From positions 1 through 35,230 of the forward strand of contig PMLC01000102.1 of assembly GCA_003158745.1 (NCBI GenBank): a stretch of DNA of 35,230 nt, in the 5' to 3' direction. The notes under the pieces were generated by a model. The model saw only the letters and a list, made by a program, of their open reading frames with translations, was not told the origin of the DNA and did no database searches. Positions within the stretch are counted from its first letter, which is position 1. Each line of letters opens with the position of its first letter. Shown here piece after piece: positions 1 to 35,230 of this stretch. Source of the stretch: Acidobacteriota bacterium. GTDB taxonomy: Bacteria; Acidobacteriota; Thermoanaerobaculia; Thermoanaerobaculales; Thermoanaerobaculaceae. The position numbers and the translations under genes are program-made.

Positions 1-280
1 GCATCACCTCGATGATCGTCCCAAGCAGCGGGTCGAATGCGTTTCTCGCCTCAAGGAAGGCGGCGATCGCCTCCTCCTGACAATGCTCATCGGCGTACTC
101 GCGCCCAATCCGCCACAACAAGTAGCCACGCGAATTTGGCTCCTTCTCGACCTCGAGAAGCTCGCGAAACACCTTGATCTTCTCCTTGTATGACATTGCC
201 TCTTCGTGCTGCCTAAGATCGTTTAAACGTCGCGGGACTGCCTTCGAGGTGTCCGACCCTCTGTACCACTCGTAGATCAT
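1..280 (-). CDS. Hypothetical protein, N-terminal 93 codons, TPR-like; runs off the window
   Basis: The minus strand is open from an ATG at 280 to the window edge. A strong ribosome site (AGGAGGGG) lies six bases upstream, so the start is well supported. The visible product is acidic and basic-rich with no signal peptide. Its second half contains a helix-turn-helix pattern (LLWRIGREYADEH, then EEAIAAFLEARNAF) that resembles one tetratricopeptide-like unit. I do not recognise the family and the C-terminus is missing. The codon choice and base composition are less GC-rich than in the neighbours (for example CGTTTAAACGATCTTAGG), which may indicate a recently acquired gene. No partner is visible because the next gene on this strand starts at 1304. 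Confidence 0.6.
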   Translation of the reverse strand, partial: MIYEWYRGSDTSKAVPRRLNDLRQHEEAMSYKEKIKVFRELLEVEKEPNSRGYLLWRIGREYADEHCQEEAIAAFLEARNAFDPLLGTIIEVM

Positions 281-368
281 TGAGCCCCTCCTGATTCGGT
301 ACCGCCACACACGCCTTGCGAGCTTAGGCTAGCAGCCACAGCAACGCCACATCACCGGGCCGATGAAC

Positions 369-553
369 TGTCATCGCGAGGAGCCGCGCAGCGGCGACGC
401 GGCGATCCCGCCGAAGTGGACGAGACTGCTTCGTCGAGCTGTCCCGCGACAGCGGGATTCGCTCCTCGCAGTGACACGTGGGTGGGGACAGGACTGCTTC
501 GGCTCTTTCTGGGCCTCGCAGCGACGCCGAGGTCGGGCCTCGCAGTGACGACG
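369..553. repeat. Imperfect inverted repeat and related fragments
   Basis: In the 320-base gap 281-602 the sequence TGTCATCGCGAGGAGC (369-384) is matched by GCTCCTCGCAGTGACA (461-476) as an inverted pair with two mismatches. Two further fragments (CCTCGCAGCGACG near 514 and CCTCGCAGTGACGACG near 538) repeat the outer arm. The pattern resembles dispersed hairpin elements seen in many environmental bacterial genomes. No gene is supported here; the short open frames at 363-676 lie inside the repeat. Confidence 0.65.
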
Positions 554-602
554 ATTTGCCTACGATGGACGATGAATTGGCATCAGAGGTTGCGGACGCG
601 GG

Positions 603-1304
603 CTAGGCCATCGGCGCGTGCGGCGTCGAGAGTCGGTCCGCCAGGAGCCCTTCGCTGCCGCGGTCGAAGCCTGTGAACTCGACGCCGATCCCCGGGTACG
701 GTTCCCGGCCCTGGGCGGTCTGGCGCACAACCCGGCCTTCTCCGAACACCGGTGAAGCCCCCGGCAGGAAGATCTGGAACCGCACGTCGGTGCCTGGCGG
801 GAGCGTGTGCGGCACGCGCAGGAGGGCTCCGTGCATCGAGACGTCGACGGTCTCACAAAGCACGCGGCGGAGGAGGGCGTTCCCGGCTACCTCGAGGCGC
901 ACCGGCAGGCGGAGCGCCGAGCGCGGCGGGATCCGCAGGAGCGGTTGCAGGACGGCAGGCAGCGTCCGCGCGAGCTGATCGAGAGGCATCACGCGGTTTG
1001 CCCCGTGCCCGATGTACTCCTCCGCATCGCGGCGCCAGCGCTCCTGCGCGACCAGCACAACCCCCGAGGCGCGGCACGGTGACTCCGGGCCGCGCACTGC
1101 GTGCAGGAATCCGGCAGTCGTGGCTGCTCCGAGCGGGTGCGAGACCACCAGGGCGTCGTACCGGCCGTGTGCCGCAAACTGCAGCGCCGCCGAGGAGTCC
1201 TCGGCCTGGGTCACATGGTGCCCGAACCGCGCCACGCCCTCGAGCACGCGCCCCCGCATCGCCTCCTCGAAGCCGACCAGGAGCAGCTCGCAACCGTTTT
1301 CCAC
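603..1304 (-). CDS. Degenerate receiver domain plus PilZ domain protein
   Basis: The 233-residue protein joins a receiver-like fold (about residues 1-120) to a PilZ domain (about 128-215). PilZ domains bind cyclic-di-GMP; the two signature elements are present as RLPVR (132-136) and DVSMHG (154-159, the D-x-S-x-x-G form), so ligand binding is plausible. In the receiver half, the place after strand 3 where the phosphorylated Asp belongs reads VVSHPL, and the usual Lys region reads NRVMPLDQL, so phosphotransfer looks lost. I chose the GTG at 1304 because it lies just before the first beta strand and follows a GGGGGAAG sequence. An earlier GTG at 1379 would add 25 residues and place the start inside a regulatory-looking palindrome. 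The target of this presumed cyclic-di-GMP effector is unknown. It is divergent from argS. Confidence 0.8.
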   Translation of the reverse strand: MENGCELLLVGFEEAMRGRVLEGVARFGHHVTQAEDSSAALQFAAHGRYDALVVSHPLGAATTAGFLHAVRGPESPCRASGVVLVAQERWRRDAEEYIGHGANRVMPLDQLARTLPAVLQPLLRIPPRSALRLPVRLEVAGNALLRRVLCETVDVSMHGALLRVPHTLPPGTDVRFQIFLPGASPVFGEGRVVRQTAQGREPYPGIGVEFTGFDRGSEGLLADRLSTPHAPMA

Positions 1305-1364
1305 AGCTTCCCCCGCGCAGAACGCCCGCACGTTACAAGGATGGCGCGCTCCAAAATTAGCGGG

Positions 1365-1380
1365 TGTGACCCGGGTCACA
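1365..1380. promoter_or_regulatory. Perfect CRP/FNR-type palindrome TGTGA-N6-TCACA
   Basis: The 16 bases TGTGACCCGGGTCACA are a perfect palindrome and match the classical CRP half-sites TGTGA and TCACA at the right spacing. It sits in the divergent region between the PilZ gene (start 1304) and argS (start 1465), about 60 bases from the former and 85 from the latter. That a CRP-family regulator binds here is inference from the motif; no such regulator is encoded in the window. Confidence 0.5.
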
Positions 1381-1436
1381 TGCGCGGGTCACTTACCTCC
1401 AGAGGGCACGGCGCCTTTGAACCTCTGCCGGCGCGG

Positions 1437-1459
1437 TACAATCCACCGCCACGGAGGAC
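1437..1459 (+). promoter_or_regulatory. argS -10 element and ribosome site
   Basis: TACAAT at 1437-1442 fits a sigma-70 type -10 box and is followed by a GGAGGA ribosome site at 1454-1459, six bases before the argS ATG. The -35 region is weak: TTGAAC at 1417-1422 would leave only 14 bases. Confidence 0.4.
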
Positions 1460-1464
1460 CCCGG

Positions 1465-3789
1465 ATGTTCGAGACGATCCGCAGGGAACTGACCTCGGCC
1501 ATTGCCGCAGCGCTGACCGCGATGGGTGTGCAGGAGCCGCAGGTCTTTCTGGACGTGCCGCCTCGCCGGCAGCTCGGCGACCTCGCGTGGGCGGGCGCCC
1601 TCCCGCTCGCCAAGTCGCTGCGCAAGCCGCCGCGGGCCATCGCCGAGGACGTGGCCAGGCGTCTCGAGCAAGCACGCGCGGGCCTCCCCGAAGCTCATCC
1701 GCTCGCTCTGCTCGAGCCCGGCTGCTCGATCGAGGGACCGGGCTTCCTCAACTTCCGTCTCCGCCGCGGCCCCGCTCTCGCCCGCCTCCTCCTCGCCTCG
1801 ACCTCGACCGACACCGCTCAAGGGCAGAAGCGCGAGCCGGGATTCACTCCCGGCGAGCGCGGGGGGCCTGGGGGCGTCGCGGAGGCGGGGGGCTCGGGCG
1901 GGGGGCCGAAGTGCCCCCCCAAAGTGATCGTCGAACACACCAACATCAACCCGAACAAGGCGGCCCACATCGGCCACCTCCGCAACGCGGTGCTGGGCGA
2001 CACGCTGGTGCGCTGCCTGCAGTTCCTCGGAAACACCGTCGAGATCCAGGACTACATCGACGACACCGGCGTGCAGGTGGCGGATGTCGTCGTAGGGTTT
2101 CTGTTCCTGCCCGAGGCCGAGATGCTGGCCGCGGTCACTCCGATCTGGCCGGAGACCGCGGACGCGCCGTCCCGCCGGCGGGTCCTCGAGGCGTTCGCGA
2201 CGCGCGCCGGCAACGGTACGCTGGTGAACGATACCCTCGGGTCCCCCGATTTCGACGACCTCTGCTGGGATCTCTACCCGCGAGTCACCCGGTGGTACGA
2301 ACAGGACGAGTCGGCGTTGACGTTTCGGTCGGAGGTCCTCCACTCCGTCGAGGCCGGCTTCCCAACCGGGATGTCCCTCTCGGATGCATTCGAGGGTATG
2401 AGCTCCTCGGGCCCCGAGCCCCGAACCCCGAACCACGCCTCCGTCTCGCGCCTGGCGGCCGCCGTCGCGGAGGCCAACGTGCGCTGCCACCTCGTGACCA
2501 TGGGACGCCTCGGCATCGCCTACGACGTGCTGCCCCACGAGTCGGACATCCTTCATCGAGGGTTCTGGCGTCGGGCCTTCGAGCTGCTGCAGGGCGCCCG
2601 CGCGATCCGCAAGGAGACCGAAGGGAAGAACGCCGGCTGCTGGGTGATGTCGCTCGCCGACTCTCCCGAGTTCGCCGGGATGGCGGATGCTGACAAAATC
2701 CTGGTTCGGTCCAACGGCACAGTGACCTACACGGGAAAAGACATCGCGTACCAGCTCTGGAAGCTGGGACTGCTCAGGGACGACGACGGCACCTTGCACG
2801 ATTTCGGCTACCGGGTGTTCGAGCGCTTCGCCCAGGACGCCTCGACCGCGCCCGTTCGGTACGGCTTCTTCGGGGACCGTGCTCTGTATCGGACGGCGTC
2901 GGACCCCGGCGAGCGGCCCACAGGCGTGTCGTTCGGTGCCGGCTCACGCGTCTACAACGTGATCGACGTGCGCCAGTCGTACCCCCAAAAGGTGGTCAAA
3001 GAGGCGATCCGCGTGCTCGGCCACCCGGAAGCCGCCGAGAACTCGGTTCACTTCGCCTACGAGATGGTGGCTCTGACGCCGAAAGCCGTGAAACGACTCG
3101 AGGAGGCTCAGGGCCTCGACTTCTCCCTGTCGGACGAGGACATGGCAAAGCCGTTCATCGAGATGTCCGGGCGCCGGGGCATCGGCGTGAAGGCCGACGC
3201 CCTGCTCGTCACGCTCATCAGCGAAGCGGAGCGCGCGATCGCCGAGCGGCAGGGCGCGGACGACGGCTCGGCGCCGGACCAGCGCGCCGACCGCGCCCGC
3301 GCCATCGCGGTCGGGGCGCTCCGCTACCAGATGGCGCGCCAGGGACGCAACCGCGTGCTCGCGTTCGACTTCGACGAGGCGCTCGCGTTCGAGGGAGACA
3401 CCGGACCCTACCTCCAGTACTCTGCCGTGCGCGCCGCCAAGATCTTCGAGAAGCTCGCGGCCCAGGGCCTTGCCGGCTCGCCGGAGGTCGACGCGAAGGC
3501 CGCGGCCGATTCGGCCATCCCGGACGACCTCTGGGATCTGGCGCTCGCCTGCGCCCGAACGACCGAGATGGCCGAGAAGGCGGTCGGCTCGCTCGAGTTC
3601 TCGCTGCTGGCTGGGCATGCGCGCGACCTCGCGCAGGCGTTCCACAAGCTCTACCACGAGCACCCCGTGCTGCACGCCGAGGACGAGGCCGTCCGCGCGC
3701 TGCGGCGCGGCGTGTTCCGCCTCTTCGCCGCGACGATCGCCGCGATCCTGGAGGAGCTGCTGGGGATCCCGGTCCCGCGGGAGATGTAG
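1465..3789 (+). CDS. argS: Arginyl-tRNA synthetase with internal insertions
   Basis: Class Ia synthetase that charges tRNA-Arg in the cytoplasm. The 774-residue product has the N-terminal tRNA-recognition domain (about 1-115), the HIGH signature (168-171, within KAAHIGHLRNAV), the second signature as EMSGRRG (566-572, in place of KMSKS), and a C-terminal DALR anticodon-binding domain containing GPYLQYSAVRAAKIF. The ATG at 1465 follows GGAGGA at six bases; the open frame continues upstream but that part is not ArgS-like. It is about 200 residues longer than E. coli ArgS. Part of the excess is a G-rich, low-complexity segment (about 122-152) directly before the conserved VIVEHTNINPNK block, and another is a short segment GPEPRTPNH (about 316-324); both coincide with DNA repeats listed separately. 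The catalytic blocks are intact, so the enzyme is probably functional. Confidence 0.95.
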   Translation: MFETIRRELTSAIAAALTAMGVQEPQVFLDVPPRRQLGDLAWAGALPLAKSLRKPPRAIAEDVARRLEQARAGLPEAHPLALLEPGCSIEGPGFLNFRLRRGPALARLLLASTSTDTAQGQKREPGFTPGERGGPGGVAEAGGSGGGPKCPPKVIVEHTNINPNKAAHIGHLRNAVLGDTLVRCLQFLGNTVEIQDYIDDTGVQVADVVVGFLFLPEAEMLAAVTPIWPETADAPSRRRVLEAFATRAGNGTLVNDTLGSPDFDDLCWDLYPRVTRWYEQDESALTFRSEVLHSVEAGFPTGMSLSDAFEGMSSSGPEPRTPNHASVSRLAAAVAEANVRCHLVTMGRLGIAYDVLPHESDILHRGFWRRAFELLQGARAIRKETEGKNAGCWVMSLADSPEFAGMADADKILVRSNGTVTYTGKDIAYQLWKLGLLRDDDGTLHDFGYRVFERFAQDASTAPVRYGFFGDRALYRTASDPGERPTGVSFGAGSRVYNVIDVRQSYPQKVVKEAIRVLGHPEAAENSVHFAYEMVALTPKAVKRLEEAQGLDFSLSDEDMAKPFIEMSGRRGIGVKADALLVTLISEAERAIAERQGADDGSAPDQRADRARAIAVGALRYQMARQGRNRVLAFDFDEALAFEGDTGPYLQYSAVRAAKIFEKLAAQGLAGSPEVDAKAAADSAIPDDLWDLALACARTTEMAEKAVGSLEFSLLAGHARDLAQAFHKLYHEHPVLHAEDEAVRALRRGVFRLFAATIAAILEELLGIPVPREM
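1832..1920 (+). repeat. G-rich hairpin element inside argS
   Basis: GCGAG, then the hairpin CCGGG-ATTCACT-CCCGG, then CGAGCGC and runs of G ending in CCCCCCC. The same order (GCGAG, small hairpin, GCTCGCC, G runs, C run) appears in the intergenic element at 30523-30614. Within argS it is translated as a Gly/Pro-rich linker and keeps the reading frame. That it is an inserted repeat rather than divergent coding sequence is inference. Confidence 0.5.
2412..2434 (+). repeat. Three CCCCGAR heptamers inside argS
   Basis: CCCCGAG, CCCCGAA and CCCCGAA follow each other without gaps at 2412-2432, then CC. They encode part of the low-complexity segment GPEPRTPNH in ArgS. The 7-base period matches the intergenic arrays elsewhere in the window. 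Confidence 0.45.
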
Positions 3790-3863
3790 CGGACCGGGCG
3801 CCGGGAACCGAGGGCGGGCTTCCCGCCGATCAACGGGACACCGGGGACGGGTACCATGAAGCC

Positions 3864-5057
3864 ATGTCGACGACACCCGCGTACGAACGCGACCCCTACC
3901 TGAGGCAGATCGATACCGAGGTCGTCGAGGTGGGGACCGAAGGCGGCAGGTCGTTCGCCGTGCTGGCAGAGACCATCTTCTACCCGGAGGGAGGCGGCCA
4001 GCCTTCCGACCGCGGGCTCCTTGGCGAGATCCCGGTGATCGACGTCCGGAGGCACGAAGGGGTCATCCGGCACGTCCTCGAGCGGAAGGTTCCCATCGGG
4101 CCCACCACCGTGAGGCTGGACTGGGCCAGGCGCTTCGACCACATGCAGCAGCACACCGGCCAGCACCTGCTGACCGCCGTCGCGGACGACGGGTTCGGCT
4201 GGCCGACGACCGCGTTCCACCTCGGCGAGCATGTGTGCGACATCGAGCTCGCCGTCGCCACTCTGAACCCCGTCGAGATCCGGAGGCTGGAGGAAGCGGT
4301 GGCGGCCGAGATCCGAGCCGCGCGGCCGGTTTCCGCTCGCCGCGTCTCGCAGGATGCGTTCGCGACGCTCACCGTGCGCACACGAGGCCTCCCGGCAGGG
4401 CACGTCGGCGATGTGCGGCTGGTCGAAATCGCCGGCGTCGACCTCAACACCTGCGGAGGCACACACGTGCGCTCGACCTCCGAGATCGAGGCCATCAAGC
4501 TCCTCGGCACCGAGCCGATGCGCGGCGGCACGAGGCTGTTCTGGCTGGCCGGCGGTCGCGTTCGCGCGCGTCTCGCGGCACACGAGGAGCGCAACGCCGC
4601 GCTGCGGGTGCTGCTCGGCGCCCCGGACGAGGAGCTCGCGCGCACCGCGGAGGCCAAGCTCGAACAGCTCCACGCCCTCGAGAAGCAGGTCAGGGCTCTC
4701 GAGGACGAGCTTGCCGACTCGACGGCAGCCGCGCTTGCGGCGCGGCCGGAGCGCGTTGTGAGCGCTCACTTCGACGGCAAGGACGCCGCCTTCCTACAAC
4801 GGCTCGGGCGACGGCTTTCGTCCTCCGCTCCCGAGGTTGCCGCCCTCCTCACCGCGACGCTCGGAGAGCATTCGTTCTTCCTGGTCGTCGTCGGGGAGGC
4901 GGTCCCTCTCGAGGCGCAGATGGCGGGGCGGGAGATCGCCGGTCTGCTGGCAGGGCGCGGAGGCGGGTCTGGGCGCATTTTCCAGGGGAAGGCGGGCTCC
5001 CTCGCGCCCCGGGACGCGGCCCTCGCGCGCCTCGGCGAGCTGGTCGCCCGGGCGTGA
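3864..5057 (+). CDS. alaX: Free-standing alanyl-tRNA editing protein (AlaX-L type)
   Basis: The 397-residue protein is related to the editing half of alanyl-tRNA synthetase and probably hydrolyses Ser- or Gly-mischarged tRNA-Ala in the cytoplasm. The editing domain carries [12 protein letters not shown] near 35-47 and the two zinc-ligand motifs HTGQH (97-101) and CGGTH (197-201). A coiled-coil stretch (about 255-290) leads to a C-terminal DHHA1-like domain with [15 protein letters not shown] (about 366-380), so it is the long AlaX form without the synthetase core. It lies 74 bases after argS on the same strand. There is no ribosome site; TACCAT at 3852-3857 ends six bases before the ATG, which suggests leaderless transcription. 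The ATG at 3864 is the first in the frame. Confidence 0.9.
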
Positions 5058-5085
5058 CGGCCGGCGCTTGCCGGGCTGCTCCGCC

Positions 5086-5114
5086 TTGCATTCGGCCCGG
5101 GTTGCGCTTACTTT
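5086..5114 (+). promoter_or_regulatory. Likely promoter of the DedA gene
   Basis: TTGCAT (5086-5091) and TACTTT (5109-5114) are separated by 17 bases, a normal sigma-70 arrangement. The predicted leader to the ATG at 5185 is about 65 bases. Prediction by motif only. Confidence 0.45.
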
Positions 5115-5184
5115 GACCGCTCCGGTCGGGCGGAAACGCCGTCGGCAGAGGGATCCGCCGGCCGGGCGCCGCCAAGGAGAGCCC

Positions 5185-5835
5185 ATGGGTTACGTCGGCC
5201 AGCTGATCGAGTTCGTCCTGCACATCGACGCGCACCTCGATCTGATGATCCAGCAGTACGGGCTGCTCACCTACCTCTTCCTCTTCGTGATCGTCTTCTG
5301 CGAGACGGGCTTCGTGGTGACGCCCTTCCTTCCGGGCGACTCGCTGCTCTTCGCGGTGGGCGCGTTCGCGGCGCGCGGATCGCTCGGCCTCCCGGTAGCC
5401 CTCCTCACCCTGGCGGCCGCGGCGATCCTCGGGGACACGGCCAACTACTGGATCGGAGCCATCGTGGGCCCCAAGGTGTTCCACAAGGAGAACGTCCGCT
5501 TCCTCAACAAGAGGCACCTGGAGCGGACGCATGAGTTCTACGAGCGGTACGGCGGCAAGACGATCATCATCGCCCGCTTCGTCCCGATCGTGCGCACCTT
5601 CGCCCCGTTCGTGGCCGGGATCGGCAAGATGACGTACGGGCGCTTCCTCTCCTACAACGTGGTCGGTGGCGTGGCCTGGGTGCTCGGCTTCGTCATGGCC
5701 GGGTTCTGGTTCGGCAACATCCCGGTCGTCAAGCGCAACTTCACCCTGGTGATCTTCGCGATCATCATCATCTCCGTGATGCCAGCAGTGATCGAGGTCA
5801 TCCGCCAGCGCGCCCGCGCGCGCGCCGCCCACTGA
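5185..5835 (+). CDS. DedA / SNARE-associated family membrane protein
   Basis: A 216-residue inner-membrane protein of the DedA family, whose members move undecaprenyl phosphate or phospholipids across the membrane or otherwise keep membrane balance. Hydrophobic segments lie near residues 25-45, 55-85, 140-165 and 180-205. Family landmarks are present: [17 protein letters not shown] (about 43-59), the conserved GD in [11 protein letters not shown], and the re-entrant [16 protein letters not shown] with its Arg. The start follows AAGGAG five bases away. It is a stand-alone gene with its own likely promoter. Which lipid it handles cannot be read from the sequence. Confidence 0.92.
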
Positions 5836-5840
5836 TGCAA

Positions 5841-5927
5841 GTCCAAAGTCGAAAGTCCAAAGCACAACCCCGTCCTTCTTTACGTCTGACTTTTGACGTT
5901 TGACTTTTAACTTTTGACTTTTGACTG
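5841..5927. repeat. Hairpin built of degenerate heptamers (AAAGTCN / NGACTTT)
   Basis: The left side has three 7-base units (GTCCAAA, GTCGAAA, GTCCAAA at 5841-5861). The right side has six units of the type TTGACTT from 5886 to 5927. The two sides are roughly complementary, so the transcript could fold into a long imperfect hairpin between dedA and the convergent malQ. It may act as a bidirectional terminator, but that is inference. Confidence 0.7.
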
Positions 5928-5965
5928 GCAAGTGTCCACTGCCACCTGCCGATTGCTTCCCCGCG

Positions 5966-7465
5966 TCACGAGCCCGTGCGGCCGTACAGCCAGGAGAGCG
6001 CTGCGAAGCGGTCCCTCAGGGCGTCGCCCAGCATCCAGTCAGTGAGCCGGAATCGCCAGTTGCCATCGGCCTTTGAGGGCGTGTTCATCCGGCAGTCAGC
6101 ACCCAGCCCTGCGATGTCCTGGTGCGGAACGACGGCGAGGTCCGCGACCGATGCAAGTGCCAGCCTGATCAGGTCCCAGTGGATCTCACGGCCGTCCGTG
6201 CCGAGGTACCGACATACGAAGTCCTTCTCGGCCGGCGAGGCATCGCCCAGGAACCAGCCGACCGTCGTGTTGTTGTCGTGGGTGCCGGTGTACACGACCT
6301 GGTTGCGGCGGTGCCTGTAGGGCACGAACTGGCTGCGCGGCGCAGGGGCGAAGGCGAACTGCAGAACGGCCATCCCGGGCAACCCGAGGGAGTCGCGCAG
6401 AGCGTCGACGTCGTCGGTCATCACGCCGAGGTCCTCGGCCACGAGCGAGAGCTCGCCGAGCGCCGCGTGGAGTGCGTCGAACAGCTTGCGCCCGGGCCCC
6501 GGCAACCACCGGCCCGTGGCCGCGGTCCTGGCTCCCGCCGGCACTTCCCAGTACCCCGCGAACCCGCGAAAGTGGTCGAGCCGCACGGCGTCGACGAGCT
6601 CGAACGTGGCCCGCATGCGCGCCACCCACCAACCGTAACCCGACGCCTCGAGCGCCTCCCAGTCGTAGAGCGGGTTGCCCCAGAGCTGGCCGGTCGCGCT
6701 GAAGTAGTCCGGCGGCACGCCGGATACCGCGACCGGACGACCGCGCCCGTCGAGGCGGAAGATCTCGCGGTTCGCCCAGACCTCCGCGCTGTCGTCGGCG
6801 ACGTAGATTGGAAGGTCGCCGAGGATGCCTATGCGCAGCGCGCGAGCTCGTTGGCGCAGTCCCTCCCACTGATCGAATAACACGAACTGGCAGAACTCCT
6901 CGAACGCCAGCTCCCGCTGATGCCGCGCCGCCCACGCTTCGAGCGCACCCGGCCGGCGGAGGGCGAGCTCCTCGGGCCACTCCCACCACGATGCCCCCAC
7001 GGCCGCCTGTTTGAGAGCGGCGAACATGGCCCAGTCGCGCAGCCAGGCGGCGTGCCGGCTTCTGAACGCCTCCAACCGCTCCTCGACCCCGGCCGGCGGT
7101 CGAGCCGCAAACCGCTTGAAGGCACGCTCCAGCAGCGTGCGCTTGTAGGGCACGACTCGATGGAACTCGACCTTGAACGGCGAGAAGTCGGGCCGATCCG
7201 AGAGGTCGGAGTCTTGCAGGAGACCCTGGCTCCGCAACAGCTCGGGGCTCACGAGCGCGGTGTTGCCGGCGAACGTCGACGTTGCGGCGTATGGAGAGGC
7301 GCCCAGTCCCGCCGGGTTGAGCGGCAGCACCTGCCACCAGCGGGCGCCGGCTCGGGCCAGCCACTCCAGGTAGCGGTGGGCGGCCGGACCGATGTCGCCG
7401 ATGCCATAGGGACCCGGCAGGCAGGTAGGGTGAAGCAGGACACCGCAGGCTCGCTCGAAGGCCAT
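5966..7465 (-). CDS. malQ: 4-alpha-glucanotransferase (amylomaltase), GH77
   Basis: Transfers alpha-1,4-glucan segments between maltodextrins and releases glucose; cytoplasmic step of maltodextrin use. The 499-residue length is normal for the family. GH77 hallmarks are visible: WWQVLPLNPAG and SPYAATSTFAGN near the N-terminus, the nucleophile Asp297 in RLDHFRG, the acid/base Glu344 in AEDLG and Asp397 in GTHDNNT. The start ATG at 7465 follows GGGAG; the open frame continues upstream but the added peptide is Arg/Pro-rich noise. The gene is convergent to dedA and lies downstream of an aldo/keto reductase remnant on the same strand, with its own likely promoter. It completes the import system encoded at 15223-20385, though not in the same operon. 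Confidence 0.96.
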   Translation of the reverse strand: MAFERACGVLLHPTCLPGPYGIGDIGPAAHRYLEWLARAGARWWQVLPLNPAGLGASPYAATSTFAGNTALVSPELLRSQGLLQDSDLSDRPDFSPFKVEFHRVVPYKRTLLERAFKRFAARPPAGVEERLEAFRSRHAAWLRDWAMFAALKQAAVGASWWEWPEELALRRPGALEAWAARHQRELAFEEFCQFVLFDQWEGLRQRARALRIGILGDLPIYVADDSAEVWANREIFRLDGRGRPVAVSGVPPDYFSATGQLWGNPLYDWEALEASGYGWWVARMRATFELVDAVRLDHFRGFAGYWEVPAGARTAATGRWLPGPGRKLFDALHAALGELSLVAEDLGVMTDDVDALRDSLGLPGMAVLQFAFAPAPRSQFVPYRHRRNQVVYTGTHDNNTTVGWFLGDASPAEKDFVCRYLGTDGREIHWDLIRLALASVADLAVVPHQDIAGLGADCRMNTPSKADGNWRFRLTDWMLGDALRDRFAALSWLYGRTGS

Positions 7466-7487
7466 CGCTCGGACTCCCGTACCCGGT

Positions 7488-7515
7488 ATGGTAACGGATC
7501 GCGGGGTGTCTCCAA
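7488..7515 (-). promoter_or_regulatory. Likely malQ promoter
   Basis: On the minus strand TTGGAG (7515-7510) and TACCAT (7493-7488) are separated by 16 bases, and the malQ ATG lies 22 bases downstream of the -10 box. Confidence 0.5.
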
Positions 7516-7533
7516 CCGGAGTTCGAGGGGCCT

Positions 7534-7788
7534 TCACCAGCCGCTGCCCCGTGCTGAGAAGGCGTCCCGGATCCGCCGGCCCAGATCCTCCGGAAGAGGG
7601 CCTCGCGAAACCGCGTCGAGGTTGCGTCGCAGGTGCACGAGGTTCGCCGTTCCGACGACGCACGCAGCCACGGCGGGCTGCCACGCCCCGAACCGGATCG
7701 AGACTTCCTCCCACGGCAAGCCGCAGGGGTCGATCGCGGAGACGGCGATGCCGGTGGCGCCGAACGGGCGTCGCGGCAAACCCGTCAT
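7534..7788 (-). pseudogene. Aldo/keto reductase remnant with internal deletion
   Basis: The 84-residue frame joins a typical aldo/keto reductase N-terminus (LPRRPFGATGIAVSAI, about residues 4-19) directly to a typical C-terminus (PWEEVSIRFGAWQPAVAACV, then VGTANLVHLRRNLDAV and a closing helix). The whole TIM-barrel middle, including the catalytic Asp-Tyr-Lys-His set, is absent; an intact family member has about 300 residues. The reading frame survives across the junction near residue 20. The start has an upstream GAGGAT sequence. It lies 31 bases after the ParB-fold gene on the same strand, so it could still be co-transcribed. It cannot be an active reductase; I call it a deletion pseudogene, though an expressed small protein is not excluded. 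Confidence 0.7.
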
Positions 7789-7819
7789 CCGATCCTCGCC
7801 GGAAAAGCAGGGAAGCGGG

Positions 7820-8692
7820 TCACGAACGCCTGCGGCGCCACCACGACCGCAGCCGGTCGGACAGGCGGTGCCCACCCGGGTAAAGGAACTTGAAGTGCCG
7901 GACGGCAACGGAAAAGGGGACCGGTTTCGGCGCGTAGCGCTCCCGCAGATTGTGCACGTGGTCCATGGTGAACAGGTAGAGGTCGGTCTGGGTCTTCCCC
8001 GGGAACCCCTCCATGACGCCGCTGCGCCGGATCGCCGCGATCATCGGCCTGTACACGGCGTCGTACCACGACGCCACGGCCTCCCCCCAGGTTACCCCCC
8101 GCCCGGTCTCGATCCCGCGGTAGTAGCGGTGCACGGTGATGTGCTCGAGCAGCCGCTCGTAGCCGTTCGGCTCCGAGACCCGGAACTCATCGGGGACGGC
8201 GGGCACGAGTCCGGTCGCTTCGAGGAAGTCGGCGAACCCGCTCTCGAGCACAACCTCTTCGATCGAGGCCTCGGCGCTGATCGGGACCGGCGTGAGGAAC
8301 TCTTTCACGTGGGCCTCAATGGTTGGAACCCCGAGTGAGCGCGCGACGGAAACCCGGTGGTGGCCGTCGACGACGAAATACGCATCGCCGACCTGGTAGA
8401 GCTCGACGGCCGGGAAGCCCGCCGGCCCTTCCGCCAGCTCCTCGACATCCTCCCACCGATTCCGCAACGCTTCCTCGCGGGGCAAGAACTCTCGGTTGAA
8501 CTCCCGTTCCCTGCCGAGGGTGCCCACGATACGCTCGAGGGGCACGTCCTGGTTCCCGCGGTCCACCGTGTGCTTGAGGCGCAGGCCGGCCCTGACGCGG
8601 TCGAACGGCAAGAGGTCCAGCGGCCGCCCGGTGAGGACGCTGAGCAGGTCCTGCATGACCGCCGCGCGACGAGCGGCATCGAAGCGAGTCAT
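7820..8692 (-). CDS. ParB/Srx-fold domain protein of unknown role
   Basis: The 290-residue protein contains a ParB-like fold: a substrate or nucleotide loop DGHHRVSVA (109-117), preceded by VPLERIVGTLGRERE (about 50-64) in the place of the first ParB box. No DNA-binding helix-turn-helix is evident, and the gene is not beside parA, so chromosome segregation is unlikely. Similar stand-alone proteins of environmental bacteria are annotated as ParB N-terminal domain or DUF4032-like; the function is not established. The C-terminal half is helical with many aromatic residues (HRYYRG, SWYDAVYRP, FKFLYPGGH). The start at 8692 follows GGAGGGG. It is divergent from the amylase at 8745, with only 52 bases between them. 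Confidence 0.7.
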   Translation of the reverse strand: MTRFDAARRAAVMQDLLSVLTGRPLDLLPFDRVRAGLRLKHTVDRGNQDVPLERIVGTLGREREFNREFLPREEALRNRWEDVEELAEGPAGFPAVELYQVGDAYFVVDGHHRVSVARSLGVPTIEAHVKEFLTPVPISAEASIEEVVLESGFADFLEATGLVPAVPDEFRVSEPNGYERLLEHITVHRYYRGIETGRGVTWGEAVASWYDAVYRPMIAAIRRSGVMEGFPGKTQTDLYLFTMDHVHNLRERYAPKPVPFSVAVRHFKFLYPGGHRLSDRLRSWWRRRRS

Positions 8693-8709
8693 CGCGCCCC
8701 TCCAGACCC

Positions 8710-8737
8710 TTGCGGGTCGCCGAAACCGCGGTACGAT
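8710..8737 (+). promoter_or_regulatory. Promoter of the exported amylase, probably leaderless
   Basis: TTGCGG (8710-8715) and TACGAT (8732-8737) are spaced by 16 bases. The ATG at 8745 begins seven bases after the -10 box, where transcription would start, and no ribosome site is present. Confidence 0.5.
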
Positions 8738-8744
8738 TAACGAC

Positions 8745-10460
8745 ATGGTACACGCTCACGAGTCACACCGCACATGCCTCCTATCGTCGCCCAAGATCCT
8801 GCTGGCTCTGGCGTTGTCTGCCATCGCGGCAGCGGCTCTGCTCGCCGGGACCATCGGGGACGGCGGCCAGCAGCCGCGGACGCTACGCCGGGTCGTCCGC
8901 CGCGCCGCACCCAACTGGAACAACGACTGGTCCAAAGGCGCGGTCTTCTACGAGGTGTTCGTGCGGAGCTTCGCCGACTCCAACGGCGACGGGACCGGCG
9001 ACCTCAAGGGGCTGATCGGCAAGCTCGACTACCTCAACACCGGCGACCCCGGCACCGCCAACGACCTCAAGGTGGACGCGATCTGGCTGATGCCGATCTT
9101 CAAGTCGCCCAGCTATCACGGGTACGACACCACCGACTACGAGACCATCAACCCCGACTACGGCACCAACGACGATTTCGCGACCCTCTGCCAGGAGGCC
9201 CACCGCCGCGGGATCAAGGTGATCATCGACCTCGTCGTCAACCACACGGGTTCGGACCATCCCTGGTTCGTGGATGCGGTATCGTCGCCGACCGCCGCAA
9301 AGCGCAGCTGGTATGTCTGGAACCCGACCGACCTCGGGTGGCGTCAGCCGTGGAACCTCTACACGGGCTCCGACACCTGGCACCAGAACCTCAAGGATGG
9401 TCAGTGGTTCTACGGCGTGTTCTCGGCCGGGATGCCGGACCTCAACTTCCGAAACCTCGAGGTGCGGACTGAGATCAAGCGGCTGGCGGGCCTCTGGCTC
9501 TCGCGGGGCGCCGACGGCTTCAGGCTGGACGCGGCCCGCCATCTCGTGGAGAACGGCGCCGGGCTCCTCCAGGTCGACCAGCCGGAGACGCACGCCTTCT
9601 GGCGCGAGTTTTCCTCGTCGGTCCGTTCGGTCAAGCCCGAGGGGACCCTCGTCGGGGAGGTCTGGACCGACACCCCGATCATCGCCACCTACTATGGCAA
9701 CACCGCAGCGGTTCCGGGTGGCGACGAGCTTCCAATGACTTTCGACTTCCCTCTCGCCGCTGCGATCGTCCAAGGCGTCAACGGGCAGGACGCGACCGTC
9801 ATCGGCAGCAAGCTCGCCGAGGTGCAGAGCACCTACCCGCAGGGCGCCACCGACGCGCCGTTCCTGACAAACCACGACCAGATCCGCCTCGCGACGCAGC
9901 TCGGAGGCGATACGGTGAAGCTGCGAAACGCAGCCGCGATTCTCCTGACCCTTCCCGGCAGTCCATTCCTGTACTACGGCGAGGAGGTGGGCCTCCTCAA
10001 CGGAAGCTCCGATAGCGACGACCGTCTCAAGCGCACGCCGATGCCGTGGGACGCATCGCCTGGAGGCGGGTTCACGACCGGCGCACCCTGGTTCCCGTTC
10101 TCGCCGGGCAGGGACACAGCCAACGTCGCGAGCGAAACAGGGGACCCGTCCTCGCTCCTCTCCCGGTACCGCCAGCTGATCCGGGCACGCCGCTCTTCGG
10201 CCGTGCTCCGGACTGGGGGGATCCAGATCCTCGCCAGCGGCAGCAGCCAGGTCCTCGCGTTCCTCCGCACGACGCCGGACGAGCAGGTGCTGGTCGTCCA
10301 CAACCTCTCCGGGTCGTTCCAGAACGCCGGGCCGTTCACGAACGCCGCGACCGCGTTCGACACGCTCTTCGCAGACTCCGGCGCGAGCCTCAACCTCGTC
10401 GGAGCCACATGGCGAGTCTCGCTTCCTCCAAGGGCAAGCGCGATCTGGCGCCTCAAGTAG
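8745..10460 (+). CDS. Exported alpha-amylase family glycosidase, GH13
   Basis: A 571-residue GH13 enzyme expected to cleave alpha-1,4-glucosidic bonds outside the cytoplasm. A hydrophobic segment at about 17-37 forms a signal peptide or anchor. The catalytic barrel starts near residue 63 with the family motifs VFYEVFVRSFADSNGDG, DLVVNHTGSDHPWF, nucleophile Asp262 in GFRLDAARH, acid/base Glu305 in VGEVW and Asp378 in TNHDQ, ending in a beta-rich C-terminal domain. The closeness to oligo-1,6-glucosidase or amylosucrase-like sequences means exact specificity is open. The start is the ATG at 8745; the longer open frame upstream overlaps the divergent gene. The enzyme stands alone on the plus strand but sits in the middle of the maltodextrin region, so a role in starch breakdown is a reasonable inference. 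Confidence 0.92.
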   Translation: MVHAHESHRTCLLSSPKILLALALSAIAAAALLAGTIGDGGQQPRTLRRVVRRAAPNWNNDWSKGAVFYEVFVRSFADSNGDGTGDLKGLIGKLDYLNTGDPGTANDLKVDAIWLMPIFKSPSYHGYDTTDYETINPDYGTNDDFATLCQEAHRRGIKVIIDLVVNHTGSDHPWFVDAVSSPTAAKRSWYVWNPTDLGWRQPWNLYTGSDTWHQNLKDGQWFYGVFSAGMPDLNFRNLEVRTEIKRLAGLWLSRGADGFRLDAARHLVENGAGLLQVDQPETHAFWREFSSSVRSVKPEGTLVGEVWTDTPIIATYYGNTAAVPGGDELPMTFDFPLAAAIVQGVNGQDATVIGSKLAEVQSTYPQGATDAPFLTNHDQIRLATQLGGDTVKLRNAAAILLTLPGSPFLYYGEEVGLLNGSSDSDDRLKRTPMPWDASPGGGFTTGAPWFPFSPGRDTANVASETGDPSSLLSRYRQLIRARRSSAVLRTGGIQILASGSSQVLAFLRTTPDEQVLVVHNLSGSFQNAGPFTNAATAFDTLFADSGASLNLVGATWRVSLPPRASAIWRLK

Positions 10461-10494
10461 CGGGTAGGGACCCGGCTCAAACGGGACACGCCAG

Positions 10495-10690
10495 GGAGCA
10501 GAGGGGCTGAGGAGCAGAGGAGCGGGAACGGTTCGAAGGTTCTGAGGTTTGCACGGCCGAAGGCTCAAGAGCGGCGAACTCGAAAGGAAGATGTGGAAGG
10601 TAGACGGCAGAGGGAAGACCCAACGCAGCCCACCGCGCCGTCTTCCGTTTTACGTCTCCCCTCTTCCCTCTTTACCTTTCGATGCTGAGG
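10495..10690. repeat. Nest of degenerate 7- and 8-base tandem units (copy A)
   Basis: The 399-base gap 10461-10859 has no credible gene. It holds 7-base units around GAGGAGCAGAGGAGC (10509-10523), then three 8-base units of the type GGTTCNNA (10530-10553), then a purine-rich block near 10598-10625 that is roughly complementary to the pyrimidine-rich block GTCTTCCG to ACCTTTC at 10641-10679, also with a 7-base rhythm. The same order recurs at 30281-30397. Confidence 0.6.
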
Positions 10691-10718
10691 CGAAGGCAGG
10701 GCGCTGGAGCAAGGCGTG

Positions 10719-10822
10719 TAGCCGCGCCGCGAAGATTGGGCCAGCCGCTAGGCGCGCGAGCCGGTCGCACCGGAGTGTAGCCGTAGGCTACATGAGGATG
10801 CGTGCCGGCGAGCGCAACAACG
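10719..10822. repeat. About 100-base dispersed repeat (copy A), TAGCCGCGCCGC start
   Basis: Begins TAGCCGCGCCGCGAAGA and includes GGAGTGTAGCC followed by GGCTA. It aligns almost without gaps to 30417-30522. It ends 38 bases before the convergent end of the gene at 10860. Confidence 0.65.
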
Positions 10823-10859
10823 CGGATGGTCCGATATTCGCGGCGCCCCTGTGCTTGCG

Positions 10860-11828
10860 CTACTTCTTCAGGTCGGCGGGGACGACGCCCGGGAGCCTCA
10901 CGGGACCGTCCACGCGCAGGTCGTAGCTCTTCAGGACGTCCTCCTGCTTGACGCCCGGCGGCACGATGATGTCGACCAGAGGCGGCTCGAGGTTGTCGTC
11001 CTCGCGCCCGCCTCCGAGGAAGTCGGGCCCTCGTCCGGGCTGGACGGGCACGATCATCAGCGCCGGGGCCCTAGGGTCCCGGCCGAGAGCCGCCCCGAGA
11101 TCCACGCTCGACTGGAGATCCGCCACCGAGTCGGCGACCACATACCCCCAGGTGGCCTTGGCGACGCCGCCGAGGAACGACGCCGGCACGAAGAAGCGAA
11201 CGCGGTTTCCGGTCACCCAGACGAGCGTCGGGAAGAAGACGTCCGACGCCACATCCCGGGCGACGGCGGCGGCGATCTGCTTCTCGTCCTCGTCCGTGAA
11301 ATGGGCCTGGCGCTTCTTGAGCTCCAGCTTCCTCTGCTTCTCGAGAATTGACCGCAGCCCGCTGGCGGCGGGGCCGGGACGCGGGGTCAGGCAGATCGCT
11401 TTCTCCCACGCGAAAGCCGGGTCGATCGTCGCACGCCTGCCCGGCAGCATCTCCGTGCTGCCGGAGCCGGGGACGCGGTCGATGTCGATGTAGATGTCGA
11501 CGTTGAAGTTGTAGAACCCGAGCTTGGCCACGGAGTCGAGCGAGGTGCCGAGCTCGTCGATCGGGCGCCGCTCAGGCTTGCGGACCGGTTTCGCGAACGC
11601 GACCTCGAAGATCGTCCCGGCCTTGTCCGCATAGGCCGAGAACGACACGATGTCCAGCTCCCCCAGGTCGATGTCGTCGCGCTGCGGGTAGATGAGAGAA
11701 CCATCGCCGTAGTCGTCCCCTCTCGGGTCGGTCAGAGTGAAGATCGGCTTGTCGGCAGCCGAGGCGGAAACGACGGACGCCGCCACCACGAGGCCGACGA
11801 GCAGCAGGACGCTGGTGCGAGATCGCAT
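10860..11828 (-). CDS. Secreted Glucodextran_C-like domain protein (second copy)
   Basis: A 322-residue exported protein with signal peptide at 1-25 (cut near SASAA). The mature start has DPRGDDYGDGSLIYP (34-48), the signature of the C-terminal module of glucodextranase (Pfam Glucodextran_C type), a beta-rich module associated with alpha-glucan enzymes. No catalytic domain is attached. It resembles the product of 14292-15113 in layout but is divergent and lacks its cysteines, so the two are old paralogues. A Lys/Glu-rich helical segment (about 170-205) interrupts the beta region. The start at 11828 follows GGAGGG. It lies downstream of a terminator and has its own -10 box, so it is a separate unit of the maltodextrin region. 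Glucan binding at the cell surface or in the periplasm is inference. Confidence 0.8.
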   Translation of the reverse strand: MRSRTSVLLLVGLVVAASVVSASAADKPIFTLTDPRGDDYGDGSLIYPQRDDIDLGELDIVSFSAYADKAGTIFEVAFAKPVRKPERRPIDELGTSLDSVAKLGFYNFNVDIYIDIDRVPGSGSTEMLPGRRATIDPAFAWEKAICLTPRPGPAASGLRSILEKQRKLELKKRQAHFTDEDEKQIAAAVARDVASDVFFPTLVWVTGNRVRFFVPASFLGGVAKATWGYVVADSVADLQSSVDLGAALGRDPRAPALMIVPVQPGRGPDFLGGGREDDNLEPPLVDIIVPPGVKQEDVLKSYDLRVDGPVRLPGVVPADLKK

Positions 11829-11895
11829 AGACCCTCCACGGGTACGCCTGGGATCAACGGGACTCCGTTGTCGGCGTGTGCCGGTCATCCAGTGC

Positions 11896-11923
11896 ATTGT
11901 AGAACACCCTCATCTCTCGAGGG
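11896..11923 (-). promoter_or_regulatory. Promoter element and small inverted repeat before the second Glucodextran_C gene
   Basis: On the minus strand TACAAT (11901-11896) is a good -10 box about 67 bases before the ATG. Just upstream lies CCCTC-N7-GAGGG (11907-11923), which could be an operator. No clear -35 box. Confidence 0.35.
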
Positions 11924-11968
11924 CAGTGCGACACGCCGACCTCAGCCGAGCACCGCCGGGATAAACAG

Positions 11969-11995
11969 AAGGGCCCGGCCTTCGGCCGGGCCCTT
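11969..11995 (-). terminator. Strong hairpin terminator after the outer-membrane barrel gene
   Basis: A perfect 12-base stem (AAGGGCCCGGCC) with a 3-base loop lies 21 bases after the stop codon of the gene at 12016-14256, followed on the minus strand by the T-rich CTGTTTATC. It closes the long minus-strand cluster. Confidence 0.8.
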
Positions 11996-12015
11996 CCAAC
12001 CGATCAGACCAGGAG

Positions 12016-14256
12016 CTAGAACAAGATCTTCATGTACGCCAGGATGCGCTGCTGGTCGAAGTGTCGCTCGAGCAGGCTGTTCCAACCGCCGTACCGGCCT
12101 GCGAAACCTGGTGAATTGACCGGCACGCCGACGTTCGCGGCGGTGCCCGTATCCGCGTACTGGACGACGTAGCCCGTGCCGAAGTCGGGCTTGAACGTCC
12201 CAAACACGTACTGGTACTCGAAGCCGATGTCGGCGCCACCGACCGGCAGCTTCGCCTTGACGATGACGTAGTTCTTGTCGGAGATCCCCGACGCCATCTC
12301 CATCAGGTTGTAGGCCTGGAATGCCGTGTCGCCGTCCTTGAGATTGGCGTGGTAGTAGTGGTATTCGATCGAAGCGTAGAGGTCGTTGGTGAGCTGGTAT
12401 CCGGCGCCGAGCTGGAGCGTGTAGTAGTCGAGCTTGCGGTCGTCGTCGGACAGGCTGTCCCACGGCTTCCACTGGTAGCCAGACTGCACCGCGTGGGTGA
12501 CCGGATTTGTCACCGTGATCCACGGCGGGTTGGAGTAGTAGGAGGACGTCGAGAGACCTGGGGAGTAGTAGTTCGCAACGTTGTTGCAGGGGCCGGTGTA
12601 CGAGCAGTCGCCCGCCGCGTACGGCAGGAAGCGCGCCTCGTTCATCCGGTTGTCGGTCTCGTTGATGAGCTTGGCCTTCCAAAAGATGTCAACGCCCTTG
12701 CCGACGTTCAGGACATACTTGCCCTTGAACACCGCGATGTCGGTCTTCTTGTCCTGGAACGGCGCGTAGGCAGAGCGGAAGCTGCCGACGCCAGTCTCGA
12801 CATCCATCGCCGGGTAGTCGGTGTCGGTGATCGAGCGGTTGGGGTTGCCCCACGCCTGCCAGTTGGTGTCGTACCCCAGGTGGGTGTACTCGCCCGAGAG
12901 CTGCAGCGAGCCGCTGGTGTAGGTCGGGACCAGGGTGATGCCCTTCCAGCCGATCGCGGTCTCGGCCATGGGTTCGGGGAAGTCCGTGAACTCGTTGTCC
13001 ACGTTGATCGTCGCCACCTGCACCGCGTTGCCGTCCCAGCCGCCATAGCCGATGCGGGTCCTATTGCCGCCGAACACACCATAGGTCGCGTTGGACGGGC
13101 CTGGGAGCGCGAACGCGCTGTCGTGGCCTTCGGTGAGCAGGACGTCGGACTCGCGGCGCGCCGCCATCATCGAGGCGTAGTTGGCGCCGAGGAAGAACGC
13201 CTCGGCGTTGAAGGAGAGCCCGACGCCGAACGGGTCATTGACGTCGACGTTGGCCTTCCACGAACTGCCCTGGTGATTGCCGGTGATCACCGGAGAGTAG
13301 CCGTTCATCCCGAACGACGTCGGCACCTCGCAATTGTTCCCCATGCAGCTGCCAGGAAGCCCCAGGGGGACCGAGGCGACGGTGGAGTGGTAGTAGACGC
13401 CGCGGAAGTCCCAGACCGCGTCGGGGTGGATCCCGAACTTGACGCCTGCCACGGAGTTGCGGAAGCGGGTTTTGAGGTTCAGGCCGTTGTCGAAGTTATT
13501 GTCCGCCGCGTCGATCTCCTGGTCGTTGACGTAGTTGAAGATCCCGCCGACGTCGAACATCGACGATGCCGTGTACTTGAACTGGATCGCGTAGGAAGCA
13601 TCGGCCGCGTTATAGATACCGGTGTTGTAAAGAGGGCCGGCCCACAGGCGCGGCAGGGAGATCCGGGCGAAATCCCAGGTGAACTCCCGGTGTCCCATCG
13701 AGCCCTGGAACAGGAGACCCGACGCGTTGTCGCGGTCGATGTATCGGATGCGGCCGACAACGAAGGGGTCGAACATGCCCCAGTCGCTCGCACCGATCAC
13801 GGCGTCGTCGAGCCACTTGTAGCCCGGGGTGAATGTCACCGCGACGCCGCGCAGCTTGATGTACTGGTTGGACCGCGGGTCGAACTCGCCGCAGTCGCCG
13901 CCGATGCACGAGGTGCCGCTGGCAATCGGGTTGCTGCCGCCCCAACCGCCGTAGTTGGTCCACTCGTTCTGGCTGAACCGGCTGTGGATGCGGGCGTGCA
14001 CCGACACCTTCTTCGACACCTTCGCGTCGACGAAGAGTTCGAGTTCGGAGCCCTGGCCGTTGTCGCCGTAACCCTCGCCGGGGACGGTGGTGAAGTTGTA
14101 CATCGACCCGTCGCCCCGCATGTTGCCCCACAGCCACTTGGTGTAGGTAGCGCCGCTAAGGTTCAGCTTGAACTCGTCGGCGGACGCCGCCCGCGCCATG
14201 AGAATGACGCCGGCAATCACAAGCATGATCACCAAGGTGGTCTTGACTGCACGCAT
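12016..14256 (-). CDS. Large outer-membrane beta-barrel protein, maltodextrin-locus porin candidate
   Basis: A 746-residue protein with signal peptide (1-26, cut near ARAASA). The rest is rich in alternating aromatic and polar strands and ends in YMKILF with the terminal Phe typical of outer-membrane barrels. There is no plug domain or TonB box, so it is not a TonB receptor. Three short cysteine loops, C117-C122, C304-C309 and C551-C557, are probably disulfide-closed surface loops. Its length would allow far more strands than the 16 or 18 of ordinary porins. It follows the Glucodextran_C gene by 35 bases, with ribosome site AAAGGAGG, and is followed by a terminator, so it is the last gene of the maltodextrin cluster. 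Passage of maltodextrins across the outer membrane is inferred from position only; I do not recognise the exact family. Confidence 0.75.
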   Translation of the reverse strand: MRAVKTTLVIMLVIAGVILMARAASADEFKLNLSGATYTKWLWGNMRGDGSMYNFTTVPGEGYGDNGQGSELELFVDAKVSKKVSVHARIHSRFSQNEWTNYGGWGGSNPIASGTSCIGGDCGEFDPRSNQYIKLRGVAVTFTPGYKWLDDAVIGASDWGMFDPFVVGRIRYIDRDNASGLLFQGSMGHREFTWDFARISLPRLWAGPLYNTGIYNAADASYAIQFKYTASSMFDVGGIFNYVNDQEIDAADNNFDNGLNLKTRFRNSVAGVKFGIHPDAVWDFRGVYYHSTVASVPLGLPGSCMGNNCEVPTSFGMNGYSPVITGNHQGSSWKANVDVNDPFGVGLSFNAEAFFLGANYASMMAARRESDVLLTEGHDSAFALPGPSNATYGVFGGNRTRIGYGGWDGNAVQVATINVDNEFTDFPEPMAETAIGWKGITLVPTYTSGSLQLSGEYTHLGYDTNWQAWGNPNRSITDTDYPAMDVETGVGSFRSAYAPFQDKKTDIAVFKGKYVLNVGKGVDIFWKAKLINETDNRMNEARFLPYAAGDCSYTGPCNNVANYYSPGLSTSSYYSNPPWITVTNPVTHAVQSGYQWKPWDSLSDDDRKLDYYTLQLGAGYQLTNDLYASIEYHYYHANLKDGDTAFQAYNLMEMASGISDKNYVIVKAKLPVGGADIGFEYQYVFGTFKPDFGTGYVVQYADTGTAANVGVPVNSPGFAGRYGGWNSLLERHFDQQRILAYMKILF

Positions 14257-14291
14257 ATCTGCTTCCTCCTTTCACCAAAAGGGCCGCGATA

Positions 14292-15113
14292 TTACTTCTT
14301 CAGATAGACCATCGTGAGCGTCGCCATGCTCTTGACGGTGCCGTCCGGGTTGCACTCGTAGGCGAGCATCTTGTGCTGGAGGTCAGCCTCGGACTTGTCC
14401 CCTGTGCCGTTGCCGGCCAGGATGTCCATCACCTGCGGGTTGCAGTGCGAGTCGTTGCCGCCGCCGAAGCGGTGCTGGCCCTCGAACTCGTTCACCCCCC
14501 GGGTCAGCAGAGCATCTTTGTCCGGGAAGCCCTCGTTCGACTGCATGATGACCTGGTAGCCCCACTTGGTGATGTCGCCGGCCGGCAGGTCTTTTGCGTC
14601 GACCCACGCCGAGATGGTCCGGCCCGCGCCGCGGACGTGATCCGGCACGATGATGTCGGGCTGGAGGCCCTTCGCGACCTTGAGCTCGATCTCGGACTTG
14701 ACCCTGGTCGACGGCTGGGGGGAAACGATGATGCACTTGTTCCACCCGGCGTCCTTGGCGAACTGCACGGACAGGCCAGGCAGGCCCTCGGTGTGCCCCG
14801 TCGCCGGATCGGCCTTGACGAAGACCAAGAGCATCTGAACGCAGAACCCGTACTGCATCGACCAGCACTTGTCCTCGAGCTGGGCGTTGACGCCAAAGTC
14901 GAGCTGGTACTTGCCCCCCGACGCCTTCATCTTGAAGAACGTGAGGTCGAACGAGCCCGGCTTGTAGACGTTGTCGGTGGGATAGGTATAGGCTCCCGGA
15001 CCGTTGTCGTCCCCGACCGGGTCCTTGAAGGAGACCTCTTGCGCCATGCCGACGGTTGCCAGGACGGCGGTCGCCAGGAGCGCCAGACCAACGAAACGCC
15101 ACGTCTTGTTCAT
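14292..15113 (-). CDS. Secreted Glucodextran_C-like domain protein
   Basis: A 273-residue exported protein with signal peptide 1-24 (cut near GMAQ). Residues 31-45 read DPVGDDNGPGAYTYP, followed by PGSFDLTFFKM, which is the classic opening of the glucodextranase C-terminal module (Glucodextran_C). The module makes up the entire mature protein; no catalytic domain is attached. It has several cysteines (C83, C91 and others), fitting an oxidising compartment. The start ATG at 15113 follows GGGAGGAA. It lies between malG and the outer-membrane barrel, 109 bases after malG and 35 before the barrel, so it is probably co-transcribed with both. Binding of alpha-glucan chains near the outer-membrane channel is inference. 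Confidence 0.82.
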   Translation of the reverse strand: MNKTWRFVGLALLATAVLATVGMAQEVSFKDPVGDDNGPGAYTYPTDNVYKPGSFDLTFFKMKASGGKYQLDFGVNAQLEDKCWSMQYGFCVQMLLVFVKADPATGHTEGLPGLSVQFAKDAGWNKCIIVSPQPSTRVKSEIELKVAKGLQPDIIVPDHVRGAGRTISAWVDAKDLPAGDITKWGYQVIMQSNEGFPDKDALLTRGVNEFEGQHRFGGGNDSHCNPQVMDILAGNGTGDKSEADLQHKMLAYECNPDGTVKSMATLTMVYLKK

Positions 15114-15222
15114 ACATTTCCTCCCTTTCGATGAGATGACTGCCAAGACTGCCTGTCTGTTTTCCAGATCGAGGCCCTCGGTAACGTGCCACCTCCTTTC
15201 ATGTCCACACACGTCGAAGCCT

Positions 15223-16107
15223 CTAGCCCTTGACCGCGCCGGCCGTCAGGCCGGAGATGAGGTACTTCTGGAGGAAGAGGAACAGCGCCACGATGGGGAT
15301 GGAGGTGACAATGGCCCCCGCCGCGAAGTACCCCCACTGTTGCTCGAAACCGCCGACGAAGAACTTCAACCCGACCGGCGCCGTGTACATGTTGATCTTG
15401 TCCATGAACGTCGCCGCCTGGATGTACTCGTTCCACGCGGTCATGAACGAGAACAGCGCCGTGACGGCCACCGCGGGCTTTGCGAGCGGCAGCACGATCC
15501 GGTAGAAGATCACCGCGGCCGAGGCGCCGTCCATCAGAGCCGACTCCTCGAGCTCCCTCGGGATGGTGTCGAAGTACCCCTTCAGCATCCACACGCAGAA
15601 CGGTATGGCGGTGATCGAGTACACCAGTATCAGCCCCAGGTAGGTCGAACCGAGCCCGAGGACCTGCACGATGATGATGTAGAGCGGGATCATCATCAGG
15701 GTTCCCGGGAACATCTGCGACACGAGGAAGGACATCAACCCGACACGCCTCCCCGGGAACCGGAAGCGCGAGAAGGCATAGGCGGATGTGCAGGCCAGGA
15801 AGACGCCGAGGACAGTCGTGGCGATTGCGATCACCGCGCTGTTGAGGAGCCAGCGAGCGAAAGGCTGCTCCGTGAACACCGACGTGAAGTTGGAGACCGA
15901 GAGGTGAGCGGGCCACGGCATGATCGCCCGGAGCCGGTCGAGAAACGTCGCGTTGGCAGGGATGTCCACGATCATGAGGTTCTGCTGTCCCGAGAAACCG
16001 ATCGTGAAGACCCACAGCAACGGGTACAGCGTGACAACCACGTACACCAGCAAAATAAGGTGGAGGGGGAGGTGTGGGAACTCCTGGCTGCGTCGGCTCG
16101 TGCTCAT
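15223..16107 (-). CDS. malG: Maltose/maltodextrin ABC transporter permease MalG
   Basis: Inner-membrane permease subunit that forms the translocation pore with MalF. The 294 residues show six membrane segments (about 15-37, 87-110, 122-147, 155-176, 211-232 and 260-283). The cytoplasmic EAA loop that docks on MalK is EESALMDGASAAVIFYRIVLP (about 187-207, given here by its ends Glu187 and Pro207). The N-terminal periplasmic stretch (38-85) matches the family. The ATG at 16107 overlaps the malF stop in an ATGA arrangement, which indicates translational coupling. Length is normal for MalG. Confidence 0.95.
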   Translation of the reverse strand: MSTSRRSQEFPHLPLHLILLVYVVVTLYPLLWVFTIGFSGQQNLMIVDIPANATFLDRLRAIMPWPAHLSVSNFTSVFTEQPFARWLLNSAVIAIATTVLGVFLACTSAYAFSRFRFPGRRVGLMSFLVSQMFPGTLMMIPLYIIIVQVLGLGSTYLGLILVYSITAIPFCVWMLKGYFDTIPRELEESALMDGASAAVIFYRIVLPLAKPAVAVTALFSFMTAWNEYIQAATFMDKINMYTAPVGLKFFVGGFEQQWGYFAAGAIVTSIPIVALFLFLQKYLISGLTAGAVKG

Positions 16108-18053
16108 ATCCCCTCCGTCGCCTTCGTGACCTTGTTCTGCCAGACGCCGTACGCCAGCAGGATCGCGAAGATTACCATCGAGTACGCCGCCGCGTAGCCG
16201 TAGCGGTACTGCTCGAACGCGAACTTGTACGCCTGGGTGATCATGATCTCGGTGGAGTGCTCCGGATCACCTCCGGAAACGATGTAGATGATGTTGAACA
16301 TGTTGAACGTCCAGATCACGGACAGAATGACCGCGGGCACCAGGGCGGGCTTGAGAGACGGCAGGGTGATCGAGCGGAACTGCTGCCATCGCGTGGCGCC
16401 ATCTACGCGCGCAGCCTCGTAGAGGTCCGCCGAGATCGACTGCAGCGCGCCGAGGCAGATCACCATCATGAACGGCACCGAGAGCCAGGCGTTGGTCGCG
16501 ATGCACGCGAACAGCGATGTCGCGGGTCTCTCGAACCAGGCGACGGGAGTGCCCCCGAACATTTGGATGATCTGGTTGATCACGCCGAACTGCTGGTGGA
16601 ACATCCCCTTCCAGATCAAAGCGGTGATGTAGTTGGGCATCGCCCACGGCATGACGAAGATGACCCGGTAGATCGGGCGGAACACCAGCCCCTTGGTGTT
16701 GAGGATGAGCGCGAGGAAGAGCCCCATTCCGACGCCGTACGCGACGTTGGTCACGGTCCAGACGATCGTGACGCCGAGGGTCCAGTAGAGGTTCTGGTAG
16801 TTCCACACCAACCCGGCGGCGGTGCTCTTGGCGATGTGAAAGTCGCCGAGAATGTCCACGAAGTTCTTCAAGCCGACCCAGACCTGGGAGAGCGGCGCCT
16901 GCGTCGTGTAAATCGAGGAATCGGTGAACGCGAGCACCACCCCGTAGAGGAACGGGAGGAACACGAGCAGCAGCATGCCGAAGATTGCGGGGAAGGTGTA
17001 GGTGTATGCCTGGTGGTGCTTGCTGATCGTGGCGCCGAGACGAGAGGCTGCGCCGAGACCGACGAAAAGGAGGAGCGCCAGCGCCACTACCGCGATGGCC
17101 CCGATGACGCGCGCGGTCGAGGACGCCCCCGCTGCCAGGCCCTGCTCGAACTTGGCCTGATCGACTTTCCCATCGGCCCCGATCACCCCCAACGGCCGAC
17201 GGAAGAGGTCCGCGTCCCAGCTCGCGGGTTGAAGAGGCTTCAGGCCCCCGCCGGGCGCGACCTCCTGCAGCGCCTTGGCCGCTCTCCCTTCTTCCGCGGT
17301 GACAGCGGAGGCCACGGCGGACTCGGTCGCGCGGCGGTCTCCGCTCACCGCGGTGAAGGCTTGCCTCCCCAACACGACCATCACGGCCACGAGCACGAGG
17401 CACGCGACCAGCGCGAGCATCGTGCGTCGCTCGCCCGTCGCCAGGGCCATGAGCCAGAACACTGCGGCGGCGACGACCACCGCCAGGCCGGAGAAGAGCC
17501 AATCCGGATGTGGAGCAGCCGGGAGCGGCGTGGTCTCAAGGGCCACGAGCCCGACGACCGAACCGTCTTTCTCGAGGGGCGCGGCCAACGAAAGGCCGCC
17601 GCTCGCCGACGAAGCGACCTCGATCTCCGGCTTGCGGGCGGCGCCTTCCTGATGGTTGGTCTCGACCGCCGCACGCAGCCGCTGTGCCTGGTCGTAGATC
17701 GGCTTCTCGTCTTGGGTGAGCCTGCGCGGGGCAGCCTTCTCGCCACGGTCCTCCGGCGCCGTCGAGGCCTCGAGCGAGACCCCGTCGAGCACCATGACGC
17801 GCGCAGCCACCAGCGATGAGTCGCCGCCGGCGAATGCCGCAACCGCCCGGCGCAATCCGTCGCCGGTTCCGCCGGCGCGCTCAGCGACCTCGGCGAGCGC
17901 CGAGACCGTCACGACCGCAACTCGCGACGCGCGGAACCGGTTCTCCTGTGCCCGCGCCCTCGCCAACATCCACTGGGAGAGGGCTGCACCGAGGATCAAC
18001 GCAGCCACCATGCCGGCGGCGAAACGGCGGCGGCGGGAGGGCCCGGGGCTCAT
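16104..18053 (-). CDS. malF: MalF-type permease with N-terminal extracytoplasmic sensor-like extension
   Basis: Residues about 345-649 form a normal MalF permease: membrane segments from 351 on, and the EAA loop EAARVDGATRWQQFRSITLP at 546-565. In front lie some 330 extra residues: membrane segment 12-30, a first extracytoplasmic region (about 35-180, with SLAAPLEKDGSVVGLVALET at 155-174, a Cache/PAS-like strand pattern), segments 185-206 and 210-229, a second exported region (about 232-315, with DLFRRPLGVIGADGKVD) and segment 317-336. E. coli MalF has one big periplasmic loop elsewhere, so this layout is unusual. The ATG at 18053 overlaps the malE stop (ATGA), and the open frame continues upstream only inside malE. 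The extension may sense or bind a ligand, or interact with MalE; this is inference. No frameshift or linker repeat marks the junction. Confidence 0.92.
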   Translation of the reverse strand: MSPGPSRRRRFAAGMVAALILGAALSQWMLARARAQENRFRASRVAVVTVSALAEVAERAGGTGDGLRRAVAAFAGGDSSLVAARVMVLDGVSLEASTAPEDRGEKAAPRRLTQDEKPIYDQAQRLRAAVETNHQEGAARKPEIEVASSASGGLSLAAPLEKDGSVVGLVALETTPLPAAPHPDWLFSGLAVVVAAAVFWLMALATGERRTMLALVACLVLVAVMVVLGRQAFTAVSGDRRATESAVASAVTAEEGRAAKALQEVAPGGGLKPLQPASWDADLFRRPLGVIGADGKVDQAKFEQGLAAGASSTARVIGAIAVVALALLLFVGLGAASRLGATISKHHQAYTYTFPAIFGMLLLVFLPFLYGVVLAFTDSSIYTTQAPLSQVWVGLKNFVDILGDFHIAKSTAAGLVWNYQNLYWTLGVTIVWTVTNVAYGVGMGLFLALILNTKGLVFRPIYRVIFVMPWAMPNYITALIWKGMFHQQFGVINQIIQMFGGTPVAWFERPATSLFACIATNAWLSVPFMMVICLGALQSISADLYEAARVDGATRWQQFRSITLPSLKPALVPAVILSVIWTFNMFNIIYIVSGGDPEHSTEIMITQAYKFAFEQYRYGYAAAYSMVIFAILLAYGVWQNKVTKATEGI

Positions 18054-19282
18054 CGCTGCTTCCGGAGCAGCTTGACCGCCTCCACGACCTCTGCCTGCGC
18101 CTTGTCGAGGGCGGCCTTCGGCGTCGCGGACTTCTGCACAGCGGCGGCCATCGCCGACGTCATCGGGGTCCACATCATGCTCATCTCGGCGAGGTTCGGC
18201 ATCGGCACCGCCACCTCGACCTGCTGCCGGAACTCCTTGAGGATCGGGTCCGCGGCCACCTGCGGATCGAGGTACACCGCCTTGTTCGCCGGCGTCTGGC
18301 GGCCCTCGAGCGCCATGATCTTGGTGGCAGGGGTGTCGGTCAGGTACTTCACGAAGTCGTAGGCCGCATCCTTGTTCTTGGAGCCGGCCGCGATGAACAC
18401 GCCCTCGACCGTCATCCACGGGCTCATCGGCTTGCCGCCAGCCTCGTCCACGGTGGGGAGCGGCGCCAGGCCGTAGTCCACGCCCTGGGCGATCTCCCCC
18501 AGGAACCACGGCCCGTTGAACACAATCGCCGCCTTGCCGTCGTTGAACAGGGAAGTCACGAGAACCGTGGATGGCTCCGCAGGCAGGAACTTGTCCTTCT
18601 CCGCCCATTTCATGACGAGCTCTACTGACTTCACGTTCTCCGGGCTGTTGATGATCGGCTTGCCGGCCGCGTCGAAGACCCCGCCCCCGAAGGCGTTCAT
18701 CAGGATGGCGTGGTAATAGAAGTTCGTATACCAGTACGCCACCCCGAATCGGCCCGTGCTGGCGTCGGTCAGCGACTTCGCCAGCTGCACCAGCTCGCCG
18801 GTGGTCTTGGGCGGCTTCGTCACGAGCTTCTTGTTGTAGACCATCGTGAGGACCTTGTAGTTCAACGGCAGCGCATAGATCGTGCCGTGGTAGGTCATCG
18901 CCTCGACGGTAGTCGCAATAAAGCGATCCTTCGTCGCCTGGTCAACGAAGAAGTCTATCGGCTCGATCGTCTTCCCCGCCTCCACCCAGCCGCCCAACCG
19001 GTCCTGGGCGAAGATGAACATGTCCGGTCCCCTGCCGCGCGGCACGGCGGCGGTGATCTTGTCGGCGAAGGCGTCGTACGGGACCGGCAGCGTGGTCACC
19101 TTGATGCCGGCGCCGGCCCTTGCCGCGTTGTAGGCCGCAACGACCTTCTCGAGAGCGGCCGCTTCACCGCCGCGGTACGCGTGCCAGACCACGAGCTCCA
19201 CAGGCGGTGCGGCCACAGCCGAAACGCCGCAAAGCAAGCCCAGCGCGATGCAGATCACGAGGCGAGAGTTTCTTTGTTTCAT
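18050..19282 (-). CDS. malE: Maltose/maltodextrin-binding protein MalE
   Basis: Periplasmic solute-binding protein of the type 1 sugar family, delivering maltodextrin to MalFG. The 410-residue precursor has a signal peptide (about 1-24, cut near AVAA) and no lipobox. Mature features include ELVVWHAYRGGEAAALEKVV, the hinge-region GPDMFIFAQDRLGGW and YALPLNYKVLTMVYNKKL, all typical of MalE-like proteins. I chose the ATG at 19282 because GAGGAGGAT lies in front of it; a GTG at 19297 would start inside that ribosome site. It is 11 bases after malK and overlaps malF by four bases. Confidence 0.95.
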   Translation of the reverse strand: MKQRNSRLVICIALGLLCGVSAVAAPPVELVVWHAYRGGEAAALEKVVAAYNAARAGAGIKVTTLPVPYDAFADKITAAVPRGRGPDMFIFAQDRLGGWVEAGKTIEPIDFFVDQATKDRFIATTVEAMTYHGTIYALPLNYKVLTMVYNKKLVTKPPKTTGELVQLAKSLTDASTGRFGVAYWYTNFYYHAILMNAFGGGVFDAAGKPIINSPENVKSVELVMKWAEKDKFLPAEPSTVLVTSLFNDGKAAIVFNGPWFLGEIAQGVDYGLAPLPTVDEAGGKPMSPWMTVEGVFIAAGSKNKDAAYDFVKYLTDTPATKIMALEGRQTPANKAVYLDPQVAADPILKEFRQQVEVAVPMPNLAEMSMMWTPMTSAMAAAVQKSATPKAALDKAQAEVVEAVKLLRKQR

Positions 19283-19293
19283 CGCGATCCTCC

Positions 19294-20385
<1,092 letters not shown>

Positions 20386-20420
20386 TCGCCAGGTCCCCCT
20401 TGTCGGGCTCGCGTGCAGCG

Positions 20421-21995
20421 TCAGCGCCGAGCGTCGCGAGCCAGTATCCGCGCGGTCTTTGCCTCCACAGTCGTTTCGATGGTCCCACTTGTCAACGGCA
20501 CGGCACCGCCGTTCCAGACGTCGCTCACGCTTCCGCCGGCCCATTCACCGGGCGCGGCGAAACGCGCGAGGACCGGCGTGCCCCCCCGGTTGATCGCCAC
20601 GACGACCGCGTCGTCGGACTTCGGGTCTTTCTGAAGGAAGACCAGGAGGTCACCGTCGGCCACCAGTTCCTCGTGCGTGCCGCGCGAGAGGGCGGGGTGC
20701 ACCCTCCGGATCCTGATCAGCTTCTGGTAGTCCGACCTGAGGGCTTCGTCGCGAGGAAACCCCTTACCAGGAAGAATGTCGCGCTGGCCCCAGGGCATGT
20801 CGCTGCGGTTTTCCGGCCAGTCGCCGCCGAGCCTGCCGACCTCCTCACCGTAGTAGATCACCGGCACGCCGATCGAGGTGAACTGCAGCACCGCCGCGAG
20901 CCTGAACAGCGCCTTGTCGCCGCCCAGCTGGTACAGCGCCCCGGGGACGTCGTGGGAGGAGAGGTATTGCGCCAGCAGATGCCCCGAGCGCACCCTCTCC
21001 CGGGATTTCAAGTAATGGTCGAACGCGACGGCGCGCCCGCGGCCCTGCACGAAGCCCAGGACGTTTCCCTGGAAGGAGAAGTCGAAGCCGGCGTCGAGCT
21101 CGTCGGCCGCGAAGTACGGGTCGAGGACCTGAGCATCGCCGCCCCACACCTCGCCGAGGAGGAAGAACCCCCGGGGAAGCTCGGCGCGCGTCCTGCGCCG
21201 GTGCTCCTGCCAGAACTCATGGCCCACGTTCTTGACCGTGTCCAGCCGGAAGCCGTCGACGCCCGATTTCTTGGCCCAGGCGAGCTGAGCCTTGAGCAGG
21301 AAGTCCGCGACCTCCGGCATCTCGGTCTTGAAGTCCGGCAGGCCGGCGACGCAGCTCGTCAGGTCGTCGGTGCCGCACGTGCCTGCCGCCTCGGAGCGCA
21401 GCCAGCCCTTCGTCGTGGGGTCCGAGAGGTAGTGGGATCCGTAGCCGGCGTGGTTGTAGACGACGTCTAGGAGCACCTTGATGCCGCGCCGGTGGCACTC
21501 GCTCACCAACGCCACGAGTTCTGCGTCCGAGCCGAAGCGCGGGTCGAGCCTCGTGAAGTCGTCGGCCCAGTACCCGTGGTACGCCCAGTCGGGAAACCCC
21601 GCGCCCGTGACGGGTCCGTCGATGTTCTTGACGACAGGTGTGATCCAGATTGCGGTCGCCCCCAGCCCGGCGATCTCGTCCAGGTGTTCGCGCAGGCCCT
21701 TGAGGTCTCCACCGTGAAACGCGCCCTTGGCCGCGCGGTCGACGTTTGAGTCGTTGGTCAGGTCGCCGTCGGCCCAGCGGTCCACGATGGCAAAGTAGAG
21801 GATCGCCTCCGACCAGTCGGACTGAGGCACGACGCTCAACGGGGCGGGGGCCGGCGCCGCGGCTTTGATGAGCGTGCGACACGAAGTCGCGCACCCCGAG
21901 ATGAACAAACCCACCAGAAGGAACGCTGCGAGAGGACGAGCTAGCAAAGCCCGCCGCACAAAGCCGCCCCGAAGGGTGAAGATTGGCGAGTCCAT
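20421..21995 (-). CDS. Lipoprotein alpha-amylase, GH13, first gene of the maltodextrin operon
   Basis: A 524-residue exported GH13 amylase. A signal peptide ends in the lipobox ISGC with Cys35 as the lipid-bearing residue, so the enzyme is membrane-tethered. Catalytic residues are Asp252 in GFRLDTVKN, Glu282 in LGEVWG and Asp349 in SSHDV; the calcium-site region reads LLDVVYNHAGYGSHY. The N-terminal LYFAIVDRWADGD and GAFHGGDLKGL resemble cyclomaltodextrinase- or CGTase-like amylases. The start at 21995 follows GGAGGAA; an earlier ATG pair at 22046 lacks a ribosome site. It lies 35 bases before malK and is the first gene of the operon. It probably trims alpha-glucan to maltodextrins at the cell surface or in the periplasm; whether the anchor is in the inner or outer membrane is not certain. 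Confidence 0.94.
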   Translation of the reverse strand: MDSPIFTLRGGFVRRALLARPLAAFLLVGLFISGCATSCRTLIKAAAPAPAPLSVVPQSDWSEAILYFAIVDRWADGDLTNDSNVDRAAKGAFHGGDLKGLREHLDEIAGLGATAIWITPVVKNIDGPVTGAGFPDWAYHGYWADDFTRLDPRFGSDAELVALVSECHRRGIKVLLDVVYNHAGYGSHYLSDPTTKGWLRSEAAGTCGTDDLTSCVAGLPDFKTEMPEVADFLLKAQLAWAKKSGVDGFRLDTVKNVGHEFWQEHRRRTRAELPRGFFLLGEVWGGDAQVLDPYFAADELDAGFDFSFQGNVLGFVQGRGRAVAFDHYLKSRERVRSGHLLAQYLSSHDVPGALYQLGGDKALFRLAAVLQFTSIGVPVIYYGEEVGRLGGDWPENRSDMPWGQRDILPGKGFPRDEALRSDYQKLIRIRRVHPALSRGTHEELVADGDLLVFLQKDPKSDDAVVVAINRGGTPVLARFAAPGEWAGGSVSDVWNGGAVPLTSGTIETTVEAKTARILARDARR

Positions 21996-22172
21996 TCGGC
22001 CTTCCTCCAGATAATAGCAGAGATCCCGTCGGCTCATGAAGAGCAAATCCGGCCGCGGGCGGTTCAGGGCCAGGACCTCTGGCGAGCCAGGGGAGCCGTG
22101 TTGGTGCCGGTCCTGCGCTCTCCGCCATGGTGTCCGACAGCGGTGTCTCCGGACGGGCCTGGGGGCGCCAAC

Positions 22173-23705
22173 TCAGCGCTCCCAGCGGAACCCGGCCACC
22201 CACATCCAGGCGTCGTATCTGATCGGGATGTCGATCCTCTCGGACAGCCCGACGAACTCCGGCCGGATCGTCAGGGGGAGGATGGGCAGCTCCGCCAGGA
22301 CCTGCCGCTGCGCCCGTTGGAGGAGCGCAAGACGCTGCACGGGGTCCATTTCGGTGTTCGCCGCCTCGAGGAGCGCGTCGGTTTGGAAGCTCGATTCGCC
22401 GGAGTAGTTCTCGAGCCCCAGCCCGCGTAACGCGTCCCGCGTGTGCACGGAGCTGTCGAGGAACTCCGAGGCGTCGGCGGTGGTGCACGCCCGCCCGTAC
22501 GTCAGCAAAGGCAGCTCGCCCGCTCGAGCGCGACGCAGCAACTCGGCCAACGTGAGCTCCTTCGCCGTCACCTTGACGCCGAGACGACCCAGGTCTTCTA
22601 CGAGCGCGGCCACGTAGGCCTTCGGGATCGAGCCGTGAGCGAGCTCTACCGAGAACCCGTCGGGGAAACCGGCCTCCGAGAGCAAACGCCGCGCGTGCGG
22701 AAGGTCGAAGGGAACGGGCGAGAGCCCGGGATCGTAACCGAACACGACGGGCTGGACGTACTGCGACGCGACGGCGCCGTTGCCCCGGAAGATCTTCCCG
22801 ACCAGACCTTCACGATCGATCGCCATCAACATCGCCCGCCGCACTCGGGGGTCGCCAAAGGCGCGGCGCGCCTCTCCGGTTGCCGCCCGAGGCGCAACGA
22901 CCAGGATCTGGACCCCCAGGCTCGGCTGTTGTTTCACGCGGAGCCCCTGATGCCGCTCGATCTCCCCCAGAACGGCGTCCACGAGTCGGACGGACACGTC
23001 GACGCTGCCGGAAACGAACCTGTCGCTCCGCGTGTCCTCGTCCTCCACGAACGAGAAAACGACGCGCCGAACGTCGGCCGTGCCCCGCCAGCCGGGCCAG
23101 GCTTCCGCCACAATCGACCCATCGCTCCGGCGCTCGACGAACCGGTACGGTCCGGTGCCGATGGGCTGCGTGATCTCCACCACGGACGCCTGGGTGTGCG
23201 GCACGATGAACAGGAACGCCAGCCGGTTCAGCAGCGTCGGCGAGGGCGAGGCGGTCTCGATCACGACGGCGGCGTTGCCGTCTGCGACCACCTTCCGGAT
23301 CCCGACCAGGTAGTGCCGGATCTTCGACCGGGGATCGCGCAGCGCTCGCTCGAAGCTGGCCACGACGTCGGCGCTGCCGAACGGCTCGCCGTTGGAGAAC
23401 CGGACCCCGCGCCTGAGTGCAAACCGCACGTGGTTCGCGTCCAATACGGTCCAGGACTCCGCGAGCGACGGCTCGATCCTCATCTCCGGCGTGAGCCGGA
23501 CCAGCGCGTCGTAGAAGTTGCAGAGCAGCGACCAGCCGACGCTCTCGTTGTGGTGGTGCGGGTCGAGCGTGGTCGGCAAGCGATCGAGGTTGACGATGAG
23601 GGGCGAGTGGCCCTGAGGGCCTCGGCACGCAACTGCGCCACACACTGCCAGCGCGAGGACAAACCGAGCCCTCACTCCACCCCGACACAGCAGTGCTGCC
23701 CTCAT
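22173..23705 (-). CDS. Peptide-type ABC transporter solute-binding lipoprotein (SBP_bac_5), orphan
   Basis: A 510-residue protein of the dipeptide/oligopeptide-binding family. It has a signal peptide with lipobox AVAC (Cys27) and the family pattern: LPTTLDPHHHNE, LVRLTPEMRIEPSLAESW, VRFALRRGVRFSNGEPFGSADVVASFERAL (the latter spanning about 95-125), IGTGPYRFV, and PRVRRAMLMAIDREGLV. The ATG at 23705 was chosen over a GTG at 23732. No permease or ATPase of this type lies in the window, so it is an orphan or serves a transporter elsewhere. The ligand is unknown; oligopeptides, metals or sugars are possible. It is divergent from the phosphatase gene, with a 200-base gap, and 177 bases before the amylase start. 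Confidence 0.9.
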   Translation of the reverse strand: MRAALLCRGGVRARFVLALAVCGAVACRGPQGHSPLIVNLDRLPTTLDPHHHNESVGWSLLCNFYDALVRLTPEMRIEPSLAESWTVLDANHVRFALRRGVRFSNGEPFGSADVVASFERALRDPRSKIRHYLVGIRKVVADGNAAVVIETASPSPTLLNRLAFLFIVPHTQASVVEITQPIGTGPYRFVERRSDGSIVAEAWPGWRGTADVRRVVFSFVEDEDTRSDRFVSGSVDVSVRLVDAVLGEIERHQGLRVKQQPSLGVQILVVAPRAATGEARRAFGDPRVRRAMLMAIDREGLVGKIFRGNGAVASQYVQPVVFGYDPGLSPVPFDLPHARRLLSEAGFPDGFSVELAHGSIPKAYVAALVEDLGRLGVKVTAKELTLAELLRRARAGELPLLTYGRACTTADASEFLDSSVHTRDALRGLGLENYSGESSFQTDALLEAANTEMDPVQRLALLQRAQRQVLAELPILPLTIRPEFVGLSERIDIPIRYDAWMWVAGFRWER

Positions 23706-23928
23706 TCCCGCGGCTCCCGAGCTTCTGGCCACTCTACGTCAGGCTGTCCGTTCTCGCTACCCTGGGCACAACCGTGCCCCGGAACACCAGCGCCCAGATT
23801 TCGACGGCATCCACTGCAGTGTCGCTGGCACTCCGTGCCGGGCTCCTCGTCTTTGCCTGGTTGTGAACCCGCGCGAGCGGGCCATCGTATGATCCAGGGA
23901 CGGGACTGGGAGGAACACCACGGGGCGC

Positions 23929-25017
23929 CTGAAGAGGTTCTACAACGACTTCACCGACGGCTTCACAAGGGAGGAGTTGCGGCGGCTGGTCGGGCGCGAC
24001 GCGCGCCGGGCCTACCGCGTGATCACCCGCGAGCAGGACCTCTCAGCAGAGCCGAGAGGAGTCCTGCGACGCTGGCTATTCCGCGCCAGGGTGGTCTTCC
24101 TCGGCCTGTCGCACAAGCTCACGCCGGCGCGCCGGGTCCTGTTCGGGCTGGCGATCCTGGCGGCGCTTATGGGTCTCTTCAAGATCAACGCCGTCGTGGA
24201 AACCGAGAGGTTCTCGGTGGATTTCTCGCCGCTTTTCTTCCTCTTCAGCGTCGTCAGCCTCGCGTTCCTTCTGGCCCTCGAGCTCGTCGACCGGGTGCTG
24301 GTGCGCGACGAGCTCGAGGTCGCGCGGCAGCTCCAGCGCGATCTCCTGCCCTCCGCCGTGCCGGCAATCCTCGGTTACGACGTGGCGCACTCGTACCGGA
24401 CCGCCAATGAAATCGGCGGGGACTACTACGACTTCCTCGACATCCCCGATGGCCGGACGGCGCTCGTGATCGGAGATGCCAGCGGCCACGGGATGGCCGC
24501 CGGCCTCCTGATGGCGATCGCAAACGCGGCGCTCAAGCTCGCCGTCGAGGTCGACCCGACGCCCGAACGGGTGGCAGCGCTCCTCAACCGCGTCCTCTAC
24601 CGGACCGGTGACGCGCGGGCTTTCATGACCCTGTTCTACGGAGTGCTCGACCCGCCTTCAGGCCGGCTCTCATTCGTGTGCGTCGGCCACCCGTTTCCGC
24701 TCCTAAGAAAGGCCAGCGGGGAGGTCGTCGAGCTCGGGACCGGGGGCTTCCCGCTCGGAATTCGTGAGAGCCTCCAGATCGCGCAGCACGAGGTCTCCCT
24801 GGCGCCCGGAGACTTGTTGCTGCTCTACAGCGACGGACTCCCCGAGGCCGCGAACTCGGTCGGCGAGGCGTTCGGCTACGACGCGATGAGGGCCCTGCTT
24901 CGCCAGCCGGGCGACGTCCGCCAGGTCCACGACCGCTTCCTGCGCGCCCTGGACACCCACGTCGCCGGAGAGGCTCTCAGGGACGACGTCACCCTCGTGG
25001 CCGTCGCCAGAATGTAA
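23929..25017 (+). CDS. Membrane PP2C / SpoIIE-type protein phosphatase; start unusual
   Basis: A serine/threonine phosphatase of the PPM (SpoIIE/RsbU) type. A basic N-terminal region with two membrane segments (about 80-98 and 112-132) precedes the catalytic domain, which carries GGDYYDFLDI, GDASGHGMAAGL, LYSDGLPEA and DDVTLVAV, the metal-binding Asp motifs. Partners are probably anti-sigma antagonist systems elsewhere; none are in the window. The first usual start codon in the frame, TTG at 23977, touches its own GGAGGAG sequence and would remove the conserved-looking opening KRFYNDFTDGFTREEL. A good ribosome site GGGAGGAA (23908-23915) lies before ACG (23920) and CTG (23929), with no ATG, GTG or TTG between. 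I place the start at CTG 23929, with ACG 23920 as an alternative. A -10 box TATGAT (23888-23893) is close upstream. Confidence 0.88.
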   Translation: MKRFYNDFTDGFTREELRRLVGRDARRAYRVITREQDLSAEPRGVLRRWLFRARVVFLGLSHKLTPARRVLFGLAILAALMGLFKINAVVETERFSVDFSPLFFLFSVVSLAFLLALELVDRVLVRDELEVARQLQRDLLPSAVPAILGYDVAHSYRTANEIGGDYYDFLDIPDGRTALVIGDASGHGMAAGLLMAIANAALKLAVEVDPTPERVAALLNRVLYRTGDARAFMTLFYGVLDPPSGRLSFVCVGHPFPLLRKASGEVVELGTGGFPLGIRESLQIAQHEVSLAPGDLLLLYSDGLPEAANSVGEAFGYDAMRALLRQPGDVRQVHDRFLRALDTHVAGEALRDDVTLVAVARM

Positions 25018-25144
25018 GCTCGCTCCCGCGCGGGTCCCCGCCCGTGACCCGGGGGGTCTCCGCCCGGCACTTCCATCCCTGCGCTTCGAGCGCACTCTTT
25101 CACGCTCTTGCGACACATGCTCATTGATGAGAAACGTCATCGAG

Positions 25145-25163
25145 TCTGTTACAGAGCAACAGA
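25145..25163. promoter_or_regulatory. Inverted repeat TCTGTT-N7-AACAGA upstream of the TonB receptor
   Basis: A perfect pair of 6-base arms (TCTGTT and AACAGA) 7 bases apart, in an unusually AT-rich 290-base gap (25018-25307). It lies about 80 bases before the likely promoter. Operator function is inference. Confidence 0.35.
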
Positions 25164-25225
25164 ACGCCTTGAGCCGTCAAGGTTCAGTCAGAGAAGAGTG
25201 CGACAAAGTGATGACAGAAAAGGGC

Positions 25226-25253
25226 TTGTAAAACACACAAGACATGCTAATTT
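25226..25253 (+). promoter_or_regulatory. Likely promoter of the TonB receptor gene
   Basis: TTGTAA (25226-25231) and TAATTT (25248-25253) with 16 bases between them, about 55 bases before the ATG at 25308. The rest of the gap 25018-25307 has no gene that I can support. Confidence 0.45.
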
Positions 25254-25307
25254 CCATTCAAACGACGGCCGGTCTCAACGAGCCGGGCCACCTTGGGGGG
25301 GGCGACC

Positions 25308-27428
25308 ATGCTTCTGATTTCGTCGATTTTGTTGGCTGTCATCGAAGGTTCAGCTGGCCCAACCGCGCCGCCGGCGGTTCCTCCGCCGCAACCCGCGGTC
25401 GCCGCGCCGGCCCAGGAGACGCCGGGCGGCACGCCCGACAGCAGCGACGCGAAAGACAAGGACAAGGCCAAGAAGCCTGCCTCGCCGACACCGCCGCCCG
25501 TCCACGAAGAGATCCAGGTCACGGCGACCCGCTACGAGACCGACTCGTTCCAGACGCCGATACCGATCAGCGTGGTCCCTGCCGACCAACTCCAGCGCGA
25601 CATGCCGGAGAAGATGGTTGACGCGCTCAAAATGCTCCCCGGAGTCGATATCTCGGGCGAGGGTCCGTTCCGCGGCCTGCCCGTGATCCGGGGGATGTCG
25701 AGCAACCGGGTGCTGATCCTGGTTGACGGGCAGCGACTCAATAACTCTCGCGAGTCGACCGAGTTCGCCGGTATCCAGCCGGGCCTGGTCGACCTCTCGC
25801 AGGTCGAGCGCATCGAGATCATTCGCGGCCCGGCATCGGTACTCTACGGCAGCGACGCGATCGGCGGCGTGATCAACATCATCACCAAGCAGCAGGCGTT
25901 CGCGCAGAGCGGCTTCACGCTCGGCGGCGACGTAAGCTACGAGTACGGCGATTCGGCCAACTCGCACCGTGGGCAGTTGGATCTCAACGGCGCCGGCGAG
26001 CGGGTGACGTTCCATCTCAGCGCTAGCGACTTCAATGCCGATAACTACACCAGCCCGCTGGGCATCGTGCCGAACTCCGGCATGAAAGACCACGCCTTCG
26101 ACGGCAACATCCGTTACCTCGTGTCGGACAACGCGGTCCTGCGCCTCGACATGCAGACGACCCAGGCGCGCGACATCGGGTTCCCCGGCTACGACCCCGT
26201 GACCTCGGGCATCGACATCTCCTTTCCAAGGTTCGACCGCAACAAGATCGGACTCACCTACGACTCCGGTCCGGTCATGGGGCTTTCGAGCCTTTCCGTG
26301 AGCGGCTACTGGCAGGGCGAGGTCAAGGACAGCATCCTGAACTTCAACTTCGGGCCGACGTACTTTTCCGACAACTTCACACACTCCGTGATCAACACGT
26401 GGGGGTTCACCGTGCACTCCGGCGCCGACGCGGGGACGGCCGGCAAGGTCACCTTCGGTCTCGATTTCTACCAGGACAACCTCCACGACGACACGCAGGA
26501 GTCCTCGATCCTGGGCTCGGACACCAACGTCGCGGTCCCGAACAGCTACCAGCGCGGCCTCGGTCTCTACGTCCAGGATGAGATTCCCATCACCTCGCGC
26601 CTCAAGCTGGTGGCCGGCGCGCGCGGCGACAACTACAGCTTCGTGAGCCTTAACGACCCGCGCTACACCGGGGAGCCTTTCGACGTCTCGCAAATCGCCA
26701 TGTCGGGCAACGTCTCCGCGCTCTATCAGGCCACCGACCACGTCGCCCTCACCGCGCTGGTCGGCCGCGGGTTTCGCGCGCCGAACATCGAGGAGCGCTC
26801 GTACTTCGGGCTCGACACCACGGGCACCGTCCTGATCCAGCAGAACCCGCAGCTCAAATCGGAGACGTCGCTCAACAGCGAGGTCGGCTTCAAGGTGCGC
26901 TACGAGGAATTCTCCGGCGGTTTCAGCGTCTACCACAACGCGGCGCGGGATTTCATCGATCTCGTGTACACCGGTACCGACCCGAGCACCGGCCTCCAGC
27001 TGGCTCACTTCGGCAACATCGACCGCGCAACGATCGAGGGGACCGAGTTCGAGCTGAACTGGTACCCGACCCAGCACCTGACCGCCTTTGGCAACATCGC
27101 CTACTGCCGCGGCACCGACGACAAGACCGGAGATCCGCTCGCGATGATCGCCCCGCTCAAGGGCGTCCTGGGGGTGCGTTATCAGGTGACCCGCTGGTGG
27201 TGCGAAGCGGCCACCCGGATGGTGGCGCGGCAGGACCGGGTGCCGGAAGGTGAGATCCAGACCCCGGGTTTCGCCGTGCTTGACCTCCGCGGGGGCTACG
27301 ATTTCCGCGGTGGGCTGACGGTGCAGGCGGCGGTCGAGAACGCCGGCAACACGGCCTACGTCGAGCCGTTCAACACCCACTTGGAGCCCGGAAGAAATTT
27401 CCGCCTGATGCTCGGCTACACGTTCTAG
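25308..27428 (+). CDS. TonB-dependent outer-membrane receptor
   Basis: A 706-residue receptor for energy-dependent uptake across the outer membrane. A short signal peptide (about 1-16) is followed by a Pro/Ala-rich stretch with a DAKDKDKAKK linker, then the TonB-box-like EEIQVTATR (67-75) and the plug domain with LPGVDISG, VIRGMSSNRVLILVDGQRL, IEIIRGPASVLYGSDAIGG (the plug hallmark) and INIITK. The barrel fills the rest and ends in FRLMLGYTF with the terminal Phe. Residues such as FRAPNIEERSYFG fit the BtuB/Cir/colicin-receptor type, whose ligands include vitamin B12, haem and siderophores; the ligand cannot be named. The ATG at 25308 follows a G-rich site; an earlier TTG at 25293 is less likely. 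A terminator follows. Confidence 0.94.
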   Translation: MLLISSILLAVIEGSAGPTAPPAVPPPQPAVAAPAQETPGGTPDSSDAKDKDKAKKPASPTPPPVHEEIQVTATRYETDSFQTPIPISVVPADQLQRDMPEKMVDALKMLPGVDISGEGPFRGLPVIRGMSSNRVLILVDGQRLNNSRESTEFAGIQPGLVDLSQVERIEIIRGPASVLYGSDAIGGVINIITKQQAFAQSGFTLGGDVSYEYGDSANSHRGQLDLNGAGERVTFHLSASDFNADNYTSPLGIVPNSGMKDHAFDGNIRYLVSDNAVLRLDMQTTQARDIGFPGYDPVTSGIDISFPRFDRNKIGLTYDSGPVMGLSSLSVSGYWQGEVKDSILNFNFGPTYFSDNFTHSVINTWGFTVHSGADAGTAGKVTFGLDFYQDNLHDDTQESSILGSDTNVAVPNSYQRGLGLYVQDEIPITSRLKLVAGARGDNYSFVSLNDPRYTGEPFDVSQIAMSGNVSALYQATDHVALTALVGRGFRAPNIEERSYFGLDTTGTVLIQQNPQLKSETSLNSEVGFKVRYEEFSGGFSVYHNAARDFIDLVYTGTDPSTGLQLAHFGNIDRATIEGTEFELNWYPTQHLTAFGNIAYCRGTDDKTGDPLAMIAPLKGVLGVRYQVTRWWCEAATRMVARQDRVPEGEIQTPGFAVLDLRGGYDFRGGLTVQAAVENAGNTAYVEPFNTHLEPGRNFRLMLGYTF

Positions 27429-27452
27429 ACGTTGTTGCGGGAACGGATGCTC

Positions 27453-27483
27453 GCGGGGTGCCTTCGGGTGCCCCGCTTTGTTG
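27453..27483 (+). terminator. Terminator after the TonB receptor gene
   Basis: A 10-pair stem (GCGGGGTGCC with GGTGCCCCGC, two of the pairs G-U) closes a TTCG tetraloop and is followed by TTTGTTG. It lies 25 bases after the stop codon. Confidence 0.75.
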
Positions 27484-27536
27484 TGCGCCACGGAAAACCG
27501 GCGCGGTACACTCAACTGGAGAGGTGTAGTCAGCCG

Positions 27537-28493
27537 ATGACCTCCGTCCCGACGATCGCAGACGTTCGCGCCGCGGCCGAGCGCATCCGGCCGTACGCGC
27601 ACCGCACGCCGGTGCTCACGTGCTCGAGCCTCGACGCGATGGTCGGCGCCCGGCTCTTCTTCAAGTGCGAGAACTTCCAGAAGGTGGGCGCCTTCAAGTT
27701 CCGCGGAGCCGCGAACGCCGTCTTCTCCCTTTCCGACGAAGACGCGCGCAAGGGGGTGGCCACGCACTCCTCGGGCAACCACGCCGCGGCGCTCGCGCTC
27801 GCTGCGCGCCTTCGCGGCATCACGGCTCACGTCGTGATGCCCCGCACGTCGAAGACGGTCAAGCAGGCGGCCGCCGCCGGGTACGGCGGCCGGATCGTCC
27901 TGTGCGACCCAACGCTCGTGGCCCGCGAGGCGACGCTGGCCTCCGTTGTGGCGGAAACGGGCGCCACCGTTGTGCACCCATACAACGATCCGAGGGTGAT
28001 TGCGGGGCAGGGAACCGCGGCCCTGGAGCTCCTCGAGGACGTCCGCGACCTCGACGTCGTGATGGCGCCCGTAGGCGGCGGGGGACTGCTCTCGGGGACC
28101 GCGATCGCGGTGGCGAGCCTCTCGCCGAAGACGCACGTCGTCGCGGCGGAGCCGGCCGCGGCCGACGACGCGTTCAGATCGCTGAAAGAGGGCCGGATCG
28201 TGCCGTCCGTCGACCCCAGGACCGTGGCCGACGGCCTCCTGACCTCGCTCGGGACGCTCACCTTTGCCATCATCCGGGAGCGCGTCGCCGACATCGTGAC
28301 TGTCAGCGAGGAGGCGATCGTGGCCGCCATGCGGCACGTCTGGGAGCGCATGAAGATCGTGATCGAGCCGTCGTCGGCGGTTCCCCTGGGCGCGCTGATC
28401 GAGGGCACGATGCGCGCGTCGGGACAGCGGGTCGGCGTGATACTGACCGGGGGCAACGTGGATCTCGATCAGCTGCCGTGGACGCCGCGATAG
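27537..28493 (+). CDS. Serine/threonine dehydratase-like PLP enzyme (short form)
   Basis: A fold-type II pyridoxal-phosphate enzyme of 318 residues. The PLP lysine is Lys54 in GAFKFRGA, the substrate loop is SSGNHAAALA, and the phosphate-binding glycine loop is GGGGLLSG (180-187). The ACT regulatory domain of long biosynthetic threonine dehydratase is absent, so it matches serine racemase, threo-3-hydroxyaspartate ammonia-lyase or catabolic dehydratase; these cannot be separated by eye. It is cytoplasmic. The ATG at 27537 follows GGAGAGG at a somewhat long distance, and TACACT at 27507-27512 is a possible -10 box. The following gene starts 12 bases after its stop, so the two may form an operon, though no functional link is evident. 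Confidence 0.9.
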   Translation: MTSVPTIADVRAAAERIRPYAHRTPVLTCSSLDAMVGARLFFKCENFQKVGAFKFRGAANAVFSLSDEDARKGVATHSSGNHAAALALAARLRGITAHVVMPRTSKTVKQAAAAGYGGRIVLCDPTLVAREATLASVVAETGATVVHPYNDPRVIAGQGTAALELLEDVRDLDVVMAPVGGGGLLSGTAIAVASLSPKTHVVAAEPAAADDAFRSLKEGRIVPSVDPRTVADGLLTSLGTLTFAIIRERVADIVTVSEEAIVAAMRHVWERMKIVIEPSSAVPLGALIEGTMRASGQRVGVILTGGNVDLDQLPWTPR

Positions 28494-28505
28494 CGGTATT
28501 CGGCC

Positions 28506-29567
28506 ATGCGGGTCCGTTTCGCGACTCGGCTGATGTGGCCCGCCCTTCCCGGGTGCCTGGCGGCTCTCCTCGGCGTTTCCGGAGCTGCGCTGGCGCAGGA
28601 GATCCGCGTCCGTGAGCACGTCGAAGTCCCGAGAGTGCTGGTGGACGCGCGCGTCGTGGACCGGCGCGGCGATGCGATCGGCTCCCTGACGGCCAGGGAC
28701 TTCCGCGTGCTCGTCGACGGCCGCCCCGCGCTGCTCGAGTCGGTCGAGTGGGTGGAAGGCACACAGCCTTTCGCGGAAGGGCTGACCCCGGAACAAGCGA
28801 TAGGCACGGGAGCGCAGGCTGCTCCCCCGGGCCGCCTCGTGGTCTTCTTCTTCCAGGCGGACTTCGCCCAGGTGCGCCTCTCAGGCCTCATGCGGATGAA
28901 AGCCAGGGCCATCACGTTCCTCAACACGCTGCAGCCGACCGATCGCGTGGCCGTCCTCTCCTTCGACTCCCACCTGAGGTTCCGCCAGGACTTCACGCGC
29001 GACCGGGAGAGCCTGGAGACCGCAATCCACCGCTCGATCATGTTCGGCGGCGAGGAACACGTCGCCGCTTCTCCATGTCCCTCGCTCGTCCCTTCGTTCG
29101 ACTTCGCCGCGGCCGTCAAGGCCGCCAGCCCGGAAACCGCGCTCCTGGTGGTCGCGCGAGCCCTGGAGAAACTGCCCGGCGCCAAGTCGCTCGTCTACTT
29201 CGGGTGGGGCCTCGGCCAGTTGTCGGGCGGCTCGGTGCTCCGCCGGGTGACCATGGGCCGCGACTACGCTCCAGCACGCGCCGCGCTCGCCCGGGCGCGC
29301 GCATCGGTTTTCGCCATCGACGTCACCGACGCCGACTACCACGACCTCGAGGCCGGACTGGAGCAGGTCGCGGCGGACACCGGCGGCTTCTACGCGAAGA
29401 CCAACCTGTTCCCCGATCAGGCGATGACTCGGCTCGAAGGCGCTCTCGCCGGGCACTACGTCCTGGTCGTCGTGAGACCGGACGGCCCACACGGGACGCA
29501 CGCGATCTCCATCGAGGTGAGCTCCAAGGAGTGGACGGTGCTCGCCCGGTCAACGTACGACGACTGA
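28506..29567 (+). CDS. Secreted VWFA-related protein of acidobacterial type
   Basis: A 353-residue exported protein with signal peptide 1-30 (cut near AALA). Residues about 40-80 form a beta domain (VLVDARVVDRRGDAIGSLTA, then DFRVLVDGRPALL), and about 110-330 a von Willebrand type A fold. The order matches the acidobacterial VWFA-related family (TIGR03436). The metal site DxSxS expected after the first strand is degenerate: the strand VVFFFQADFAQVRLSG has Asp119 without the two serines, so metal binding is doubtful. Function is unknown; such proteins may bind partners in the periplasm or surface. The ATG at 28506 is 12 bases after the PLP gene with no clear ribosome site. Confidence 0.85.
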   Translation: MRVRFATRLMWPALPGCLAALLGVSGAALAQEIRVREHVEVPRVLVDARVVDRRGDAIGSLTARDFRVLVDGRPALLESVEWVEGTQPFAEGLTPEQAIGTGAQAAPPGRLVVFFFQADFAQVRLSGLMRMKARAITFLNTLQPTDRVAVLSFDSHLRFRQDFTRDRESLETAIHRSIMFGGEEHVAASPCPSLVPSFDFAAAVKAASPETALLVVARALEKLPGAKSLVYFGWGLGQLSGGSVLRRVTMGRDYAPARAALARARASVFAIDVTDADYHDLEAGLEQVAADTGGFYAKTNLFPDQAMTRLEGALAGHYVLVVVRPDGPHGTHAISIEVSSKEWTVLARSTYDD

Positions 29568-29572
29568 TACGA

Positions 29573-29665
29573 GTCGACAGTTCACAGTTCACAGTTGACA
29601 GTAGGAGACAGAAACGTCCCGTTTCTCGGTTTCTGACTGTCAACTGTGAACTGTCAACTGTCGAC
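29573..29665. repeat. Long heptamer hairpin (GTTCACA type)
   Basis: Left arm of 7-base units GTCGACA, GTTCACA, GTTCACA, GTTGACA from 29573, right arm of units ACTGTCA and ACTGTGA ending in GTCGAC at 29665. The outer ten bases pair perfectly, as do inner parts (GAAACG with CGTTTC). It lies between the VWFA gene and the convergent FKBP gene and could terminate both; that role is inference. Confidence 0.8.
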
Positions 29666-29680
29666 TTTCTTTCGAGAGCG

Positions 29681-30145
29681 CTACTTCACACCCAGCAGCT
29701 CGACCTCGAAGATGAGGGTTGCGTTGGGCGGGATCACGCCCGGGTATCCGCGCTCGCCGTACGCGAGCTTGCCAGGGATGATGAGCTTGCGCTTGCCGCC
29801 AACCTTCATCCCTGCAACACCTTCGTCCCACCCCTTGATCACGCGGCCGCCTCCGAGAGGGAACACGAAAGGGCTCTTCCCGACGCTGGAGTCGAACACC
29901 TTGCCGTCTTCGAAGTGACCGGTGTAGTGGACGGTGACGGTCTGGCCGGTCTTCGCCTCGGCACCTTCCCCCACCTTGAGATCGACGTATTTCAAGCCCG
30001 ATTCCGTTGTGATCAACTTCTCGCTCACCGTGTCCGCCTTTGCTTTCTCCTCGCTTCGCGCTTCGGAAACCAGCGCGAGCGAGAACCCCACCGCCAGGGC
30101 GGCGACAACCACAAACCCGCTGTGAACGGCGCCCGTCTTGACCAT
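29681..30145 (-). CDS. Exported FKBP-type peptidyl-prolyl isomerase
   Basis: Catalyses cis-trans isomerisation of prolyl bonds to help fold exported proteins. The 154 residues contain a signal peptide (about 1-31) and one complete FKBP domain (48-154) with the active-site residues in [32 protein letters not shown], and [19 protein letters not shown]. The start at 30145 follows AAAGGAG. It is monocistronic, flanked by repeat-rich gaps on both sides, and convergent with the VWFA gene. Confidence 0.95.
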
Positions 30146-30280
30146 TGCGACTCCTTTCGAGCCCTGCCGCGGCTTTCCCGATCGGCGGGCGTCCGCGGAT
30201 GATACCCCACGCAGGCTCGACGCCTGTGAATTTTCCAGGCTGGGATTTCAGCTCAGGCCGAGCACGGGCACCGCAGCGCG

Positions 30281-30397
30281 GAGGAGCAGAGGAACGAATA
30301 CCGTTCGCACTTTCCAAGGTCCGCAGGTCCTGACGTTCGACAGAAGAAGTCGAGAATGGAGAGTTGAGAGTGAAGAGTCGAGAGACAAGACATGAAG
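30281..30397. repeat. Nest of degenerate 7- and 8-base tandem units (copy B)
   Basis: Part of the 498-base gap 30146-30643, which has no credible gene. Begins with GAGGAGCAGAGGAACG (30281-30296), continues with about five 8-base units of the type NGTYCNNA near 30302-30341, then seven 7-base units mostly of the form NNNNAGA from 30349 to 30397 (for example GTCGAGA, GTTGAGA). The order is the same as at 10495-10690. Confidence 0.65.
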
Positions 30398-30416
30398 GCC
30401 GAAGACTGACGGCGAG

Positions 30417-30522
30417 TAGCCGCGCCGCCGAGAGTGGGCCGGATGCTGGGCGCCCGAGTCCGTCGCAGCGGAGTGTAGCCAGCGGCTATGTGGGATCGGT
30501 ACCGCCGAAACGCAACGCACGG
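30417..30522. repeat. About 100-base dispersed repeat (copy B)
   Basis: Begins TAGCCGCGCCGCCGAGAG and contains GGAGTGTAGCC followed by GGCTA; it aligns with 10719-10822 through nearly its whole length. It directly follows the tandem nest and directly precedes the G-rich hairpin. Confidence 0.65.
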
Positions 30523-30614
30523 GCGAGACGCGGCTCTGCCGCGGCTCGCCGGGGGGCTCGGGGGGCGAGAGCGGCCGGTTGGGTGGGCCGAGCGGCCGTG
30601 GGCCCCCCGCCCGT
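30523..30614. repeat. G-rich hairpin element, intergenic relative of the argS insert
   Basis: GCGAG, hairpin CGCGG-CTCTG-CCGCG, GCTCGCC, then CGGGGGGCTCGGGGGG and, after a CGGCCG pair, GGGCCCCCCG. The outer G and C runs pair. The order of parts matches 1832-1920 in argS. It ends 30 bases past the convergent end of the TRAP permease gene. Confidence 0.5.
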
Positions 30615-30643
30615 ATAGACGGTCCGCTATCGGCGGCGCCTTC

Positions 30644-32449
30644 TCACTTGCCGAAAAGTTTCAGCACACCGATCGAAAGCACGGGCGCGTACGTGATCAG
30701 CAGGACGCCAAATGCGCTGATCACAAGGAACGGGACGACGCAACGGTAGAGAAAGGTCATCGGTTTGCCGAATCTCGAGGAGGACAGAAACAGGTTCAGA
30801 CCTAACGGGGGGAAAAGGAACCCCAGCTCGAGGTTCGCGAGGAATATGACGCCGAGGTGGACGGGGTTCACGCCGAACGCGACACCGAGCGGCACCACGA
30901 GCGGGGCGAGGATCACGATCGCTGAGTAGATCTCGAGGACGCTTCCGAGCACGAGGAGGAGCAGGTTGAGCACCAGCAGGAACACCAGCTGCGAGTGCAC
31001 GTGGACCTGGACGAACGCGAGGAGCTTGCTGGGGAGCTGAACGTCCACCAGGTACGAGGTGAGTCCCATCGCGCTCGCCAGGAGGATCAGCACGCCGCCC
31101 ACGAGGACGCCGCCCTTCAGGAGCACCCGCGGCAGGTCGCGGATGGGGTGGATGTCCCGCGTGACGAAGCACTGCACCATGATGGCGAATGCAGCGGCAG
31201 CAGCCGAGGCCTCGACCAGCGAGGCGAGGCCGCTCGCGAACAGGCCGATGACCAACACCGGCAGCATCAACTCCCACTTCGCTTCCCACGTCGCCGAGAC
31301 GATCTCGCGCCAGGAGAACTGAGTTGTCGGGGCCCCCGCGCGCCGCCCGGCCCACACTCCGTACGCCGCCACCAGTAGTACCAAGACGAGACCCGGCACC
31401 ACGCCCGCCAGGTAGAGCTGATCGGCGGGGACGTTCGCCACGACGCTGTACAGGATCACCGGCAGCGACGGCGGAAAGAGCAGCCCGAGGCTGCCGGCCG
31501 CCGTTACCAGGCCGAGCGAGAACCCCTCGGGGTAGCCCTCCTCCCGAAGGATGGGGTATACGAGCCCGCCGAGGGCGATGATCGTGATCCCGGACCCTCC
31601 GGTAAAGGTCGTAAATAGCGCGCACACGAGGGCGACGAGCACGGCCGTCCCCCCGGTCATCCACCCCGAGAGCGCGCGGAAGAACCGGACGAGTCGGTAC
31701 GCCGCCCGCGATTCGGCGAGCACGTAGCCGCAGGCGGTCAGCAGGGGGATCGCGGGTAGGGTCGGGGAGCCGATCAGCCTGTAGATCTCCGCCGGGACCG
31801 CGGAGACCGGCGTTCCCTGCGAGAAGAAGAGCAAGAGAGCGCCGCCGGCCATCCCGACGAACACCGGCGCGCCCACGAGCACCGCGATCACGATTGCTTC
31901 CACCAGGAGCCAGAACCCCGTGCCTGCGGGGCGGGGCAAGAAGTTGAGGGCGAACACGCCGGCCACGGCCGCGAGGGCAGCCGTCCGGCCGCGAAGGCGG
32001 TCCGAGGCCTGCAGCACGTACCTCAGCGACATCAGCGCGAGGGCAAGCGGCATGATGCACTCGCCCACCCACACCGGTACGCCGGCCATGAGCATCTGGC
32101 CTTCCTGCCGGTCCGCCATGACCACGCCGAAGCTGCCGTAGGCGAGCACGGCAGTCACCGCCGCGGCGACCGCGTATGCGAAGAGCCGCACGATGCGCCG
32201 TCGGCGGCTCCCCTCGGGGAACAACTCGACGGTCGAGAGGGTGAGATGTCCGCTCTCCCGGACCGCCAGGAGTCCTCCGAGGAACGCGAGCCAGAGCGTG
32301 AGCAGCTGAATGATCGAGGCCGAACCCGGGACGTGAAGCCCCCCGAGCGGCCTTCCGACAGCATCCGAGAGCGGCAGCGCGATCGCCGCCAGGAACGCCG
32401 CGACGAGCGCCCCCTTCTCCAGCCGGGCGACGGCCGTGCCTACCTTCAA
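30644..32449 (-). CDS. TRAP transporter permease, fused small and large subunits (DctQM)
   Basis: The 601-residue inner-membrane protein fuses a DctQ-like small subunit (about 1-155, four membrane segments) to a DctM-like large subunit (about 180-601, many segments with the family motifs GAPVFVGMAGGALLLFF, TGGSGITIIALGG and LGFLFPPLGLNLFLSS). It moves a substrate using an ion gradient. The likely start is TTG at 32449, which overlaps the stop of the upstream dctP gene in a TTGA arrangement, showing translational coupling; no ATG or GTG suits the N-terminus. The upstream open frame is merely dctP read in another frame. The lipoprotein and binding protein genes upstream complete the system. Confidence 0.92.
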   Translation of the reverse strand: MKVGTAVARLEKGALVAAFLAAIALPLSDAVGRPLGGLHVPGSASIIQLLTLWLAFLGGLLAVRESGHLTLSTVELFPEGSRRRRIVRLFAYAVAAAVTAVLAYGSFGVVMADRQEGQMLMAGVPVWVGECIMPLALALMSLRYVLQASDRLRGRTAALAAVAGVFALNFLPRPAGTGFWLLVEAIVIAVLVGAPVFVGMAGGALLLFFSQGTPVSAVPAEIYRLIGSPTLPAIPLLTACGYVLAESRAAYRLVRFFRALSGWMTGGTAVLVALVCALFTTFTGGSGITIIALGGLVYPILREEGYPEGFSLGLVTAAGSLGLLFPPSLPVILYSVVANVPADQLYLAGVVPGLVLVLLVAAYGVWAGRRAGAPTTQFSWREIVSATWEAKWELMLPVLVIGLFASGLASLVEASAAAAAFAIMVQCFVTRDIHPIRDLPRVLLKGGVLVGGVLILLASAMGLTSYLVDVQLPSKLLAFVQVHVHSQLVFLLVLNLLLLVLGSVLEIYSAIVILAPLVVPLGVAFGVNPVHLGVIFLANLELGFLFPPLGLNLFLSSSRFGKPMTFLYRCVVPFLVISAFGVLLITYAPVLSIGVLKLFGK

Positions 32450-33486
32450 CTGGCCGCCTTGACCGCCTGGCTCTTGCGATATTCGTCGCGGACCTTCAAC
32501 GCCTCGTCGAACGCCGGCGCCGGCACGAAGTCCCCGCGCAACTTCGGATACGCGGCCTCGGCGGCGCGATGCCAGGCTTCGAGCGCGGCGGCGTCGACGG
32601 GGACGACCGTCAGCCCGTGCTTCACCATCGCGTCGATGTTGCCGGCTTCCGCCCCACGCGTCAGCGACCCCAGCGTCCGGCCGGCCTCCCGCGCGCTCTT
32701 GAGCAGCGCGGGGCGAGCGTCGGCGGGCACCTTGTCCCAGGTTGCCTTCGTGATCACGAGACCGGCGAGCAGCACGGCCCACCTGGCCTCACACATGTAC
32801 TTCGCGTGTGTGTACCATTGAAGGAGTAGCGCCGCCTGCGGCGTCGTCGGGAGCGCCGACACGAGACCGGTCTGGAGCGCCGTGGAGATCTCGGTCGAGG
32901 GCAACGGCACAGGGTGAAACCCGGCCGCTTTCCACAGCTCGACCGCCGGGTCGTCGCCGGCCCAGGTGAACAGCTTGAGTCCCTTGAGGTCGTCCGGCGT
33001 GCGCACCGGGGACTTGGAGAAGAAGCGGACCCAGCCGGCGTCGGCCCAACCGAGCAGGACGAACCCCTTGTCGGCGTATTGCTTCTCGAGGACCGGTTCC
33101 ATCTTATCCAGGACGAAGTCCAGCTCCTCGTACGAGGCGTACCCCATCGGCAACTCGAGGGCGTAGATCGAGCGGTCGATGTCGCCGAGCCCGGCAGTGG
33201 TGAGCAGGCCGGCGTCCAGCGTCCCGAGGCGCATCTTGCGCACCACGTCGCCGTCGTCCCCGGCAACGCCCCCCGGGTAGATCCGCACCGTGACCCGGCC
33301 CGCCGAGGCCTGTTGCCACTGCGAGGCCATCTCCTGCAGGGCCGTGTGCCACGCCGAGCCCTGCGGGAGCAGCGTGGCCATCTTGACGACTACACCCTGG
33401 GCGACCGCGGTACCGCCGAAGAAGAGAAGACCCGCCGCCACCGCCAGCAGGAACGGCACCCTTCGAGAGATCGCGCCACCGACCAT
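32446..33486 (-). CDS. dctP: TRAP transporter substrate-binding protein (DctP type)
   Basis: Periplasmic binding protein of 346 residues with signal peptide 1-29 (AVAQ). Family traits: VVKMATLLPQGSAWHTALQEM at the mature start, GRVTVRIYPGGVAGDD, RKMRLGTLDAGLLTTAGLG, and the long-helix region DDLKGLKLFTWAGD, where DctP proteins usually have an Arg for a carboxylate ligand and this one has few polar residues. This fits the TatP-like subgroup, whose ligands may be hydrophobic. The start follows AAGGGGA. It is 19 bases after the TatT-type gene and coupled to the permease gene. Confidence 0.92.
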   Translation of the reverse strand: MVGGAISRRVPFLLAVAAGLLFFGGTAVAQGVVVKMATLLPQGSAWHTALQEMASQWQQASAGRVTVRIYPGGVAGDDGDVVRKMRLGTLDAGLLTTAGLGDIDRSIYALELPMGYASYEELDFVLDKMEPVLEKQYADKGFVLLGWADAGWVRFFSKSPVRTPDDLKGLKLFTWAGDDPAVELWKAAGFHPVPLPSTEISTALQTGLVSALPTTPQAALLLQWYTHAKYMCEARWAVLLAGLVITKATWDKVPADARPALLKSAREAGRTLGSLTRGAEAGNIDAMVKHGLTVVPVDAAALEAWHRAAEAAYPKLRGDFVPAPAFDEALKVRDEYRKSQAVKAAS

Positions 33487-33505
33487 GTGATGATCCCCTT
33501 TCAGC

Positions 33506-34438
33506 TCATTCGATAAAGAGCTCGTCGGCCCGGCTCAGCAGCCAGCCCGCGCGTTTCTGGGCGACGAGGTTCGCAAGACGATACTCCGGCGCCCGATCGA
33601 CCTCGATCGCCAACGCTTGCGCCAGCAACCGCTTGAATTCGGTACGGTCCTGCGAGGCCACCGACACGGTCTCGGCGAACGTGACCAGCGGCGCGGCCCG
33701 CTTCCCGCCGGCGAAGGCTGTGGCCTTCGCGAGGTCGGCGCGCGCCCGCTCCGCCGAGCCACCCGCCGAAGCCGGCCGCCCCCCGTCGTAGGCGATCAGG
33801 AAGTCGTACAGGGCGCCGGCACCGAACCCCTCGTCGAGGGCAATCGCCCGGCGCACGAGCGCCTCGGTCGCGGGCAAGCCTGCCGCGAGCTCCGGGTTCT
33901 CCTTGGCCAGGGAGATCGCCGCTCCCCACGCCATCGCCGTCCAGTAGAGAAGCGGCACCTCGGCCTTCGACCGCACCATGGCAGCCGCCTTGCCAGGATC
34001 GCTGCGCAAAGCCTCCCGGAAGCCGCGGTGATCCACCTCGAGTCCTCGCAGGCCGTACTCGAGCGCCCTCCGGTACAGCCTGACGGCCCGCGCGCGCATT
34101 GCCGTCGCAGCAGCGAGATCCCGGCTTTCCTCGTAGTCCGCCTCGGACTGCACGTACGCGTAGGCGTACTCGGTGAACCCGCTCGCGGCGGCCAGCAGGA
34201 GTCCCCTGTGCCGTGGCGACTCGGCGAGGAGGCTTTCGATCGTCTTGAGGGCGAACGGGGTCGCGTCCCGCACCAGCTCCGGGTCGTCTTCGCGCGCCCA
34301 TTCCGAGCCGCCCTGCGCGAGGGCGTTGCCGACAGCGTTGACGGCCATCGTCCGCACCGAGCAGGCCGACAGCAGGGCGAGCGCGGCCAGCGCCGCCGCG
34401 CAAAGTGACAGTTCTGCACGTATCTCAGAGCCTTTCAC
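33506..34438 (-). CDS. TatT-type TPR lipoprotein associated with the TRAP transporter
   Basis: A 310-residue lipoprotein with lipobox LSAC (Cys26). The mature protein is almost all helical with Ala-rich repeats (about 70-300), as in TatT, the trimeric TPR protein of Treponema pallidum (Tp0956) that partners a TRAP binding protein. Similar features: AVNAVGNALAQGG near the N-terminus, RGLLLAAASGFTEYAYAYVQ (81-100), and LYWTAMAWGAAISL near the middle. It is the first of three genes, followed by dctP and the fused permease. The order TatT, binding protein, permease is the same as in the Treponema system (Tp0956-Tp0958), known as a TPAT transporter. The ligand is unknown. The start at 34438 has no strong ribosome site. 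Confidence 0.88.
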   Translation of the reverse strand: MKGSEIRAELSLCAAALAALALLSACSVRTMAVNAVGNALAQGGSEWAREDDPELVRDATPFALKTIESLLAESPRHRGLLLAAASGFTEYAYAYVQSEADYEESRDLAAATAMRARAVRLYRRALEYGLRGLEVDHRGFREALRSDPGKAAAMVRSKAEVPLLYWTAMAWGAAISLAKENPELAAGLPATEALVRRAIALDEGFGAGALYDFLIAYDGGRPASAGGSAERARADLAKATAFAGGKRAAPLVTFAETVSVASQDRTEFKRLLAQALAIEVDRAPEYRLANLVAQKRAGWLLSRADELFIE

Positions 34439-34483
34439 GTTCGCACTCCAGGCCGCCGATGGTAGGCCACCACGATCCCCCTT

Positions 34484-35230
34484 TCAACGCGCTCCCAGCG
34501 CGGGGAGACCGGTGAGCACCGACGCGGCGATGGCGACGACGGTCGCGGCCAGGAGCGCAAACGCCGCCACGACGTGATCCACCCGCTCGGGCTTCCAGGG
34601 GTCGAGCCAGCGCGCAACGGCGTAGCCGCCGGCAAACCCGCCAAGGTGGGCCCAGTTGTCAATGCCCGGCATAACGAAGCCGAAGAGACCAAGCACCACG
34701 GCGTATCCGAGTGCCTCGCGCCCGACCGCGCTGGAGCCGCGGCGGCGGCCGTAGTGCACGGTGGCGCCGAGCAGCCCGAAGATCGAGGCCGATGCCCCGA
34801 CGGTGAAGCTCGCGCCGCCCAGGAAGCGCGGCAGGAACCGAAGGTAGTCCCCCACCAGCGAGCTGGCGAGGAAGCCGGTCGCTCCGGCGACGATGTAGAT
34901 GATGACCATCCTCGCCGGGCCGTACGCCTCGGCGGTTTCCGGCGCCAGCTGCCGGACCCACAGCAGGTTGAAGAGGATGTGGAGAAGGCCGCCGTGCAGC
35001 CAGGACGCGGACAGTACGGTCCACCATCGACCCATCTCGAAGACGGGGACCGCGCCGCTGGCGCCCAGCACGAACAGGCTTCGGCCCGTGGGGGCGAGGA
35101 ACGAGCCGATGCTGCCGCCCATGATGTGCGAAGGGTCGAGGAGCAGCGAAACCGCGTACATCACGAGGCAGCCGCCGGTCATCGCCGCGGTGAAGCCGAA
35201 GTCCTGTCCGAGGCGGCGGAACGCCGCCGC
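34484..35230 (-). CDS. Rhomboid-family intramembrane serine protease, 5' end outside the window
   Basis: A polytopic membrane protein with the rhomboid signature: WLHGGLLHILFNLLWV (the HxxxN motif), GASAS with catalytic Ser at codon 34792-34790, and catalytic His at 34648-34646 in NWAHLGGFAGG. Six or more membrane segments are evident. An ATG exists at 35182, but the frame stays open to the window edge and the extra peptide (FRRLGQDFGFTAA) looks like normal protein, so the gene probably starts beyond 35230. It cleaves membrane proteins within the bilayer; targets are unknown. The 45-base gap to the TatT gene has nothing notable. Confidence 0.9.
   Translation of the reverse strand, partial: AAAFRRLGQDFGFTAAMTGGCLVMYAVSLLLDPSHIMGGSIGSFLAPTGRSLFVLGASGAVPVFEMGRWWTVLSASWLHGGLLHILFNLLWVRQLAPETAEAYGPARMVIIYIVAGATGFLASSLVGDYLRFLPRFLGGASFTVGASASIFGLLGATVHYGRRRGSSAVGREALGYAVVLGLFGFVMPGIDNWAHLGGFAGGYAVARWLDPWKPERVDHVVAAFALLAATVVAIAASVLTGLPALGAR

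Follow-up and report, generated by a model that had tools for sequence, protein, structure and literature searches.

A MalF-type maltodextrin importer permease with a predicted N-terminal Cache-fold domain in Acidobacteriota and Myxococcota

Results and discussion

Genomic context of the malF-type gene

The window, i.e. the whole stretch of DNA analysed here (35,230 nucleotides of an Acidobacteriota genome), carries a maltodextrin-type importer operon on its minus strand. The genes are listed below in the direction of transcription.

20421..22046, minus strand: alpha-amylase with an N-terminal lipoprotein-like signal, conserved operon neighbour
19294..20385, minus strand: malK/ugpC-type ATPase; the likely start at 20385 corresponds to residue 54 of the listed open reading frame
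18050..19297, minus strand: malE-type solute-binding protein (SBP_bac_1)
16104..18053, minus strand: malF-type permease gene with an N-terminal extension, 649 amino acids, ATGA overlaps at both ends
15223..16107, minus strand: malG-type permease
14292..15212, minus strand: Glucodextran_C protein, conserved operon neighbour
12016..14256, minus strand: candidate porin-like outer-membrane protein, 746 amino acids, conserved neighbour
10860..11897, minus strand: second Glucodextran_C protein, conserved neighbour

The open reading frame of the malF-type gene could extend upstream to position 18608. We placed its start at 18053, since this ATG overlaps the stop codon of the malE-type gene (ATGA) and since starts with the residues MS are kept across congeners of the genus; at the other end, the TGA overlaps the ATG of the malG-type gene. 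The boundaries 16104-18053 given in the preliminary description are thus correct, and the strand, which was not stated there, is minus. The same description took the ATGA overlaps as a sign that the extension is native to the operon, and indeed the overlaps are present and the operon is shared between two phyla. In the loci compared from Acidobacteriota and Myxococcota, the recurrent order is amylase, malK, malE, extended malF, malG, Glucodextran_C, porin-like gene and Glucodextran_C, with parts absent or cut off in some of these loci. No regulator or kinase was recognised among the operon genes common to both phyla in these loci. The porin-like protein gave no significant Pfam match; its place in the operon is conserved across the two phyla, and it is flanked by the two separate Glucodextran_C proteins, which are candidate glucan-binding surface proteins. 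Close to the operon, on the plus strand (23977-25017), lies a gene for a SpoIIE-type phosphatase protein whose N-terminus contains hydrophobic stretches; the compared loci have no match to it near their operons.

The permease core is of the MalF type

Residues 347-649 constitute the MalF-type permease core of a maltodextrin-type ABC importer. The sole Pfam domain in the protein is BPD_transp_1 at residues 440-640 (76.4 bits, cut-off 26.4), and the EAA loop, which contacts the ATPase (EAA---G---------I-LP), is present as EAARVDGATRWQQFRSITLP. The modelled core has the fold of solved MalF (9nxc_H, Z 21.7, rmsd 3.2 over 291 residues, 31% identity), and hhalign aligned it to Escherichia coli MalF with a probability of 99.9% across the core. 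The NCBIfam equivalog model for E. coli-type MalF, NF008232, covers residues 390-645 with 170.3 bits, which is below its cut-off of 392.

The protein resembles E. coli MalF of the MalFGK2-E complex in its core fold, in the EAA region and in its operon partners MalE, MalG and MalK. The two differ in where their exported parts are located: in E. coli MalF, the large P2 domain is inserted between TM3 and TM4 of the core and only the TM1-TM2 hairpin stands in front, whereas here the loop equivalent to P2 is short (residues 376-421, according to hydropathy and the model) and a TM-Cache-TM unit precedes the core. Homology of the extension to the P2 loop was ruled out by hhalign, which detected no similarity to any part of E. 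coli MalF, in agreement with the earlier statement that the large periplasmic domain of E. coli MalF sits elsewhere.

Layout of the N-terminal extension

The extension (residues 1-346) had been described as four hydrophobic segments and two exported regions in front of the core, and the hydropathy profile reproduced this arrangement, with hydrophobic segments at about 12-30, 186-204, 211-229 and 316-334 and loops of ~150 and 86 residues between them. The features below, all on the minus strand, combine this profile with the structure model.

17952..18035, minus strand: TM1 and start of the long N-terminal helix, residues 7-34 of helix 7-59 (hydropathy, model)
17514..17951, minus strand: predicted extracytoplasmic Cache-fold domain, residues 35-180 (pLDDT 93-97, fold matches, hhalign)
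17655..17783, minus strand: most conserved motif of the Cache domain, residues 91-133, G-SLEAST-P-D-G--AAPRRL--EEKP-YD--QRLR----N
17436..17501, minus strand: TM2, residues 185-206 (hydropathy, model)
17361..17426, minus strand: TM3, residues 210-231 (hydropathy, model)
17160..17360, minus strand: second exported region, residues 232-298, a helix and a small W-D-D-P element, missing in some relatives
17058..17159, minus strand: TM4, residues 299-332, structurally aligned with TM2 of E. coli MalF
16107..17015, minus strand: MalF core with the EAA motif, residues 347-649

In the structural alignment with 9bcr_H, residues 319-645 of the model fall on residues 37-510 of the chain, so that the core matches E. 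coli MalF from TM2 onward. Since TM4 falls on TM2 of the E. coli protein, TM3 and TM4 of the model most likely correspond to the TM1-TM2 hairpin with an inserted spacer of ~67-86 residues, and TM1, the Cache domain and TM2 would form an additional unit preceding an 8-TM MalF, giving a 10-TM protein. Residues 1-11 contain four K/R and no D/E, which fits an N-terminus on the cytoplasmic side. Hydropathy, charges and the model together predict an extracytoplasmic Cache domain between two TM helices, which in the cell would lie on the periplasmic side, where MalE docks. The protein has no cytoplasmic output domain, and its cytoplasmic links comprise a few to about 20 residues.

The first exported region is predicted to adopt a Cache fold

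The extension yielded no match in sequence searches against Pfam, NCBIfam and the PDB. AlphaFold2 predicted it with a pLDDT near 90 when 16 relatives were supplied; a run on 42 rows gave 85 for the full-length protein and values of 93-97 for most of the extension, i.e. a confident fold and not a disordered region. According to DSSP, the model consists of helices 7-59 and 65-76, strands 81-88 and 93-97, helix 114-136 and strands 145-148, 154-162 and 165-174, followed by TM2. The stretch LEKDGSVVGLVALET, whose strand pattern had originally suggested a Cache/PAS-like domain, sits on the predicted strands 154-162 and 165-174. The model shows hallmarks of Cache domains, namely a PAS-like mixed sheet with an alpha helix between β2 and β3, as well as the long N-terminal helix (residues 7-59), the element that separates Cache from PAS according to the available text of the founding Cache survey (PMC4822843).

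In the PDB fold search, residues 32-182 matched the Cache domain of WalK/YycG (5is1) with Z 11.0 and rmsd 2.7 over 128 residues, followed by TlpQ (Z 10.8), PctC (10.4) and CitA (9.9), and also Mlp24; residues 1-207, with both TM helices included, matched the WalK model 9a5d with Z 12.0. As the guide level of the fold search is about Z 8 for common arrangements and higher for helical folds, we regard these matches as good rather than overwhelming, and therefore sought evidence at the sequence level. Local hhalign against 20 acidobacterial dCache_1 domains gave a score of 28.8 at a low probability of 24%. The corresponding controls scored 12.0 ± 1.8 when columns were shuffled (maximum 15.9 of 100), 15.7 when the profile was reversed and 10.7-13.2 when the remaining parts of the protein were compared instead. 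Pfam Cache models matched no family member in hmmscan even at an E-value of 10, and one member matched GAF_2 at 5.7e-4. Seven weak matches were obtained in genomes of two phyla, and all six that were examined are GAF- or Cache-type sensor proteins, comprising sensor kinases with extracytoplasmic domains as well as GAF proteins, of which two have a GGDEF or phosphatase output; in most cases the alignment lies at the last two strands. When the whole protein was used for the structure search, the best 50 rows contained permease cores alone because the core fills the list, which is no argument against the Cache match. From this we conclude that residues 32-182, as modelled, very probably have a Cache/PAS-type fold, in line with the proposal made for the first exported region (about 35-180), and that their closest structural counterparts are extracytoplasmic Cache sensors.

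For the second exported region (232-315), profile comparison revealed no Cache signal. Moreover, three relatives (L104, L105, L106) represent a natural deletion, as they keep the Cache domain and are devoid of most of this region (about 232-298). The missing signal, the weaker constraint described below and the natural absence in some relatives speak against counting region 2 as a further sensor. Acidic low-complexity insertions occur near residues 60-65 of the extension in three other family members (L060, L062, L066).

The extension is conserved within one MalF subfamily

The whole protein, including the extension, shares 83, 75 and 72% identity with its counterparts in congeners, and the extension is found in other Acidobacteriota and in Myxococcota with ~41-58% identity. 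This conservation in congeners and in both phyla rules out that the extension arose by chance fusion or through faulty assembly, and together with the ATGA overlaps it also excludes a false start codon or a frameshift as the origin of the extension. A profile built from 16 extensions detected it in 23 of the 149 genomes of the window's class, in 8 clear cases in a 396-genome sample of the phylum Acidobacteriota and in 195 Myxococcota genomes, where 52 of the 54 matches were clear and two weak. Searches were repeated with the core alone: in the window's class, all 19 genomes with a close core were also on the extension list, as were all 51 Myxococcota genomes with a core identity of 63% or more. 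Every close core found is thus accompanied by the extension, which therefore belongs to one MalF subfamily. Beyond the two phyla, the scan of all species was one pass with two strict peptide patterns and found relatives only in Acidobacteriota and in Myxococcaceae MAGs; the plasmid collection contained no match. A quick tree groups the extended cores into a single, modestly supported clade (0.74) and places Myxococcota sequences among those of Acidobacteriota.

Pairwise dN/dS values were 0.08-0.13 for the core, 0.21-0.23 for the Cache domain, 0.29-0.44 for region 2 and 0.43-0.57 for TM2-TM3. Present on every close core found and in an operon common to both phyla, the extension is a long-established component of a single MalF subfamily, maintained by selection. 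Most near-invariant residues of the Cache domain fall within 91-133, namely D102, G104, P109, R110, E116, K117, D121, R127 and N133, and nearly all of them within this segment together with the last strands. The conserved charged motif 91-133 sits between β2 and β3, the segment that forms the side of the ligand pocket in known Cache domains. These data also bear on the idea that the extension is a structural element for the stability or assembly of a 10-TM protein, neither sensing nor docking. The weak constraint on TM2-TM3 and region 2 (0.29-0.57) and the very long TM helices, which could brace the core, are compatible with such a role; however, the Cache domain itself is well constrained and carries a near-invariant polar motif, and we consider this explanation improbable.

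Comparison with related architectures and possible function

With single Cache sensors such as WalK/YycG (5is1, 4ywz) and CitA (1p0z) and with the dCache_1 receptors PctC, TlpQ and Mlp24, the extension shares the succession of TM helix, long N-terminal helix, PAS-like sheet and TM helix (Z 9.9-11.0). In contrast to these receptors with kinase or chemotaxis output, the protein ends in an ABC permease core and has no signal-transduction output domain. A Cache domain on a transport protein has a precedent in the α2δ subunits of voltage-gated calcium channels, which bind amino acids or gabapentin (PMC9901441); these are, however, separate animal accessory subunits with a double Cache, whereas here a single Cache is fused to the permease of a bacterial importer.

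A further comparison is provided by sister MalF proteins of Myxococcota (L154-L168), which have a related core (47-57% identity); the MalE-MalF fusions among them likewise carry an N-terminal exported module, but one that is a substrate-binding protein and not a Cache domain. In 11 of the 16 sisters examined (L154, L155, L158-L162, L165-L168), a whole MalE-type protein is fused to the N-terminus in one open reading frame of ~720-760 amino acids, and a MalE-MalF fusion also exists in Bdellovibrio. Another sister, L156, carries a divergent Cache domain (hhalign 95.6%). Given the MalE-fused sisters and L156, the N-terminus of this MalF lineage appears to be a site where exported modules are exchanged. 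Two further MalF proteins, L157 and L164, have ~385 residues before the core with the same TM-domain-TM-TM-domain-TM plan, and this region has no detectable similarity to the extension profile.

The fusions are relevant to the main competing explanation, according to which the Cache-fold module no longer senses a ligand but keeps MalE, or amylase or outer-membrane partners, close to the permease in a manner similar to P2 of E. coli. No Cache domain was seen in the fused examples, so that the terminus may serve MalE delivery, and the P2-equivalent loop is short compared to that of E. coli MalF. WalK, which gave the best fold match, is not known to bind a small molecule through its Cache domain, and the conserved charge in 91-133 could serve protein-protein contact instead of ligand binding. 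On the other hand, many MalF-type permeases, e.g. SugA, are known to function with neither a long loop nor an additional domain, so that a P2 substitute is not needed, and the strongest conservation concerns polar and charged residues of the pocket-side segment. We regard tethering as rather unlikely, albeit a serious competitor.

We favour the interpretation that the Cache-bearing MalF binds a periplasmic ligand and tunes MalFGK2 import in cis, with a probability of roughly one half. From its position on the MalE-docking side, the Cache domain would bind a periplasmic small molecule in the conserved charged pocket, the resulting change would be passed via TM1/TM2 to the MalF helices, and import would thereby be tuned to a second signal. 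That the Cache domain is kept where region 2 is lost was counted in favour of this sensing function. Cis control is the simplest reading, because the protein lacks an output domain and no regulator was recognised among the shared operon genes of the compared loci. A more specific version, which is a tentative proposal, makes the importer its own receptor, with a Cache domain that gates MalFGK2-type import upon binding a signal distinct from the transported sugar. Alternatively, the Cache domain or the whole permease could convey the presence of the sugar, or a different signal, to a distinct cytoplasmic regulator while transport is left unchanged. Transporters acting as co-sensors are generally known, and Cache domains normally feed signalling proteins, as stated in the available text of the Cache survey (PMC4822843). 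Yet neither a regulator nor a kinase was recognised in the operon common to both phyla, and the cytoplasmic links are short, which makes signalling of this kind quite improbable, even slightly more so than a purely structural role. While the architecture and the Cache-like fold of the preliminary description hold, the roles it considered, namely maltodextrin sensing, MalE docking and a link between transport and regulation, remain suggestions.

Implications

As far as could be searched, an ordinary MalF core is combined here with a sensor-type domain that was previously undescribed there. The available text of the founding survey reports signal-transduction outputs for all Cache families except SMP_2, and its models were derived exclusively from proteins that have these outputs (PMC4822843), so a Cache domain on a transporter would have escaped it by design. 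The available text of a 2023 review of transporter control names CBS, PAS and UspA as fused regulatory domains, and Cache is not among them (PMC10710835). In the open-access literature, we found neither Cache domains in ABC permeases or an extended MalF form nor a description of cis control of an importer by a fused Cache domain.

A Cache domain on the best-studied importer type provides a simple system for asking whether ABC import can be gated by a sensor outside the cytoplasm. The Cache-bearing MalF is present in large-genome Myxococcota, probably including cultivable myxobacteria, which would open this form to deletion tests. If the Cache reading is true, it suggests that the importer may itself read a periplasmic signal.
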